Shown one piece after another: positions 1-64,000 of a stretch of 64,000 nucleotides of DNA (its first letter is position 1; every line of letters begins with the position of its first letter). The position numbers and the translations under genes were made by a program. The DNA is from Trinickia terrae (GTDB lineage: Bacteria > Pseudomonadota > Gammaproteobacteria > Burkholderiales > Burkholderiaceae). The notes under the pieces are model-generated. The model searched no databases, was not told the origin of the DNA, and saw nothing but the letters and a program-made list of their open reading frames with translations. The stretch is from contig NZ_SWJE01000015.1 of assembly GCF_005144415.1 (NCBI RefSeq), positions 186,001 through 250,000 of the forward strand, in the 5' to 3' direction.

Positions 1-1631
1 AGCAGGAGCTGACCGGCCAGCGTCCGCCCGTCAGGACCGATCTCGTGTTCGACAGCGACTGGAACCTGAACGTCGGCCAGACGGCGAGCGGCTACTTCCA
101 GATCAAGCGCCGCGGCGGCGACCTGACGCTCGATACCGGGCGCGGCGTGGCGGCGCTCGGCATCACCGATATCGCCGCGCGTGCCGAGTTCGGCGAGGGC
201 CGGCGGCTTGCTGCCACGGTTCACGCGCAGGCGAGCCGCATCGGCATCGTCGAGGCGAACGTCGCCGTGCCGCTCACGCCGCGCGACGGCTTCCTCGCGA
301 TCGCCGAAGACGCGCCGCTCTCGGGCGCCGTGAACGCCGACGTGCCGTCGCTGACGACGACGGGTGGCCTGTTCGGCCCGAGCTACCTGCTTGCCGGCCA
401 TCTCGCGCTGAAGCTGACGGTCGCCGGCACGGCCAAGAAGCCGAGCCTGTCGGGGGCGCTCACGGGCGACGGCCTGTCCGCGACGCTCGTCGACCAGGGC
501 GTGCAGCTGAAGAACGGCGTGATCCGCATCGTGCTCTCGGAGAATCTCGTCGACTTCCAGAACGTCGAGTTCCATGGCGGCGACGGCACGCTGCGCGCCA
601 CGGGGCGCGTGCGCCTCGATAGCGCCAGCGACGAGCCCGATCTCACGGCGAGCATCGTCGCCGACAAGCTCGATCTGTTCGCCTCGCCCGACCGGCGGCT
701 GTCGCTCACCGGCAGCGCGACGGTGGCCAACGGCGGCACGGCGGGCATCGACATCAACGGCAAGTTCAAGGTCGACCGCGCGCTCTTCGACATGCCCGAG
801 CAGGCGGCGCCGCATCTCGGCGACGACGTCGTGATCGTGCGCTCGGACGGCACCGTGCGCGGCCAAGCGCAGGAAGCCGACCCGACCAACAAGCCGGTGG
901 GCCGCTTCGCGCCGCGCGCGAACGTCGACATCAACCTCGGCGACAACTTCCGCTTCCGCGGACAAGGCGCCGACCTCGGCTTGCGCGGCACGATCACGGC
1001 GCTGTCGGCGCCGAACATGCCGCTGCGCGCGGTCGGCAACGTGCGCGTGACCGAGGGCTCGACCTACACCTCCTTCGGCCGCAAGCTCGCGATCGAGAAC
1101 GGCTTCTTCACCTTCAACGGGCCGGTCGCTAACCCCGGCATCAACATCCTCGCGATGCGGCGCAACCAGGAGGTCGAGGCCGGCGTGCAGGTGACGGGGA
1201 CGATCCAGTCGCCGGTGGCGAAGCTCGTTTCGGAGCCGAACGTGCCGGACAACGAGAAGCTGTCGTGGCTGCTGTTCGGCCACGGCACCGACCAGGGCAA
1301 CAACCTGGGCCAGCAGAGCACGATGACGACGGCGCTCGCGCTGCTCGGCAGCGCGACGGGCAAGCGCGTCGCGCAGACCTTCGGGCTCGACGAGTTCTCG
1401 GTCGGCCGCAGCGACGTGGGGTTGACCGATCCGCAGGTGGTGATGGTGTCGAAGGCGATCAGCGAGCGGCTCGTGCTCGGCTACGAGCAAGGGCTGCAAA
1501 CGGCGAGCAATGCGTTCAAGGCGACGCTGAACCTGACGCGGTTCTGGTCGGTTTCCGCGTATGGCGGAACGTTCCAGGGGCTCGATCTGAACTATACGAA
1601 GCGGTTCGACAGTCTGTTTGGGGGGCGGTGA
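1..1631 (+). CDS. tamB: TamB, C-terminal part (5' end outside window)
   Basis: The reading frame is open from the first bases of the window, so this is the 3' part of a longer gene; the GTG at 45 is internal. The roughly 540 visible residues are the beta-rich, repetitive C-terminal region of TamB (DUF490 family), the inner-membrane-anchored periplasmic subunit that works with TamA in outer-membrane protein insertion and in phospholipid transport to the outer membrane. The conserved LSWLLFGHGTD segment, the following Gln/Ala-rich helix and the ending in a beta strand (LDLNYTKRFDSLFGGR) are typical of the family C-terminus. tamA would be expected just upstream but is not visible. A bidirectional terminator lies about 35 bp downstream and separates it from the convergent metG. 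Confidence 0.9.
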   Translation, partial: QELTGQRPPVRTDLVFDSDWNLNVGQTASGYFQIKRRGGDLTLDTGRGVAALGITDIAARAEFGEGRRLAATVHAQASRIGIVEANVAVPLTPRDGFLAIAEDAPLSGAVNADVPSLTTTGGLFGPSYLLAGHLALKLTVAGTAKKPSLSGALTGDGLSATLVDQGVQLKNGVIRIVLSENLVDFQNVEFHGGDGTLRATGRVRLDSASDEPDLTASIVADKLDLFASPDRRLSLTGSATVANGGTAGIDINGKFKVDRALFDMPEQAAPHLGDDVVIVRSDGTVRGQAQEADPTNKPVGRFAPRANVDINLGDNFRFRGQGADLGLRGTITALSAPNMPLRAVGNVRVTEGSTYTSFGRKLAIENGFFTFNGPVANPGINILAMRRNQEVEAGVQVTGTIQSPVAKLVSEPNVPDNEKLSWLLFGHGTDQGNNLGQQSTMTTALALLGSATGKRVAQTFGLDEFSVGRSDVGLTDPQVVMVSKAISERLVLGYEQGLQTASNAFKATLNLTRFWSVSAYGGTFQGLDLNYTKRFDSLFGGR

Positions 1632-1664
1632 GGCGGGGCTGCGCCGCGCTTCCCGGCTTCGAAA

Positions 1665-1698
1665 ACAAAAAAAGCACGCCGTTCAGAGCGTGCTTTTC
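1665..1698. terminator. Bidirectional intrinsic terminator between tamB and metG
   Basis: The arms AAAAGCACGC (1670-1679) and GCGTGCTTTT (1688-1697) pair perfectly around an 8-nt loop. There is an A-run on the left and a T-run on the right, so the hairpin can serve both convergent genes. Confidence 0.85.
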
Positions 1699-1733
1699 TC
1701 GAAGGCGGCCCGGATGCGGCCGCCGATTTTCTG

Positions 1734-1766
1734 CCGCCGGACCGCCGGATCGCCGGATCGCCGGAC
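1734..1766. repeat. Short tandem octamer repeat next to the metG stop codon
   Basis: About four tandem copies of a CGCCGGAT/C unit lie between the terminator and the metG stop codon. They are non-coding. A repeat this short could vary in copy number between strains, but no function is evident. Confidence 0.6.
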
Positions 1767-3917
1767 TTACTTCACCCGCATCCCCGGTTTCGCCCCGCTA
1801 TGCGGCTCGAGCACGTAAAGCCCCGGCTCGGCCTTCTCGTCCGCCGCCGACGCCGCGAGCACCATCCCTTCGGAGAGCCCGAACTTCATCTTGCGCGGCG
1901 CAAGGTTCGCGACCATCACGGTCAGCTTGCCGATCAAGTCTTCCGGACGATATGCCGACTTGATGCCCGAGAACACGTTGCGCGTCTTCTCTTCGCCGAC
2001 GTCGAGCGTGAGCTGCAGCAGCTTGTCCGATCCTTCGACCGCCTTGCAGTCGATGATCTTCGCGACGCGCAGGTCGATCTTCGCGAAATCGTCGATCGAG
2101 ATGCTGTCGGATTGATCGGCGCCGTCTTTCGCTTCGTTCGCTTTAGTGTCCTTGGCCTTCTTCCTGGCGTCCGCGGGGGCGGCGCTTGGCGTCGCTTGCA
2201 GCGAGTCGCGGTTGGCCGCGAGCAGCGCCTCGAGCTGCTTCGGATCGACGCGCGTCATCAAGTGCTGGTACGCGTTGATGCGGTGCTCGGCGGAGAGCGG
2301 TTTGCCGGCGTCGGCCCAGGTGAGCGGCTCGATGCCGAGAAACGCCTCGACGCCTCGCGCAAGCTGCGGCAGCACCGGCTTCAGCGCGAGCGACAGCAGG
2401 CGGAACGCCTCGATGCTGACACTGCACGTCTCGTGCAGCGCGACGGCATTGGCCGGGTCTTTCGCCTGGTCCCAGGGCTTGGCCGTGTCGACATACGCGT
2501 TGACGGCATCGGCGAGCTCCATCGTCTGGCGCAGCGCGCGGCCGTACTCGCGCGCTTCGTAGTGCGCCGCGATTTGAGGAATCGCCGTGCGCAGCGTGCC
2601 GAGCAGCGGGTGGTGCATCGCGCTCGCCTGGATGCGGCCGTCGAAGCGCTTGATGAGGAAACCCGCCGCGCGGCTCGCGATGTTCACGTACTTGCCTACG
2701 AGGTCGCTGTTCACGCGCGCCTGGAAGTCCTCGAGGCTGAGGTCGAGGTCTTCCATCGTGCTGTTGAGCTTCGCCGCGAAGTAGTAGCGCAGCCATTCGG
2801 GGTTCAAGCCGGTATCGATGTAGCTCTGCGCCGTGATGAAGGTGCCGCGCGACTTCGACATCTTCGCGCCGTCCACGGTCAAGAAGCCGTGCGCGAACAC
2901 GTTGGTCGGGGTGCGGTGGCCGGAGAACTCCAGCATCGCGGGCCAGAACAGCGTGTGGAAGTAGAGGATGTCCTTGCCGATGAAGTGGTACTGCTCGGTG
3001 GTCGAGCCTTGCTTGATCCACGCGTTGAAATCCAGGCCGAGGCGGTCGGCGAGGTTCTTGAAGCTCGCGTAGTAGCCGACCGGCGCGTCGAGCCACACAT
3101 AGAAGTACTTGCCGGGCGCGCCGGGGATCTCGAAGCCGAAGTAGGGCGCGTCGCGCGAGATGTCCCAGTCGGCGAGCTTCGCCTCGTCGGCCTCGCCGAG
3201 CCACTCGCGCATCTTGTTGGTCGCTTCCGGCTGCGCGAGGCCGCCTACCCAGCTGCGCAGGAAGTTCTCGCAGCGCGGGTCGGAGAGGCGGAAGAAGTAG
3301 TGTGTCGAGGTCTTGCGCACGGGCGTCGCGCCCGACACCACCGAGTACGGGTTCACCAGCTCGGTCGGCTGGTAGGTCGAGCCGCACACTTCGCAGTTGT
3401 CGCCGTATTGGTCTTTCGCGCCGCACTTCGGGCATTCGCCCTTGATGAAGCGGTCCGGCAGGAACATTTCCTTGACCGGGTCGTAGGCCTGCTCGATGTC
3501 GCGCGCCTCGATCAGCCCGGCTGCCTTGAGGGCGCCGTAGATCTCCTCGGAGAGCACGCGGGTTTCTTCGGTATCGGTCGAGTAGTAGTTGTCGAACGAC
3601 ACGCCGAAGCTGTCGAAATCGCGCTTGTGCTCCTTCCAGACGCGCTCGATCAGCGCCTTCGGCGTGATGCCCTCGCTTTCGGCGCGCAACATGATCGGTG
3701 TGCCGTGCGTATCGTCGGCGCCGACGTAGTAGACCTCGTGTCCGTGCATTCGCAGCGCGCGCACCCAGATGTCGGTCTGGATGTACTCGACCAGATGGCC
3801 GATGTGGATCTGTCCGTTCGCGTAGGGCAGGGCGGACGTGACGAGGATCTGGCGGCGGCTCGCGTTGCTCGCGGCCGCGCCGGCTTGCGCGTGGGAATCG
3901 GTGGAGGCTGCTGTCAT
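1767..3917 (-). CDS. metG: Methionyl-tRNA synthetase
   Basis: 716 aa, long MetG1 type. It charges tRNA-Met with methionine in the cytoplasm. The class-I signature appears as [11 protein letters not shown] near the N-terminus and GAKMSKSRG in the middle. Between them is a zinc knuckle (CPKCGAK...CEVCGS). The C-terminal ~110 residues ([12 protein letters not shown]...) are an EMAPII/Trbp111-like tRNA-binding domain, joined by a Lys/Ala-rich linker ([18 protein letters not shown]). The frame is open further upstream, but the translated extension is Arg/Ala-rich and non-homologous. The ATG at 3917 gives the expected MTAAST... start just ahead of the catalytic domain. It converges with tamB and follows the porin remnant on the same strand. 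Confidence 0.96.
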
Positions 3918-4038
3918 GGGGATTTCGTAGGACTGCGGGGGAAAAGAGTATTCGATTCTAGCAGGCGCGCGGGCGGCGGGCGCGGGGCGGGGAGCGGCCA
4001 AAGGACCTGCCCGGGTTGGCCGGCAGGACAGGTCTCGC

Positions 4039-4533
4039 TCAGAAGCGATGCCGGATGCCGAGATTCGCCCGCGCCTGCGACGGCCCGCCCGCGTCGACGC
4101 TGGTCGCGCCGACCGCGCCTTGCGCCGCGCCGAGCCCGTTGCTGCCGCTCGCATGTGTGTAGCCGAGCACGCCGTAAAGGTCGGTGCGCTTGCCGAGCGC
4201 ATGGGCGCCGGCCAGGCTGACCTGGCGATAGCGCGCCGACGAGTCGCCGGACGCCTTGAGGAAGTTGTCGCCGAGTTCCATCAGCACGGCTGCCGTAGCT
4301 TGCCAGACGCCGTACACCGGCGCGTTGCGGTAGACCTGCGTGCGCGTGAAGCGCGAGGCGGCGTCGGCGGCGTAGCGCGAATCGCTGTAGTAGCCGCCGA
4401 GCGTGACATCGGAGAACGCGTAGTTCGCCGCGACGCGGACGATATCGATCGATTTCGCGGACGCATACGCGGCGTTGACCGCGCTGTTGAAGAGCGAATC
4501 CGCGCTGGATGCGCCCCGCGTTTCTCGAACCAC
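4039..4533 (-). pseudogene. 3' fragment of a Gram-negative porin gene
   Basis: About 160 codons of the C-terminal half of a Burkholderia-type trimeric porin remain: beta-strand repeats such as IVRVAANYAF, DVTLGGYYSDSRYA and [12 protein letters not shown], ending in the porin C-terminal signature GIRHRF. The signal peptide, N-terminal strands and constriction loop are missing; complete porins are about 350-390 aa, as in the intact gene at 36365-37462. The first residues (MVRETRGASS) are not porin-like and come from the neighbouring membrane-protein fragment read in another frame, which puts the join near 4500-4520. It has no promoter or ribosome binding site of its own and is unlikely to make a functional pore. 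Confidence 0.8.
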
Positions 4534-4576
4534 GCGAGCAGTAGCGGGCCCGCACCCAGCGCCGGCAACAGGAACA

Positions 4577-4837
4577 TCAGCCGGCGGGTACTTGCGCGGC
4601 GAGCACGATCATGCAGATGCCGATGCACCAGATCACCTGGAGCCAGAGCGTCCTGGGCGGAAACTCGGCGGTCCAGGCGAAGCAGACGAAGGCCGGTTCG
4701 AGCACGACCAGGAACAGACCGCGCTTCAGGAGGAAGACCGAGGTTTCCCGCGGCGTGTGCCGCTGTCCGTACAGATAGGCGGACAGGCCCGTCAGGACGA
4801 CGAACACGGGGTGCGGCTTATTGAGAATAGTTCTCAT
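4577..4837 (-). pseudogene. Fragment of a DUF1624/heparan-alpha-glucosaminide acyltransferase-like membrane protein
   Basis: 86 codons (PVFVVLTGLSAYLYGQ..., LLKRGLFLVVLEPAF..., LQVIWCIGICMIVLA) match the central transmembrane part of DUF1624 (COG3503-type) membrane acyltransferases, which are normally about 350-400 aa. The fragment starts abruptly without the N-terminal helix and stops at 4577. A hydrophobic peptide resembling a further membrane segment (MFLLPALGAGPLLLAW) continues in another frame as far as the porin remnant, so frameshift plus deletion is likely. A Fur-box-like palindrome covers the apparent start codon. The family call rests on remembered sequence patterns. That this is a gene remnant is more certain than the exact family. 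Confidence 0.6.
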
Positions 4838-4838
4838 T
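4820..4838. promoter_or_regulatory. Fur-box-like palindrome
   Basis: TGAGAATAGTTCTCA (4822-4836) is a perfect 6-3-6 inverted repeat with flanking AT pairs, close to the aaTGAGAATNNTTCTCAtt form of Fur boxes in proteobacteria. It overlaps the apparent ATG of the membrane-protein fragment, so in its present place it probably controls no intact gene. It may be left over from a deleted iron-regulated gene. Confidence 0.5.
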
Positions 4839-4910
4839 GGCCGGGCGGGGGGAGATTATCCACCGCCGGTAGACAGGTCGGACTGCGGCGCATCGCCGGG
4901 AAGCGAACGG

Positions 4911-4940
4911 GCAAAAAAAACCGGGGCTATGGCCCCGGAG
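4911..4940 (-). terminator. Intrinsic terminator of the OmpA-like lipoprotein gene
   Basis: On the minus strand, the stem CCGGGGC/GCCCCGG (4921-4938, TATG/CATA loop) is followed by eight T residues (A-run at 4913-4920 on the plus strand). It lies about 165 bp downstream of the stop codon at 5104. Confidence 0.85.
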
Positions 4941-5103
4941 CAACAACGACAAGAGGAGAATGGTGACGCGGCCGCATCAGCAGTCGCGTACCGTATAGAA
5001 AGACAGCGAAATTTCCGCCGAGTTCGAAATTTTTTTGATCTGTCTACCGCGAGGTTTTGGACGCCTTGCCCGGCGGGCCGAGGAACCGTTTCGAATCAAG
5101 CCT

Positions 5104-5769
5104 TTATTGATACTGCGGCGCTTGACCGTGCTGGGCCGTCGCGCGCAGGTAGATCTCGACGCGGCGGTTCTGGGCGCGGCCGGCATCGGTGTTGTTGTCC
5201 GCGATCGGGTTGGCAGGACCCATGCCCTGCGACGAGAGCCGCGCCGGCAGCACGCCGCGCTGGTTCAGGAAGGTTATGACGCTCTGCGCGCGGTTCTGCG
5301 ACAACGTCATGTTGTATTGCTGGGTGCCGGTGCTGTCCGTATAGCCGATCACTTGCGCGATCAGCTCAGGGTTCTGCTGCATCGTCTGCGCGACCGTGTC
5401 GAGCACTGGAGCGAACGACTGCTTGATCGCGTAGCTGTCCGTGTCGAACGAGATCGAGCTCGGAATGTTGACCTTGAGCGAGCCGTCCGGCTGCTCGGTG
5501 ACCTGCGCACCGGTGCCCTTGGTCGCGCCCGAGAGCTTGTTGTGGATCGCCTGCCAGTTGTAGCCCGTGATGCCGCCTACCGCCGCGCCCGCGGCCGCGC
5601 CGATCGCCGCACCCTTGCCGCCGCCGAAGATCGCGCCGAGGCCGGCGCCCACGGCCGCGCCGGTACCCGTGCCGACCGCGGTGTTGGTCCCTTGCTGGGT
5701 CGCACAGCCGCCGAGCAGCGCGCCGGCTACGACGAAAACGGTCAGGCGGGTCATGATTTTTGCGTTCAT
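5104..5769 (-). CDS. OmpA-family lipoprotein with glycine-zipper segment
   Basis: 221 aa. The start at 5769 has a good ribosome binding site (GGAGAGGA, about 7 nt upstream) and gives a lipoprotein signal with lipobox LLGGC. Residues ~30-75 form a Gly/Ala-rich glycine zipper (GAAVGAGLGAIFGGGKGAA...), typical of the YfiB/YiaD class. Residues ~105-215 are an OmpA-like peptidoglycan-binding domain with the signature IGYTDSTGTQQYN...LSQNRAQSV and the final NRRVEIYL. The expected role is an outer-membrane lipoprotein that tethers to peptidoglycan. It is monocistronic, with its own terminator, and divergent from apbC. Confidence 0.9.
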   Translation of the reverse strand: MNAKIMTRLTVFVVAGALLGGCATQQGTNTAVGTGTGAAVGAGLGAIFGGGKGAAIGAAAGAAVGGITGYNWQAIHNKLSGATKGTGAQVTEQPDGSLKVNIPSSISFDTDSYAIKQSFAPVLDTVAQTMQQNPELIAQVIGYTDSTGTQQYNMTLSQNRAQSVITFLNQRGVLPARLSSQGMGPANPIADNNTDAGRAQNRRVEIYLRATAQHGQAPQYQ

Positions 5770-6085
5770 ATGCGAATCCTCTCCAGTGAACGTGTTGGCA
5801 AGCCGGCCCGTGCGGACTGGCTCGTATCGGGTGCTTGCCGTGATGCGCGGCAAGCACCCGGATGAAGAAAGGTCTTCCGGCGGCGCTTACCCCGAGCCAC
5901 TACAATGACGAATGGCGCGGCAGCGATGCGGCCCTATAGCTTGCAGCCGGCGAAGGTTGCCCGGCAAGTCGATTTTTGGCAATGGTGAGCAACAGATTCT
6001 TTCAATTTTTCAAGTTCGCAGGCACGCGCTCCCCGCCCCTGGCGACGGCGAGCGGCAGCCGCGAACAAATCCCCTCGGAGTTTCG
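5770..6085. promoter_or_regulatory. Divergent intergenic region, OmpA lipoprotein / apbC
   Basis: 316 bp without a convincing gene. It must hold both divergent promoters. A TACAAT hexamer at 5901-5906 could be a -10 for apbC, but no good -35 is seen. The last ~100 bp before apbC are AT-richer than the surroundings (CAATTTTTCAAG near 6003). Confidence 0.4.
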
Positions 6086-7174
6086 ATGAGCATTGATCGG
6101 GCATTGGTCGACGCCGCGCTGGCCGCCGTCATTGACCCCAACACGGGCCGTTCGTTCGCGGCCGACAGAGGCGTGAAGAACGTGGCGATCGACGGCTCGA
6201 CCGTCACCGTCGACGTCGTGCTCGGCTATCCCGCGGTCACTCAGTACCGGGCCGTGCGCGCGCTCGTGGAGGAGGCGCTGCGGCAGGTGCCCGGCGTCGC
6301 CGAGGCGCGCGTGGCGGTGTCGCAATCGATCGCCGCGCATACGGTGCAGCCCGGCGTGAAATTGTTGCCGAACGTCAAGAACATCGTCGCGGTCGCGTCG
6401 GGCAAGGGCGGCGTCGGCAAGAGCACGACCGCGGTCAACCTGGCGCTCGCGCTGGCGGACGAAGGCGCCTCGGTGGGCATTCTCGACGCCGACATCTATG
6501 GCCCGTCGCTGCCGATGATGCTCGGCATCGAGGGGCGCCCCGAGTCGCCGGACGGCCAGTCGATGAACCCGCTCGTCGGCCACGGCGTGCAGGCGAACTC
6601 GATCGGCTTTCTGATCGAGCAGGACAACCCGATGGTCTGGCGCGGCCCGATGGCGACCTCGGCGCTCGAGCAGCTCCTGCGGCAGACCAACTGGAAGGCC
6701 CTCGACTACCTGATCGTCGACATGCCGCCCGGCACCGGCGATATTCAATTGACGCTCTCCCAGCGCGTGCCGGTGACGGGCGCGGTGATCGTCACGACGC
6801 CGCAGGACATCGCGCTCCTCGATGCGAAGAAGGGTCTCAAGATGTTCGAGAAGGTCGGCATTCCGATTCTCGGCATCGTCGAGAACATGAGCATCCATAT
6901 CTGCTCGAACTGCGGCCACGAAGAGCACATCTTCGGCGCGGGCGGCGGCGAGCGCATGGCCAAGGACTACGGCGTCGAGGTGCTCGGCAGCCTGCCGCTC
7001 GACATCGCGATCCGCGAGCAGGCGGACGGCGGGAATCCGAGCGTCGTCGCCGACCCGGGCGGACGCGTCGCCGAGATCTACCGTTCGATCGCGCGCAAGG
7101 TGGCCATCCACATCGCCGAGCGCGCGCGCGACATGTCGTCGAAATTCCCGACCATCGTGGTTCAGAACACCTGA
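6086..7174 (+). CDS. apbC: Mrp/NBP35-family Fe-S cluster carrier ATPase ApbC
   Basis: 362 aa. It is a cytosolic P-loop ATPase that binds and hands over [4Fe-4S] clusters to apo-proteins. The N-terminal ~90 residues form a MIP18/DUF59-like domain (VDAALAAVIDPNTG...). A deviant Walker A GKGGVGKST follows, then the Mrp signature (DADIYGPSLPMMLG), VDMPPGTGDIQLTL and the CxxC cluster-binding motif (CSNCGHEEHIFG). The ATG at 6086, preceded by CGGAG, gives the family N-terminus; the frame is open further upstream but that part is non-homologous. It is followed by the nested repeat element. Confidence 0.95.
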   Translation: MSIDRALVDAALAAVIDPNTGRSFAADRGVKNVAIDGSTVTVDVVLGYPAVTQYRAVRALVEEALRQVPGVAEARVAVSQSIAAHTVQPGVKLLPNVKNIVAVASGKGGVGKSTTAVNLALALADEGASVGILDADIYGPSLPMMLGIEGRPESPDGQSMNPLVGHGVQANSIGFLIEQDNPMVWRGPMATSALEQLLRQTNWKALDYLIVDMPPGTGDIQLTLSQRVPVTGAVIVTTPQDIALLDAKKGLKMFEKVGIPILGIVENMSIHICSNCGHEEHIFGAGGGERMAKDYGVEVLGSLPLDIAIREQADGGNPSVVADPGGRVAEIYRSIARKVAIHIAERARDMSSKFPTIVVQNT

Positions 7175-7332
7175 AGCGGAGCGCGCCTCAAGCAGGCCGC
7201 AAGCTTGGCGGTCCGGCGCTCCGGGGCCCCGTCGGCGCGGGCCTGGCCGTGTTTTTCGCACGGCCTGTCGCGGTATGATGTCGGCTTCGCTAAGTCTGGC
7301 GGGGCGGTCGCAGGGGCGGCCGCCGGCCGGCC

Positions 7333-7456
7333 GCTTTGCATGGGATCAGAGTAAGCGCTCTGCATGGGACCAGAGTAAGCGCTAAAGCGCTAACTCTGGT
7401 CGACAGCTAAAGCGCTAACTCTGGTCGACAGCTAAAGCGCTAACTCTGATCGACAG
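7333..7456 (+). repeat. Nested dispersed palindromic element (about 50-bp family)
   Basis: Left arms GATCAGAGTAAGCGCT (7344-7359) and GACCAGAGTAAGCGC (7368-7382) are followed by three right arms of the type AGCGCTAACTCTGRTCGACAG at 7386-7406, 7411-7431 and 7436-7456, with a 25-bp period. The outer pair carries GATC...GATC and the inner ones GACC...GGTC, so each arm matches its own partner. Single copies of the same element are at 29026-29075 and 43495-43544. The 3' end runs straight into the ribosome binding site of the SodC-like gene. Confidence 0.85.
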
Positions 7457-7464
7457 AGGATCGC

Positions 7465-8007
7465 ATGAAACAACGAATCGACGGGCAGGCGATGGAGCGC
7501 TTTATCGTCCTGGTTGCCGTCAGCCTGCTTGGCGTGGCGCTCTCGGGCTGCACCGCCTTCTTCGGCACCCACGAAAAACGCGCGGAGGCGCAATTGCTGC
7601 CGACCGTGGGCAACACGGCGCGCGGCACGGTTACCTTCATCGAGCGCTCGGACGGCGTCCAGGTGACCTACAACCTCGCGGGGCTCCCGCCGAACAGCGA
7701 CCATGCGCTGCAAATCCATGAGCGCGGCGACTGCAATGCCGCCGACGGCTCGAGCGCGGGCCGCGTGTTCGCGCCCGCGGCGGACGAATTGAGGTCCGGT
7801 GTGCGCGTCGAGGGCGATCTCGGCAACATTCACGCGGACGCCAACGGCGTGACCTCGGGCTTCATCGTCGCCCCGGACGTCTCGCTCGACGGCGTGCGCT
7901 CGGTCCTGTCGCGCTCGGTTTTGATCCACCGCGATCCGAGCGACCCCTACGCGTTCCCCGCGCACGGCGCGGGCCCCGCGCTCGCGTGCGGGCCGATCAA
8001 GCAATGA
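7465..8007 (+). CDS. SodC-like lipoprotein lacking most Cu/Zn ligands
   Basis: 180 aa. The lipobox LLGVALSGC near residue 29 marks an outer-membrane or periplasmic lipoprotein. The rest follows the Cu/Zn superoxide dismutase fold: RGTVTF, LAGLPPNSDHALQIHERGDC, DGSSAG, GDLGNI, SVLIH and the closing LACGPI. Compared with SodC, the first Cu His of HxH is Gln (LQIH), the bridging His after GSSAG is Val (AGRVF), and both zinc His residues before GDL are missing. Only two Cu-site His and the GDL Asp remain. The two disulfide Cys are kept. Dismutase activity is therefore unlikely; a structural or metal-sensing role is conjecture. The ribosome binding site AGAGGA directly follows the palindromic element. 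Confidence 0.8.
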   Translation: MKQRIDGQAMERFIVLVAVSLLGVALSGCTAFFGTHEKRAEAQLLPTVGNTARGTVTFIERSDGVQVTYNLAGLPPNSDHALQIHERGDCNAADGSSAGRVFAPAADELRSGVRVEGDLGNIHADANGVTSGFIVAPDVSLDGVRSVLSRSVLIHRDPSDPYAFPAHGAGPALACGPIKQ

Positions 8008-8184
8008 GCCGGCGCGCCGCCTGCGCCCATCCGGCCGCAGTGCGGCTTTCACGGCAGCACCTTCGCGATCGCGTAAAATAACGGCCTTTCGTCCCCGGTT
8101 GGCCGCCAGTGCCTGATTCGACGCACAAGTGCACGCGCCGCCTTCGAACCCTTTCTCGTCACGCAGCGTTCTTCAGGTCCCTTC

Positions 8185-8754
8185 ATGGCCATCAAATCTG
8201 ACAAATGGATTCGGCGCATGGCCGAACAGCACAAGATGATCGAGCCGTTCGTGCGCGATCAGGTCCGCGCTTCCGAGGACGGCCGCAAGATCGTCAGCTA
8301 CGGCACGTCGAGCTACGGCTACGACATCCGCTGCGCCGACGAATTCAAGATCTTCACCAACATCAACTCGACGATCGTCGATCCGAAGAATTTCGACGAG
8401 AAGTCGTTTGTCGATTTCAAGGGCGACGTCTGCATCATCCCGCCCAACTCGTTCGCGCTGGCGCGCACGGTGGAGTACTTCCGCATTCCGCGCAACGTGC
8501 TCACGGTCTGCCTCGGCAAGTCGACTTATGCGCGCTGCGGGATCATCGTGAACGTCACGCCGTTCGAACCGGAGTGGGAAGGCTACGTCACGCTCGAATT
8601 CTCGAATACGACACCTTTGCCTGCGAAAATCTACGCGAACGAGGGCGTGGCTCAAGTCCTCTTCTTCGAAAGCGACGAAGTGTGCGACGTGTCGTACGCG
8701 GACCGCGGCGGTAAATACCAGGGGCAGCACGGCGTCACGCTGCCCAAGACGTAA
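8185..8754 (+). CDS. dcd: dCTP deaminase
   Basis: 189 aa, the normal length for this family. It deaminates dCTP to dUTP, feeding dTMP synthesis in the cytoplasm. The signatures are [11 protein letters not shown] near the N-terminus, the active-site segment [26 protein letters not shown] (catalytic Glu in the TLEF strand, Arg in YARCG) and the C-terminal [19 protein letters not shown] that closes over substrate. An A/T-rich TAAAAT at 8074-8079 may be its -10. The apbC-dcd-decarboxylase neighbourhood is the normal chromosomal arrangement in Burkholderia as I know it. Confidence 0.96.
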
Positions 8755-8848
8755 CGGACCCCAACTCACCACCGGCTATTCGGGTGACCGCTGAGCAAGA
8801 GGGAGATCGACCCCGGGCCAGCGGTCCTTGTTTTTGGAGATTCGCCCC

Positions 8849-11128
8849 ATGAAGTTTCGTTTTCCTGTCGTCATCATCGACGAAGACTTTCGCTCCGAGA
8901 ACATCTCGGGTTCCGGCATCCGGGCGCTGGCGGAGGCGATCGAGAAGGAAGGCGTGGAAGTGGTCGGTCTCACGAGCTACGGGGACCTGACTTCGTTTGC
9001 GCAGCAGTCGAGCCGGGCGTCGTGCTTCATCCTGTCGCTCGACGACGACGAGCTGATGCTCGGCGAAGTCGGCGCCGACGGCGAATTGCCCGAACTGGCC
9101 ACCGCGATCATCGACCTGCGAGCGTTCGTCACCGAAGTGCGCCGCCGCAACGCGGACATCCCGATCTTCCTGTACGGCGAGACGCGCACCTCGCGCCACC
9201 TGCCGAACGACATCCTGCGCGAGCTGCACGGCTTCATCCACATGTTCGAGGACACGCCGGAGTTCGTCGCGCGCCACATCATCCGCGAGGCGCGCGTCTA
9301 CCTCGATTCACTGGCGCCGCCGTTCTTCAAGGAGCTCGTCAAGTACGCCGACGAAGGCTCGTACTCGTGGCACTGCCCGGGCCACTCGGGCGGCGTCGCG
9401 TTCCTGAAGAACCCGCTCGGCCAGATGTTCCACCAGTTCTTCGGCGAGAACATGCTGCGCGCCGACGTCTGCAACGCCGTCGACGAGCTCGGCCAGCTGC
9501 TCGACCACATCGGGCCGGTCGCCGCTTCCGAGCGCAACGCGGCACGCATCTTCAGCGCCGATCACCTGTTCTTCGTGACCAACGGCACGTCGACCTCGAA
9601 CAAGATCGTCTGGCACGCGACGGTCGCGCCGGGCGACATCGTGCTCGTCGACCGCAACTGCCACAAGTCGATCCTGCACGCGATCATGATGACGGGCGCG
9701 ATTCCCGTGTTCCTCACGCCGACGCGCAACAACTTCGGCATCATCGGCCCGATTCCGCGCGACGAGTTCAAGCCCGAGAACATTCGCAAGAAGATCGAGG
9801 CCAACCCGTTCGCGCGCGAGGCGCTCGCGAAGAACCCGAACGCGAAGCCGCGCATCCTGACGATCACGCAGAGCACCTACGACGGCGTGATCTACAACGT
9901 CGAGATGATCAAGGACCTGCTCGGCGACCTGCTGGACACGCTGCACTTCGACGAAGCCTGGCTGCCGCACGCCGAGTTCCACGAGTTCTACCAGGACATG
10001 CACGCGATCGGCGCGGGCCGTCCGCGCACGGGTGCGCTCGTGTTCGCGACGCACTCCACGCACAAGCTGCTCGCGGGCATCTCGCAGGCATCGCAGATCG
10101 TCGTGCAGGATTCGGAGAACCGCACGTTCGATAAAGACCGCTTCAACGAGGCGTACCTCATGCATACGTCGACGAGCCCGCAGTACGCGATCATCGCGTC
10201 GTGCGACGTGGCCGCCGCGATGATGGAGCCGCCGGGCGGCACGGCGCTCGTCGAGGAATCGATCGCCGAGGCGCTCGACTTCCGCCGCGCGATGCGCAAG
10301 GTCGACGCCGAATACGGCGACGAGTGGTTCTTCAAGGTCTGGGGGCCGGATAGCCTAGTCGACGAAGGCATCGGCTCGCGCGAAGACTGGATCCTGCGCG
10401 CCGAAGACAACTGGCACGGCTTCGGCCCGCTCGCACCGGGCTTCAACATGCTCGACCCGATCAAGGCGACGATCATCACGCCGGGCCTCGATCTCACGGG
10501 CGACTTCGGCGAGACCGGCATTCCGGCCGCGATCGTCACGAAGTACCTGGCCGAGCACGGCATCATCGTCGAGAAGACCGGGCTCTACTCGTTCTTCATC
10601 ATGTTCACGATCGGCATCACGAAGGGCCGCTGGAACTCGATGGTGACCGAGCTGCAGCAGTTCAAGGACGACTACGACAACAACCAGCCGCTGTGGCGCG
10701 TGCTGCCGAAGTTCGTCGCGCAGCATCCGCAGTACGAGCGTGTCGGGCTCGCCGACCTTTGCCAGCAGATCCACAGCGTCTATCGCGCCAACGACATCGC
10801 TCGGCTCACGACCGAGATGTACCTGTCGAACATGGAGCCGGCGATGAAGCCGTCCGAGGCGTTCGCGAAGCTCGCGCACCGCGAGGTGGACCGCGTGGCC
10901 ATCGACGAGCTCGAAGGCCGCGTGACGAGCGTGCTGCTCACGCCGTATCCGCCGGGCATTCCGCTCCTGATTCCGGGCGAGCGCTTCAACAAGACGATCG
11001 TCAACTACCTGAAGTTCGCGCGCGAGTTCAATGAGCGTTTCCCGGGCTTCTACACCGATATCCACGGACTCGTCGCCGACTCGGTCAACGGCCGTCTCGA
11101 GTATTACGTGGATTGCGTGCGCGGTTGA
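8849..11128 (+). CDS. PLP-dependent arginine/lysine/ornithine decarboxylase (AdiA/LdcC class)
   Basis: 759 aa, fold-type I group III decarboxylase. An N-terminal wing/receiver-like domain (~130 residues, FPVVIIDEDF...) precedes the PLP core with SWHCPGHSGG, TNGTSTSN, LHFDEAWLPHAEF and the PLP-lysine motif ATHSTHKLLAG. The C-terminal domain contains LLTPYPPGIPLLIPGERF. Such enzymes consume a proton and release CO2, forming agmatine, cadaverine or putrescine; they serve acid resistance or polyamine supply. Which substrate is used cannot be read from the sequence. The start at 8849 follows TTTTTGGAG. No antiporter gene is adjacent, unlike enterobacterial adi/cad systems; an LprI-like gene begins 4 nt after the stop. 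Confidence 0.92.
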   Translation: MKFRFPVVIIDEDFRSENISGSGIRALAEAIEKEGVEVVGLTSYGDLTSFAQQSSRASCFILSLDDDELMLGEVGADGELPELATAIIDLRAFVTEVRRRNADIPIFLYGETRTSRHLPNDILRELHGFIHMFEDTPEFVARHIIREARVYLDSLAPPFFKELVKYADEGSYSWHCPGHSGGVAFLKNPLGQMFHQFFGENMLRADVCNAVDELGQLLDHIGPVAASERNAARIFSADHLFFVTNGTSTSNKIVWHATVAPGDIVLVDRNCHKSILHAIMMTGAIPVFLTPTRNNFGIIGPIPRDEFKPENIRKKIEANPFAREALAKNPNAKPRILTITQSTYDGVIYNVEMIKDLLGDLLDTLHFDEAWLPHAEFHEFYQDMHAIGAGRPRTGALVFATHSTHKLLAGISQASQIVVQDSENRTFDKDRFNEAYLMHTSTSPQYAIIASCDVAAAMMEPPGGTALVEESIAEALDFRRAMRKVDAEYGDEWFFKVWGPDSLVDEGIGSREDWILRAEDNWHGFGPLAPGFNMLDPIKATIITPGLDLTGDFGETGIPAAIVTKYLAEHGIIVEKTGLYSFFIMFTIGITKGRWNSMVTELQQFKDDYDNNQPLWRVLPKFVAQHPQYERVGLADLCQQIHSVYRANDIARLTTEMYLSNMEPAMKPSEAFAKLAHREVDRVAIDELEGRVTSVLLTPYPPGIPLLIPGERFNKTIVNYLKFAREFNERFPGFYTDIHGLVADSVNGRLEYYVDCVRG

Positions 11129-11132
11129 TCCG

Positions 11133-11876
11133 ATGATGTCGCCGGGCTTCAAACGCGGTCTGGCCGGCGCGCTGCTTGCAGCCGCCGCCCTTGCGTGCGT
11201 GGTGTGGGCTGGGGTGGCGCATGCCGAAGTCGCCGCGGCCGACCCGATCGATACCGCGATGCGGCAGTGCGCGGCGCGCGCCGACCGGTCGTCGACGGCG
11301 GGGCAGGTGCAGTGCATCGAGGCGGCCAACGATGCGTGGCAGGGGGCGATCGACGCCGCTTATCAGCCGGTGCTCGCCAATGCGCCGAGCGAGACACTGC
11401 GCCGAGGCTGGCAGGAGAGCCAGCGGCGCTGGCTCGCGTGGCGCAAGGAGGAGGCGCACCTGCTGCACGCCGTGTTCGCGACCACGGAGGGCTCCTCGTA
11501 CGCGATGAGCGCGGCGAACCTGCGTCTGCAGCCGGTGCGCGATCGCGCGCTGGCGTTGCGCAAGGCGGCTGCGCAATACCAGCAAGCCGCGCTGGCGTTG
11601 CAGGCGGGCGACGCGCCGCCTGCTGCGCAACGCACACCGCGCTGTTCTGCCGATGCCGCGTGCCAGCATGCGGATTTCGACTTGAATCGCTACTACCGGA
11701 AATTGCGCGCGAAGCTGCCGGTGCGCTCGCGGCCGGTGCTGATGCGCGCCGAGCGCAGCTGGGTCGCGTTTCGCGATGCGACGGGGCCGCTCATCGGCAG
11801 CCAGGACCGGGTCGACCTGATCGGCGCGCGGATCGCGACGATCAAGCGCTTTTCGGAGACGGTCGGCAACGATTGA
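11133..11876 (+). CDS. Exported protein with two LprI/DUF1311-like domains
   Basis: 247 aa counted from the first of two tandem ATGs (11133, 11136). The signal peptide ends near GVAHAEVAAA. Two units resemble the lysozyme-inhibitor LprI N-terminal domain (DUF1311): residues ~40-110 (CAARADRSS...QVQCIEAAN...WQESQRRWLAWRKEEAHLL) and ~175-225 (ADAACQHADFDLNRYYRKL...RAERSWVAFRDATGPLI). Single-domain members are usually about 110-140 aa, so this is an in-tandem form. The 4-nt gap after the decarboxylase gene implies co-transcription and probably translational coupling. A periplasmic role in envelope protection is inferred from the family name only. Confidence 0.75.
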   Translation: MMSPGFKRGLAGALLAAAALACVVWAGVAHAEVAAADPIDTAMRQCAARADRSSTAGQVQCIEAANDAWQGAIDAAYQPVLANAPSETLRRGWQESQRRWLAWRKEEAHLLHAVFATTEGSSYAMSAANLRLQPVRDRALALRKAAAQYQQAALALQAGDAPPAAQRTPRCSADAACQHADFDLNRYYRKLRAKLPVRSRPVLMRAERSWVAFRDATGPLIGSQDRVDLIGARIATIKRFSETVGND

Positions 11877-11914
11877 GCGGCGGGCCGGCGCGCGAGCTCT
11901 GAGCTTGAAACGAC

Positions 11915-11946
11915 AACGGCGGACACGAGGTCCGCCGTTTTCTTTT
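11915..11946 (+). terminator. Intrinsic terminator after the LprI-like gene
   Basis: Perfect 10-bp stem AACGGCGGAC/GTCCGCCGTT (11915-11924 and 11930-11939), 5-nt loop, followed by TTCTTTT. It closes the decarboxylase-LprI transcript ahead of the convergent argH. Confidence 0.85.
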
Positions 11947-11986
11947 GCAACGTGTAAGCGTTGGCGAGTCGAGTGAGCCGGCAGGG

Positions 11987-13393
11987 TCAGCCCAACGCCG
12001 CCCGCGCCGCCTTCGCCGCGGCCCGCACCTGCTCGGGCGCCGTGCCGCCCGGATGGTTGCGGCTCGCCACCGAGCCTTCGAGTGTGAGGTAGTCGAACAC
12101 GTCGTCGCCGATCAGGTGCGCGACGTTCGGCAGCTCTTTACGCATTTCGTCGAGCGTGAGGTCGGCGAGGTCGCACTGGCGGTCCACGCAGATCCGCACC
12201 GCGTGCGCGACCGCTTCGTGCGCGTCGCGGAACGGCAGGCCGCGCTTGACGAGGTAGTCGGCCAGATCGGTGGCCGTCGAAAAGCCCTGCAGCGCCGCCG
12301 CGCGCATCGCCTGCGGCTTCACCGTGACGCCGGCGACCATCTCCGCGAAGATGCGCAGCGTGTCCGCGACCGTATCGACGGTGTCGAACAGCGGCTCCTT
12401 GTCTTCCTGATTATCTTTGTTGTACGCGAGCGGCTGGCCCTTCATCAGCGTGAGCAGCGCCATCAAGTGGCCGTTCACGCGGCCCGTCTTGCCGCGCGCG
12501 AGCTCGGGCACGTCCGGGTTCTTCTTCTGCGGCATGATCGACGAGCCCGTGCAGAAGCGGTCTGCGAGATCGATGAAGCCGACGCGCGGGCTCATCCACA
12601 GCACCAGTTCCTCCGAGAAGCGCGAGACGTGCGTCATCACGAGCGCCGCCGCGGCCGTGAATTCGATCGCGAAGTCTCGGTCGGAAACGGCGTCGAGCGA
12701 GTTCGCGCAGATGCCGTCGAAGCCGAGCGTCTTCGCCACCGCATGCCGGTCGATCGGATAGCTCGTGCCCGCGAGCGCCGCCGCGCCGAGCGGCAGGCGG
12801 TTCACGCGGGTGCGGCAGTCGCGCATGCGCTCGGCGTCGCGCGTGAACATCTCCACGTAGGCGAGCAGATGGTGGCCGAACGTCACCGGCTGCGCGACCT
12901 GCAAGTGCGTGAAGCCCGGCAGGATCGTTTCGGCGTTCTGCTCGGCGAGGTCGATGAGCGCGCCGCGCAGGTCCTTCAAGAGGCCGCCGATGCGGTCGAT
13001 CTCGCCGCGCAGCCACAGGCGGATGTCGGTCGCGACCTGGTCGTTGCGCGAGCGGCCCGTGTGCAGGCGCTTGCCCGCATCGCCGATCAGCGCGGTCAGG
13101 CGCGCCTCGATGTTCAGGTGGACGTCCTCGAGATCGAGCTGCCATTCGAATTCGCCGCGCTCGATCTCGCCTTTGATCTGCGCCATGCCGCGCTGGATCG
13201 CAGCGAGGTCGTCGGCGCCGATGATCTTCTGCGCGGCGAGCATCGACGCGTGCGCGAGCGACCCTTCGATATCGACGAGCGCGAGGCGCTTGTCGAAGAA
13301 AACCGACGACGTATAGCGTTTGACGAGCTCCGACATCGGCTCCGAGAAGCGAGCCGACCAGGCTTCGCCTTTTTTGTGCAGTTGGGACGTCAT
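11987..13393 (-). CDS. argH: Argininosuccinate lyase
   Basis: 468 aa, full length. It splits argininosuccinate into arginine and fumarate, the last step of arginine biosynthesis. It belongs to the fumarase/aspartase superfamily: [12 protein letters not shown] near residue 110, HTHLQ-like [20 protein letters not shown], and the flexible signature loop [20 protein letters not shown] with the catalytic Ser. The C-terminal helical domain is intact. It is monocistronic. A decarboxylase that may use arginine lies convergently next door, but nothing shows shared regulation. Confidence 0.96.
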
Positions 13394-13541
13394 GGTGATG
13401 GCAGTGAACGTAGTGCCGTCGCGCGACGGCGTGGGAGCACGCGTGGCGCGTGCGGGGAGAACGAGGATTCTATCATCGCGGCCCGGCGCGCCAGACGGCT
13501 GCCTGACGGCAGTCGCTGCGGCGCGGCGGGCTGACGGCGCT

Positions 13542-14375
13542 TCAGGCCGTGGCCATCAGCTTGCCCAAGCAGATCACCGGGCCCGTCGGGCCGTTAGGGT
13601 CGGGCGAGCCGCCACGGGGCTCCATCGATACCGCGAGCTTGAGATAGGCGCCCATCCCGTGCACCTTCATGCTGATCGTCCCACCAGGCGGGATGACGCC
13701 GAGCGAGACAGGGCGGCCGTCCGGCGACATGCCCCAGAGCTGCTCGGATTTGCCGGAATCGCCGGCCGGGCCTGTGTCGCCGCCCATCCGGTGCACGGTC
13801 ATCATCGCGCTCTTCTGGTCCCACATGACGACCATCATGGTCTTGCTGGTTTGCGTGTCCGCGAGAGCGGCCATGTAGGCGACACGTTCGATGCCCTGGC
13901 CGTTCTGCTGCTCGGCGACTTGCGTGGCGGGAGCGGGCGCCTGCTCGACAAGCGGGAGCAGCGCGACGGCAAGCGCGAGCACCGCGACGGCCGTCGCCGC
14001 GACCGACCAGCCGCGCCAGAACGACAGGCTTTCGAACCAGCGCGAAGCCGTGGCCTTGGACGGCGGCACAGCCGGTCTTGCCGGCGCGGCGCGCGCCGGC
14101 TCGTCTGCTTGTGCCCCAGCCGCCGCCGCGCGCCGCGCCGCGGCAAGCTCGAGCCGCCGCTCGATCGCTTCCCACACCGATGGCGGCGGCGCCACGCGCG
14201 GCCCCAGCTCGGCCATTGCGCTCACGCGCGCCTGCCAGGTTTGCACGGCGGCGCGCAGGGCCGCATCGCGCTGCGCCATGTGCTCGAAGCGGCGGCGTGC
14301 CGAGCCGCGCAGCACGCCGAGCGCGTATTCGCCGGCGAGCCGGTCGACGAGGCCGGGATGCCGATGCAGATCCAT
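13542..14375 (-). CDS. Anti-sigma factor (RskA-like, membrane anchored)
   Basis: 277 aa. The N-terminal ~75 residues ([26 protein letters not shown]...) form the cytoplasmic sigma-binding zinc-less anti-sigma domain typical of RskA/ChrR-like proteins. An Ala-rich linker follows, then one transmembrane helix ([22 protein letters not shown], ~residues 140-162). The periplasmic ~115 residues are an RskA domain with VMWDQ...[18 protein letters not shown]. The ATG overlaps the sigma gene stop (TGATG), so the two are translationally coupled. It should hold the adjacent ECF sigma factor inactive until regulated proteolysis. The signal sensed is not evident. Confidence 0.88.
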
Positions 14376-14953
14376 CACAGGCCTCCCATGCAGGTCTTGA
14401 GCTTTTCGAGCCCGCGCCGCACCCACGACTTGACGGTGCCGAGCGGCACCCTCAGCACGCCGGCGATCTCACTGTGGCTCTGGTCGCGCAGGTACGCGAG
14501 CGCCACGGCCTGGCGCTGGTTCGCGTCGAGCCTTTCCAGGCAGATCGCGAGCTGCCGGGCTTCCTGGCTCAGCAGCGCAACGTCGGCGGGATCGGGGTCG
14601 GTACCTGCCAGGACTTCATCCAAGCTTTCGCTCCATTCGGTTTGCCCGGCGCTCGCCGTCTTTTGCCGGCGCAGGCAGTCGAGCGCGCGGTTGCGGACGA
14701 TCGCCGCCATCCAGGTCATCGGCGCGGCCAGGCTCTGCCGGTAGTCGCCCGCGTAGCGCCAGATGTTGACGTACGCGTCCTGCAGTGCCTCCTCGGCCCA
14801 TTCGCGTTTCACCAATATACGGAGCGCGACGCCGAACAGTTTCGACGCGGTCAGATCGTAAAGGGAGCGCAGCGCCGCGGCGTCCTCGCCGGCGATGCGC
14901 TCGAGGAGGGCGGCAAGGGCATCCGGCGTGGGCTCGGAAGGAAGAGAGGTCAT
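14375..14953 (-). CDS. ECF-type RNA polymerase sigma factor (SigK/RpoE group)
   Basis: 192 aa. Region 2 (ALRSLYDLTASKLFGVALRIL...AEEALQDAYVNIWRYAGDYR...WMAAIVRNRALDCLRR) and region 4 (RLDANQRQAVALAYLRDQSHSEIAGVLRVPLGTVKSWVRRGLEKL) are complete, joined by a short acidic linker. It directs RNA polymerase to a stress regulon in the cytoplasm. It forms a one-nucleotide-overlap operon with its anti-sigma factor downstream, the usual SigK/RskA arrangement. The XRE-family gene ends 14 bp upstream on the same strand, so read-through from that gene is possible. Confidence 0.92.
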   Translation of the reverse strand: MTSLPSEPTPDALAALLERIAGEDAAALRSLYDLTASKLFGVALRILVKREWAEEALQDAYVNIWRYAGDYRQSLAAPMTWMAAIVRNRALDCLRRQKTASAGQTEWSESLDEVLAGTDPDPADVALLSQEARQLAICLERLDANQRQAVALAYLRDQSHSEIAGVLRVPLGTVKSWVRRGLEKLKTCMGGL

Positions 14954-14967
14954 GGTGGGTTCTTATA

Positions 14968-15819
14968 TCATCCCCGCCGCACCAGAACCACGAGCTTGAG
15001 ATCTTCCCGGTGCGCGGGCTTGAGGGTGATCTGATCGTAGACGACGCGGCCATGCCGCGGATGATCGAACTCGCGTGTGCCGCCTTCGCGTTCCCCCACG
15101 TCCTGTGACGCCCAGAAGTGCGCGAACGCCTCGCTTTCCGCGGAGAGGGCGTCGATCAGGGTGCGCGTGGGCGCATCGTTCAGGTGCCGGATCGAATCGG
15201 CGCGAAACTCCGCCGCGAGCCGGCGCGCGCGCGTCTCCCAATCGACGATCAGCGTGCGCGCAGCCGGCGACGTGAACGTGAAGCGCAGCAGGTTGCGATC
15301 GCGCGGATGGCCGCCCCGCGCGTCGTCGAGCCAGCCGACGAAGAGGTCGGCGGCCGGGGCGTTCCAGGCGAGCGCGGTCCACTGGCGATCGAGCACGTAG
15401 GCCGGCGCGTCGATGAGCTGCACGGTTTCGATGAGGGCCGCGGGGGCGTCGGCGGCCGCCTGGTCGGGCTCGGCAGGATCGCGCTGCGCGGCGAGCTCGA
15501 ACAGGTAGGCGCGTTCGGCGCGCGAGAGCTGCAGCGCGACCGCGATCCGCGCGAGCGCTTCGGCCGATGCCGACACCGGCCGCCCCTGCTCGATCCACGT
15601 GTACCAGGTCGGGCTCACGCCGCATAGCTGCGCGACTTCCTCGCGCCGCAGGCCCGGCGTGCGGCGGCGCGGCCCGGGCGGCAGCCCGACGGCCTGCGGC
15701 GTCAGGCGCTCGCGGTGCGCGCGGATGAATTCGCCGAGCGCGCGCGCTGGCGAGGCGTCGAGCGATGTGGGGCTCGACGCCTCGGCGGAAGAATCGTTCG
15801 ATTGCGGCTGCTTGGCCAT
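14968..15819 (-). CDS. XRE-family regulator with MmyB-like ligand-binding domain
   Basis: 283 aa from the ATG at 15819; a TTG six bases upstream is possible. After a ~25-residue Ser/Ala-rich tail, residues ~30-95 form an XRE helix-turn-helix (LGEFIRAHRERLTPQAVG...RTPGLRREEVAQLCGVSPTWYTWIEQGR). The C-terminal ~150 residues (LIDAPAYVLDRQWTALAWNAPAADLFVGWLDD...) form the PAS-like MmyB ligand-binding domain, which in characterised relatives binds a fatty-acid-like small molecule. It is divergent from a methyltransferase gene. The shared interval has a 12-bp palindrome overlapping the likely methyltransferase -35, so repression of that gene is a reasonable guess. Confidence 0.88.
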   Translation of the reverse strand: MAKQPQSNDSSAEASSPTSLDASPARALGEFIRAHRERLTPQAVGLPPGPRRRTPGLRREEVAQLCGVSPTWYTWIEQGRPVSASAEALARIAVALQLSRAERAYLFELAAQRDPAEPDQAAADAPAALIETVQLIDAPAYVLDRQWTALAWNAPAADLFVGWLDDARGGHPRDRNLLRFTFTSPAARTLIVDWETRARRLAAEFRADSIRHLNDAPTRTLIDALSAESEAFAHFWASQDVGEREGGTREFDHPRHGRVVYDQITLKPAHREDLKLVVLVRRG

Positions 15820-15917
15820 CTTCAATGGGCAGGTGAGGCTGGGGCCCGAAGCCTGTTATCGGCGTGAGCAGACCATGGCCTAGGGGAGTAGCTTTGGTAC
15901 CGGGATAACCGCTTAAC

Positions 15918-15946
15918 TTGTACCGGTACAGCGCGGGCTCTATTGT
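15918..15946 (+). promoter_or_regulatory. Candidate sigma-70 promoter with overlapping operator
   Basis: TTGTAC (15918-15923) and TATTGT (15941-15946) are spaced by exactly 17 bp. The perfect palindrome TGTACCGGTACA (15919-15930) covers the -35. A partial copy (GGTACCGG) lies about 22 bp further upstream. This fits autoregulation plus repression of the methyltransferase gene by the divergent XRE protein. Confidence 0.5.
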
Positions 15947-16003
15947 AGCGGCATGCCCCGCTGGACAACACGCCTCCCAAGGCTCGCAAACGAGGAATTA
16001 CCG

Positions 16004-16756
16004 ATGAAACATCACGATCAGGTCGCCGACGCGTTCGGCTCGACTGCCGCCGCTTATTTGACGAGTGCCGTGCACGCGAGCGGCGCCGACCTGCAGACGC
16101 TCTCCGCGGAAATCGGCGCGACGCCAGGCGCGGCTGTGCTCGATCTCGGCTGCGGAGCGGGGCACGCGAGTTTCGCGGTCGCGCCGCACGCGCGGTCGGT
16201 CGTGGCGTACGATCTCGCGCCGCAGATGCTGGCGACGGTCGACGCCGCGGCGCGCGAGCGCGGCTTGACGAACATCCGCACTGAGCGGGGCGCGGCCGAA
16301 GTGCTGCCGTTCGCCGACGCGTCGTTCGACTGGGCGGTGAGCCGCATGAGCGCGCATCACTGGCACGACGTGCCGCGCGCGCTGGCCGAAGTGCGCCGTG
16401 TGCTGAAGCCGGGCGGGCGCGTGCTCTTCATCGATATCGCGGGCGCGGACCATCCGTTGCTCGATACGCATATTCAGGCTGTCGAACTGCTGCGCGACGG
16501 CTCGCACATTCGCGACTATCGCGCGGACGAATGGCTCGCGCTGTTCGCCGGCGCGGGTTTCACCGCGCAGGTTCGCGAGCGCTGGCGCTTGCCGATCGAG
16601 TTTGCGTCGTGGGTGGCGCGGATGCGCACGCCCGAGGTGCGCGTCGAAGCGATCCGGTCGATGTGGGCGAATGCGCCCGACGAGGTGCGGGCGTACTTCG
16701 ACGTGCAGCCGGACGGGTCGTTCAAGCTCGATGCGTTGATGATCGACGCGCGGTAA
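16004..16756 (+). CDS. Class I SAM-dependent methyltransferase (UbiE/MenG-like)
   Basis: 250 aa. A Rossmann-type Methyltransf_11 domain: motif I VLDLGCGAGHASFAVAP (~residues 45-60), acidic loop VVAYDLAPQML, EVLPFADASFDWAVSRMSAHHWHDVPRALAEVRRVLKPGGRVLFIDIAG. The sequence after the core (REHWRLP-like and SMWANAPDEV...) is the usual C-terminal substrate cap. Substrate unknown; homologues are often annotated as small-molecule or quinone-type methyltransferases. The ATG at 16004 follows CGAGGAATTACC. It is divergent from and probably controlled by the XRE/MmyB regulator. Confidence 0.85.
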   Translation: MKHHDQVADAFGSTAAAYLTSAVHASGADLQTLSAEIGATPGAAVLDLGCGAGHASFAVAPHARSVVAYDLAPQMLATVDAAARERGLTNIRTERGAAEVLPFADASFDWAVSRMSAHHWHDVPRALAEVRRVLKPGGRVLFIDIAGADHPLLDTHIQAVELLRDGSHIRDYRADEWLALFAGAGFTAQVRERWRLPIEFASWVARMRTPEVRVEAIRSMWANAPDEVRAYFDVQPDGSFKLDALMIDAR

Positions 16757-17117
16757 GCAATGCGCTGCCTCGGGCAGCGCGGGACGATCCGATGCGTATT
16801 GTTTCGGAGTATTCCGATAGTACTTGTTGCTCGAGCGCGGCAAATTGCGCGGGGTGAGCGGTTCTTGTGCTTTTTCAAGCAAACGCGTTCGAGCGTAGTC
16901 GCCGATGGCGGCGATATCCGTTTGGGTGACGAGCATTTCCACCCATTTTCTGGCGGGGCGATCGTTTGACCGGAGTCCGACCGGGTAGGGAGCAGCGCGA
17001 GCAAAGCACAGGGACGACATCACACAGCAGGGCTTGAAGCCAATCCGCTCACGTAGCCGTTACGTGAGCGGGAACCAGGCGGCAGGCTTCGATGGAAGTT
17101 GTGTTCTGGAATCCCGC
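16757..17117. other. Non-coding interval with two hairpins
   Basis: 361 bp without a plausible gene. Directly after the methyltransferase stop is a stable hairpin GCGCTGCC/GGCAGCGC (16762-16780), possibly a terminator although no T-run follows. An 11-bp perfect inverted repeat CCGCTCACGTA/TACGTGAGCGG (17045-17071, 5-nt loop) lies 47 bp upstream of the lipoprotein start and may be an operator or a leader hairpin. Confidence 0.55.
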
Positions 17118-18779
17118 ATGAAAAACAAGTTTCTCCTCTGTCCGCGCACCGTGGCTGTTGCAGTCATGGCCCTCTTTCTTGCCGCTTGTGGCGGCTCTTC
17201 CCAAAACGATGCGGCGAACGCCGCATCGAAGTCTTCGGACTCGACACCTTCGTCCGGTTCGGACACACCCTCGGGTTCGACTCCCTCTCCGGATTCGACG
17301 CCTTCTTCGGATTCGACGCCTTCGCAGCAAGCGCTGACGCTGAGCAGCGCGTCGTACGCCATACCGGTGACAGGCACGCCGTACGATTGGAGCAAGCAGA
17401 ACGTGTCGTCCCTTGCGGCATCCGGGGACAACTACTACTACCGCTACGGGGTTCCGCCTGAGATGGTCTTGCGCGAAGTTCCCGGCGGCGGCTACGCGAT
17501 CGCATGGACCGATTCGAGCAGCTCGTCGATCAAGGTCACCAAGGTCGACTCGACGTTTGCCAACCTTTCCAGCGACGTGTTCTCCGTCGCTCCTGGCGTA
17601 TTGGCTCCGCACATGTACACCCGCTCCGATTTCGACGCGTGCAAGGGGCCGACGGTGAATGGCCTGACCGATACGCGGTGTGACAACCTTGCTGGCTTCG
17701 AAGTCTTGGGCGCGAACAGCTACTACCTGTCGTACAGCGACTATTCCAATCGATGGGGCGCCGCGGCATCGGGGGCCAACTATGCGACCACGGGCGGCCA
17801 GCTTGTCGTCAAGAAGAACGATGGCGCTACGGTGTTCCAGGATGCGATGACGGATCCGTCGTCGGGTGTTGCCGATCTGCCGCTTACCACTTCGGGCACG
17901 TTGGTGTCTCCGTTGCGGATGTCGACGATGCGCATGGTGTATGACGGCCGATATATTGCGTATTTTCTCGGCCTGGAGTCGTACCTGAGCGGCAACTACC
18001 ATCAGGGCGGGTTCATCCGCTATATCCAGGACGGCGGCGCGCCTTCGCTGGTCGCCAGCAGGACAGCGGGTTACGCTTCAGACGGCTGGCTGGCAAGCCA
18101 CGATTTCGATCAGCGCATTGCGCGCATCGATCGCACGAAGCCTGGAGCCGGATTCGTCATGGCGGGACTGGGCGACGCCTATCCGCGATCGGTTTTCGCG
18201 TATGACGCGCGCACCGGCACGAGGATCAACGTGCTTCCCATTCCGGGCAATACAGGTGAGAACCGCACTTACACGCTTCTTGGCGGTCTTGCCGTTCAGA
18301 ATGGAAATACCGTCGCGCTTGGCTTTTCGTCGAAGTATGTGTCCAACACGGCGAGCGACAATTCCGCAAACGAGCTGAACGTGGCTGTCGCCCTCGTCAG
18401 TCTCTCCGACTTCCCCGCCATCGCGAAACTGCAGGGATCGAACTCCGGCGACGTTTCGAAAATCAAGTACGTCCATTTGACCAAGCTCAATACCGGAACG
18501 CTGGCCGTGGATCCTAAACTAGCCGCGCTCGGCAACGACAAATTTCTCGTGGCGTGGCGCGAGGTGGGCAGTTCGGCAACGAACACCGCAAACGCGGTAG
18601 CGAAGTATGCGGTGATCGACGTCAATGGCAACGTCTTGATTCCGCCGACTGTGATGCCGACGGGGTTCCAATTCCACCGTTCCGACGATTTCATTACGGC
18701 CAGCGATGGAAACGTCTATTGGGCTGTGGGCGGGGGAATCGATAAGCTCGTGGTCAATGCCCTGAAACTTCCGCAGTGA
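17118..18779 (+). CDS. Large lipoprotein of unknown function
   Basis: 553 aa. The signal peptide with lipobox LFLAACGG puts the mature Cys near residue 22. It is followed by a ~50-residue low-complexity Ser/Thr/Asp/Pro linker made of repeated DSTPSS-like units, then a ~470-residue globular part without a family I can name. The globular part contains many short beta-strand-like stretches (GGGYAIAWTDSSSSSIKVTKVD, NKFLVAWREVG-like, GNVYWAVGGGIDKLVV), which suggest a beta-propeller-like surface protein. Codon use is less GC-biased than in neighbours. The start has only a weak GGA signal; a longer frame exists upstream but would bury the signal peptide. It stands alone between a non-coding interval and the convergent ppc. 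Confidence 0.75.
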   Translation: MKNKFLLCPRTVAVAVMALFLAACGGSSQNDAANAASKSSDSTPSSGSDTPSGSTPSPDSTPSSDSTPSQQALTLSSASYAIPVTGTPYDWSKQNVSSLAASGDNYYYRYGVPPEMVLREVPGGGYAIAWTDSSSSSIKVTKVDSTFANLSSDVFSVAPGVLAPHMYTRSDFDACKGPTVNGLTDTRCDNLAGFEVLGANSYYLSYSDYSNRWGAAASGANYATTGGQLVVKKNDGATVFQDAMTDPSSGVADLPLTTSGTLVSPLRMSTMRMVYDGRYIAYFLGLESYLSGNYHQGGFIRYIQDGGAPSLVASRTAGYASDGWLASHDFDQRIARIDRTKPGAGFVMAGLGDAYPRSVFAYDARTGTRINVLPIPGNTGENRTYTLLGGLAVQNGNTVALGFSSKYVSNTASDNSANELNVAVALVSLSDFPAIAKLQGSNSGDVSKIKYVHLTKLNTGTLAVDPKLAALGNDKFLVAWREVGSSATNTANAVAKYAVIDVNGNVLIPPTVMPTGFQFHRSDDFITASDGNVYWAVGGGIDKLVVNALKLPQ

Positions 18780-18794
18780 GGGAGCGGCGGCATT

Positions 18795-18820
18795 CGCTCC
18801 TTCGATCAAAAGAAGGAGCG
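18795..18820. terminator. Candidate hairpin terminator between convergent genes
   Basis: CGCTCCTTC/GAAGGAGCG pair perfectly around an 8-nt loop in the 78-bp gap between the lipoprotein gene and ppc. No T-run follows on either strand, so intrinsic termination is only suggested. Confidence 0.45.
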
Positions 18821-18857
18821 GCCAGGCGGCTGGGCCGATGCCTCTCACGCGGCGCAC

Positions 18858-21800
18858 TCAGCCCGTATTGCGCAGACCCGCGGCGATCCCGTTGATCGTC
18901 AGGTGAATCCCGCGGCGCAGCCGCGCGTTGGTGTCGCCCGCGCGGTGCCGCTTGATCAGCTCGACCTGCAGGTGATTGAGCGGATCGAGGTACGGGAAGC
19001 GGTTCTTGATCGAGCGCGCGAGGAGCGGATTGTCGGCGAGCCGTTCCTCCTTGCCGGTGATCTCGGAGAGCGCCTTCGAGGTGCGCTCCCACTCCGCGAC
19101 GATGCGCTCGAACACGTGCTTGCGCAGCTTCTTGTCGGCGACGAGCTGCGCGTAGCGCGAAGCCACGGCGAGGTCGGTCTTCGCGAGCACCATGTCCATG
19201 TTCGAGAGCAGCGTGGAGAAGAACGGCCAGGTCTTGTGCATCTTCTTGAGCGCCGCGAGGCGACGGGCGCGCTCGGCGTCGTTGCCCGCGCCGTCGAGGT
19301 GTGCCGCGACCGCGCTGCCGAAGCCGTACCAACCGGTGAGCAGCAGCCGGCATTGTCCCCATGAGAAGCCCCACGGAATCGCTCGCAGGTCTTCGATCTT
19401 GCGGTGCTTCGGGTCCTGCAGCTTGCGCGACGCGGGCCGGCTGCCGATGTTGAGCTCGGCGATCTCGGCGATCGGCGTCGACGAGAAGAAGTAGTCGGTG
19501 AAGCCGGGCGTCTCGTAGACGAGCGCGCGATACGCCGCCATCGCCGCATCCGAGAGCGACTGCATCGTCTCTTCGAACGAAGCGAGGTTCGCGCCCGGCA
19601 CGTTGCCCTGCGGCAGCAGCGAGGCTTCGAGCGTCGCGGCGACCACGGTCTCGAGGTTGCGCCGGCCGATCTCCGGATTGCTGAACTTGCTCGCGATCAC
19701 TTCGCCCTGCTCGGTCAGGCGGATCTGGCCTTCGACGGTGCCGGGCGGCTGCGACAGGATCGCCTGGTAGGTCGGGCCGCCGCCGCGTCCGACCGTGCCG
19801 CCGCGGCCGTGGAAGAGCCGCAGTGTGATGCCGCGCTCCTTGAAGAGCGAGACGAGGGCGAGCTCGGCGCGATAGAGCTCCCAGTTCGAGGTGAGGAAGC
19901 CGCCGTCCTTGTTGCTGTCCGAGTAGCCGAGCATCACTTCCTGCTCGCCGCCCTGGTGCTCGACCAGCGCATCGACGCCGGGCAGCGCGAAGTAGTCGCG
20001 CATGATGTGCGGCGCGTTGCGCAAGTCGGGGATGGTCTCGAAGAGCGGGATCACCATCAGGCCGTTGCGCGCATTCGTGTGCGGGCTGCCGAGCACGCCT
20101 TCGAGCAGGCCCGTTTCCTTTTGCAGGAGCAGCACTTCGACGAGGTCGCTCACCGTTTCCGTGTGCGAGATGATGTAGTTGCGCACGGCGCGCGCGCCGA
20201 AGCGCTCACGCGTGGCGCGGGCCTGCTCGAGCACGCCGAGCTCGCTTTTCGCGAGATCCGAGTATTCGAGGTAGGGCGAGCGCAACAGGCGCGGCTGCGA
20301 GAGCTCGGAGATGAGCACGCGCAGCTTGTCGGCTTCCGATAGCGACGCGTAGTCGGCCTCGACGCCCGCGCGCTTGAGCAGCTCGGCGATCACCGCTTCG
20401 TGAATGTCGGAGCTCTGGCGCAGGTCGATGCTCGCCAGATGGAAGCCGAACACTTCAGACGCCCGCGCGAGCGGCGCGAGGCGCGGCGTCGCGAGCGATT
20501 CGCCGTGGTGCCCGGCGAGCGAATCGATCAGCACGTGCAGGTCGCGCGTGAGCTCGCTCGCGTCGGCGTAGGGCGTCGCGCGCACTTGCGGCCCGCTGCG
20601 GCCCGCGCCGCGCACCGGCACGACGCCTTCGCCGAGCCGCACGCGCGCGCTCGCCGCGAGCCGCGTGTAGATGCCGATCAGCGCGCGCCGGTACGGCTCG
20701 TCGACGCGATGCGGCGACTGGTCGGGCGAGGCGGCCGCGAGCGCCTTCAGCTCGTCGCTCGCGCTCGCGAGCATGTTCGACACCGACAGCTCCGCGCCCA
20801 GCTTGTGCACTTCCTCGAGGTAGTGCTCGAAGATCACGGCGGCTTGCCGGGTGATCGCTTCCTCGAGCGTCGCGCCGGTGACGTTCGGATTGCCGTCGCG
20901 GTCGCCGCCGATCCAGCTGCCCATCTGGAAGAACGGCGGCAGGCGCGTGGCCAGGCCGTGCTCGGCAAGCTCGGCTTCGATGTCGGCGTAGAGGCCGGGG
21001 ATCTCGTTGAGGAACGTCGCGCGGTAGTACGACAGCGCGTTTTCGATTTCGTCGGCGACGGTCAGGCGCGAATCGCGCAGCATGCGCGTCTGCCAGAGCG
21101 AGGTCACGCGCGTGCGCAAGAGCGACTCGTTCTGCGTCCGCTCGCGCGCGGTGAGCGGCTGGTCGCGCTCGGCGAGCAGCCGCGCGATGTCGCGCTGCGC
21201 GTCGAGGATGCTCTTGCGCTGGACTTCGGTCGGGTGGGCGGTGAGCACGGGCACGATCAGCGCGTCGTGGAAGAACTGCTCCAGCACCGGCGTCGCGGCG
21301 GCGCCCGCTTGCGTCAGGCGCGCGAGCGCGTAGGCGATCGTGCCCGCCTGCGGCGCGGAGCCCGCCAGCGCATGGATGCGGCGGCGGCGGTTGTGATGGC
21401 GGTCCTCGGCGATGTTCGCGAGATGCGAGAAATAGCTGAACGCGCGCACGACGCTCACCGTCTGCTCGGGCGTGAGCGCGCGCAGCTTCTTGTCGAGCGT
21501 CTGCGCGGCGGCGGTGTCGTCCTCGCGGCGGAATTTCACGGCGTTCTTCCGGATCGTCTCTACGACGTCGAACACCGCGTCGCCTTCCTGTTCGCGCACG
21601 ACGTCGCCGAGCAGGCGGCCGAGGAAGCGGATGTCCTCGAAGAGCGGCTGGTCCTTGTCTTCGCGGCTGCGGCCTGGCGCGCGCTGCGGGGCGGCGGCCT
21701 CGCGCGCGTCGTTGGCCGCGGCTTTGGCGCGGCGCTTGCCGGCGGCTTTGCGCTCCGCGAGCTGGGGGACGGCTTCGGCGCCGATGGCTTGAACGGCCTT

Positions 21801-21959
21801 GATCGCCTTGGCGCTCTTGGCCGATTGGGCCGCTTTCACGGTTCTCGCGGCTTTGGCCGATTTGGCCGATTTGGCCGGCTTGACGGCAGATGCGGCAGAT
21901 TCGTTGGCGGGCGATGCAGCATTGCGGCGGGCAGGGCGCGCCGATCCGGAAGACGTCAC
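18858..21959 (-). CDS. ppc: Phosphoenolpyruvate carboxylase with Lys/Ala-rich N-terminal extension
   Basis: 1033 aa from the GTG at 21959, which has a good site (GAGGAAATCATC-GTG). It carboxylates PEP to oxaloacetate, refilling the TCA cycle. Catalytic signatures are intact: [13 protein letters not shown] with the active-site His, [11 protein letters not shown], the [22 protein letters not shown] segment, [14 protein letters not shown], and the C-terminal RNTG. Most bacterial enzymes are about 880-930 aa. Here residues ~1-105 are an added low-complexity segment with AKSAK/KAAR-type repeats ([17 protein letters not shown]...), resembling the tails of bacterial H1-like proteins. The gene is divergent from hemC; a CCGACCG-GA-CGGTCGG palindrome at 22043-22058 lies in the shared interval. 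Confidence 0.93.
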
Positions 21960-22042
21960 GATGATTTCCTCAGTGAAGCCAGAGTCGATGAATAGATGGA
22001 CGGACTGCGGGTGAAGCAACTGCGGAAACTGCGGTATCGCGT

Positions 22043-22058
22043 CCGACCGGACGGTCGG
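22043..22058. promoter_or_regulatory. Palindrome in the ppc/hemC divergent interval
   Basis: CCGACCG-GA-CGGTCGG is a perfect 7-2-7 inverted repeat, too tight for a hairpin but suited to a dimeric regulator. It lies 84 bp from the ppc start and 145 bp from the hemC start. Confidence 0.35.
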
Positions 22059-22202
22059 GCGCGCGAACTGCCGAAATCGTTACTGCTGTGGCTCGGGGGC
22101 GGGGGCTCCGCGCGGGTTGCGCCTTGACCGGCGCGGCATGGCAGCCGGAACCCGCGTGCTACCATTCTTTGTTATCCATCCCGTCATTCGAAGCCTTACG
22201 CA

Positions 22203-23186
22203 ATGAACTCCGAGACGCTTTCCGCCACCCCGCCGCGCACGCTCGTGATTGCCTCGCGAGAGAGCCGACTCGCGATGTGGCAGGCCGAACACGTGCGCGA
22301 TGCGCTGCACAAATTATATCCATCTTGCGACGTAAAAATCCTCGGGATGACGACACGCGGGGATCAGATTCTCGATCGCACCTTGTCGAAAGTCGGTGGT
22401 AAGGGGCTATTCGTGAAGGAGCTGGAGACCGCGCTCGCCGACGGCCGCGCCGATCTCGCCGTGCACTCGCTCAAGGACGTGCCGATGGAGCTGCCCGAGG
22501 GCTTCGCGCTCACCGCGATCATGGAGCGCGAGGACTCGCGCGACGCGTTCGTTTCGAACGACTATGCATCGCTAGCGGCGCTGCCGGCCGGCAGCGTGGT
22601 CGGCACCTCGAGCCTGCGCCGCGAGGCAATGCTGCGCTCGCGCCATCCGCAGCTCGTCGTGCGGCCGCTGCGCGGCAACCTCGATACGCGGCTCGCGAAG
22701 CTCGATCGCGGCGAATATGCGGCGATCATTCTCGCGGCGGCGGGCTTGAAGCGGCTCGGCCTCGGCGCGCGCATCCGCTCGCTGCTCGACGCCGGCGACA
22801 GTCTTCCCGCGGCAGGCCAGGGCGCACTCGGCATCGAGATTCGCGCCGGGCGCGCTGAGCTTGCCGCGTGGCTCGCGCCGCTGCATCACGAGGCGACCGC
22901 GCTCGCCGTGGAGGCGGAGCGGATGGTGTCGCGCGCCTTGGGCGGCAGCTGTGATGTGCCGCTCGCGGCGCATGCGGCGTGGGGCGACGGCGCGCTGCAC
23001 TTGCGCGGCCGCGTGTCGACGCCCGACGGCGCGCGCGTGGTCGCGGCCGAGGCGTCCGCGCCCGTGACGAGCGTCGAGCGGGCGCTCGCGCTCGGCCGCG
23101 AGGTCGCGGCGGCGCTGGAGGCGCAGGGCGCGCTCGAGATCGTCCGCTCGCTGACCGCCGGCAACGGCGGCCAGCCGACTGCATGA
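22203..23186 (+). CDS. hemC: Hydroxymethylbilane synthase (porphobilinogen deaminase)
   Basis: 327 aa. It polymerises four porphobilinogen molecules into hydroxymethylbilane in tetrapyrrole synthesis. Signatures: [16 protein letters not shown], the VHSLKDVP segment with the catalytic Asp nearby, [31 protein letters not shown], and the cofactor-attachment Cys in [12 protein letters not shown] that carries the dipyrromethane primer. The stop overlaps the hemDX start by 4 nt (ATGA), so hemC-hemDX-hemY is a coupled operon that makes the haem, sirohaem and cobalamin precursor uroporphyrinogen III. Confidence 0.97.
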
Positions 23187-25222
23187 TGGCGGGCGGACCG
23201 GGCGCCGCGCGCGGCCGCGAGGCGCCGCGCGCATTCACGGCAGTCGTGACGCGGCCGGCCGGACAGTCGGCCGCGCTCTTCGCGCAGCTTGCGGCACAAG
23301 GCATCGAAACGCTCGAATTTCCTCTGATCGATATCGCGCCCGTCGAGGACGCCGCGCCGCTCGCCGCCGCCTTGGCATCGCTCGAGAGTTACGCGCTCGT
23401 CGTGTTCGTGTCGCCGAATGCGATCGATCATGCGTTCGCCAGCCACGGCGCGATCTGGCCGCATGCGCTGCCGATCGGCGTGGTCGGCCCCGGCAGCGTC
23501 GCGGCGCTGGCCCGGCACGGCGTCGCGGCGCCAGCGTATCGCGTGGTGAGCCCGTCGTCTTCCGCCGACGGCGATGACAACGGCGCGCGCTTCGATTCGG
23601 AAGCGCTCTACGCCGCGCTCGAGAGCGAACTTGGCGAGGGCGCGTTCGAAGGCAAGCGCGTCCTGATCGTGCGCGGCGACGGCGGCCGCGAATGGCTCGC
23701 CGATCGCCTGCGCGAGGCGGGCGCGCAGGTCGAGGCGGTCGCCGCGTACCGGCGCATCGTGCCGGATCCGTCGATCGGCGCCTGGGCGCGCGTGCATGCG
23801 CTGCTCGCGGGCGCGCCGCACGCGTGGCTCGTCACCAGCTCCGAGGGCGTGCGCAATCTCAACGACCTCGCGCACGAGCACCTGACCGCGGCCGAAATCG
23901 CCGCGCTCAAGCGCGCGACCGTCGTCGCGCCGCATCCGCGCATCGCTGAGACCGCCCGCGGATTGGGTTTTGATAGCATTACGATGTCCGGCGCGGGCGA
24001 CGAGCGCATCGTCCGCGCGCTTGCCGCCTGCGCGGAGGCAATGCGCCCGGCGCCCGCCGCACCCCTCGATCAACCGGCTTCGCCCAACCCGGCCCCTACA
24101 CGCATGAGTGCTTCCAACGATACCAACAACGTGACTCCCCAGCCGGCCGTGGCGCCTCCGCCGTTGCCGCCGAACCAGCCGTTCACGCCTTACGAAGCGC
24201 AAAAGCGCGGCAGCATGGGCGTCGCCGCCCTCTGGTTCGTCGTGATCGTGTTCCTCGCGGCGGCCGGTGTCGGCGGCTTTGCGCTGAACCGCAAGGTCGA
24301 GCGCATGGACGCCCGGCTTGGAGTACGCCAGCAGGCGAACGACGCGCAAGTGTCCGAGCTGCGCGGCAAGACCGATCAGGCGCTCGCGACCGTGCGCGAG
24401 GTCGATTCGCAGTTCTCGCAGCTCGAAGGCAAGCTCGCCGATGCGCAGAACGCTCAACTGGCGCTGCAGCAGCAATACGCGGATCTTGCGCGCAACCGCG
24501 ACGACTGGACGCTCGCCGAGGTCCAGCAGATGCTGTCGAGCGCGAGTGAGCAGCTGCAGCTCACGGGCAACACGCAGCTCGCGCTCTTCGCGCTGCAAAG
24601 CGCGGACTCGCGGCTCGCGGCCTCCGACAGCGCGCAGGCGCTGGCCGTGCGCAAGGCGATCGCGCAGGACATCGACAAGCTGAAAGCCGCGCCGTCCACC
24701 GACCTGACCGGTCTAGCGATCAAGCTCGACAACGCGATCGAGCAGGCCGACACGCTGCCGCTCACGGGCGAGGCGCCGATCGCGCACGCGACGCCGCACG
24801 CGCCCACGCCGGCCGATACCGCGAAGGTCGCGGCCGCGACTGGCGAGCCGCGCTGGAAAGTCTGGTGGCATGAGTTCTCGGCGGGCATCGGCCAGCAGCT
24901 GACGAGCCTCGTGCAGGTGCGCCGCATCGACAACGCCGATGCGATGCTGAACTCGCCCGAGCAAGGCTATTTCATTCGCGAGAACCTGAAGCTGCGCCTG
25001 TTGTCGGCGCGTCTGTCGCTGCTCTCGCGCAACCAGGCGACGCTCAAGTCCGACCTCGCCGCCGCCGATGCCGCGCTGGGCCGCTACTTCGACGCCTCGT
25101 CCAAACGCACGCAGACCGTGCGCGAGCTCGTCAGGGAGGTCGACCAGGGCTCGGCGGCCGTCGCGCTGCCGAATCTCGACACGAGCCTGCAGGCCGTGCA
25201 CCAATACAAGAGCCGGAGCTGA
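23183..25222 (+). CDS. hemDX: Fused uroporphyrinogen-III synthase (HemD) and HemX
   Basis: 679 aa, two proteins in one frame. Residues ~15-290 are HemD ([31 protein letters not shown]...[13 protein letters not shown]...[22 protein letters not shown]), which closes and inverts hydroxymethylbilane to uroporphyrinogen III. A Pro/Ala-rich linker follows (~290-345). Residues ~350-370 are a transmembrane helix ([20 protein letters not shown]), then comes a periplasmic or coiled-coil HemX domain (~300 residues, Gln/Ala-rich). HemX domains are often misannotated as uroporphyrin-III methyltransferase; no methyltransferase motif is present. An internal Met (24104 region, MSASNDTNN) sits where a separate HemX would start. 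hemY follows after 2 nt. Confidence 0.92.
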
Positions 25223-25224
25223 CG

Positions 25225-26418
25225 ATGGCGATCCGAGGACTCTTGTGGCTCGCGCTTCTCTTTGTGATCGCCGTGGCGCTGGCGACGGTGGGGCGCTTCG
25301 ATGCCGGCCAGGTGATGCTCGTCTATCCGCCGTATCGCGTGGATATTTCGCTGAACCTCTTCGTCGTTGCACTCATCGTGCTGTTCATCGTCGTCTACGC
25401 GCTGATGCGCATCGTGCGCAACGTCTGGAAGATGCCGCAGCGCGTCGCCGCGTATCGCGTGCGTTCGCGCGAGGCGAAGGCCCATGCCGCGCTGCGTGAC
25501 GCCGTGGGCAATCTGTTCGCCGGACGTTTCTCGCGCGCCGAGAAAGCCGCGCGCGATTCGCTGACGCACAACGCCAACAAGGGCGCCGCCGGCCTGATCG
25601 CGGCGGCGGCCGCGCATCGCATGCACGAATATGCGCGCCGCGACGAATGGCTCTCGCAAATCGACGCCGCCGACTGGCAGGACGCGCGCCTGATGGCGAG
25701 CGCCGACATGCGCGCCGACGGCCGCGATGCGGACGGCGCACTCGCCGCGCTGACCGAGATGCAGTCGCAAGGCGGCCGGCGCATCCAGGCGCAGCAGATC
25801 GCGCTGCGCGCGCAGCAGCAGCTGAAGAACTGGGCGGAAGTGCTGAAGCTCGTGAAGTCGCTCGAAAAGCGCGAGGCGATCCATCCCGCGGCGGCGGTGC
25901 GGCTGCGCCAGCAGGCGGCGGAGAACCTGCTGCGCGACCGCCGCCACGACGCGGACGCGCTGCTCGAACTGTGGAACTCGCTGCCGGCGACCGAGCGGCA
26001 GTCGCCGCGTCTGGCCGATTTGGCGGCGGAACTGCTGGTCGCGCTGAACAAGCACCAGGCGGCGCGCAAGATCGTCGAGGATGCGCTCGCGCACAACTGG
26101 GACGCGCGCTTGCTGCGGCGCTATCCGGATACGGCGGGCGGCGATGCGCTGCCGCTGATCCAGAGGGCCGAGGCGTGGCACAAGGAGCGCCCCGAGGACG
26201 CCGATCTGCTGTTCTCGCTGGGCCGCCTGTGCCTGCATCAGCAGCTTTGGGGCAAAGCGCAGTCGTTCCTCGAACAGGCGTTGAAGATGGCGGGCGACAA
26301 CGAAGCGCTGACGATCCGCACGCACCGCGCGCTCGCGCGGCTGTTCGAGCAGCTCGGCGACGCGGGCCGAGCGAACCAGCATTACCGCGCCAGTGCGCTG
26401 GCGATGAACGTGGTTTGA
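25225..26418 (+). CDS. hemY: HemY, membrane-anchored TPR protein of the haem operon
   Basis: 397 aa. Two N-terminal transmembrane helices (GLLWLALLFVIAVALATV and LFVVALIVLFIVVYALM) form the HemY_N region. The RSREAKAHAALRDAVGNLFAGRFSRAEKAARDSL segment and following helical repeats are TPR-like (AALTEMQSQGGRRIQAQQIALRAQQQLKNW..., DADLLFSLGRLCLHQQLWGKAQSFLEQAL). The function in proteobacteria is not settled; a scaffolding role for haem synthesis enzymes at the membrane is proposed from conservation with hemX. It is not the oxygen-dependent protoporphyrinogen oxidase HemY of Gram-positives. It is the last gene of the coupled hemC operon. Confidence 0.93.
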   Translation: MAIRGLLWLALLFVIAVALATVGRFDAGQVMLVYPPYRVDISLNLFVVALIVLFIVVYALMRIVRNVWKMPQRVAAYRVRSREAKAHAALRDAVGNLFAGRFSRAEKAARDSLTHNANKGAAGLIAAAAAHRMHEYARRDEWLSQIDAADWQDARLMASADMRADGRDADGALAALTEMQSQGGRRIQAQQIALRAQQQLKNWAEVLKLVKSLEKREAIHPAAAVRLRQQAAENLLRDRRHDADALLELWNSLPATERQSPRLADLAAELLVALNKHQAARKIVEDALAHNWDARLLRRYPDTAGGDALPLIQRAEAWHKERPEDADLLFSLGRLCLHQQLWGKAQSFLEQALKMAGDNEALTIRTHRALARLFEQLGDAGRANQHYRASALAMNVV

Positions 26419-26503
26419 TGCTTTGGCAGCTTGCGGCGCGATCCGGCTGATTGGCGCCGCCGCTGCGTCTTCATCGGTGATCGATGAGCCGGGCGCTCGT
26501 CGA

Positions 26504-26923
26504 TCATTGCTTCAGCATGCCGCATGATGTGACTGCGCGGTCCGGTTGCACCGAATTTTTCCAATCCGGCAGGTCACGTTTTTGGTACGCCTCGACCGAG
26601 GGGTAGCCTTTGACGTCCCAGACCGCGCCATCGTAGTGCGTCAGAGCAATCACGGCGTTCCGGCACTGCTTCGAGCGCTCCACGAGACGGTATGCGATCC
26701 GGGGATGCTCGCTCACCATATCCTGATCGAGGATTTCGTAGCGGACAGGGCCGCACTTGCTGAAGCTGGATGTCCATTCGATTGTCTTCGAACGGACAAA
26801 CAGCCCGCCGAAACAGGCACGGCCCTCGCCTTGAAACACTCCGGTAAATGGAGCGCCCGCGGCATTCGAAAAAAAGGGCGTCGCAGATGCCGCCAAAAGC
26901 AGAGCAAGTTTCACGGCGCGCAT
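26504..26923 (-). CDS. Small exported protein, candidate immunity protein
   Basis: 139 aa. The signal peptide (LALLLAASATPFFSNA) is followed by a ~115-residue mature part with four Cys (in GRACFGG, SKCGPV, KQCRNAV and TSCGML), consistent with disulfides in the periplasm. I recognise no named family. The start codon lies inside the end of the LysM/lysozyme-like gene upstream (13-nt overlap) and has GGAAAT as its site, so the two are translationally coupled. A cytosolic, cell-wall-directed protein without signal peptide followed by a small periplasmic partner is the usual plan of peptidoglycan-targeting effector/immunity pairs. This function is inferred from layout, not homology. The region is visibly less GC-rich than flanking genes. 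Confidence 0.7.
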   Translation of the reverse strand: MRAVKLALLLAASATPFFSNAAGAPFTGVFQGEGRACFGGLFVRSKTIEWTSSFSKCGPVRYEILDQDMVSEHPRIAYRLVERSKQCRNAVIALTHYDGAVWDVKGYPSVEAYQKRDLPDWKNSVQPDRAVTSCGMLKQ

Positions 26924-27498
26924 GTGATTTCCTTCTGTTTAGATATCACTGATAACGCGTAGTCCAGCTTTTGTGCGTACATCGGATCGCCAACGTTGTA
27001 GTAGGCGGCGATATTGCCTGTCGTAATCGGCTTCCAGCCAACGATGGCTTTACGGACCGCCCCTTTGCGGTATTTGAGGGTTTGCCCTGGCATTAGCAGG
27101 TGGGTACCGGGGTTCAGGTGTCGAAGCAGTTCTGAAGTGGAGCCTTGAACCCTGGCGATCTTCTCCAGCCTATCGCCCGGCTTGACGGTCACCTCACCAC
27201 CCTCGTTGCCGTTGAGAAGCGCCGTGAGGCCTGGGTCACCAGGATTGCCAATTTGAATCGGACTGGAGTTCCACTCAGGCTTTCCGGCTCCCGTTTCTAC
27301 CCAGGTCATGGCCTTGATGAGGTGCCAATCCAACGGCATGTAGCCCGCAACGGTACCCAAATGACTGTTGTACTCGTGGACAGCTGTCTGAATCTCGCAG
27401 TCGTATTGGTTCCATTTTTCTGGCTGCGAAGCGGCGTTGTTTACGTAGTTCTGCCAACTCTCAAATCCCGTCTTTTTCGTACTCGTTGCTGGTTTCAT
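26911..27498 (-). CDS. LysM / lysozyme-like protein, candidate peptidoglycan-targeting effector
   Basis: 195 aa, no signal peptide. Residues ~30-95 resemble the first half of a soluble lytic transglycosylase/lysozyme-like domain (AVHEYNSHLG...PLDWHLIKAMTWVETGAG...SSPIQIGNPGDPGLTALL), with a possible catalytic Glu in WVETGAG. Residues ~100-145 are a LysM peptidoglycan-binding module (VTVKPGDRLEKIARVQGSTSELLRHLNPG...MPGQTLKYRK). A C-terminal ~50-residue segment (GWKPITTGNIAAYYNVGD...YAQKLDYALSVI) follows. The LysM starts directly after the catalytic half-domain, so the enzyme domain looks shortened. Strong ribosome binding site AAGGAGAGGG. The gene is paired with the overlapping immunity-like gene. 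No vgrG, PAAR or hcp gene lies nearby, so type VI delivery is only a hypothesis. Confidence 0.7.
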   Translation of the reverse strand: MKPATSTKKTGFESWQNYVNNAASQPEKWNQYDCEIQTAVHEYNSHLGTVAGYMPLDWHLIKAMTWVETGAGKPEWNSSPIQIGNPGDPGLTALLNGNEGGEVTVKPGDRLEKIARVQGSTSELLRHLNPGTHLLMPGQTLKYRKGAVRKAIVGWKPITTGNIAAYYNVGDPMYAQKLDYALSVISKQKEITCAP

Positions 27499-27700
27499 GC
27501 CTTCCCTCTCCTTTCGGTTGAATGTAATTGATTTGAGGGGGAGGGTACTTCATTGCTCTGTTGCCGCGAGGATATCCGTGTAGTTCTTGAGCAAGATCAT
27601 TGCGCAATGGGTCGGCCTTGGCGAGGTTTCATCGAATTCTCCGAATACCCCTAGCCAATTGCCGCTCGCTGGCTAGCAAGCGGCAATCAGTTTCACGACG
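27499..27700. other. Low-GC non-coding interval with inverted repeat
   Basis: 202 bp, AT-richer than its surroundings, between the effector-like gene and the MFS gene end. It contains ATTGCCGCT/AGCGGCAAT (27658-27666 and 27679-27687), an inverted repeat with a 12-nt loop that could stop transcription from the catabolic operon. No T-run and no gene are seen. Confidence 0.4.
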
Positions 27701-29017
27701 CTATTTGTTCACCATCCGCCCCGGCACGCTCAACACCAGCAACCCACCGAGCACCATGAACGCCGCGAGCATGTACATGCCCGAGTCGTTTGCGCCGGTG
27801 GCCTGCTTGAGCCAGCCCACCGCATAGGGACTGAGGAACCCCGCAAGGTTGCCGATCGAGTTGACCATCGCGATGCCGGCCGCCGCGCCCGCGCCGGCCA
27901 GGAACGAGGTCGGCAGGCTCCAGAAGAGCGGCAGCGTCGTCACGATGCCCGCGGTCGCGAGCGTCAGCGCCGTCATCGCCAGCGCCGTGTTGTGCGCCCA
28001 CGTCACCGACAGCACCAGCCCCACGGCCCCCGCCGCCGCTGGCAGCGCGACGTGCCAGCGCCGCTCGCGCTTACGGTCGGCGCTGCGCGCGATCAGCAGC
28101 ATCGCGACTACCGCCGCCGCGAACGGAATCGCTGACAGGAGCCCGATCGCGAGCGCATCGGTGACGCCCGTCGCCTTGATGATCGTCGGCAGCCAGAAGC
28201 TCACGCCGTAGAGCCCCATCACGAACGAGAAGTAGATCAGGCTCATCAGCAGCACGCGTGGGCTCGTCAGCACTGCGCCGAGCGGCGGATCGTCCTTCTC
28301 GGCGTCCTCGGCCTTGATGTTGCGCTCGAGCAATTGCTTTTCCTCGCCGGTAAGCCACTTGGCCTTGCCGATCCGGTCGTCGAGCACGAAGAACACCAGC
28401 ACGCCGACGATGATCGACGGCAGCCCTTCGAGCAGGAACAGCCACTGCCAGCCGTGCCAGCCGTTCACGCCGTTGAAGGTCTTCAGGATGTAGCCGGAGA
28501 TCGGCCCGCCGATCACGCCGGACAGCGCGATCGCCGTCATGAACCAGGTCGTCATGCGCCCGCGCCGGTTGGCCGGATACCAGTAGGTGAGGTAGAGGAT
28601 GATGCCTGGGAAGAAGCCCGCTTCGGCGAGGCCGAGCAGGAAGCGCATCACGTAGAACATCGTCGGCGTCGTGACGAACATCGTCAGCGCGGAGATGATG
28701 CCCCACGTGACCATGATCCGCGCGATCCAGATGCGCGCGCCCACGCGGTGCAGGATCAGGTTGCTCGGCACCTCGAAGAAGAAGTAGCCGATGAAGAAGA
28801 TGCCCGCGCCGAGGCCATAGACGGCGTCGCTCAACTGCAGGTCGGCGGCCATTTGCAGCTTCGCGAAGCCGACGTTGACGCGGTCCAGGTACGCGACCAC
28901 GTAGCACAGCAACAGGAGCGGCGTGAGTCGGCGCGCGACTTTGCGGTAGGTCGCCTCCTCGAACGTCGAAGGCGCGCCGGCGCCGGGAAGCGGAAGATGG
29001 TCTGTTGGACTTGCCAT
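27701..29017 (-). CDS. MFS transporter, anion:cation symporter (ACS) type
   Basis: 438 aa, 12 predicted membrane helices. The N-terminus YRKVARRLTPLLLLCYVVAYLDRVNVGFAKLQM and the AYGLGAGIFFIGYFFFEVPSNLILHRVGAR segment are hallmarks of the ACS family (tartrate, glucarate, phthalate and related organic acid uptake), with the loop GLAEAGFFPGIILYLTYWYP between helices 3 and 5. It is the last gene of a likely ALDH-SDR-MFS operon and probably imports the substrate or its acid. The substrate cannot be named. The ribosome binding site AGGAGA directly follows the end of the 50-bp palindromic repeat. Confidence 0.9.
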   Translation of the reverse strand: MASPTDHLPLPGAGAPSTFEEATYRKVARRLTPLLLLCYVVAYLDRVNVGFAKLQMAADLQLSDAVYGLGAGIFFIGYFFFEVPSNLILHRVGARIWIARIMVTWGIISALTMFVTTPTMFYVMRFLLGLAEAGFFPGIILYLTYWYPANRRGRMTTWFMTAIALSGVIGGPISGYILKTFNGVNGWHGWQWLFLLEGLPSIIVGVLVFFVLDDRIGKAKWLTGEEKQLLERNIKAEDAEKDDPPLGAVLTSPRVLLMSLIYFSFVMGLYGVSFWLPTIIKATGVTDALAIGLLSAIPFAAAVVAMLLIARSADRKRERRWHVALPAAAGAVGLVLSVTWAHNTALAMTALTLATAGIVTTLPLFWSLPTSFLAGAGAAAGIAMVNSIGNLAGFLSPYAVGWLKQATGANDSGMYMLAAFMVLGGLLVLSVPGRMVNK

Positions 29018-29025
29018 GATGTCTC

Positions 29026-29075
29026 CTGTCGATCGGAGTTGGCGCTTTGGCGCCTACTCTGATCCCATGCAAAGC
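29026..29075 (-). repeat. Dispersed 50-bp palindromic element, single copy
   Basis: On the minus strand it reads GCTTTGCATGGGATC...CGATCGACAG, with GGAGTTGGCGC-type arms around a short AAAG loop. It matches the copy at 43495-43544 in length and in both ends, while the inner stem bases differ in a paired way. The 3' end runs directly into the AGGAGA of the MFS gene, as at 7456. Confidence 0.85.
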
Positions 29076-29212
29076 TCGTTTTTATGTGGAAAGCTGGCCG
29101 CCGGATCGACGGCGCAGGTACTGCCGCTCGTGCTGCCGAAGGCGCCGCGACGATGATCGCTCATTCGCCCGGCGCCGTCATCCTTGCCTTGAATGCCACG
29201 CGCCGCGCGACT

Positions 29213-29971
29213 TCAGACGCAGCGTCCGCCATCCACCTCGAGGCAGACGCCGGTGACGAACTCGGCGTCGTCCGACGCCAGATAGAGCGCGGCGTTGGCG
29301 ATGTCCTGCGGCGTCGAAAAGCGCCCGAGCGGGATGCCGGCGAGAAAGCGCTGGCGATTCTCGGGCGTGTCCTCCATGCCCATGAACTCGGTCAGCAAGC
29401 CTGTCTCCCCGATGACCGGATTCACGCAGTTCACGCGAATCCGGTCGGGGCCGAGCTCGGCGGCGAGCGCCTTGCTGGCGACGATCAGCGCGCCTTTGCT
29501 GCCGTTGTACCAGACGAGGCCGGGGCGCGGCCGCACGCCCGCCGTCGACGCGATGTTGACGAACACGCCGCCGCCTTGCGCGCGGAAATACGGCACGAAC
29601 TCCTGGACGCTCCAGTAGAGCCCTTTCACGTTCACGGCATAGACGCGATCGAACTCCGCTTCGCTCACTTCGAGCACCGGCTTGTTGCGGTGCGTGGCGC
29701 CCGCGTTGTTGACGACGATCTGCACGCTGCCGAAGTCCTCGATCGCGGCCGCGCGCAGCGCGTGCCAATCGGCTTGACTCGTGACGTCGCCCGCGACGGC
29801 GATCGCTTTGCCACCCGCCAGCGCGATCTCGCTCGCCACTCGCTCGGCCGCGGCGGCGTTCAGGTCGTTGACGACGACGTTCGCGCCTTCGCGCGCATAG
29901 GTCTTGGCGATGCCTTCGCCGAAGCCCGAGCCGCCACCGGTGACGATGGCCGTTTTGCCTTGTAGTCGCAT
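29213..29971 (-). CDS. Short-chain dehydrogenase/reductase
   Basis: 252 aa, classical SDR. Cofactor loop TGGGSGFGEGIA with an Asp at the end of the second strand (VVVNDLN), which favours NAD(H). NNAGA and NVKGLYWS follow, then the catalytic Ser (NIASTAGV) and YNGSK, and the C-terminal GVCLEVDGGRCV. It most resembles the FabG/glucose-dehydrogenase-like group. It sits between the aldehyde dehydrogenase and the MFS transporter on the same strand, suggesting alcohol-to-carbonyl oxidation in the same catabolic route. The physiological substrate is unknown. Confidence 0.9.
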   Translation of the reverse strand: MRLQGKTAIVTGGGSGFGEGIAKTYAREGANVVVNDLNAAAAERVASEIALAGGKAIAVAGDVTSQADWHALRAAAIEDFGSVQIVVNNAGATHRNKPVLEVSEAEFDRVYAVNVKGLYWSVQEFVPYFRAQGGGVFVNIASTAGVRPRPGLVWYNGSKGALIVASKALAAELGPDRIRVNCVNPVIGETGLLTEFMGMEDTPENRQRFLAGIPLGRFSTPQDIANAALYLASDDAEFVTGVCLEVDGGRCV

Positions 29972-30051
29972 GCTGTCTCCTTGTCTTTATTTGGATTGGT
30001 GCGTTGTGTCAGGTGCGCCTGCTGTCTGCCGGTTTTCCGAGCGACGCGAGA

Positions 30052-31491
30052 TCACCCGTGCTTGATCGCGATCGTCTTCAGCACGGTGAATCCATACAGC
30101 GCCTCGAAGCCCTTCTCGCGCCCATGGCCCGAATGCCCGACGCCGCCGAACGGCAATTCGACGCCACCGCCCGCGCCATAGTTGTTGATGAACACTTGTC
30201 CCGACCGCACGCGCCGGGCAAGACGCAGCTGGCGCGCGCCGTCGCGCGTCCAGATGCTCGCGACGAGCCCGTATGGCGTGCCGTTGGCCAGCGCGACAGC
30301 TTCGTTTTCGTCGTCGAAGGGCAGGGCGGCAAGCACCGGCCCGAACACCTCTTCGCGAGCGAGACGATGGCCGGGCGGCACGTCGCGCAGCAGCGCCGGC
30401 GCTTGATAAAAGCCGCTCTCGGGCGCATCGGCGGCGATTTCACCTTGCGCGGCCATCGGAATGCCGTCGTGCTGCGCGTCCGACAGGAAATCCCATACGC
30501 GCCGCTGCTGCTTCGCGTTGATGAGCGGCCCGCAATCGAGGTCGGCGCGGCTCGGCCCGACACGCAGTTCGCGGAACCGCGCGGCGAGCCGTTCGAGCAG
30601 CGGCTCATACGCGGCGCGCTCGATCAGCACCCGGCTGCCCGCCGAGCAGGTCTGCCCGGCGTTCTGCACGATCGCGGACACGAGCGTCGGCAGCGCGGCA
30701 TCGAGATCGGCATCGGCGAACACGATTTGCGGCGACTTGCCGCCCAGCTCGAGCGTGACCGGCACGTGGTTTTCGGCGGCCATCTGCGCGACGAGCTTGC
30801 CGGTCTCCGGCGAGCCGGTGAAGGAGATGTGGTCGATGCCCGGATGGCGCGCGAGCGCCGCGCCCGCTTCGTGTCCGAAGCCCGTGACGACGTTGAGTGC
30901 CCCTGGCGGCAGCCCCGCCTCGGCGGCGAGCGCCGCGACGCGCAGCACCGACAGGCACGCATCTTCCGCCGGCTTGACCACGCAGGCATTGCCCGCCGCG
31001 AGCGCCGCGCCGGCGCTGCGCCCGAAGATCTGCATCGGGTAGTTCCAGGGCACGATGTGGCCCGTCACGCCGTGCGGCTCGCGGATCGTCAGCACCGTGT
31101 AGCCGGCTTGATAGGGCAGGGTCTCGCCATGGAGCTTGTCGGCGGCGCCCGCGTAGAACTCGAAATAGCGCGCAAGCGCGGCGGCGTCGGCGCGCGCCTG
31201 CTTGAGCGGCTTGCCGGTGTCGCGCGCCTCGATCTGCGCGAGCTCTTCGTGGCAGGCGGTCACGAGCATCGACAGCCGGTACAGCACACGCCCGCGCTCG
31301 GCGGCGCTCGACTGCCCCCATGCGCCTTCGAACGCGGCGCGCGCGGCGGCGACCGCGCTGTCGATATCGGCCGCGTTGCCGCGCGCGATCTGCGCAAACG
31401 TCTCGCCATCGGACGGATCGATGACAGCGATCGTCTCGCCGCCCGAGGCGGCCGCCCAGCCGCCTCCGATGAAATGCTTCGCGTCTTCCAT
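30052..31491 (-). CDS. NAD(P)-dependent aldehyde dehydrogenase
   Basis: 479 aa from the ATG at 31491, preceded by GAGGAG; a GTG two codons upstream is less likely. ALDH superfamily: NYPMQIFGRSAGAALAAGNACVVKPAE, FTGSPETGKLVAQ, the general-base Glu in TLELGGKSPQIV, and the catalytic Cys in QNAGQTCSAGSRVL, with EEVFGPVL near the C-terminus. It probably heads the operon with the SDR and MFS genes and oxidises an aldehyde intermediate to the acid. Betaine-aldehyde, gamma-aminobutyraldehyde or sugar-derived aldehydes are all possible. It is divergent from ppa. Confidence 0.92.
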   Translation of the reverse strand: MEDAKHFIGGGWAAASGGETIAVIDPSDGETFAQIARGNAADIDSAVAAARAAFEGAWGQSSAAERGRVLYRLSMLVTACHEELAQIEARDTGKPLKQARADAAALARYFEFYAGAADKLHGETLPYQAGYTVLTIREPHGVTGHIVPWNYPMQIFGRSAGAALAAGNACVVKPAEDACLSVLRVAALAAEAGLPPGALNVVTGFGHEAGAALARHPGIDHISFTGSPETGKLVAQMAAENHVPVTLELGGKSPQIVFADADLDAALPTLVSAIVQNAGQTCSAGSRVLIERAAYEPLLERLAARFRELRVGPSRADLDCGPLINAKQQRRVWDFLSDAQHDGIPMAAQGEIAADAPESGFYQAPALLRDVPPGHRLAREEVFGPVLAALPFDDENEAVALANGTPYGLVASIWTRDGARQLRLARRVRSGQVFINNYGAGGGVELPFGGVGHSGHGREKGFEALYGFTVLKTIAIKHG

Positions 31492-31588
31492 GCACACTCC
31501 TCGCCGGCTTGCGCCGTGATTCGATCGAGAGGGAAACGAGCGTCGATTATCGCGCCGATCGGCGGTCAGGTCAGCATGGCCGATTGGC

Positions 31589-31594
31589 TATAAT
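31589..31594 (+). promoter_or_regulatory. Candidate -10 of the ppa promoter
   Basis: A perfect TATAAT in otherwise GC-rich DNA, 112 bp upstream of the ppa start. The -35 region is poor (GTCAGG/TCAGGT at the right distance). Confidence 0.5.
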
Positions 31595-31705
31595 GGCGCA
31601 TTCTTCCTGTCCGGTCTGCCGGGCGCGTCATTCCGGCAGCAGCGCGGCGCCGCGGCGGCAGGGCCGTGTTTCACGAATTTCCTTCCTCTTTCTTCAGAGA
31701 ACGTC

Positions 31706-32233
31706 ATGAGCTTCAATCACGTCCCCGCAGGCAAAGACATCCCCAACGACTTCAACGTCATCATCGAAATCCCGGCGCAAAGCGATCCGGTGAAGTACGA
31801 GGCGGACAAGGACCTGGGCCTGCTCGTCGTCGACCGCTTCATCGGCACGGGCATGCGCTATCCGGCGAACTACGGCTTCATTCCGCAGACGCTGTCGGGC
31901 GATGGCGACCCCGTCGACGTGCTCGTCGTCACGCCGTTCCCGCTGGTGCACGGCTGCGTCGTGCGCTGCCGCGCGCTGGGCATGCTGCAGATGACCGACG
32001 AATCGGGCGTCGACGCGAAGCTCGTCGCCGTGCCGCAAGACAAGCTGTGCCCGATGACGGCGCACATGAAGTCGATCGACGACGTGCCCGAGTACCTGAA
32101 GGACCAGATCAAGCACTTCTTCGAGAACTACAAGGCGCTCGAGAAGGGCAAGTGGGTGAAGGTCGAGGGCTGGGTCGGCCTGGAAGCCGCGCAGAAGGAA
32201 ATCACCGACGGCGTTGCGAACTTCAAGAAGTAA
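31706..32233 (+). CDS. ppa: Inorganic pyrophosphatase (family I)
   Basis: 175 aa, the usual length. It hydrolyses pyrophosphate to two phosphates in the cytoplasm, pulling biosynthetic reactions forward. Signatures: [19 protein letters not shown], the [27 protein letters not shown] stretch with the metal-binding Asp cluster, and [23 protein letters not shown]. It is monocistronic with its own terminator and a TATAAT-containing promoter region. Confidence 0.97.
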
Positions 32234-32270
32234 GCGGTTGGGCGGCGAGAGCCGCCGCCTAGCCTTGCGA

Positions 32271-32313
32271 TAGAGAAAAACCGCGCGAGCCCGCAAGGGC
32301 CGCGCGGTTTCTC
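32271..32313. terminator. Bidirectional terminator, ppa / GIY-YIG gene
   Basis: GAGAAAAACCGCGCG and CGCGCGGTTTCTC pair around an Ala/Gly-codon-like GC loop (32273-32313). The flanking A- and T-runs allow termination of ppa from the left and the GIY-YIG gene from the right. Confidence 0.75.
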
Positions 32314-32328
32314 ATTGGGCCCGGCTTT

Positions 32329-32646
32329 TCAGGCGGCCTCGTCTTCCACCGGCGGCTCAGGCGGCACCGGAGGAAGCACCGATTCGAGGGTCCGCGCCCC
32401 CGCCGCCAGCGCACGCTTTTCCTTCGGCGCCAGCCGCTTCACCCAATATTCGGCGCGCAAGGCGCTGGAGCGATCGGCCACCTCGAACGACGCCAGCAGC
32501 GCCACCGGTTTGCGCGAGCGCGTATAGCGCGCGCCGGCGCCGCTCGCGTGCTTGTCATAGCGCGCCGCGACATCGGTGGCGATGCCCGTGTAGACGCTGC
32601 CGTCCGAGCATTCGATCAGGTAGAGAAACCAGGGCGTCGATCGCAT
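32329..32646 (-). CDS. GIY-YIG family small protein (UPF0213/YhbQ-like)
   Basis: 105 aa. The GIY-YIG core is complete: FLYLIECSDGSVYTGIATDVAARYDKHASG (GIY as YLI, YIG as YTG), GARYTRSRKPVAL and the helix RAEYWVKRLAPKEKRAL. The final 20 residues are Pro/Glu-rich. UPF0213 members are small single-domain putative nucleases; DNA repair roles are suggested but not firm. The ATG overlaps the stop of the acyltransferase-like gene by one base (TGATG), so its translation depends on that gene. Confidence 0.9.
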   Translation of the reverse strand: MRSTPWFLYLIECSDGSVYTGIATDVAARYDKHASGAGARYTRSRKPVALLASFEVADRSSALRAEYWVKRLAPKEKRALAAGARTLESVLPPVPPEPPVEDEAA

Positions 32647-33815
32647 CAAGTCTTGAACGGATTGTGCTCGCGCAGCTCGTCGACATGAGCGTGAATCAGG
32701 TTCGCCTCGTTCGCGAGAAAGCGCCCGACAGCATCCTCGAAGGCGGGATGCGCGAGCCAGTGCGCCGAGCGTGTGATGGTCGGCAAAAAGCCGCGCGCCA
32801 TCTTGTGCTCGCCTTGCGCGCCGCCTTCGAAGCGGTCGAGCTTCTCCTCGATGCAGAATTCGAGCGGCTGGTAGTACGCGGTCTCGAAGTGCAGGCACGG
32901 CACGTGTTCGAGCGCGCCCCAGTAGCGGCCGTAGAGCGTGCCGCCCGTCGCGTCGTTGCGCTCGTAGACGACGAGCGAGCTCGCGATCGGCTTGCCTTCG
33001 TACTCGGCGATAACGAGCAGCAGGTTCTCGGGCATCGTCGCGCCGATCGTCCGGAAGAACTCGAGGTTTAGATATGGCGACGAATAGTGCTCTCGGTAGG
33101 TTTGCCGGTAGCACTTGCTGAAGAAGCGCCAGTCGGCGTCGGTGGCGTCCTCGCCGCGCACGCGGCGGAACGTGATGCCTGCCTCGCGCACCTTGCGGCG
33201 CTCCGCGCGGATGTTCTTGCGCTTTTTTTGCTCGAGCGTCGAGAGGAAATCGTCGAAATCGCGGTAGCCGTCGTTCAGCCAGTGGAACTGGATGCCCTCG
33301 CGCTGCATCATGCCGAGCTCCGTCAGCGCGTGCGTTTCGGTTTCGGTCGGAAACAGCACGTGCAGCGACGACACGTCCATCTGCCTGGCCAGCGCGACCA
33401 GCGTGGCCGCGAGCTGGCGGCGCGCGTGGTCGTCGGCGGCGAGCATGCGGTTGCCCTGCACCGGCGTGAACGGCACCGCGCAGACGAGCTTCGGGTAGTA
33501 GGCGAGCCCGTGGCGCTGGTAGGCGTCGGCCCAAGCCCAGTCGAACACGTATTCGCCGTACGAGTGGCTCTTCAGGTAGAGCGGCGACGCTGCGGCGAGC
33601 TGCCCGGTGCGAGTGTCCGTCAGCGTGACGAAGCGCGGCGCCCAGCCTGCGTGCTCGCTCGCGCACTGCGCGGTCGTGAGCGCGCTCAGGAATTCGTGCC
33701 TGAGGAACGGCGTGGGCTGCGCTTGGCGCGCGAGCAGGCCGTTCCATTCCGCCGCGTCGACCTCGAGAGGAGACGCGAGAAGGCCCATGCGATAATCGAA
33801 GCGTTCTTGTTTCAA
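32646..33815 (-). CDS. GNAT-fold peptidoglycan-bridge-like acyltransferase (COG3146)
   Basis: About 389 aa if the TTG at 33815 is used (LKQERFDYRMGLLAS...). ATGs at 33866 and 33788 are alternatives, and none has a convincing ribosome binding site. The body FLRHEFLSALTTAQCAS...GWAPRF..., SHSYGEYVFDWAWADAYQRHGL, YYPKLVCAVPFTPVQGNRML and LPTITRSAHWLAHPAFEDAV is characteristic of the GNAT/FemAB-like COG3146 family, which is widespread and uncharacterised. An acyl-transfer role is inferred from fold. It is coupled by a one-base overlap to the GIY-YIG gene. Confidence 0.82.
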   Translation of the reverse strand: MKQERFDYRMGLLASPLEVDAAEWNGLLARQAQPTPFLRHEFLSALTTAQCASEHAGWAPRFVTLTDTRTGQLAAASPLYLKSHSYGEYVFDWAWADAYQRHGLAYYPKLVCAVPFTPVQGNRMLAADDHARRQLAATLVALARQMDVSSLHVLFPTETETHALTELGMMQREGIQFHWLNDGYRDFDDFLSTLEQKKRKNIRAERRKVREAGITFRRVRGEDATDADWRFFSKCYRQTYREHYSSPYLNLEFFRTIGATMPENLLLVIAEYEGKPIASSLVVYERNDATGGTLYGRYWGALEHVPCLHFETAYYQPLEFCIEEKLDRFEGGAQGEHKMARGFLPTITRSAHWLAHPAFEDAVGRFLANEANLIHAHVDELREHNPFKT

Positions 33816-33967
33816 CGGTGTGACTGTTCCACTTGGTCCGGCGACGCGGCGCCCGTTGCCTCTCATGTTGCTTGCCGCCGCGGCGTTTCGCAATCGCGAG
33901 CAATCGCCAGGAAGCCGGCTCCAGCTATCGAACTGATATGAGACTACCCCCACGCTCTCTGCGTTCG

Positions 33968-34007
33968 CTGCCCCCCGAGGGGGCGGTCAGTACGTTTGGG
34001 GCGGCCC
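33968..34007 (-). repeat. Dispersed 40-bp GC-rich repeat, copy 1
   Basis: On the minus strand it reads GGGCCGCCCCAAACGTACTG followed by ACCGCCCCCTCGGGGGGCAG. It matches the copy at 40612-40649 with only a few differences. It has a C-run/G-run hairpin at one end and abuts the nadE start region. Confidence 0.75.
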
Positions 34008-34020
34008 TGCACGTACTGAC
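33986..34020 (+). promoter_or_regulatory. Inverted repeat ending at the nadE start codon
   Basis: GTCAGTACGT (33986-33995) and ACGTACTGAC (34011-34020) pair perfectly around 15 nt, and the second arm touches the nadE ATG. There is no Shine-Dalgarno sequence, so the hairpin could hinder or set initiation. Confidence 0.5.
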
Positions 34021-36163
<2,143 letters not shown>

Positions 36164-36186
36164 TGGCGGTGTAGTTGCCGGAATGT

Positions 36187-36226
36187 ACGGGCGCGCTGCC
36201 TTCGGGCGGCGCGCCCGTGGCGTTTC
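36187..36226 (+). terminator. Intrinsic terminator of glnB
   Basis: ACGGGCGCGC/GCGCGCCCGT stem with TTCG-capped inner stem (36187-36218), followed by a weak GGCGTTTCT tail. Confidence 0.65.
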
Positions 36227-36264
36227 TGGGCCTCGCGTTCACGTCTCGTGCCGGGCGCCGTAAA

Positions 36265-36303
36265 CGAAAAAACGGTGCGATGCCCTTGTCGGACACCGCA
36301 CCG
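36265..36303 (-). terminator. Intrinsic terminator of the porin gene
   Basis: On the minus strand CGGTGCG...CGCACCG (36273-36303) is followed by six T residues (36267-36272), about 62 bp past the porin stop. Confidence 0.8.
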
Positions 36304-36364
36304 ATACGCGCCTCTCGCAGCAGCGTGAAACTTGTAGTGAAGCTGTTCTGATTACACCGTTCGA

Positions 36365-37462
36365 TTAGAACGAGTGCTGGATGCCTGCGTACACGCCCGA
36401 TTGGCTGTGGCCAACCAGCGGGTTGTCGTTGGACGAGCTGCCCGCGCCCGCGCTGTTTGCCTCGAGTCCGAAGTTGGCAGTCTTGCTGTTGCGAACCGTC
36501 GCGGCCTGGAAGTCGAGCAGCGTGCGCTTCGACAGGTTGTACGTGCCGCCGATCGTGTAGATCGTCGCGTTGCCGCCGCCGTTGTTGGCGTTGACGTGAT
36601 AGACGGCGCCGATCAGCGCGGCTGCCGGCGTGGCTTGCCACGTCAGGCCGCCCCATTCCTGGTCGAGCGAGCTCGGTTGCACCGAACTCGTCTGGCCAGA
36701 CGAGCGGACCGCGTTGTAGCCGGCTTGCACCTTGAACTGGCCGAGGAACACGTTCGCCATCGCCATGTACTCACGCGAATAGTTGAACGCGCCGCTCGTC
36801 GAACCGCCGTTCAGCGAGCCGTTCGCCGGGTTGCGGATTTCGTCATAGAGGCCGCGAACCTGGAAGAGCGAGGCGGTGTAGGTCAGTTGCAGGCCGTCTT
36901 CGCGCCCTTGCGCCGCGCCGTTGCCGCCGTTCCAGCTTGTCGAGTTCGACAGCGAGTACTGGCCGTAGACGTCGAAGCCGTTCCACTTCGGCGACTGATA
37001 CGAAAGGTTGTTGCTCGACTGCGGCCAGTTGCGGCCGCGCACGAGCGAAGCCGTCGACCAGGCCGACTGGCCCATCGGGTCGAAGTCCCAAATGCCGTTC
37101 GAGATGAAGAGCTCGCGGCCCAGCAGGAACGTACCGTAGTTGTCGTTCGCGAAGCCGATGGTTGCCCAGCGATTCCAGATCTGGCCGACGTTGTTAGTGC
37201 CGTTCATCGTGTTGAAGGAGCCTTCCAACTGGAACACCGCCTTCGTGCCGCCGCCGAGGTCTTCAGCGCCCTTCAAGCCCCAGAGGCTGGTGCCCCAGTC
37301 GCCGCTCTCGGCACGCCAACGGCTTACCGAACTGCTGCCGTTCGACAGACCGCTCATATATTCAATGCCTGCGTCGAGGCGCCCGTACAGCGTCACGCTG
37401 CTTTGTGCGTGTGCGATTACGCCTGCAGACATGAGCGCCGCGGCGAGCAAAGCTTTCTTCAT
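36365..37462 (-). CDS. Gram-negative trimeric porin
   Basis: 365 aa. The start at 37462 has GGAGG five bases upstream; two earlier in-frame ATGs fit worse. Signal peptide MKKALLAAALMSAGVIAHAQS, then SSVTLYGRLDAGIEY, LWGLKGAEDLGGGTKAVFQLEGSF and RWATIGFANDNYGTFLLGRE, the usual first strands of Burkholderiaceae Porin_4/OmpC-like proteins. Alternating beta strands follow and the C-terminal residue is Phe (AGIQHSF), needed for BAM recognition. It makes a general diffusion pore in the outer membrane. It has a long AT-rich upstream region and its own terminator. Confidence 0.93.
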   Translation of the reverse strand: MKKALLAAALMSAGVIAHAQSSVTLYGRLDAGIEYMSGLSNGSSSVSRWRAESGDWGTSLWGLKGAEDLGGGTKAVFQLEGSFNTMNGTNNVGQIWNRWATIGFANDNYGTFLLGRELFISNGIWDFDPMGQSAWSTASLVRGRNWPQSSNNLSYQSPKWNGFDVYGQYSLSNSTSWNGGNGAAQGREDGLQLTYTASLFQVRGLYDEIRNPANGSLNGGSTSGAFNYSREYMAMANVFLGQFKVQAGYNAVRSSGQTSSVQPSSLDQEWGGLTWQATPAAALIGAVYHVNANNGGGNATIYTIGGTYNLSKRTLLDFQAATVRNSKTANFGLEANSAGAGSSSNDNPLVGHSQSGVYAGIQHSF

Positions 37463-38048
37463 CATCTCCTCCATTACCCTGTCAAAAGTCAAGCCACTAC
37501 TGCGATAGCGCCCGGCGCGCAAACGCCGGGCGGGAATTTTTATCCAGGGAGATCTGCGAAAGGCCGACGCGCTGTGCCGTGTGGCGGTTGTCCCCGAGCA
37601 CGGCGCGTGTAGTGGGCCAGGCGTCCGTCGCAGTTCCCGATCTTCGAGCGACCGGTGTCCCCTCTGCGCTTTGAAGTAAAACTACATTTCAAGAACTTTG
37701 TTTTGCTACTTTGGTTACTAATTTAGCAAAAATACACTTCTGTGGCGAAGAAAATCGTAGTTCGGCTAGCTGGTGTCTCTAAATTGCAATACCAGTGTGG
37801 TCAGGGCGCCGCAGTGGGCACGCTAAGGGTGCCGAAAATCCTTGTCTGACAAGGGATGGGCAATTCACAGACAGGTGGGTCAAGGAATTTCACTATTGAC
37901 GGTGGGATTAGCCGGGAGTAGGCGGCTAATCGCGCCTGTTTGGCGGGGGTGGCTCGGCTAAAAGGCCGGATTTTTAGTAAGCGAAGAAAAACAAAAGGCG
38001 CTGAAAGCGCCTTGTAAAAATCGTGTCGAACCCGGCTCAATGCCGCAT
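37463..38048. promoter_or_regulatory. Non-coding interval upstream of the porin gene
   Basis: 586 bp without a credible gene. The stretch 37675-37790 is far AT-richer than the rest and probably holds the porin promoter. A plus-strand hairpin GCCCGGCG/CGCCGGGC (37510-37531) followed by AATTTTTA looks like a terminator pointing away from any known gene. GATTAGCCG/CGGCTAATC (37906-37914, 37923-37931) is a perfect inverted repeat with an 8-nt loop. The hisP terminator occupies 37988-38014. Confidence 0.55.
37984..38014 (-). terminator. Intrinsic terminator of the hisQMP operon
   Basis: On the minus strand AAGGCGC/GCGCCTT (37995-38013, TTTCA loop) is followed by TTGTTTTTC, 35 bp after the hisP stop. 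Confidence 0.85.
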
Positions 38049-38828
<780 letters not shown>

Positions 38829-38882
38829 GTCAGGTACGTCGGGCCGCGCACCTGGCGAGCGCGGCGGGTATGTCGTTTCAGG

Positions 38883-39596
38883 TTACTTGCCTTGCGGGCG
38901 CAGATACGCGAGCCAGCGCTTCTCGGCGCGGCGGAACAGCGCGACGAGCGCAAACGAGATCGAGAGGTAGAGCAGGGCGGCGAGGCCGAACGCCTGGAAC
39001 GACATATAGGTCGCGGAATTCACGTCGCGCGCGATCTTGAGGATGTCGGGGACGGTCGCCGTGAAGGCGACCGTCGTCGCGTGCAGCATCAGGATCACCT
39101 CGTTGCTGTAGAGCGGCAGCGAGCGCCGCAGCGCCGACGGCAGGATCACGCGCCGGTACAGCGTGAACGACGACATCCCGTAGGCGCGCGCGGCTTCAAT
39201 CTCGCCATAGGCGGTCGACTTGATCGCGCCCGCGAAGATCTCGGTGGTGTAGGCGCAGGTGTTCAGCGTGAAGGCGAGCAGCGTGCAGTGCATGCCGTCG
39301 CGGAAGAACGCATTGAGCAGCTCGTTGCCGCGCACGACTTCGAGGCTGTAGAGGCCCGTGTAGCAGAGCAGCAGCTGCACATAGAGCGGCGTGCCGCGGA
39401 AGATGTATGTATACAGCCACACCGCGCTCGAGAGCCACTTCCTCTTCGACACGCGGGCAACGGCCAGCGGGATCGAAAGACAGAAGCCCAGGCCGATCGA
39501 CACCACGAGCAGCCACAGTGTGATCACGACGCCGGTCAGGCGGTAGCCGTCGCTATATAGATAGTTGCGCCAGTATTCTTGAATCAGCTCGATCAT
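38883..39596 (-). CDS. hisM: Permease subunit HisM of a basic amino-acid ABC transporter
   Basis: 237 aa, five predicted membrane helices. The permease loop EIFAGAIKSTAYGEIEAARAYGMSSFTLYRRVILP contains the EAA-like motif that docks to HisP. TGVVITLWLLVVSIGLGFCL and FRGTPLYVQLLLCYTGLY are characteristic of the HisMQ family. Starts at 39596, 20 bp after hisQ, so the two are co-transcribed and form a heterodimeric channel. Confidence 0.92.
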   Translation of the reverse strand: MIELIQEYWRNYLYSDGYRLTGVVITLWLLVVSIGLGFCLSIPLAVARVSKRKWLSSAVWLYTYIFRGTPLYVQLLLCYTGLYSLEVVRGNELLNAFFRDGMHCTLLAFTLNTCAYTTEIFAGAIKSTAYGEIEAARAYGMSSFTLYRRVILPSALRRSLPLYSNEVILMLHATTVAFTATVPDILKIARDVNSATYMSFQAFGLAALLYLSISFALVALFRRAEKRWLAYLRPQGK

Positions 39597-39616
39597 GGAT
39601 TCGCCTGCCGTCTCGC

Positions 39617-40306
39617 TTAGAGGTCCGCTTTGCGCACGCCGATCGAATAGCGCTTCTCGAGCCAGAGCAGCACCAGGTTCGAGACCGACGTGATGGCGAG
39701 ATAGATCGCGCCTGCCAGCAGCGTGAAGAAGAAAAAGCGCAGCGTGCCCTTGCCGGCGTCCTGCGAGGCTTTGACCACGTCGGCGAGGCCGATGATCGAC
39801 ACGAGCGCGGTCGCCTTGACCATCACCTGCCAGTTGTTGCCGATGCCGGGCAGCGCGAAGCGCATCATCTGCGGGAACATGATCCGCGAGAACGTCTGCC
39901 AGCCCGTCATGCCGTAGGCGGCGCCCGCTTCGAGCTGGCCGCGCGGCACGGAGAGAAACGCGCCGCGGAAGGTCTCGGTGAAATACGCGCCGTAGATGAA
40001 GCCGAGGACGATTACGCCGGCCACGAACGGGTCGATGTCGATCTGGTCCCAGCCGAGCATGTCGGTCAGGTTGTTGAGCCAGATCTGGATGCTGTAGAAG
40101 AGCAGCAGCATCAGCACGAGGTCGGGGACGCCGCGAATGAGCGTCGTATAGAGCGCGCCGGCGCCGTAGCTGATGCGGTTCTTCGACAGCTTTGCCGCCG
40201 CGCCGATCAAGCCCAGCACGAATGCGAAGGCGAGCGAGAGGACCGCCAGCTTGACGGTCTGCCAGGTGCCCGCGAGGATCAGCGGGCCGTAGCCTTGAAG
40301 AAACAT
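39617..40306 (-). CDS. hisQ: Permease subunit HisQ of a basic amino-acid ABC transporter
   Basis: 229 aa. The HisQ start MFLQGYGPLILAGTWQTVKLAVLSLAFAFVLGL, then LIRGVPDLVLMLLLFYSIQIWLNN and the EAA-like loop TETFRGAFLSVPRGQLEAGAAYGMTGWQTFSRIMFPQ. First gene of the hisQMP operon. The ~350 bp upstream hold no binding-protein gene, so the solute receptor must be supplied from elsewhere. Confidence 0.92.
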   Translation of the reverse strand: MFLQGYGPLILAGTWQTVKLAVLSLAFAFVLGLIGAAAKLSKNRISYGAGALYTTLIRGVPDLVLMLLLFYSIQIWLNNLTDMLGWDQIDIDPFVAGVIVLGFIYGAYFTETFRGAFLSVPRGQLEAGAAYGMTGWQTFSRIMFPQMMRFALPGIGNNWQVMVKATALVSIIGLADVVKASQDAGKGTLRFFFFTLLAGAIYLAITSVSNLVLLWLEKRYSIGVRKADL

Positions 40307-40454
40307 AGGAAGTCGCCGCTATTCTAGGACCTGTTGTCAGCGAGAACAGGCCCTGGGTGGCCAAAATTGTGCGCCGGGCACCGGCTTCGTCGGGGGTCCG
40401 TAAGGACTCGAGGACGAAAAGCGCGGTATTTTACCCGATGGCACACGCCGCCAT

Positions 40455-40495
40455 AAAAAAACGCCACGTGACGCAACATATGCGCACATGGCGTT
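40455..40495 (-). terminator. Intrinsic terminator of the Spy/CpxP-like gene
   Basis: On the minus strand the arms of AACGCCATGTG/CACGTGGCGTT pair with one mismatch and are followed by a seven-T run (A-run 40455-40461 on the plus strand). It lies about 170 bp past the stop, with the dispersed repeat in between. Confidence 0.65.
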
Positions 40496-40611
40496 GTCTC
40501 GGCGGCGGCGCTGGCCGCTCCAGGTTGCGGACCCCGTTTCAGGCTTTCATGCTCCCAGGCCCTGCGCCGCCGTTGCCGGCGGCGCCGAAGCGGCCGGCGT
40601 CAATGCGCGCC

Positions 40612-40649
40612 GGGCCGCCCCAAGCGCACTGACCACCCCTCGGGGGCAG
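40612..40649 (+). repeat. Dispersed 40-bp GC-rich repeat, copy 2
   Basis: Starts GGGCCGCCCCAAGCGCACTG and ends ACCACCCCTCGGGGGCAG, near-identical to copy 1 at 33968-34007 in opposite orientation. It lies 14 bp past the end of the Spy/CpxP-like gene. Confidence 0.75.
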
Positions 40650-40663
40650 GTGGGGCCGTTCTC

Positions 40664-41212
40664 TTATTGCGCCGGCATCGCGTCCGATGCCGCACCCTTG
40701 TCTTGGTGGTGGTGCTCCCAGTGCTGTTCCATCTTCTCGCGGAACTGCTCCATCTTCGCGAAGTGCTGCTTGAGCGCCGTGCTGACGATGGTCTTCTGCT
40801 GGTCGTTCAAGCCGTTATAGAAGGCGAGCCACGCTTGCGCGGTCTGTTCGCGCAGCTGCTCATCCTGCTGCTGCGCCTTCACGTGAGCGTCGTGCAGCGC
40901 GTTCAGGTCGAGGATCGGCTGCTGCTGCATCGCCTTGAACTGGTCGTGCATCTGCTCGTGACTCTTGCGCGCCGCATCGCGGTTCTGCTTCATCGTGTTG
41001 AGCGCGTCCTGCCACTGCTTTTCCTGATCCGGCGAGAGCTTGAGCTGGGCATGCAGCTGGTTCAGCTGCTTTTCGAAGCCGCCGTGGTGCCAGCCGCCGG
41101 GTCCGCCGGGTCCGCCCATGGGCATGTCGCCCTGGGCGGCGTAGGCGGCGCCGAACGTCACGGCGAGCGAGGCGGCCGTAATGGCGAGAAGGCGCGAGAT
41201 TTTGTTTTTCAT
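40664..41212 (-). CDS. Spy/CpxP-family periplasmic protein
   Basis: 182 aa. The signal peptide (LLAITAASLAVTFGAAYAA) is followed by a Gly/Met/Pro-rich stretch with GGWHHGGF, then a helical body with LTxxQ-type motifs (LKLSPDQEKQW, LNDQQKTIVSTAL). The C-terminus is His-rich (EQHWEHHHQDKG). Spy and CpxP are cradle-shaped, ATP-independent chaperones and stress sensors in the periplasm. It is divergent from an OmpR-class two-component system, the same arrangement as cpxP/cpxRA in E. coli, with CpxR-like direct repeats between them. His/Met content suggests metal binding as well. Confidence 0.88.
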   Translation of the reverse strand: MKNKISRLLAITAASLAVTFGAAYAAQGDMPMGGPGGPGGWHHGGFEKQLNQLHAQLKLSPDQEKQWQDALNTMKQNRDAARKSHEQMHDQFKAMQQQPILDLNALHDAHVKAQQQDEQLREQTAQAWLAFYNGLNDQQKTIVSTALKQHFAKMEQFREKMEQHWEHHHQDKGAASDAMPAQ

Positions 41213-41318
41213 CGAAGACTCCCAAGAAAGATAAAGCCGACGATGCGACCGCTGCGCTCGATGTTGGCGCGGCGTGCCATCGGTTGGACATAGGCTAGAC
41301 AGCCGGCGCCGGCGGCGT

Positions 41319-41383
41319 GTTACGAGCAGAAGAGGGGGTATTACGCTGCATTACGGGGCGCTTTCGCAGTAACGCCCCGTAAC
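41319..41383. promoter_or_regulatory. CpxR-like direct repeats and inverted repeat in the divergent interval
   Basis: On the minus strand GTAAT-N5-GTAAT (41340-41344, 41350-41354) with a further GTAAC at 41319-41323. On the plus strand GTAAC-N5-GTAAC (41369-41373, 41379-41383). These resemble the CpxR consensus GTAAA-N5-GTAAA. The two boxes also form TTACGGGGCG/CGCCCCGTAA (41351-41360, 41373-41382). Confidence 0.55.
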
Positions 41384-41438
41384 CCTTTAGCGGGTTTGCT
41401 CACCGAATGGCCGGGCGGCGCGCGTTAAACTTCGTTTC

Positions 41439-42161
41439 ATGGCTACTCAAATTCTTGTCGTCGACGACGACTCCGAACTGCGCGATCTGCTGCGCGACTA
41501 CCTCGTCAAACAGGGCATCGAGGTTTCGGTGCTGCACGACGCCGGCTCGCTCGAGCGGCGGCTCGAGCGCGAGCGCCCCGACCTGATCGTATTGGACCTG
41601 ATGATGCCGGGCGTGGACGGCCTCACCGCGCTGCGCAAGCTGCGCGCGGCGGGCGACGACATCCCGGTGATCATGCTGACCGCCCGCGCGGACGACGTCG
41701 ACCGCATCGTCGGCCTCGAGCTCGGCGCGGACGACTACCTCGGCAAGCCGTTCAATCCGCGCGAGCTTCTCGCGCGCGTGCAGGCGGTGTTGCGGCGCCG
41801 GCGCACGGTGCCGTCGGCGGCGCCCGAGCAGCGCGAGCCGTTCTTGTTCGGGCGCTTCCAGCTCGACTTCCAGTCGCGCACGCTGAACATGGAGGGCAAG
41901 CCGCTGACGCTCTCCGGCAGCGAGTTCGCGCTCTTGAAGATCTTCGTGAATCATCCGATGCGCACGCTCACGCGCGAACGCCTGCTCGAACTGCTGCACG
42001 GGCCGGAGTACGACGGCACCGACCGCGGCATCGATGTGCAGGTCTGGCGCCTGCGCCGCATCCTCGAGGTTGACCCGTCGACGCCGCGCTTCATCCAGAC
42101 TGTGCGCGGGCGCGGCTATGTCTTCGTGCCCGACGGCGAGCAAAATGCGCCGGCCAATTGA
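41439..42161 (+). CDS. OmpR/CpxR-class response regulator
   Basis: 240 aa. Receiver domain: acidic pocket VVDDDSELRD, phospho-acceptor Asp in VLDLMMPGVDG, MLTAR and the Lys of LGKPF. It is followed by a winged-helix DNA-binding domain (LTLSGSEFALLKIFVNHPMRTLTRERLLELLHG...IDVQVWRLRRILEVDPSTPRFIQTVRGRGYVF). Closest by pattern to OmpR (ELGADDYLGKPFNPRELLARVQAVLRRR). The kinase gene overlaps its last 17 nt. It probably binds the GTAAY repeats just upstream and controls both its own operon and the Spy/CpxP-like gene. Confidence 0.92.
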   Translation: MATQILVVDDDSELRDLLRDYLVKQGIEVSVLHDAGSLERRLERERPDLIVLDLMMPGVDGLTALRKLRAAGDDIPVIMLTARADDVDRIVGLELGADDYLGKPFNPRELLARVQAVLRRRRTVPSAAPEQREPFLFGRFQLDFQSRTLNMEGKPLTLSGSEFALLKIFVNHPMRTLTRERLLELLHGPEYDGTDRGIDVQVWRLRRILEVDPSTPRFIQTVRGRGYVFVPDGEQNAPAN

Positions 42162-43461
42162 TTCGCTGTTTGGACGGCTGGCGCTGCTCGTCATTGCCGT
42201 CCTGCTGCTTTCGCATTTTGCGTGGTTCCTGCTGATCCGCTTCGAGCGCAACCAGTTCCAGACGCGCTACGCGGTCGAAGAAGCGACCTTCCTCGTCGAC
42301 GCCGTGCGCCAGCACGTCGCACATGAGCCCGACCAGCCCTTGCCGTCGCGCGTGCGGCTCGTCGATCCGGGGAGCCCCGACATTCCCTCGGTGAATCCCG
42401 ATTTATCCGCGCCGCTCAAGCGCTTCGTCGACGACGTGCGAGACCGCATGCCGCCGGGCTCCGACGTGCGCATCGGCGTGCCGGGCCGGCCGCCCACGCT
42501 ATGGGTTCACGAGGCGGGCGACCGCAAGTGGATCGTGGTGCCGGCTCAGCCGCTGCGCTCGCCGCGGCCGTTCGACCAGATGGTGATCTGGCTCGCGTCG
42601 ATTTTCTCGCTGGCGGTGATGTGCGCGCTGCTCGTCGCGTGGCGGCTGCAGAAGCCGTTGACCTCGCTCGCGCACGCGGTGACGCGGTTCGGCCGCGGGC
42701 AGCCGGTGCCGCCGCTCAAGGAGCGGGGGCCTCGCGAGCTGCGCCAGCTCACGCACGGCTTCAATCAGATGGTTCAGGAAGTCTCGCGCACCGAGAAGGA
42801 CCGCGCCGTGATGCTGGCCGGCGTCGCGCACGACCTGAAGACTCCGCTCGCGCGCATGCGGCTGCGCGCCGAGATGATGGACGAGGCCAAGATGCGCGAT
42901 GGCGTCGTGCGCGACGTCGATTCGATGGCGCACATCGTCGACCAGTTCCTGGTCTTTGCGAACGGCGGCATCGATCGCAGCGAGCCGGTCGAGGTCGACG
43001 AGCAGTGCGAGCGCGTGGCGCGCAGCTATCGCGCGGTGCCGCCGGGCGCGCCGAGCGTACAGACCGAGTTGACCGCCGGACCGGCTTTCCGCCTCCCCGC
43101 CGCGACACTCGACCGGATTCTCTCGAACCTGCTCGAAAACGCGCATGCATACGGCGTGCCGCCCGTCCACGTCGAGACCGCGCGCACGCCGTCAGGCTGG
43201 ACGCTGTCGGTCAGCGATCACGGCCAGGGCATCGCGCCGCAGGATCTGATGAATGCGAGCCGCCCATTCGTGCGGCTCGATCCGGCGCGCGGCGGCAACG
43301 GGCACAGCGGCTTGGGGCTCGCGATCGTCGAGCGGCTCGTGCGCCGCGCAGGCGGCGAATGCGTGATCGGCAACCAGGAAGGCCGCGGCTTGCGGGTGCT
43401 GATGACGTTCCCGTTCGAGGCACTGCCGCGTACGGCTGCGGAATCCGAAGCGGTCTGGTGA
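42145..43461 (+). CDS. EnvZ/CpxA-class sensor histidine kinase
   Basis: 438 aa. Transmembrane helix 1 (LALLVIAVLLLSHFAWFLLI), a periplasmic sensor of ~125 residues, helix 2 (MVIWLASIFSLAVMCALLVAW) and a HAMP domain follow in order. The dimerisation box GVAHDLKTPLARMRLRAEMM holds the phospho-His, and the kinase boxes are N (LSNLLENAHAYG), G1 (DHGQGI) and G2 (GHSGLGLAIVERL). The H-box strongly recalls EnvZ. The ATG at 42145 overlaps the regulator gene. The nearby Spy/CpxP-like protein suggests envelope stress as the signal; this is inference. Confidence 0.92.
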   Translation: MRRPIDSLFGRLALLVIAVLLLSHFAWFLLIRFERNQFQTRYAVEEATFLVDAVRQHVAHEPDQPLPSRVRLVDPGSPDIPSVNPDLSAPLKRFVDDVRDRMPPGSDVRIGVPGRPPTLWVHEAGDRKWIVVPAQPLRSPRPFDQMVIWLASIFSLAVMCALLVAWRLQKPLTSLAHAVTRFGRGQPVPPLKERGPRELRQLTHGFNQMVQEVSRTEKDRAVMLAGVAHDLKTPLARMRLRAEMMDEAKMRDGVVRDVDSMAHIVDQFLVFANGGIDRSEPVEVDEQCERVARSYRAVPPGAPSVQTELTAGPAFRLPAATLDRILSNLLENAHAYGVPPVHVETARTPSGWTLSVSDHGQGIAPQDLMNASRPFVRLDPARGGNGHSGLGLAIVERLVRRAGGECVIGNQEGRGLRVLMTFPFEALPRTAAESEAVW

Positions 43462-43465
43462 GAGC

Positions 43466-43484
43466 GGGCGCCTTGCCGGCGCCC
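43466..43484 (+). terminator. Hairpin after the sensor kinase gene
   Basis: GGGCGCC-TTGCC-GGCGCCC directly downstream of the kinase stop; no T-run follows. Confidence 0.5.
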
Positions 43485-43494
43485 GTGGAGACTA

Positions 43495-43544
43495 GCTTTG
43501 CATGGGATCGGAGTAAGTGCTGAGGCACTAACTCCGATCGACAG
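43495..43544 (+). repeat. Dispersed 50-bp palindromic element, single copy
   Basis: Same ends (GCTTTGCATGGGATCGGAGT... and ...ACTCCGATCGACAG) and same length as the copy at 29026-29075. The inner stem is AAGTGC-TGAG-GCACTAA. Unlike the other two copies no start codon follows; a hairpin GCCTGCC/GGCAGGC (43546-43572) comes next and may terminate the minus-strand gene. Confidence 0.85.
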
Positions 43545-43583
43545 GGCCTGCCTTCGGCATGAGCCGGCAGGCTTGAGTTGCGC

Positions 43584-43850
43584 CTACTCCGCGAACAGCG
43601 TATTGAGCGCGGCGGCGGCTTCGCTGTCGACCGTGTTGTAGGTGACGCTGTCGGCCTCGAAGATGTAGTGGGTCGTGTACTTGCCGAGCTTCGCCAGGAT
43701 CTCCTCCTGGATCGCTTCCGGCGCCACGTCGAGCTTCAGGTACCACGCCGTCGACGACAGGCGGGTCTGGAACGAGCCGTAGTCGGTCAGCAGAAGGTCG
43801 AACGCCGCGGCGTCCTGATCCCGGCAGACGATGACCAGATTCCCTTTCAT
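43584..43850 (-). CDS. Small Cas2/SinR-like (ferredoxin-fold) protein
   Basis: 88 aa from the ATG at 43850, which has GGAGGTG upstream. The layout is strand (KGNLVIVCRDQ), helix (AAAFDLLLTDYGSFQTRL), then SSTAWYLKLDVAPEAIQEEILAKLG, strand THYIFEADSVTYN and helix EAAAALNTLF. This beta-alpha-beta-beta-alpha-beta order and the YG...SSTAWYLK core resemble the small SinR-like/Cas2-like single-domain proteins. The Cas2 catalytic Asp at the end of strand 1 is not clearly present. No cas genes or repeats occur nearby, so a CRISPR role is unlikely. Function unknown; fold assignment is pattern-based. Confidence 0.7.
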   Translation of the reverse strand: MKGNLVIVCRDQDAAAFDLLLTDYGSFQTRLSSTAWYLKLDVAPEAIQEEILAKLGKYTTHYIFEADSVTYNTVDSEAAAALNTLFAE

Positions 43851-43913
43851 GCACACCTCCAAGGTTGGGTCGTGAACTTTCGCACGAAAGCCGATGATAC
43901 CTTGCGCTCGTCC

Positions 43914-45593
43914 TCAGGACGTCGCGTAGGCCGCTTGCCCGGCGGGCGCGGGGTCGTCGGGCGGGAGCGCCTTCGTGCGGTCGCGGCCGGCCGATTTCGC
44001 GGCGTATAGCGCGAGGTCGGCGCGACTCATGATCCGCTCCGGCAAATCGGTGCGCCCGAGTTCGGTGATGCCGATGCTCACGCTCAGCGTGACGCTGGCC
44101 GGCAGCCGTGGCGACGGCTGCGCCTTGAGCCGGTCGTGCAAGCGTTGCGCGACGGCCTGGCCGTCCGCGAGCGTGGTCGCGGGCAGCACGATGCCGAACT
44201 CCTCGCCGCCGAGCCTGCCGATCGCGTCGCCCGTGCGCAGCTCGGCCCGGCAGATCGCGACGAAATGCTCGAGCGCGCGGTCGCCGATGGCGTGGCCGAA
44301 GCGGTCGTTGATCTGCTTGAAATGGTCGAGATCGGCGATCGCGAGGCACAGCGGCTTGCCGCCGGCGCGCGCCGCGGCGATTTCCTTTTGCAGCAGATCC
44401 AGAAAATAGCGGCGCGAGAGCGCGCCCGTCAGGGCGTCGTCGCGCGCCTCTGCCGACAGGAGCGCATTGGCTTCCTGCAGCTGGTCGGCGAGGTGGCGCG
44501 TGGCGCGGTGGTGCCGCTTCTCGCGCAGGTACGACGCGCCGATCAGGTAGGCGAGCGTGATCGAGCCGGCCAGCAGCACGAACGCGAGCAGATGCATGTT
44601 GCGATGGTTGCGCAGCAGCTCGGGCCAGGAGATGAGCGGGTCGACGAGATGCGCGGACAGCCCCGAGTTCAGCCCGCCGCGCATCTCGTAGAGCGACGGC
44701 GTATGGGTGCCGGGCAGCTCGGAGATCTGCGAGGCGAGCGCGCGCGGTACCCACGGAGCATCGTGCTCGACCTGCGCGAGAAGCGGCTGCACGCCGAATT
44801 CGGGGAAGTCGGTGCGCATATAGATGTTTTTCCGCTCGTCGGCGTCCATCTTCTGGATGCGCGCATGCGGCAGCGCGTGGCCGGCGACCGCGCTGTCGTG
44901 GGCCATGATGATGACGCCGTTCTCGTCGGCGATGAAGGTGCCGGCACGCGCGACCCAGTGGCGCAGCCGCGCGATGCCGATCTTGGCGACGATTGCGCCG
45001 ACGAGCATGCCGTCCTCGTAGACGGGCGACGCGATGAAGATGCCGGGCTCGCCGCTGTTGCGACCGACGCCGTACGCCTGCGTGAAGCCGCCGAGCAGCG
45101 CTTCCTCCAGGTAGGCGCGCGACTGCATGTTGCGGCCGACGAACGACGACGGGCTCGCCGCATTGCTCGACGCGACGCAGAGGCCTTCCGTGTTGACGAG
45201 CCAGATGTTCTCGAGGCCGGAGAACCCCTGCGCGTTATGCAGGAAGTCGCTGATGCCGGCGAGCTGCGGGTCGTTCGCGAGCGCCGCGCGCAGCTCGGGT
45301 TCCATGCCGGGACGCTTCGCGGCATAATTCCGCGCCTGGGCCAGGGCGCGCTGGATCATGCGGATTTCGGCGATGGTCTCGGGAATGGCGCGCGCCATCG
45401 CGAGATCGCTTGCAATCATCTGCGCCATGTTGTCGGCGGCGGCGGTCGAGATTTGCCGCTGCGTTCCGATCGCGTCGTCGAGCTCGCGCTCCGCCGTGCG
45501 GTCGGCCACCAGGCCCGCGACGATCCAGCAGACGAGCGTGACCATCACGAGGCTCGACAGCGCAATCGCCCGGCGCAGGGTGGGGTTCTTCAT
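43914..45593 (-). CDS. Membrane-bound diguanylate cyclase with Cache-type sensor
   Basis: 559 aa. N-terminal membrane helix (LSSLVMVTLVCWIVAGLVA), a ~300-residue periplasmic double-Cache-like sensor (WLVNTEGLCVASSNAASPSSFVGRNMQSRAY..., FIADENGVIIMAHDS), a second helix (LLAFVLLAGSITLAYLIGASYL), a coiled coil and a C-terminal GGDEF domain. The active site is GGEEF, and the inhibitory RxxD site (RTGD) lies five residues before it, so product inhibition is expected. It makes cyclic di-GMP in response to a small ligand. There is no EAL domain. It stands alone, divergent from the twin-permease gene. Confidence 0.93.
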   Translation of the reverse strand: MKNPTLRRAIALSSLVMVTLVCWIVAGLVADRTAERELDDAIGTQRQISTAAADNMAQMIASDLAMARAIPETIAEIRMIQRALAQARNYAAKRPGMEPELRAALANDPQLAGISDFLHNAQGFSGLENIWLVNTEGLCVASSNAASPSSFVGRNMQSRAYLEEALLGGFTQAYGVGRNSGEPGIFIASPVYEDGMLVGAIVAKIGIARLRHWVARAGTFIADENGVIIMAHDSAVAGHALPHARIQKMDADERKNIYMRTDFPEFGVQPLLAQVEHDAPWVPRALASQISELPGTHTPSLYEMRGGLNSGLSAHLVDPLISWPELLRNHRNMHLLAFVLLAGSITLAYLIGASYLREKRHHRATRHLADQLQEANALLSAEARDDALTGALSRRYFLDLLQKEIAAARAGGKPLCLAIADLDHFKQINDRFGHAIGDRALEHFVAICRAELRTGDAIGRLGGEEFGIVLPATTLADGQAVAQRLHDRLKAQPSPRLPASVTLSVSIGITELGRTDLPERIMSRADLALYAAKSAGRDRTKALPPDDPAPAGQAAYATS

Positions 45594-46179
45594 CGACTCT
45601 CGGATCCGTCAGACAGTTGCATGCGGCAAGCGGTATGGGTTCGGTCGCGCGAGGCGCGGGGCAGGCGCCGAGGCGCCTGCGCGGCGGGTTCGGGCCTGCC
45701 GCTGCCGGGGATCCATGAGAAGTGCGGAGCGCTCCTTGATCGCGGCATCTTGAAATTCTAACTGGCGGGCGGCGCCGTGCCCATATATTGACCAGCCCGA
45801 ATAGCGGCCAACCGGGCTGCAAGGCAGATGAAATAAGCGGGACGGCGCGCGGTCTTTTTGCATCAACCGGCGCCGAAAGGTTGTGCCTGAAACACAGGTT
45901 GTAGTAGTGTCGTGCCGTCAAAAAGCAGGAAAGCCAGGTCAGCCTTCGAGCGCATTCGAAATGCGCCGCCGCCGGGGGTAGCGCTTGCTGACTGAAGCGC
46001 TTTCGTAGTCAACGAAATTCCGCACTCATGCGTCTTGCCATGTCTCCATACCGCTTCCCGAATCGACCTGCCGACTGGCGTGACGCTCACGCCGCATGCC
46101 ATGCGCGGCCGACCTGCCGCGCGAGCGCCGGCTCGCCGGCAGCGGATTATTCAACCTATCGTATCGCGGAGGGCGCCTG
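45594..46179. other. Non-coding divergent interval, diguanylate cyclase / twin permease
   Basis: 586 bp, no credible gene. It contains a tight palindrome GCAGGCGCC-GA-GGCGCCTGC (45661-45680) and two direct AGGTTGT repeats 18 bp apart (45878-45884, 45896-45902). The interval holds both divergent promoters; I could not place them with confidence. Confidence 0.45.
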
Positions 46180-47934
46180 ATGGATCTCGGCTTCAACCTG
46201 AACCGGACCGCCAACGCCTCGGCGTGGCGGCTCATGCCCAATCGCTGGGACTTCGTCGCGTTTCCGCTGATCATCTGCCTGATCGCGATGGCGGCCATCG
46301 GCTTCCATCAGACGATGGCGCCGATCTCGACGCTCAAGACCCAGGTCATCTCTCTCGACCCGTCGAACCTGCCTGAATATGCGCTGCGCACGACGCTGCG
46401 CATGCTCGCGGCGATGTTCGCCTCGCTCGTCTTCACGCTGACTTACGGCACGCTCGCGGCCAAGAGCCGGCGCGCCGAGAAGGTGCTGATCCCGATCCTT
46501 GACATCCTGCAATCGGTGCCGGTGCTCGGCTACATCTCGTTTACGGTCACCTTCTTCATCGCGCTGTTCCCGACGCGCGTCGCGGGAGCCGAATGCGCGG
46601 CGATCTTCGCGATCTTCACGGCCCAGGCGTGGAACATGACGTTCAGCTTCTACCAGTCGCTGCGCACGGTGCCGCGCGATCTGGACGAAGTCTCGCGAGG
46701 CTTCCACCTGACCGGCTGGCAGCGCTTCTGGAAGCTCGAAGTGCCGTTCTCGATGCCGGGCCTCATCTGGAACATGATGATGTCGATGTCGGGCGGCTGG
46801 TTCTTCGTCGTGGCGTCCGAGGCGATCACGGTCGGCAACAACACGATCACGCTGCCGGGCATCGGCGCGTATCTCGCGCAGGCGATCTCCGACAAGAACC
46901 TCGCCGCGGTCGGCTGGGTCATCCTCGCGATGACGATCGTGATCCTCGCCTACGACCAGCTGCTGTTCCGCCCGCTCGTCGCCTGGGCCGACAAGTTCCG
47001 CATGGAGACCACGAGCTCCGGCAATGCGCCCGAGTCGTGGCTGCTCGACGTCGTGCGCCGCACGCGGCTCATTCATCAACTGCTCGTGCCGGCCGGCTGG
47101 ATGCTCGCGCGCACGGCGCGCCTGCCGTTCCGCCTGCCCTCGGTGAGCAGCGTGCGCTTCCCGGTGCCGAAGTTCGAGAAGACGCCGTCGCGTCTCGGCG
47201 ACATCATCTGGGGGATTCTCGTTCTCCTCCTGACGCTGTACGTGGTCTATCGCGTCGTCGCCTACGTGCGCACCGGCGTCACGCTCGCCGAGGTGGAGCA
47301 CGTGTTCGTGCTCGGCTTCTTCACGCTGTTCCGGGTGGCGATCCTGATCGCGATCTCGTCGGTGATCTGGGTGCCGCTCGGCGTGCTGATCGGCCTGCGT
47401 CCGGCGCTCGCCGAGAAGATCCAGCCGCTCGCGCAGTTCCTTGCCGCGTTCCCGGCGAACCTGCTGTTCCCGGTGTTCGTGATCGTGATCGTCAAGTTCA
47501 ACCTGAACCCGGATATCTGGCTGTCGCCGCTCATCGTGCTCGGCACGCAGTGGTATATCCTCTTCAACGTGATCGCCGGCGCGACGGCCTACCCGAACGA
47601 TTACAAGGAGGCCGCCACCAATTTCCGCATCCGCGGCTGGCAATGGTGGCGCCAGGCCATGCTGCCCGGCATCTTCCCGTACTACGTGACGGGCGCGATC
47701 ACGGCCTCGGGCGGCGCGTGGAACGCGAGCATCGTCTCGGAGTTCGTGCAGTGGGGCGACACCAAGGTCGCGGCGCACGGCCTGGGAGCCTACATCGCGC
47801 AGACCACGGCCGCCGGCGACTTCCCGAAGATCATCCTGGGTATTGCGGTGATGTCCTTGTTCGTGACGCTGTTCAACCGTCTGCTTTGGCGTCCGATGTA
47901 CACCTATGCCGAGGCCAAGCTCAGGCTCGACTGA
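46180..47934 (+). CDS. NitT/TauT-type ABC transporter, fused double permease
   Basis: 584 aa, about twice the normal permease length. Two BPD_transp_1 halves lie in one chain. The first has its EAA loop around SLRTVPRDLDEVSRGFHLTGWQRFWKLEVPFSMPGL. The second has NYKEAATNFRIRGWQWWRQAMLPGIFPYYVTGA. The pore helices end in GTQWYILFNVIAGATAYP-like segments. The ATG at 46180 has GGAGGGC as site. Together with the downstream ATPase it forms a complete channel plus motor of the nitrate/sulfonate/taurine class, but the substrate-binding protein gene is absent. Homologues are commonly annotated only as ABC permease; the substrate is unknown. Confidence 0.88.
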   Translation: MDLGFNLNRTANASAWRLMPNRWDFVAFPLIICLIAMAAIGFHQTMAPISTLKTQVISLDPSNLPEYALRTTLRMLAAMFASLVFTLTYGTLAAKSRRAEKVLIPILDILQSVPVLGYISFTVTFFIALFPTRVAGAECAAIFAIFTAQAWNMTFSFYQSLRTVPRDLDEVSRGFHLTGWQRFWKLEVPFSMPGLIWNMMMSMSGGWFFVVASEAITVGNNTITLPGIGAYLAQAISDKNLAAVGWVILAMTIVILAYDQLLFRPLVAWADKFRMETTSSGNAPESWLLDVVRRTRLIHQLLVPAGWMLARTARLPFRLPSVSSVRFPVPKFEKTPSRLGDIIWGILVLLLTLYVVYRVVAYVRTGVTLAEVEHVFVLGFFTLFRVAILIAISSVIWVPLGVLIGLRPALAEKIQPLAQFLAAFPANLLFPVFVIVIVKFNLNPDIWLSPLIVLGTQWYILFNVIAGATAYPNDYKEAATNFRIRGWQWWRQAMLPGIFPYYVTGAITASGGAWNASIVSEFVQWGDTKVAAHGLGAYIAQTTAAGDFPKIILGIAVMSLFVTLFNRLLWRPMYTYAEAKLRLD

Positions 47935-47993
47935 TCCGGCTCATCCGGCACCTCGTTCGACAAGATAGTTAGCGAAACCAAGAGTAACGCGCG

Positions 47994-49337
47994 ATGCAAA
48001 ATTCCAAAGATGCTGTAGCTACGCCGGTGCAGGCGCCGGCTGTTTCCCGGGGCGCGGGCCAAGAGATCCTGAACGTCAAGGACGTCTGCCGGGGCTTCGA
48101 CAAGACGCAAGGCGAGCTGCTCGTGCTCGACGACGTGAACCTGACGCTGCGCGAAGGCGAGATCGTCGGCATGCTCGGCCGCTCGGGCTCGGGCAAGTCG
48201 ACCCTTCTGCGCATCATCGCCGGGCTGATCCAGCCGACCGACGGCCATGTCGATTACCTCGGCAAGCCGCTGTCCGGCCCGGCCGAGGGCGTGGCGATGG
48301 TGTTCCAGACCTTCGCGCTGTTCCCGTGGCTTACCGTGCTGCAAAACGTGGAGGCGGGGCTGGAGGCGCAAGGTGTCGGCGCGCGCGAGCGCCGCGAGCG
48401 CGCGCTGGCCGCGATCGACCTGATCGGTCTCGACGGCTTCGAAAACGCCTATCCGCGCGAGCTGTCGGGCGGCATGCGGCAGCGCGTGGGCTTTGCGCGC
48501 GCGCTCGTTGTCGATCCGACGCTGCTCTTGATGGACGAGCCGTTCTCCGCGCTCGACGTGCTGACCGCCGAAACGCTGCGTACCGACCTGCTCGACCTGT
48601 GGACGCAAGGGCGCCTGCCGATCAAGTCGGTGCTGATCGTCACGCACAACATCGAGGAAGCGGTATTCATGTGCGATCGGATCCTGGTGCTGTCGTCGAA
48701 CCCGGGCAAGGTGGTCGCCGAGATCCAGGTGCCGTTCAAGCACCCGCGCAACCGGCTCGACCCGGCGTTCCGCCGTCTCGTCGACGACATCTACGCGAAG
48801 ATGACCGCGCGCCGCACCGACGAAACGGCGAAGAAGGGGCTCGAGCTCGGCAGCTGGCTGCCGGAGGTGTCGACCAACCTGATGGCCGGTCTCATCGAAA
48901 CGCTCGCCGCGGCGCCGTACCACGGCCGCGCCGATATGCCGGAAATCGCGCGCTCGCTGCATCTGGAAGTGGACGACCTGTTCCCGATCGCCGAAGTGCT
49001 CCAGCACCTGGGCTTCGCGGAAATGCGCGAGGGCGACATCTTCCTCACGCCGCCGGCTCGCGTGTTCTCCGAGTTCGGCACGCAGGAGCGCAAGATGATG
49101 TTCGCCGAGCATCTGCTGCGCAACGTGCCGCTCGCCGCGCGGATCAAGAAGGTGCTCAACGAGCGCCCGGGGCATCGCGCGCCGCGCGTGCGTTTCGAGC
49201 AGGAGCTGGAAGACTTCCTGTCCGACGAGGCCGCCGAGGAGACGCTCGACGCGGTCATCAACTGGGGCCGCTACGGCGAGATCTTTTCGTATAACGACCA
49301 GAGCGAGATTTTCAGTCTCGAGGACGTCGAATCCTGA
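47994..49337 (+). CDS. ABC ATPase with C-terminal AAA-associated domain
   Basis: 447 aa. ABC domain (~residues 25-260): Walker A GRSGSGKSTLLRIIAGL, Q-loop VFQTFALFPWLTVLQNVEAGL, signature LSGGMRQRVGFARAL, Walker B LLLMDEPFSALDVL, H-loop VTHNIEEAVFM. The extra ~160 residues (TNLMAGLIETLAAAPYHGRADMPEIARSLHLEVDDLFPIAEVLQHLGFAEMREGDIFLT...) match the AAA-associated (PF09821-type) domain found only on some NitT/TauT ATPases, where a regulatory role is assumed. It follows the twin permease by 59 bp and is co-transcribed with it. Confidence 0.9.
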   Translation: MQNSKDAVATPVQAPAVSRGAGQEILNVKDVCRGFDKTQGELLVLDDVNLTLREGEIVGMLGRSGSGKSTLLRIIAGLIQPTDGHVDYLGKPLSGPAEGVAMVFQTFALFPWLTVLQNVEAGLEAQGVGARERRERALAAIDLIGLDGFENAYPRELSGGMRQRVGFARALVVDPTLLLMDEPFSALDVLTAETLRTDLLDLWTQGRLPIKSVLIVTHNIEEAVFMCDRILVLSSNPGKVVAEIQVPFKHPRNRLDPAFRRLVDDIYAKMTARRTDETAKKGLELGSWLPEVSTNLMAGLIETLAAAPYHGRADMPEIARSLHLEVDDLFPIAEVLQHLGFAEMREGDIFLTPPARVFSEFGTQERKMMFAEHLLRNVPLAARIKKVLNERPGHRAPRVRFEQELEDFLSDEAAEETLDAVINWGRYGEIFSYNDQSEIFSLEDVES

Positions 49338-49390
49338 TCGCGTCTTCCCGATAGGCAGGGGGCGTGCGCTCCCCCGGTTTCGCAGGGCAT

Positions 49391-49448
49391 TCCGCCCCGC
49401 TCGAGCAGCCGTCGACGACGGCGCGCCTGGGCGGGGCGGAGTTTTATT
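49391..49448 (+). terminator. Terminator of the twin-permease operon
   Basis: TCCGCCCCGC (49391-49400) pairs with GCGGGGCGGA (49431-49440), followed by GTTTTATT; the 30-nt loop has its own CGTCG-type inner pairing. Confidence 0.7.
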
Positions 49449-49947
49449 GCAGGTTTCCCCATCGCGGCACGGCCGGCTCGGCCGACGCCCATTTCCATCC
49501 GTTCGGCGCTTCGCAGGCGGTTGCCATGTACCAGTCCTCTGGCGCATCGGGCTTGTCGCCGCCGGCGACCGAGAACACGAACTCCTTGCAGAGCGCGAGC
49601 GCCGACGAGAACGCCCGCGTTACGCGAATCCGGCCGTGGCCGTTCTCGACCGGCAGCCAATGCCGGACACCCCAGGTCTGTGTGCCGTCGACGGGCGTAA
49701 TGCCGACGAGCGACGCGATGGCGTCCTGCTGATCCTTGTGCAGGCGCTTCATGGTGCGGGCGACGGCTTCGTCGGTGGCCGACTGCACGGCGATGCCGAC
49801 GCCGATGCCGACCGCCGGGTTGGCGGTCACGGCGCCGGTGGCGACGCCCGCGACCGCGCCGCTCGCTGCACCGATTGACTGGCAGCCCGGCATGAAAATC
49901 ACGCTCGCCGCGAGCGCGGCGCCGCTGACGATCAGGCGCGCGCTCAT
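49444..49947 (-). CDS. Glycine-zipper lipoprotein, paralogue B
   Basis: 167 aa. Lipobox SVIFMPGCQS, then a Gly/Ala-rich zipper (GAASGAVAGVATGAVTANPAVGIGVGIAV) that could insert in or lie on a membrane. The C-terminal domain has WGVRHWLPVENGHGRIRVTRAFSS, CKEFVFSVAGG and WYMATACEAPNGWKWASAEPAVPRWGNLQ. The ending and the CKE...FSV...C pattern match the upstream gene, so the two are tandem paralogues. The start overlaps the upstream stop (ATGA). Function unknown. Confidence 0.85.
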   Translation of the reverse strand: MSARLIVSGAALAASVIFMPGCQSIGAASGAVAGVATGAVTANPAVGIGVGIAVQSATDEAVARTMKRLHKDQQDAIASLVGITPVDGTQTWGVRHWLPVENGHGRIRVTRAFSSALALCKEFVFSVAGGDKPDAPEDWYMATACEAPNGWKWASAEPAVPRWGNLQ

Positions 49948-50495
49948 TGCAGCGCGCCCCAGCGGCCCGTGGCCGGCTCGGCCGACGCCCATTTCCACGC
50001 GTTGCCGTCGCGGCAGATCGACGCGACATAGAAGTTGCTTTGCGCGGCCTGGTCCTTGGTCGCGGGCGTATCGACGGAGAAGACGATTTCCTTGCAGTCG
50101 AGCGGGCCGCTGCTGATGGTGCGGCTGACGGTGACGCGTCCGCGCTCGTCGTCCTCGATCGGCACCGTGTGCGAGACCGACCACGAGGCGATTCCACCGA
50201 CGTCGAGCGGTCCGGCCGCCTGCGCGATCTGGTCTTGCGCGAAGGCGTGCGCGACGCGCTGCGTATATTGGACGCCGGCTTTCGCGCCCGCGACGGCGCC
50301 AAGGCCGATGCCCGTCGCCACCGCGGCATTGTTCGTGACCTTCGAGGCCACCGCCGCGCCGGCGATACCGGCACCCGCCGTGGCGCCTTGGCTATAGAGC
50401 GAGTTGCAGCCGCTCAGGATCGATGCCCCCGTCAACACGAGCACGGCGGTCAACGGCGCTTTGTTGCGCCGGAGGAATCGAGGCGAGGCTTGCAT
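49944..50495 (-). CDS. Glycine-zipper lipoprotein, paralogue A
   Basis: 183 aa from the ATG at 50495 (AAGGAAACAAG upstream). Lipobox GASILSGCNS, zipper region AGAGIAGAAVASKVTNNAAVATGIGLGAVAGAKAG, then the same C-terminal module as its neighbour: WSVSHTVPIEDDERGRVTVSRTISSG, CKEIVFSVDTPA, FYVASICRDGNAWKWASAEPATGRWGALQ. First gene of a two-gene, four-base-overlap operon. The 262 bp upstream are AT-richer and contain no gene; they likely hold the promoter. The family is not one I can name. Confidence 0.85.
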   Translation of the reverse strand: MQASPRFLRRNKAPLTAVLVLTGASILSGCNSLYSQGATAGAGIAGAAVASKVTNNAAVATGIGLGAVAGAKAGVQYTQRVAHAFAQDQIAQAAGPLDVGGIASWSVSHTVPIEDDERGRVTVSRTISSGPLDCKEIVFSVDTPATKDQAAQSNFYVASICRDGNAWKWASAEPATGRWGALQ

Positions 50496-50757
50496 TCTTG
50501 TTTCCTTGGGATTGCTGTTTTTTGCCTGCGCTGCGGCGGTTCGCGCGCTCACAAACGATTACCCGCACGCGCCGTGCTGGCGCACGCGCATTGTGAACGA
50601 TCGAATTTGTAATTGGCAAAACGGAAATGCAAAGGATTGCAAATTTTGCGGCGCTCGCACGCGATTTATGCTTGGTGTGGCTGCGAGTGAGTCGCGCGTG
50701 CTGCGCGCATAAGCCGCACGCGGCGTTGCGGCTTACTGTGAGGACGCCGTCGGCGCT

Positions 50758-51819
50758 TCACTCTTCGCCGGCGGCCGCATCCTCTTCTTCCTCGTACGCA
50801 CCAAGCCGGTTGTACAAGGTCTTGAGACTCACGCCGAGCGCCTTGGCCGCGCGGCGCTTGTCGCCGCCGCAGAACTTCAGCGTGCCGAGGATGATTTGCC
50901 GCTGCGCATCGGCGAGCGGCGTGCCGACCCAGACGCTCATCGCGCCGCCCTGCGTCACCGCTTTCTTCGCGCGCGCTGCGAGCCTCGGATGCTCGATCTC
51001 GATGGTCTTCTCCGCGAGGATGAACGCGCGATAGATCGCGTTCTTCATCTCGCGCACGTTGCCCGGCCACGAGTAGGTGCGCAGCGTGTCGAGCGCGCGC
51101 TTGCCGAAGACTTTGTCCGTGCCCTCCTGCGCGTTCATCTCGTCGAGAAAGTGCTGGGCGAGCAGTTCTCGATCGCCTTCGCGCTCGCGCAGGGGCGGCG
51201 CGCGCAGCGGAAAGACCGCGAGCCGGTACATCAGGTCTTCGCGCAAGCCGTTTTCCTTGACCGCGACGAGCGGGTCGCGGTTGGTCGCGGCGATCACGCG
51301 CACGTCGCTTTGCTGGAGCTCCGTGCCGCCGACGCGATAGAACGTGCCCGTCTCCAGCGCGCGCAGCAGCTTGACCTGCCGGATCGGCGCCATCTCGGTC
51401 ACCTCGTCGAGAAACAGCGTGCCGCCGTGCGCGTTCTCGAAATAGCCCGCGCGGCCCTGCACGGCGCCCGTGAAGCTGCCGCGCTCGTGGCCGAACAGCT
51501 CCGCTTCGATGAGGTTGTCGGGGATCGCGCCGCAGTTCACGGCGATAAACGGCGCGTCCTTGCGCGCGCTGCGCTCGTGGATCGTGCGCGCGATCAACTC
51601 CTTGCCCGAGCCGGATTCGCCGACGATGAGCGCGGTGGCGTCGGTGGCCGCCACCCGCTCGATCTGCTCATAGAGCTCGCGCATCGCCGGTGACGAGCCG
51701 TACAGCTCGCCGTACGACTCGAGGCCCGCAGTCTTGCGTGCGGCGCGCTTTGCCGAGGCCGGCGCATCGCCGCCGCCGGACGGGGCCGCCGTCGCGTCGA
51801 GGTCGCTTTCTGCCGCCAT
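50758..51819 (-). CDS. Sigma-54-dependent activator without receiver domain
   Basis: 353 aa. The N-terminal ~40 residues are a short Ala/Ser-rich tail instead of a sensor domain. The AAA+ core has Walker [14 protein letters not shown], the sigma-54 contact loop as GSFTGA (consensus GAFTGA), Walker [13 protein letters not shown], the sensor I region [10 protein letters not shown] and Arg finger segments. The C-terminal Fis-type helix-turn-helix is [17 protein letters not shown]. It resembles the receiver-containing activator at 52601-54034, so the pair may be paralogues. Lacking a sensor, it may be controlled by abundance or by another protein. The ATG at 51819 has a weak site; a longer start is possible. 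Confidence 0.88.
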
Positions 51820-52162
51820 GAGGGGGTTCCCGCGATGGGTGTCGAGCCCTGGAAGATGCCACGCGCGAAGACGCGCATGCTGTCCCGACCCCAGTTTCGC
51901 TATCTCTAAAAGGGTATTTAACCATGCGCGGCGAGGCTCGCCATGCCATTTTGCAGGCACGCGCCGTGCTGAAACACAAGGTTACAACTCACCGGAACTC
52001 ATCGCGTCCGAGGCAATCCGATTTCGAGACAGGGGCGTGCGGCGGCCGGAATATCGGCTGGATCGGCTCGAACGGGTTCGCCGCCGATGCCGGGCCGCTA
52101 TGCTTGGGAAGCGGTATCGCACGCCCTTTCCAGTGCCACTAGAAGAGATCAGGGGGATTCCG

Positions 52163-52435
52163 ATGGCCCGTCCTAGAATCGGCATTTTCGGAGCGCTCGT
52201 CGCGGTTGGCGGCATGCTGGCCTGGCGCTGGGCGCAAAAGCACCGCGCCTCGCAGACGCGCCTCGCTCAGGACCTGAGCCGCTGGGAAAACGAGGGCGGC
52301 GCAGTGGCGGCCTCGACGCAGACGGCGCCGATGCCGGTTCCGCCGAAGCCGGCCGCGGGAGGCGAGAGCGGCGCCAAGGCGCTTCGCAGTGGAGCTGGCA
52401 GCGAGCCAGGCGTCTGGCACTTCCCGCATGGCTGA
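52163..52435 (+). CDS. Small single-helix membrane protein
   Basis: 90 aa. One N-terminal membrane helix (GIFGALVAVGGMLAWRWA), a charged amphipathic stretch (QKHRASQTRLAQDLSRWENEG) and a Pro/Ala/Gly-rich tail ending VWHFPHG. The ribosome binding site GGGGGA lies 5 nt before the ATG. No family recognised. It sits between two divergent sigma-54 activator genes. Confidence 0.65.
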   Translation: MARPRIGIFGALVAVGGMLAWRWAQKHRASQTRLAQDLSRWENEGGAVAASTQTAPMPVPPKPAAGGESGAKALRSGAGSEPGVWHFPHG

Positions 52436-52523
52436 CGGGCAGCGGCGGCATTCGATGCCGGCCCGGCCGCTTGGCGCGCCGCACGGCCGGCTGCATCGCT
52501 TCAGTGCATTAGGTGTGAATGTG

Positions 52524-52566
52524 CAACAATGAGGCTCGAAAACAGAAATCTCTGAGTTCATTGTTG
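52524..52566 (+). promoter_or_regulatory. Inverted repeat upstream of the sigma-54 response regulator
   Basis: CAACAATGA (52524-52532) and TCATTGTTG (52558-52566), perfect 9-bp arms 25 bp apart in an AT-rich stretch 35 bp ahead of the start codon. It could be an operator for autoregulation. Confidence 0.45.
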
Positions 52567-52600
52567 TGAAGATAAACGTACTGATAGCATTGAACCCACC

Positions 52601-54034
52601 ATGCCACATGTACTGATAGTCGACGACGATCCGAACACCCGCGACGCGCTGGCTCAGGTCATCGGCACCGACGGTCTGACGACGGCGACGGCGGGCGATT
52701 TGCGCGAGGCGCGCATCCAGCTCGTGCGGCAGACGCCGGACGTCGTGTTCACCGACCTCAAGCTGCCCGACGGCAGCGGCGTCGATCTGTTCGCGGATCT
52801 CGATCCGCGCTCGGGCGTCGAGTTCATCGTCATCACCGGTCACGCGACCGTGGAATCCGCGGTGAGCGCGCTGAAGATGGGCGCGGCGGACTACCTCGTC
52901 AAGCCGGTCAACCTGCAGCGCGTGAAGGCGATTCTCGACCGCCTGCCGCGCCCGGGCGACTTGAAGGCGCAGATCGGCTCGCTGCGCGGCGAGCTGCGCC
53001 GGATGGGCCGCTTTGGCTTGATGTCCGGCAGCTCGCCGGCGATGCAGGAGGTCTACGACCAGATCGGGCGCGTCGCGCCGACGGCCGCATCGGTGCTGCT
53101 CGTCGGCGAATCGGGCACGGGCAAGGAGGTCGCCGCCCAGACGCTGCACGAGCTGAGCCTGCGCCGCCGCCACGCGTTTCTCGCCGTCAATTGCGGGGCG
53201 ATCTCGCCGAACCTGATCGAATCGGAAATGTTCGGCCACGAGCGCGGCTCGTTCACGGGCGCGGACCGCCAGCACAAGGGCTATTTCGAGCGTGCCGACG
53301 GCGGCACGCTCTTTCTCGACGAAATCACCGAGATGCCGGCCGAGCTGCAGGTGAAGCTCCTGCGCGTGCTGGAGACAGGCGTGTTCATGCGCGTGGGCAT
53401 GGCCAAGGAGATCGAGACCGACGTGCGCGTGATCGCCGCGACCAATCGCGATCCCGAAGAGGCGGTGCTCGAAGGCAAGCTGCGTCTCGACCTCTATCAC
53501 CGGCTCAACGTGTTCCCGATCAGCCTGCCGCCGCTGCGCGAGCGCGGCAGCGACGTCGGCCTGCTCGCGCAGGCGTTTCTCGACGAGCTCAACGAGGCTC
53601 ACGGCACGAAGAGACAGTTCCCGCCGACCGTGAAGGAGATGATGTCGTCGTATCCGTGGCCGGGGAACGTGCGCGAGCTGAAGAACTACGTGCAGCGCGC
53701 CTACATCATGGCGAGCCCGGGTTCGAACACGACGGCGACGGTGCCGCTGCAGATCTCGCTGTCCAAGCCGTCGACAGGCACTGCGGTGACGATTCCGTTC
53801 GGCACCTCGCTCGCCGAAGCCGACCGCCAGCTCATTCTCGCCACGCTCGAGCAGTGCGGCGGCGTCAAGACGCGTGCGGCCGAGATCCTCGGCATCAGCT
53901 TGAAGACGCTCTACAACCGGCTCGTCGAATACGGCGACGACAGCAAGAAGACGGCGTCGGGCGAAGCCTCGTCAGACGCGGGCGAGGCTTCGGCGGAGGC
54001 GGGCGGGGCGGGCACGCGGGGTGCGGCGGCTTGA
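52601..54034 (+). CDS. NtrC-family sigma-54 response regulator
   Basis: 477 aa. Receiver domain (~1-120): VDDDPNTRDALAQV, phospho-Asp in FTDLKLPDGSG, VITGH, Lys in YLVKPVN. The AAA+ domain (~145-385) has Walker A GESGTGKEVAAQT, GSFTGA loop, Walker [13 protein letters not shown] and SYPWPGNVRELKNYVQRAY. The Fis-type [20 protein letters not shown] is followed by an Ala/Gly/Ser-rich tail. It activates sigma-54 promoters when phosphorylated. No cognate kinase is adjacent. Its neighbours include a receiver-less activator, otsA and rpoN. Confidence 0.93.
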   Translation: MPHVLIVDDDPNTRDALAQVIGTDGLTTATAGDLREARIQLVRQTPDVVFTDLKLPDGSGVDLFADLDPRSGVEFIVITGHATVESAVSALKMGAADYLVKPVNLQRVKAILDRLPRPGDLKAQIGSLRGELRRMGRFGLMSGSSPAMQEVYDQIGRVAPTAASVLLVGESGTGKEVAAQTLHELSLRRRHAFLAVNCGAISPNLIESEMFGHERGSFTGADRQHKGYFERADGGTLFLDEITEMPAELQVKLLRVLETGVFMRVGMAKEIETDVRVIAATNRDPEEAVLEGKLRLDLYHRLNVFPISLPPLRERGSDVGLLAQAFLDELNEAHGTKRQFPPTVKEMMSSYPWPGNVRELKNYVQRAYIMASPGSNTTATVPLQISLSKPSTGTAVTIPFGTSLAEADRQLILATLEQCGGVKTRAAEILGISLKTLYNRLVEYGDDSKKTASGEASSDAGEASAEAGGAGTRGAAA

Positions 54035-54201
54035 GGCGAGGCAGCGAAAGTCCGCCGCACGGACTCGGCCCCATCGGCCGCCGATGTACAGGTTACAAAT
54101 CTTGCGCAATTGTTACCGCACGAAGACGCGTGCCAGCGTCTAGACTAATTCTTTGACATCCCCGCTTGGGGCGCTCGCCTTCCTTTTGCCGGAGGCATCA
54201 C

Positions 54202-54420
54202 ATGAGACACCCAGCCTTGCGGCGCTCTGCGCGCCATGCCCAGAAGCGCGAAATGCGCAGCAGTTCGGGCGGCGGCGCTCCGCCGCCGTCCTCACACGAT
54301 CCCGCCTCGCAAAACCGTCCCGCGCCCAACGCGCCGCCCGACGGCGATCACAACCAGGGCGGGGTGCGCCAGGAAGGCATCGAGTATCAGCGCGACCTGG
54401 GTTCCGAGCAGGACGCCTGA
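54202..54420 (+). CDS. Small disordered hydrophilic protein
   Basis: 72 aa with a good ribosome binding site (GGAGG, 7 nt before the ATG). A basic N-terminus (MRHPALRRSARHAQKREMR) is followed by a Ser/Gly/Pro/Asn/Asp/Gln-rich body. No hydrophobic core, so disordered; no family recognised. It is short but its ribosome binding site and position between otsA and the sigma-54 regulator support a real gene. Confidence 0.55.
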   Translation: MRHPALRRSARHAQKREMRSSSGGGAPPPSSHDPASQNRPAPNAPPDGDHNQGGVRQEGIEYQRDLGSEQDA

Positions 54421-54617
54421 GCTTTTCGCGGCACGGCTTTTCGAAAACGCTGTTCGCATGACGTCGAGCGCGCCGTGCGGCGCGTCCGCGCGCGTTGCAT
54501 TTGCATACCTATGTTTCGCTCGATAGGGCGATGTGCGGCACGCAGCTTGCATGCTGGCTACGTGGAATGAAGCGAATGCTTCGTTCATGCCATGACAACC
54601 GAAGAGGTAAAGCCGTA

Positions 54618-56039
54618 ATGAGCAGACTAATCGTGGTATCGAACCGCGTGGCGCCGACGCAGGAAGGCCTGCCCGCCGCCGGCGGCCTGGCCGTCGGCGT
54701 TCTCGATGCGCTGCAGGAAACCGGCGGGGTCTGGTTCGGATGGAGCGGCGAGATCGTCGGCGAAGCGGGCGAGCCCGTCATCGAGAAGCAAGGCAACGTG
54801 ACATACGCGACGGTCGGACTCTCGCGCCGCGACTACGACCAGTACTACCGAGGATTTTCGAACGCGACGCTGTGGCCGGCGTTTCACTACCGCACCGACC
54901 TCGCGCGCTACGACAGGCAGGAATACGCGGGCTATCAGCGCGTGAACGCGAGGCTCGCGAAGCAATTGAAGGCGCTGCTGCGGCCCGACGACATCGTCTG
55001 GGTCCACGACTATCACCTGCTGCCGTTCGCCGCGTGCCTGCGCGAGCTGGGCGTGCGCAATCCGATCGGCTTTTTCCTGCACATTCCGTTTCCGGTTCCC
55101 GAGATGCTGCGCACCGTGCCGCCGCACGAAGCGCTCGTAAAGCAGATGTGCAGCTACGACGTGATCGGCTTCCAGACCGAGACGGACCGCCAGTCGTTCG
55201 TCGACTATCTCGAGCGCGGCGGGTTCGGCACGGCGAGCGACGACGGCATGGTCCACGCGCACGGGCATATGTTCAAGGCCGCCGCCTATCCGATCGGCGT
55301 CTATCCCGACGCGATCGCCAAAGCCGCCGTGCAGTTCTCCGACCGCAAGCCCGTCAGGGCGCTGCGCGATGCGATGCGCGGCCGCCGGCTCATCATGAGC
55401 GTCGACAGGCTCGACTACTCGAAGGGGCTCGTCGAGCGCTTCCAGGCATTCGAGCGTTTCCTGCTCAATGCGCCGGGCTGGCATGGGCGCGTCTCGCTCG
55501 TGCAGGTCGCACCGCCGACCCGCTCGGACGTGCAGACCTACCAGCGCATCCGCCAGACCCTCGAAGGCGAGGCGGGGCGCATCAACGGCCGCTTCGCGCA
55601 GCTCGACTGGACGCCGATCCAGTACCTCAACCGCAAGTACGAGCGCAACCTGCTGATGGCGTTCTTCAGGATGTCGCAGGTCGGCTACGTGACGCCGCTG
55701 CGCGACGGCATGAACCTCGTCGCGAAGGAGTACGTGGCCTCGCAGGATCCGGCGGACCCCGGCGTGCTCGTGCTGTCGCAGTTCGCGGGCGCGGCGGAGC
55801 AGTTGCCGGGCGCGCTCGTCGTGAATCCGTTCGATCTCTCGCAGATGGCCGAGGCGCTCGAGCGGGCGCTGTCGATGCCGCTCGCGGAGCGCCAGGCACG
55901 TCACGCGGACATGATGGCGCCGTTGCGCGAGATGGACCTGTCGAAGTGGCGCGATACGTTCCTGGCCGATCTCGGGCATGTCGCGACGGCGGCCACGGTT
56001 ACGCGCAACGCGGTGAAGTTCGCGAATCTCGCGGCGTGA
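54618..56039 (+). CDS. otsA: Trehalose-6-phosphate synthase
   Basis: 473 aa, GT20 family. It joins UDP-glucose and glucose-6-phosphate. Signatures: LIVVSNRVAP, GGLAVGVLDAL, VWVHDYHLLPFAACLRELGV, FLHIPFP, VDRLDYSKGLVERFQAFERFL and PLRDGMNLVAKEYVASQ with the UDP-glucose-binding Glu. The start at 54618 gives the usual MSRLIVVSNR N-terminus. No otsB (phosphatase) lies nearby, so the second step must be encoded elsewhere. Trehalose protects against osmotic and desiccation stress, in keeping with the stress-type genes that follow. Confidence 0.96.
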   Translation: MSRLIVVSNRVAPTQEGLPAAGGLAVGVLDALQETGGVWFGWSGEIVGEAGEPVIEKQGNVTYATVGLSRRDYDQYYRGFSNATLWPAFHYRTDLARYDRQEYAGYQRVNARLAKQLKALLRPDDIVWVHDYHLLPFAACLRELGVRNPIGFFLHIPFPVPEMLRTVPPHEALVKQMCSYDVIGFQTETDRQSFVDYLERGGFGTASDDGMVHAHGHMFKAAAYPIGVYPDAIAKAAVQFSDRKPVRALRDAMRGRRLIMSVDRLDYSKGLVERFQAFERFLLNAPGWHGRVSLVQVAPPTRSDVQTYQRIRQTLEGEAGRINGRFAQLDWTPIQYLNRKYERNLLMAFFRMSQVGYVTPLRDGMNLVAKEYVASQDPADPGVLVLSQFAGAAEQLPGALVVNPFDLSQMAEALERALSMPLAERQARHADMMAPLREMDLSKWRDTFLADLGHVATAATVTRNAVKFANLAA

Positions 56040-56067
56040 TGTGGTGACGCGGTGACGCCGTGAAACG

Positions 56068-56104
56068 AAGCACGGGCTCGACGATTCGAGCCCGTGCTTT
56101 TTTG
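56068..56104. terminator. Strong intrinsic terminator, otsA (and rpoN side)
   Basis: GCACGGGCTCG/CGAGCCCGTGC (56070-56097) with a 6-nt loop and a T6 run on the plus strand; the opposite strand has only a weak T-rich tail. Confidence 0.9.
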
Positions 56105-56132
56105 CGGAAGGACGCGCGCGGTTCGTCGGCGC

Positions 56133-57614
56133 TCAGCGCTGCCGCAGTTGTGCGGGCGGCACCTTCATCTGGTTGCGGTACTTGGCGACCGTGCGTCGCG
56201 CGACGATCATTCCTTCCTGCGTCAGCAGCTTCGCGAGGCTCACGTCGGAAAGCGGATCGTGTACATCCTCCTGCGCGATCAGCTCCTTGATCACCGCGCG
56301 CACCGCCGCCGCGGAGCAGCGGCCGCCGGTCTCGGTCGCGAGCTTGCGCGGGAAGAAATGCCTGAACTCGAAGATGCCGCGCGGCGTCGCCATGTACTTG
56401 TTGCTCGAGGCGCGCGAGACGGTCGATTCGTGCAGGCCGAGCTCGTCGGCGACTTCGCGCAGCACGAGCGGCTTCAACGCGATTTCGCCGTAGTCGAAGA
56501 ACGCCTTCTGGTGCGCGACGATGCACTCGGCGACGCGCTGGATCGTCGTGAAGCGCTGCTCGGCGTTGCGCAGCAGCCAGCGCGCTTCCTGCAGCTGCTG
56601 GGCGAGCGGCGAGCCGCTCGTGCCCGGCGCCTGCGCGAACATCTCTGCGTACAGGCGATGGATGCGCGTGCGCGGCAGCACGGCCGGATTGACCGTGACG
56701 GCCCATTGGTTCCTCACCTGACGCACGATCACGTCGGGCACCACGTAGTTGTCGGCATCGGGCACGTACGCTTCGCCGGGCTTCGGGTCGAGCCTTCTCA
56801 CGAGCAGGCTCGCGACGCGCAGCGCGTCGGCCGAGCAGCCGAGCTGCTTTTGCAGCTCGGCGTGCTCGCGGCGCGCGAGGCGCTCGAGATGATGTTCGGC
56901 GATCTCGAGCGCGAGCGCGCGGCCCGGCGTGTCTTCCTGCAACGCCTGCAATTGCAGGCTCAGGCATTCGGCGAGCGAGCGCGCGCCGACGCCCGGCTTG
57001 TCGAGCGTCTGCACGAGCCGCAGCGCGACGCGCAACTCCTCTTCGGCGAGCGGCGGCTCGGCCTTGCAGACCTGGGCGAGCTCGGCGAGCGGCTCGCGCA
57101 GATAGCCATCGTCGTCGAGCGCTTCGATGACCATCTGGGCGACAGCGTGGTCGCGGTCGTTGAGCGGATACACGTTCAGGAGGACGTGGAGCTGCTCGTG
57201 CATGGTCGGCTGTGAATGCGCCCAGGCGCCGGGGTCGGCGTCTTCCGAATCGCCGTGGGGCCGCGCGAGCGTGCCGCCCGGCCAGTCGTTGGCGTACTCG
57301 TTGACGTATTCATTTGTGTATTCGCCCGCCGGCTCGTCCGGTGCGGCGAGGGCGGCGGTGTCGGCGCTCGGCGAATCGGGCACGGGCGCAGCGCCGGCAT
57401 CGTAAGCGGCGTGGAGCTCGCCGGCGGCATCGGCGGCCGGCTCGGCGTCTTCCTGCGCGGGCTCGTCGAGTTCGAGGAACGGGTTGCTGTCGAGCGCCTG
57501 GCGCAGCTCATGCTGGAATTCGAGCGACGAAAGCTGGAGCAGGCGCACCGATTGTTGCAGGCGCGGCGTCAGCGCTACATGCTGCTTTTGATGGAGTTCG
57601 AGAATAGGCGGCAT
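56133..57614 (-). CDS. rpoN: RNA polymerase sigma-54 factor
   Basis: 493 aa. Region I (LELHQKQHVALTPRLQQSVRLLQLSSLEFQHELRQAL, Gln/Leu-rich, binds activators), an acidic region II (~70 residues, with a NEYVNEYAND-like repeat), the core-binding domain and the C-terminal DNA-binding region with the RpoN box ARRTVAKYR. The ATG at 57614 gives the family start MPPILELHQKQ. No lptB, hpf or ptsN genes flank it, unlike the usual rpoN locus, so it may be the additional rpoN2-type copy seen in Burkholderia. Two sigma-54 activators lie within 6 kb. Confidence 0.93.
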   Translation of the reverse strand: MPPILELHQKQHVALTPRLQQSVRLLQLSSLEFQHELRQALDSNPFLELDEPAQEDAEPAADAAGELHAAYDAGAAPVPDSPSADTAALAAPDEPAGEYTNEYVNEYANDWPGGTLARPHGDSEDADPGAWAHSQPTMHEQLHVLLNVYPLNDRDHAVAQMVIEALDDDGYLREPLAELAQVCKAEPPLAEEELRVALRLVQTLDKPGVGARSLAECLSLQLQALQEDTPGRALALEIAEHHLERLARREHAELQKQLGCSADALRVASLLVRRLDPKPGEAYVPDADNYVVPDVIVRQVRNQWAVTVNPAVLPRTRIHRLYAEMFAQAPGTSGSPLAQQLQEARWLLRNAEQRFTTIQRVAECIVAHQKAFFDYGEIALKPLVLREVADELGLHESTVSRASSNKYMATPRGIFEFRHFFPRKLATETGGRCSAAAVRAVIKELIAQEDVHDPLSDVSLAKLLTQEGMIVARRTVAKYRNQMKVPPAQLRQR

Positions 57615-57776
57615 TTTGAGCGTCCTGTCGTTAGCAAGGATCGCTCCTGTCCTGCAATGGCCGTACCAGTTTTCGCAAGTGCCTGATTCTTGGAGATTTT
57701 GATTTTCTGCAGGCGCTTGCGAAGGGCATTTTTTACAACGCGCCCGGCAAAAGCGCGGCACGTTTTGTGCAGCTTC

Positions 57777-58223
57777 TCAGTGCGGCATGTGCTGGCTGTG
57801 CAACGCGCGGATGCGCTCTTGGTTCTCGCGCACACTCCGATACTGCCGTTCGACGACTTGCCGCACGTCGGCCGGCAAGTCCGCGCCGAGCGCCATCCGG
57901 TAGTGCTGCTCGGCGCTGTCTTCGCCGCGCTCGCATTCGGCGAGGATCGCTTCGTCGCTGCGCCCCGAAACGAGTGTCTTCATGCCGAGCCAGCCGCGAT
58001 GCAGCGCGCCGCTCATCGAGCCGTGGTTTTCCGGCTTGCCGCCGAGTCCGCGCACGAGGTCCTGCAATTCGCGCGCGGCCCGCGTGCAATCGTTCGCCCG
58101 GCTCGAGAACAGGAGCTTCAATTGCCGGTCGAGCGTGGCTTCTGCGGCCTTGTGATATTCGCGCTCGCCGTCTTTCGACGCTTCGGTCAGATCGTTCAGC
58201 ACCGCAATGACATCAGTCGCCAT
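57777..58223 (-). CDS. DUF2383/PA2169-type four-helix-bundle protein
   Basis: 148 aa, almost entirely helical. ATDVIAVLNDLTEASKDGEREYHKAAE begins the first helix, and two pairs of His/Glu-like residues (EREYHKAAE, SAEQHYRMAL) recall the ferritin-like PA2169 family, whose function is unknown. It is soluble with no signal peptide, and lies among stress-type genes (glycine-zipper protein, otsA). Confidence 0.85.
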   Translation of the reverse strand: MATDVIAVLNDLTEASKDGEREYHKAAEATLDRQLKLLFSSRANDCTRAARELQDLVRGLGGKPENHGSMSGALHRGWLGMKTLVSGRSDEAILAECERGEDSAEQHYRMALGADLPADVRQVVERQYRSVRENQERIRALHSQHMPH

Positions 58224-58334
58224 GGGAACCTCCTCAGTCTAGATGGCGCGCAACGGCGCGGCTCGCGCGCCGCGCGCGGTCCATCGCTCATGCATGGGCC
58301 ATGCCTGCGCCCGTCGTACCCGTTGCGTTTGCCG

Positions 58335-58919
58335 CTACGCTTCGCGCTGGTTCATCTCGCCGATCGGCGTCGGCGTTGCGGTCGGATCGAAGTCGGACCA
58401 GCGGCCTTGCTGCCAGCGTCCCGTCGCGCGCTCGATCGCGGTGCCGCCCGCCTCGCGCAGCACGGCGGCGGCTTCCATCTGGTTGTCCGGCGAGACATGC
58501 ACGGCGACGAGCACGCAGAAATCGCGCGGTTCGTGGTGCACGGCATGCGCGACGGTCTCGCGAAGCGGCGGCGCGGTGCTCGCTCGGTCGTGGAGCGTCG
58601 TGCCGATCATCGCGCCGATATAGGCGCCGACGCCCGCCGCGATCACCGCGACCAGAAGCGACGCCGAGATCGCCATGACGATCGCCACGCCGGCGATTGC
58701 GCCGGCCACCGCGCCGATCGTGGCGCCCCGGCTGGGGCCCTTGATGCCGTGCAGCACGGCGGCGCTCGGATATTCGGACGACCCGCGCGCGTGCTGCCCG
58801 CGCGGATTCATGAAGAACAGATTGACGTCTTCCTCGACGAAGCCTCGATTGAGCAATTGCTGTGCGGCGGCTTCGGCGGCGGGGAAAGTGGTGAAGCGTC
58901 CAGCGACGATGAGTGACAT
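58335..58919 (-). CDS. Glycine-zipper membrane protein with YflT-like N-terminus (stress protein)
   Basis: 194 aa. The N-terminal ~60 residues (AGRFTTFPAAEAAAQQLLNRGFVEEDVNLFFMNP) resemble the heat-induced/general-stress YflT domain. Residues ~65-110 are a hydrophobic glycine zipper (GATIGAVAGAIAGVAIVMAISASLLVAVIAAGVGAYIGAMIG) that could span the membrane twice. The C-terminal part (DFCVLVAVHVSPDNQMEAAAVLREAGGTAIERA) has a ferredoxin-like pattern. It lies next to the DUF2383 gene. Confidence 0.78.
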   Translation of the reverse strand: MSLIVAGRFTTFPAAEAAAQQLLNRGFVEEDVNLFFMNPRGQHARGSSEYPSAAVLHGIKGPSRGATIGAVAGAIAGVAIVMAISASLLVAVIAAGVGAYIGAMIGTTLHDRASTAPPLRETVAHAVHHEPRDFCVLVAVHVSPDNQMEAAAVLREAGGTAIERATGRWQQGRWSDFDPTATPTPIGEMNQREA

Positions 58920-59067
58920 GGCGGCTCCTTGGCATTGATCAACCATGCGAAGAGGCCCGGCGCCCCGCCGCAACAATACGTGACGCGGGCACAACCTTAG
59001 ACTGCCGCCTCGTATGCGAGTGCGGCAGGTGCGGGTTTTTGCGGAGATTGTCCGGATTGCCGGATGG

Positions 59068-60447
59068 TCAGGCCGTGCGCGGCTGCGTCACGCGCAGCGT
59101 GCTGACGACCGCGGCGACGGCGGCGAACCCCGCCGCCACGTATAGCGCCACAGTCGGCCCGCTGACCGGCGCGATGCCGAAGATCAGCGCCACGAGTGCG
59201 GCGCCGAGCGTCTGTCCCGTAAGGCGCGCGGTGCCGAGCATGCCGCTTGCGCCGCCGCTGCGCTCGCGCGGCGCCGACGCCAGCAAGGTCCGGTTGTTCG
59301 GCGACTGGAAGATGCCGAAGCCGGCGCCGCACAGCGCCATGCGCCAGACGATCGCGGCCGGCGGCGGATGCGCGCCGAGCGTGGCGAGCAGCACGAGCCC
59401 CGCCGCCAGCGCGGCGAGCCCCACGCCGCCGAGGAGCCCGGCCGAATAGCGGTCCGACAGCATGCCCGAGAGCGGCGCCGCGAACACGATCGCAAAGGGC
59501 CAGGGGGTGATCAGGAGCCCCGTCTGCACTTGCGAGAGCCCGAGCGTGTTCTGGAACAGGAACGGCAGTGACACGAACGCGAGCATCTGCGCGCAGAACG
59601 AGCAGACCGAAGTGCCGATCGAGAGCGCGAACACGGGGATCTTCAGCAGGTCGACGGGCAGGAGCGGCGCGGCTTGCGTCAGCTGCCGGCGCACGAAGAA
59701 GTAGCCGACCACCACGGCCCCGAGCAGTTGCGCCGCCGCATAGCCGGCTCGCTCGCCGTGGCCGAGACCGTCGATCGCGAAGATCATCAGGCCGAACACG
59801 AAGGCGTTCATCACCGCGCTCACGTAGTCGTACGGCGATTCGTGGCCGGGGTTGACCGGCAGCGCCCGGAGCGCGCCCGTCGTCGCCGCGACGCCGATGG
59901 GCACGTTGATCGCGAACAGCCACGGCCAGTTCGCGACCGACAGCACCGCGGAGGCGACGGTCGGCCCGACTGCCGACGATACTGCGACCACCATCGCGTT
60001 GATCGCGATGCCGCGCCCGAGATGCGCGCGCGGATAGATCATGCGCACGAGCGCGGTGTTGACGCTCATGATGCCCGCCGCGCCGAAGCCCTGAATCACG
60101 CGCGCGAGCGCGAGCATCGGCAGCGTCGAGGAGAGGGCGCAGCCGAGCGAGGCGACGGTGAAGAGCGCGAGCCCCGCTGTATAGACGCGCTGGTAGCCGA
60201 TGCGGTCGCCGAGCGAGGCGAGCGGCAGCAGTGAGATTGTGATCGAGAGCTGATAGGCGTTGATGACCCAGATCGACGCCGCCGCGCTGGCGTGGAGGTC
60301 GCGTGCGATGGTCGGGAGGGCGACGTTGGCGATGGCGCTGTCGAGCACCGCGAGCGTGATGCCGAGCGCCACGACGACGATGGCCCAATAGCGTTGCGGC
60401 AGGGGCAGGCCTTGTTCTTGTTCGTTTTGCTGCGCGGCCTGCCGCAT
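59068..60447 (-). CDS. MFS drug:H+ antiporter-type exporter (DHA2-like)
   Basis: 459 aa, multi-helix. The N-terminal signature YWAIVVVALGITLAVLDSAIANVALPTIARDL is typical of the EmrB/QacA (DHA2) family. Conserved motif A follows as ASLGDRIGYQRVYTAGLALF and motif C as GPTVASAVLSVANWPWLFAINVPIG. No membrane-fusion protein (emrA) is adjacent. It probably exports a toxic compound; the substrate is unknown. It lies 10 bp after the PEBP-like gene on the same strand and may be co-transcribed. Confidence 0.88.
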   Translation of the reverse strand: MRQAAQQNEQEQGLPLPQRYWAIVVVALGITLAVLDSAIANVALPTIARDLHASAAASIWVINAYQLSITISLLPLASLGDRIGYQRVYTAGLALFTVASLGCALSSTLPMLALARVIQGFGAAGIMSVNTALVRMIYPRAHLGRGIAINAMVVAVSSAVGPTVASAVLSVANWPWLFAINVPIGVAATTGALRALPVNPGHESPYDYVSAVMNAFVFGLMIFAIDGLGHGERAGYAAAQLLGAVVVGYFFVRRQLTQAAPLLPVDLLKIPVFALSIGTSVCSFCAQMLAFVSLPFLFQNTLGLSQVQTGLLITPWPFAIVFAAPLSGMLSDRYSAGLLGGVGLAALAAGLVLLATLGAHPPPAAIVWRMALCGAGFGIFQSPNNRTLLASAPRERSGGASGMLGTARLTGQTLGAALVALIFGIAPVSGPTVALYVAAGFAAVAAVVSTLRVTQPRTA

Positions 60448-60457
60448 CGTGTCTCGC

Positions 60458-60967
60458 TTACTTGAGCTCGTAAAGACCGGTGTAGGTGGTCGAGTCGATT
60501 TCGTTCAGATGCGTCATGAAGCGCGCGACGGCATTGGTCGTCTCGGCGCTGATCGGCAATTGCGCGACCTTGAGCGCATGCAGGCGGTAGATGTAGCGAT
60601 GGGTCCGGTCGCCGCGCGGGGGCGCAGCGCCGCCGAAGCCCGGCGTGCCGTAGTCGTTCCTCACCTGCAGCGCGCCGGCCGGCAGCAGGCTGCCGTCGGC
60701 CGTGCCGGCGTTGCGCGGCAGCGAGCGCACGTCGACCGGGATGTTGACCACGACCCAGTGCCAGAAGCCGCTGCCCGTCGGCGCGTCGGGATCGTGGATC
60801 GTGAGCGCGAAGCTTTGCGTGCCTTCCGGCGGCGCTTCCCATTGCAGTGCCGGCGAGGTGTTGCCGCCTTCGCCATCCACGCCGAACGCCTTGTCGTTCA
60901 TTTCCTGCGCTTTCGTCATGAAGCCGTTGGCTGGGAAGTCGTCGGACCAGAGTTTGAAATCTGCCAT
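60458..60967 (-). CDS. YbhB/YbcL family (PEBP-like) protein
   Basis: 169 aa. Phosphatidylethanolamine-binding-protein fold: LQWEAPPEGTQSFALTIHDPDAPTGSGFWHWVVVNIP, NDYGTPGFGGAAPPRGDRTHRYIYRLHALK. The DPDAP and GxHRYxF-like motifs form the ligand pocket. Bacterial YbhB/YbcL proteins have no firm function; some alter host-cell kinase signalling. No signal peptide here, so cytosolic. The start at 60967 has AGGAGGC-type site. Upstream 61000-61206 is non-coding. Confidence 0.9.
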   Translation of the reverse strand: MADFKLWSDDFPANGFMTKAQEMNDKAFGVDGEGGNTSPALQWEAPPEGTQSFALTIHDPDAPTGSGFWHWVVVNIPVDVRSLPRNAGTADGSLLPAGALQVRNDYGTPGFGGAAPPRGDRTHRYIYRLHALKVAQLPISAETTNAVARFMTHLNEIDSTTYTGLYELK

Positions 60968-61206
60968 GGGATGCCTCCTTTAAACAGGGGTTCGAGATAG
61001 GGCGGATGGGCGCTGTCGCGAGAGACGGAGTGTGACACCGCGTGTGGCACATCGTGGCCCGTTCGGCGAGCGCGACGGTGAGCCAACCGAGTGTATCACC
61101 GCATGCCGCGCGGCGATGACTGGTATATCCGGAACCATCGAGCGGTCGCGGCGGGCCAGGCGCAAGACGAACGGGAGGTCGCCGTGATGGCGTAAGCGAG
61201 GGGCGC

Positions 61207-61899
61207 TTACGCGTTGACTGCATCGCTTGGCAGGCCCTCGAGACGACCCAGCGATGTCGGATTGCTCCACAAACCTCCCAGGTAGTCGAACCGCGTTTGT
61301 TCTTTGACATGTTGCAGATAGCGGTGCAGCCAAAGCGGCAATTGCACCTCGGGCACGAGATAGAGCGCCCACAGGTGGGCGGCGACCACGATGTCGACGA
61401 TCGTCAGTTTGCTGCTCTCGTGCGAGCGTCCCGCCAGGATGGGCCGGAGTTCGGCAAAGAACCGCGGCAAGGCGGCGCGGTACGGGTCGCGGTTCGCGAG
61501 GATCTCGGCGAGCGAGCCTCGCTTCTTGCGCTGCTTGTCGAGAAAATAGCGCCGGGCCGAGTCGCTGAATTCCGGAAGCATCACCCAATAGGGAATGACA
61601 AGCGGGTGTATCGCATCGCCGAGCCGCTGCGCAAGCAGCACGGCGCCGGGCAGTTCGGGGCTGTCGCTGCAAAGCGAATTCGCGGGATCGACGGCCTGGA
61701 TGATCGACAGGCTCTCGTTCAGCGAGCGTCCGTCGGGCAGGGTCAAGATCGGCAGCATTTTGACGCCGGTAAGCGCCTCGGGCGTCGCACGATCGTCGTA
61801 GCCTACGATGATCGACGTGTGCTCGATGTGGAGGTAGCCGAGCGCCATCCTCACGCGGATGCAGTAAGGGCAGTGCTGAAAGTGGTAGAGCGTGTGCAT
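61207..61899 (-). CDS. grxB: Glutaredoxin 2
   Basis: 230 aa from the ATG at 61899 (an upstream TTG gives an extra, unlikely MNRRLA). The active-site CPYC sits in LYHFQHCPYCIRVRMALGYL near the N-terminus. The PILTLPDGRSLNESLSIIQAVD segment and helical C-terminal half are GST-like, as in E. coli GrxB. It reduces protein disulfides with glutathione. The next gene upstream (APH-like kinase) ends only 28 bp away on the same strand, so it may share a transcript with the kinase and RuBisCO-like genes. Confidence 0.9.
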   Translation of the reverse strand: MHTLYHFQHCPYCIRVRMALGYLHIEHTSIIVGYDDRATPEALTGVKMLPILTLPDGRSLNESLSIIQAVDPANSLCSDSPELPGAVLLAQRLGDAIHPLVIPYWVMLPEFSDSARRYFLDKQRKKRGSLAEILANRDPYRAALPRFFAELRPILAGRSHESSKLTIVDIVVAAHLWALYLVPEVQLPLWLHRYLQHVKEQTRFDYLGGLWSNPTSLGRLEGLPSDAVNA

Positions 61900-61927
61900 G
61901 GCGAGTCTTCGATTCAATGCCGGGTGT

Positions 61928-62959
61928 TCAAAGACAGCATGGCTGATACCTCAAAATCCGCAGCGCTGCCTTCAGGTAGTTGCTCATGGCGGCGCAAAGT
62001 TTTTCCTGCGCTGCTTCGCTCCCGAAGTTGTGCAGCTTGCCGGTGACATGACAGGCCGCGTAGAGGAAGAACCAGAGTCCGGCATTCCGGTCGCGGAACG
62101 CCGTCGCGTGTTGCGCGAGCGACGTGCGTACCAAATCGCGCAGACTTGACCAGAGTAGCCCGGCCTCGCTAGCGGTAGGCGCACTGCCCGGGTTCTTTTC
62201 CATTTCATAGCAATGCGCCACACAATCGATCCAGTGGTACAGGCGGCTCAGGTCGTAGACATAGTCGCCCGGGCTGCGGCCCGAGCCGCCGAGCGGATCG
62301 ATCGCCACGATTTCCAGCGCGTCTTGCGCGGACGAATCGACGATGAAGTTGCCTGCTTGCGCATCACCGTGGATATGGCGCGCGGCAATACGCTCGGGCT
62401 CTATGGCGGCGCCAAGCGCGTCGAGCAGCGCGTCGATCGCGGCGCGATGGCGCAGCGTGACCGGTGTGGCGGCGAGCCGGTAGCGCCGGCGAATCTTGTC
62501 GAGCCAAAGCGCCGGGTCGCGCTCGATGGACTCGGTCGGCGTGGGTTCGCCCGTGAAGAACAGCGCCAGCAAGCCGAGCGTGCGGCGCACGGCTTCGATC
62601 TTGTCACCGGTTTCATATCGGCTGCTCACCAGAAAATCGTGCAGCGATACGCCCGGAATTTTTTCGATGACCGCGAGCCCAAGGTCCTGTTCGAAGTCAG
62701 TGCACGTGACGCCGTAGATGTGGGCAAACTTGCGCTGCAAATGCGGCGGCAGCGCTTCAAGGTAATGCTGCTGCGCGCACAGCTCCCGATACCCGCCGAT
62801 CTTCACGACCACTTCGCAGGTCAGCGCCTGGCTGAACGTCGTGCAGCGCAGGCCGCCTGTGAGCGCGGTCTGACTGGCTATCTTGAATGCCGAAAACGGT
62901 ATCGACATCCCCTGAGTGGGTGGTCCGTTACGAGGGATGGTGTCGTGCTGGACTGTCAT
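61928..62959 (-). CDS. APH-fold phosphotransferase (kinase-like)
   Basis: 343 aa. The aminoglycoside-phosphotransferase/choline-kinase fold: N-lobe CEVVVKIGGYRELCAQQHYLEAL with a candidate ATP Lys, Brenner motif HIHGDAQAGNFIVD (catalytic Asp and Asn) and the metal-binding Asp in AIDPLGGSGRSPGDYVYDLSRL, then a helical C-terminus. It should phosphorylate a small hydroxylated metabolite. It begins about 35 bp after the RuBisCO-like gene, so the two probably act in one pathway. The start at 62959 has a weak site; the Met of MSIPFSAFK is an alternative. Confidence 0.82.
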   Translation of the reverse strand: MTVQHDTIPRNGPPTQGMSIPFSAFKIASQTALTGGLRCTTFSQALTCEVVVKIGGYRELCAQQHYLEALPPHLQRKFAHIYGVTCTDFEQDLGLAVIEKIPGVSLHDFLVSSRYETGDKIEAVRRTLGLLALFFTGEPTPTESIERDPALWLDKIRRRYRLAATPVTLRHRAAIDALLDALGAAIEPERIAARHIHGDAQAGNFIVDSSAQDALEIVAIDPLGGSGRSPGDYVYDLSRLYHWIDCVAHCYEMEKNPGSAPTASEAGLLWSSLRDLVRTSLAQHATAFRDRNAGLWFFLYAACHVTGKLHNFGSEAAQEKLCAAMSNYLKAALRILRYQPCCL

Positions 62960-62993
62960 GCTCGCTTGCCGCTCGTTGCCGAAACCGTTTCGA

Positions 62994-64000
62994 CTACAGG
63001 TTTTGCCGCTCGCCGTCGTTTGGACTCTGCTTGTCGAACTTGCCGAAGAACGACACAGCGGTGCGCAGGTAGTCGCGCTCCGACTCGCTGGCACGCGCCG
63101 CGAGGCTGCGGTGCTCGAGCACCGCTTGGACGGACTCGCGCATCGCCGCCGCGCCGGCCCGCGTGCCATGCGGATGGCCGTGAACACCACCGCCCGCGAA
63201 GATGACCACCTGTGTGCCGAGTGCATCGGTGAGCGGCGCGGTGGTGAGCGGGTCCAGCCCCGCACCGCAGATCGGCGCGACTGCCTTCGCGCCGAAGAAC
63301 GGCTGCGGCAGGCTGCCCTCGGCCGGGTTCGACGGCGCATACTCCGGCTCGCGCATCGCGCGGCATACGTCGAGCACCGCGTTTCTGTTCGCGCTCATCA
63401 CGCCGAGCGCCGGCGTGCCCGTGTGCACCTGATCGCCGCCGATCAAACGGAAGAGCTTCGCCCAGACCATATAGTCGATGCCGAAATCGGCAGGGCGGTG
63501 CAGCGCGGCGAACAAGGTCCGATGTCCGTGGATGATGAGGCCGAGGTCGGCGAAGCGCAGCGCATGCAGCAGGCTGCAGCCCGCGATCACATAGTCGACC
63601 ATCACCGCTTCGCCTCCGTTCGCGCGCACGAACTCCGCGCGCCGCAGCGCTTCGAAAAAATTCGAGTGCGTGACATTCGGCACATAGATCTTGCGGCGGC
63701 CGGTCAGCGATTCGGCGCGCTGTTTCATCGCCAGAGTCTTTTCGACGCGTCGGTAGAAATCGGAATCCACCGCGCTTTGGCTGGTGCAGGCTTCGTCGTC
63801 CTTGACCATGTCGACGCCGTCGCAGCTGGCCGGCGCTTCGCCGATCCACGCGTCGTAGGCGACGCGCGCATGTTCGTCGGCGGAGAGCCCGCATTTGGGC
63901 TTGATGATCGCGCCGATGACCGGCTGATTTGCACCAATGCCGAGTGCCTTCCAGATGCCGCCGGCGCCGAACGCAGGACCGGGGAACGCGCGCGCCAGCG
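62994..64000 (-). CDS. RuBisCO-like protein, C-terminal ~334 residues (5' end outside window)
   Basis: The frame stays open to the window edge and the start lies beyond 64000. The sequence aligns best by eye with form II RuBisCO: FPGPAFGAGGIWKALG, then AIIKPKCGLSADEHARVAYDAWIG (both Lys of KPK kept), GVDMVKDDEACTSQ (carbamylatable Lys and the Asp/Glu metal ligands kept), GHRTLFAAL, GGDQVHTGT (His kept) and AGGGVHGHPHG (phosphate site kept). Loop 6, GFGKMEGE in form II, reads ALGVMSAN, so the catalytic Lys is Val. The Ser of ISGGM is Cys (PICGAGL). Carboxylase activity is therefore unlikely; a related enolase or isomerase step on a phosphorylated sugar derivative is plausible. Next gene: an APH-fold kinase. 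Confidence 0.85.
   Translation of the reverse strand, partial: LARAFPGPAFGAGGIWKALGIGANQPVIGAIIKPKCGLSADEHARVAYDAWIGEAPASCDGVDMVKDDEACTSQSAVDSDFYRRVEKTLAMKQRAESLTGRRKIYVPNVTHSNFFEALRRAEFVRANGGEAVMVDYVIAGCSLLHALRFADLGLIIHGHRTLFAALHRPADFGIDYMVWAKLFRLIGGDQVHTGTPALGVMSANRNAVLDVCRAMREPEYAPSNPAEGSLPQPFFGAKAVAPICGAGLDPLTTAPLTDALGTQVVIFAGGGVHGHPHGTRAGAAAMRESVQAVLEHRSLAARASESERDYLRTAVSFFGKFDKQSPNDGERQNL

Follow-up and report, generated by a model that had tools for sequence, protein, structure and literature searches.

A RuBisCO-family protein that lacks the loop-6 lysine and may act as a kinase-coupled enolase or isomerase in a three-gene cassette

The locus described here raises the question of what a RuBisCO-family protein does when its loop-6 lysine is missing and a kinase gene lies beside it, and whether such a protein belongs with the true RuBisCOs or with the RuBisCO-like proteins (RLPs) of Form IV. 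The stretch of DNA that we analysed (the window; 64,000 nucleotides, G000:C7:186001-250000) ends in a minus-strand open reading frame, P0001, which is the last in the window and continues beyond its end. On extending the contig past position 64000, as a preliminary description of this DNA had proposed, we found the frame complete on contig C7 (L002:4995-6377:-), its end lying at 64376 in window-equivalent coordinates, 376 bases outside the window, and encoding 460 amino acids from the ATG chosen as its start; an in-frame GTG upstream would give an alternative of 470 amino acids. Both Pfam domains of the family scored over their cut-offs (RuBisCO_large, 195.7 bits versus 30.1; RuBisCO_large_N, 93.1 bits versus 20.7), confirming the family assignment that had been made from the part of the gene inside the window. 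A profile search of the 7.24-Mb genome returned P0001 as its sole PF00016 gene and found no second RuBisCO-family gene besides it. In the literature searched, whose coverage leaves out most subscription journals, we recognised no publication that describes P0001. As for the window as a whole, its kin are Burkholderiaceae: 56 plasmid records match 23.9 kb of it, and 28 of the 56 are from Burkholderia, Caballeronia or Paraburkholderia. The positions of the features discussed below are collected in Table 1.

Table 1. Positions of the cassette, its genes and the active-site codons of P0001 in the window
Feature	Position in the window	Strand	Basis
Three-gene cassette of 3.56 kb, portion inside the window; it extends to 64665 (window-equivalent)	61102..64000		Same-genus comparison
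Glutaredoxin-2/GST-like protein, 230 aa	61207..61899	-	Profile searches; CPYC motif by eye
APH-fold (PF01636) kinase, 343 aa	61928..62959	-	Pfam; HGDxxxGN and IDP motifs by eye
P0001, residues 127-460 of 460	62994..64000	-	ORF and Pfam
Gly395-397 codons, phosphate-binding GGG	63186..63194	-	Alignment; computed by hand
Gly371 codon at the Ser379 position, preceded by Cys370	63264..63266	-	Alignment; computed by hand
Val326 codon at the loop-6 Lys334 position	63399..63401	-	Alignment; computed by hand
Lys192 codon (K201, the carbamate lysine), in MVKDDE	63801..63803	-	Alignment; computed by hand from the gene start

The active-site columns of P0001 were aligned to the Form III RuBisCO of T. kodakarensis and to 66 other rows of the superfamily, residues being counted in an alignment of 58 of the 78 locus proteins with nine PDB chains and P0001; for the 19 classical active-site positions we use what we take to be the spinach numbering. 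At an overall identity of 41% to the T. kodakarensis enzyme, P0001 keeps 15 of the 19 residues (E60, T65, W66, N123, K175, K177, K201, D203, E204, H294, R295, H327, G381, G403 and G404), among them those for enolization and metal binding as well as the four of the N-terminal domain, E60, T65, W66 and N123. Its MVKDDE motif supplies the metal site, with K192, D194 and E195 at K201, D203 and E204, and its GGG aligns with the phosphate-binding glycines, both as the preliminary description had read them. The four changed positions are K334, L335, S379 and G380, which have become Val326, Met327, Gly371 and Ala372, respectively, although a Met at the L335 position is also found in all four Form II and two of the four Form III rows. 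Loop 6 thus reads HTGTPALGVMSA in P0001 versus HVGTAGAGKLEG in the T. kodakarensis enzyme. The valine at the place of the loop-6 lysine had been recognised before, with the caveat that the lysine might sit at a shifted position; lysines occur within residues 300-400 at 307 and 364 only, so P0001 has no shifted loop-6 lysine. The serine-to-cysteine change that had also been proposed was a misreading by one residue, Cys370 preceding the glycine that occupies the Ser379 position.

Keeping 15 of 19 residues is not in itself distinctive, as 8 of the 11 OiaX-like rows listed also keep 15 or, with two others, 13-14, with a different set of residues. The combination of K177, R295 and H327 without K334, on the other hand, was found in no row of the alignment other than P0001; in the five viral rows, K177 and H327 are accompanied by a lysine at 295. 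Judged by its residues, the phosphate site P1, which we take to comprise T54, W55, G373, G396 and G397, appears intact, and P2, presumably formed by R286 and H318, appears mostly so. Since R295 and H327 are kept in P0001 and are missing from MtnW-like and IV-Photo rows, its substrate probably extends to the second phosphate site; binding of a bisphosphate, S379 being lost, is uncertain.

We then compared position 334 across the superfamily. It is a lysine in all 35 Form I-III rows (27/27 Form I, 4/4 Form II and 4/4 Form III), where P0001 has Val326, as well as in 11/11 OiaX-like and 2/2 L062-like rows, and the lysine is missing in 4/4 MtnW-like rows, in 7/7 of their 'deep' relatives, in 2/2 IV-Photo rows, in the single L020 row and in 5/5 viral rows. 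OiaX acts on CO2, by decarboxylation, and MtnW is an enolase. From these counts, K334 would mostly go with CO2 chemistry, be it carboxylation or decarboxylation and transcarboxylation. The tie is not tight, because the L062-like rows keep the lysine and are known as neither carboxylases nor decarboxylases, and because 'OiaX-like' says no more than which model is closest; L018, the single row tested, scored 447 of 700 bits. An excerpt of PMC5437159 states that the loop-6 lysine is thought to position CO2, passages of PMC11839469 report very low fitness for substitutions of K329 in R. rubrum RuBisCO, the same residue as K334, and a portion of PMC6302742 mentions reports of decarboxylation and transcarboxylation by RLPs of the OiaX kind. 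The L062 and L067 proteins themselves, from Lachnotalea and Christensenella, are RLPs that stand beside MtnW in our trees and lack K177, R295, H327 and S379 while keeping the loop-6 lysine.

The lack of this lysine argues against CO2/O2 chemistry in P0001, and both Val326 and the row counts at K334 support the preliminary description on this point. That P0001 acts on CO2 after all, as an atypical carboxylase or decarboxylase with some other group in the place of the lysine, would agree with the retention of the RuBP-binding and enolization residues, including K177, R295 and H327, and with the presence of an arginine a few residues past Val326. However, residues 308 to 363 contain no lysine, Ser379 and Gly380 are lost too, and a profile search of the genome for phosphoribulokinase (PRK, PF00485), whose control was positive in 11 of 14 genomes, gave no match, which makes RuBP formation by PRK, and hence a Calvin cycle, unlikely and leaves no known PRK route to RuBP; we therefore hold a CO2-dependent activity to be quite improbable.

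Profile scores, trees and a structure model all bear on the family placement of P0001. Among its six NCBIfam matches the best was rubisco_III (TIGR03326, an equivalog model) at 369.3 bits, under the cut-off of 497.45; on the same model the comparison rows scored 418 (Form I), 242 (Form II), 246 (OiaX-like), 216-260 (six MtnW-side rows) and 111 (the divergent L020), the eight Form IV-side rows thus covering 111-260 bits. Four maximum-likelihood trees, of 52, 36, 39 and 38 rows, were built from the 78 locus proteins, seven to nine PDB chains and P0001, with near-duplicates omitted and, in some sets, also Form II, L020, viral rows or 2QYG. Their Form III rows came from PDB alignments only, two of the four (8DHT and 6HUN) being without the N-terminal domain, and the Form IV groups that we take to be called GOS, AMC and others were without labelled rows in them. 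In all four trees P0001 grouped with the true RuBisCOs of Forms I, II and III (100/95; 100/97 without Form II rows; 99/94; 98/93), that is, with bootstrap values of 98-100, on a long branch of 1.1-1.5 changes per column. Form II came out as its sister in three of them (96/84, 95/84 and 94/84), a pairing that the program flagged as long branches meeting, and we claim no Form II kinship; without Form II rows, P0001 was sister to Forms III plus I (100/97).

The check in a RuBisCO/RLP tree that had been called for was completed with AU tests, for which we give raw p values per test. Placement within the OiaX-like rows was rejected in three sets (0.0101, 0.0226 and 0.0145), as was placement with the four MtnW rows (0.00013) or with the IV-Photo pair 1YKW and 2QYG (0.00111). 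Joining P0001 to the root of the whole of Form IV was not rejected, being only 4.4 and 4.0 log-likelihood units worse than the best tree (0.082 and 0.081), nor, in one set, was a grouping with 2QYG and the OiaX-like rows (0.085), and a grouping with the MtnW-plus-deep rows gave 0.032 in one set and 0.097 in the other. These values, together with the length of the branch, would suit a reading of P0001 as a deep Form IV branch, basal either to every known RLP group or to the MtnW side, with a function that is still enolase-like. We consider this somewhat unlikely, as the free trees set P0001 with the true RuBisCOs four times out of four, as the placements inside the known groups named above are rejected, and as P0001 exceeds all eight Form IV-side rows scored on the rubisco_III model. 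Structure comparison also stands against it. An AlphaFold2 model was made for the 334 residues inside the window (pLDDT 80.6, pTM 0.84; 69-70 pLDDT in the loop 6 blocks) from an alignment whose sequences, apart from that of the window itself, were all from the RLP side; despite this, the best Foldseek match of the barrel was the T. kodakarensis Form III RuBisCO (TM 0.85 by query length, 37% identity, 321 columns), and the best 50 of 1730 matches (E up to 10) were all RuBisCOs, with no RLP among the matches listed. Thus, the best-supported place of P0001, judging from these comparisons, would be on the RuBisCO side, with Forms I-III. The label 'RuBisCO-like protein' given to it earlier is right as to the fold, but in the sense of Form IV it is doubtful because of this placement.

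No close relative of P0001 emerged from an exact-peptide scan of 84,980 genome species, from which records near the source genome may be absent: 82 stretches matched, and the 11 that encode relatives are all 27-30% identical to P0001 and fall on the MtnW side of the tree. As the scan needs an exact match of eight residues, a relative at about 60% identity could escape it. Likewise, 1,455 whole-genome look-ups in overlapping samples (family, 398 at E 1e-3; order, 300 at 1e-55; class, 369 at 1e-54; phylum, 388 at 1e-57), with the best 4-5 candidates scored per genome, gave no close relative; the best other matches, at 31-37% identity and at most 181-194 bits, were Form I-like or OiaX-like, and the order and phylum limits would hide relatives weaker than these. 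Plasmids yielded 357 records, all under 60% identity, the 30 listed being at 30-33%. In viral contigs one search gave no match to P0001 and the other gave five loci, 27-28% identical. These five (L079-L083, IMG/VR) carry RuBisCO-superfamily genes with Tyr at the loop-6 lysine and Gly at E60 in 5/5, and the two that were put in a tree sat on a very long branch. Seven rows (L057-L061, L063 and L065, from Aerophobetes and unclassified bacteria) form a group beside MtnW with 100/100 support, keep E60, N123 and K177 and have Ser or Thr at K334; they are possibly an unassigned RLP group.

The surroundings of P0001 were examined by comparing the DNA of L002:1-12000 with the two other same-genus genomes of the set analysed (G001 and G002) and with two family members. 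The comparison delimited a cassette at L002 3103-6666 that holds P0001, the kinase gene and a glutaredoxin-2-like gene. On both sides its flanks are 81-88% identical to both same-genus genomes, but the cassette itself was not found at the syntenic site in either of the two, where other genes occupy 3.8 kb in G002 and 15.7 kb in G001. Its GC content is 62.9% versus 68.4% and 66.0% in the flanks, and third-position GC is 0.82 in P0001, 0.76 in the kinase gene and 0.80 in the glutaredoxin-like gene versus 0.86-0.92 in three flanking genes; the cassette is foreign-looking. At its right edge (L002:6667-6808, window-equivalent 64666-64807) lie the short 5' and 3' ends of a gene, named by eye as 3-hydroxyisobutyrate-dehydrogenase-like, whose middle is gone and which is whole in G001, so the block with P0001 stands where that cluster was. 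Catabolic clusters seem to be exchanged at this site. Different gene sets occupy it in G001 (L093, G001:C41:13000-30500) and G002 (L092, G002:C1:1142500-1147600), those of G001 including, by names given by eye, an ABC uptake system, a MocR-type regulator, an aldehyde dehydrogenase, a CoA ligase and an MFS protein. Within the cassette we found no dehydrogenase, aldolase, phosphatase, transporter or regulator gene, and promoter-like sites (2 versus 1.0 expected) and terminator-like sites (2 versus 3.5 expected) are at chance level. Short matches to the kinase gene elsewhere in G001 (34 bp, E 2e-4) and in G021 (66 bp, E 5e-5) were taken as chance.

The kinase gene follows the P0001 stop by 34 bp on the same strand, in line with the preliminary description, which had named an APH-fold kinase as the next gene. 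Its PF01636 score is marginal (24.9 bits versus a cut-off of 23.2), nothing in NCBIfam exceeds a cut-off (the sole match up to E 5 is NF008738, at 11.2 of 194 bits), no MtnK model of NCBIfam matches, Pfam giving PF01636 only, and no PDB match is meaningful. From its sequence the kinase appears to resemble no characterised kinase in the searches run, and it diverges too far to allow a guess at its substrate. A homologue was found in none of 60 other relatives, on no plasmid and, weakly, in one of 330 other genomes of the class (E 1.4e-4). The third gene, which the preliminary description did not include, begins 28 bp after the kinase gene; the GrxB models TIGR02182 and NF007702 gave it 119.2 and 126 bits, under their cut-offs of 186.65 and 133, the second narrowly, and homologues occur in 5 of 40 other genomes, weakly (E 2e-7 to 5e-4) and none in the same family. 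The main evidence that these genes work together is that all three are rarely found elsewhere and lie in a single insertion, and the previously proposed kinase-RLP unit thereby gains a third member and the outline of a block missing from the syntenic site of both same-genus genomes. The linkage rests on one insertion, since no second cassette is known.

An orphan gene on a long branch, with K334 and S379 lost, with insertions of seven, two and one residues relative to Form III RuBisCO (180-186, 203-204 and about 241) and at a site where a gene next to it has decayed, might also be a RuBisCO in decay, or a pseudoenzyme that serves in binding or regulation. We find this unlikely in view of the intact frame with its third-position GC of 0.82, the retention of 15 of the 19 active-site residues at an overall identity of 41%, and the two intact co-directional partner genes.

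The reading that we prefer, to which we give a probability of about one half, is that P0001 is no carboxylase and serves in a small catabolic or salvage module as a kinase-coupled enolase or isomerase of a phosphorylated ketose. Its basis is the residue pattern, the order of the genes, the cassette and the absence of PRK matches and of second RuBisCO-family matches in the genome. The APH-fold kinase would phosphorylate a small polyol, ketose or acid-sugar metabolite, and P0001, presumably dimeric, with Mg2+ bound and Lys192 carbamylated, would bind the kinase product through its P1 site and most of its P2 site. It would then take the proton next to the ketone to give an enediol, which may be reprotonated, as in an isomerase or enolase, or may lose a group, for instance by elimination of phosphate; the enediol would not be carboxylated, because loop 6 is without its lysine and Ser379 and Gly380 are gone. 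Loop-6 mutants of RuBisCO enolize and eliminate phosphate without carboxylation. The glutaredoxin-like protein may handle a thiol or redox step.

The apparent novelty of this locus is that a protein grouping best with the RuBisCOs has lost its gas-handling residues and lies in an orphan cassette. We tentatively propose, at somewhat less than even odds, that non-carboxylating RuBisCOs arose a second time, independently, in P0001. On this view, P0001 is a bacterial protein that descends from the lineage of Forms I/II/III, outside Form IV; it would have lost the loop-6 lysine, kept the residues for RuBP binding and enolization and joined a new kinase in a mobile pathway of three genes that acts on a phosphorylated sugar. 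Excerpts of PMC5575542 and PMC12663927 indicate that the literature tells the history of the superfamily both ways, with RuBisCO arising from enolase-like RLPs or RLPs from Form III RuBisCO. If our proposal is true, P0001 would be a natural 'half-reaction' enzyme in which enolization can be studied apart from carboxylation, a carboxylase would be convertible to another function outside Form IV, and the cassette would suggest that a bacterium of the Burkholderiaceae has a sugar-phosphate pathway not described so far.

Compared with known systems, P0001 is most usefully set beside the T. kodakarensis Form III RuBisCO (PDB 1GEH, 3A12 and 3A13), with which it shares the two domains and the metal and enolization residues. 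It differs in having Val for that enzyme's loop-6 Lys322, Gly-Ala for the Ser379-Gly380 pair and seven extra residues before the KDDE strand, and in coming from a bacterium, whose genome gave no PRK match. An APH-type kinase next to an RLP had been said to match no combination that could be named with confidence, which was too strong. A portion of PMC6302742 places MtnK, a kinase related to choline kinase, in one pathway with the RLP MtnW in the methionine salvage of Bacillus, and on a Haloterrigena salifodinae plasmid (L078:3010-5668) an archaeal OiaX-like RLP gene is directly followed by an annotated four-carbon acid sugar kinase. An APH-type kinase with an RLP thus appears to be precedented by MtnK-MtnW, and an acid-sugar kinase with an OiaX-like RLP by the annotation of L078. 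These same precedents speak for a known kinase-RLP pathway in disguise, either methionine salvage by MtnK-MtnW or acid-sugar catabolism by OiaX, but we hold this to be highly improbable for P0001, which scores 144.1 bits on the OiaX model (NF042437, cut-off 700) and 107.3 bits on the MtnW model (TIGR03332, cut-off 513.6), below NCBIfam membership in both, and whose partner kinase has no MtnK model match. Like OiaX, the 3-oxo-isoapionate-4-phosphate decarboxylase (PDB 3NWR), and its relatives, which have the RuBisCO fold, occur in Burkholderiaceae and may adjoin a kinase, P0001 has K201, D203, E204, H294, R295 and H327, common to 11/11 OiaX-like rows; those rows, however, keep K334 and S379 and lack K177 and W66 (11/11), and P0001 shows the reverse. 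MtnW, the 2,3-diketo-5-methylthiopentyl-1-phosphate enolase, is likewise without the loop-6 lysine and has a kinase of related fold in its pathway, but MtnW-like rows lack R295, H327, K177, E60 and N123 (4/4), all of which P0001 keeps, and the cassette has no other salvage genes. Finally, 1YKW and 2QYG, which we take to be Form IV-Photo RLPs, resemble P0001 in having no loop-6 lysine and a Gly at the Ser379 position, yet they keep 9 of the 19 active-site residues versus 15 in P0001.
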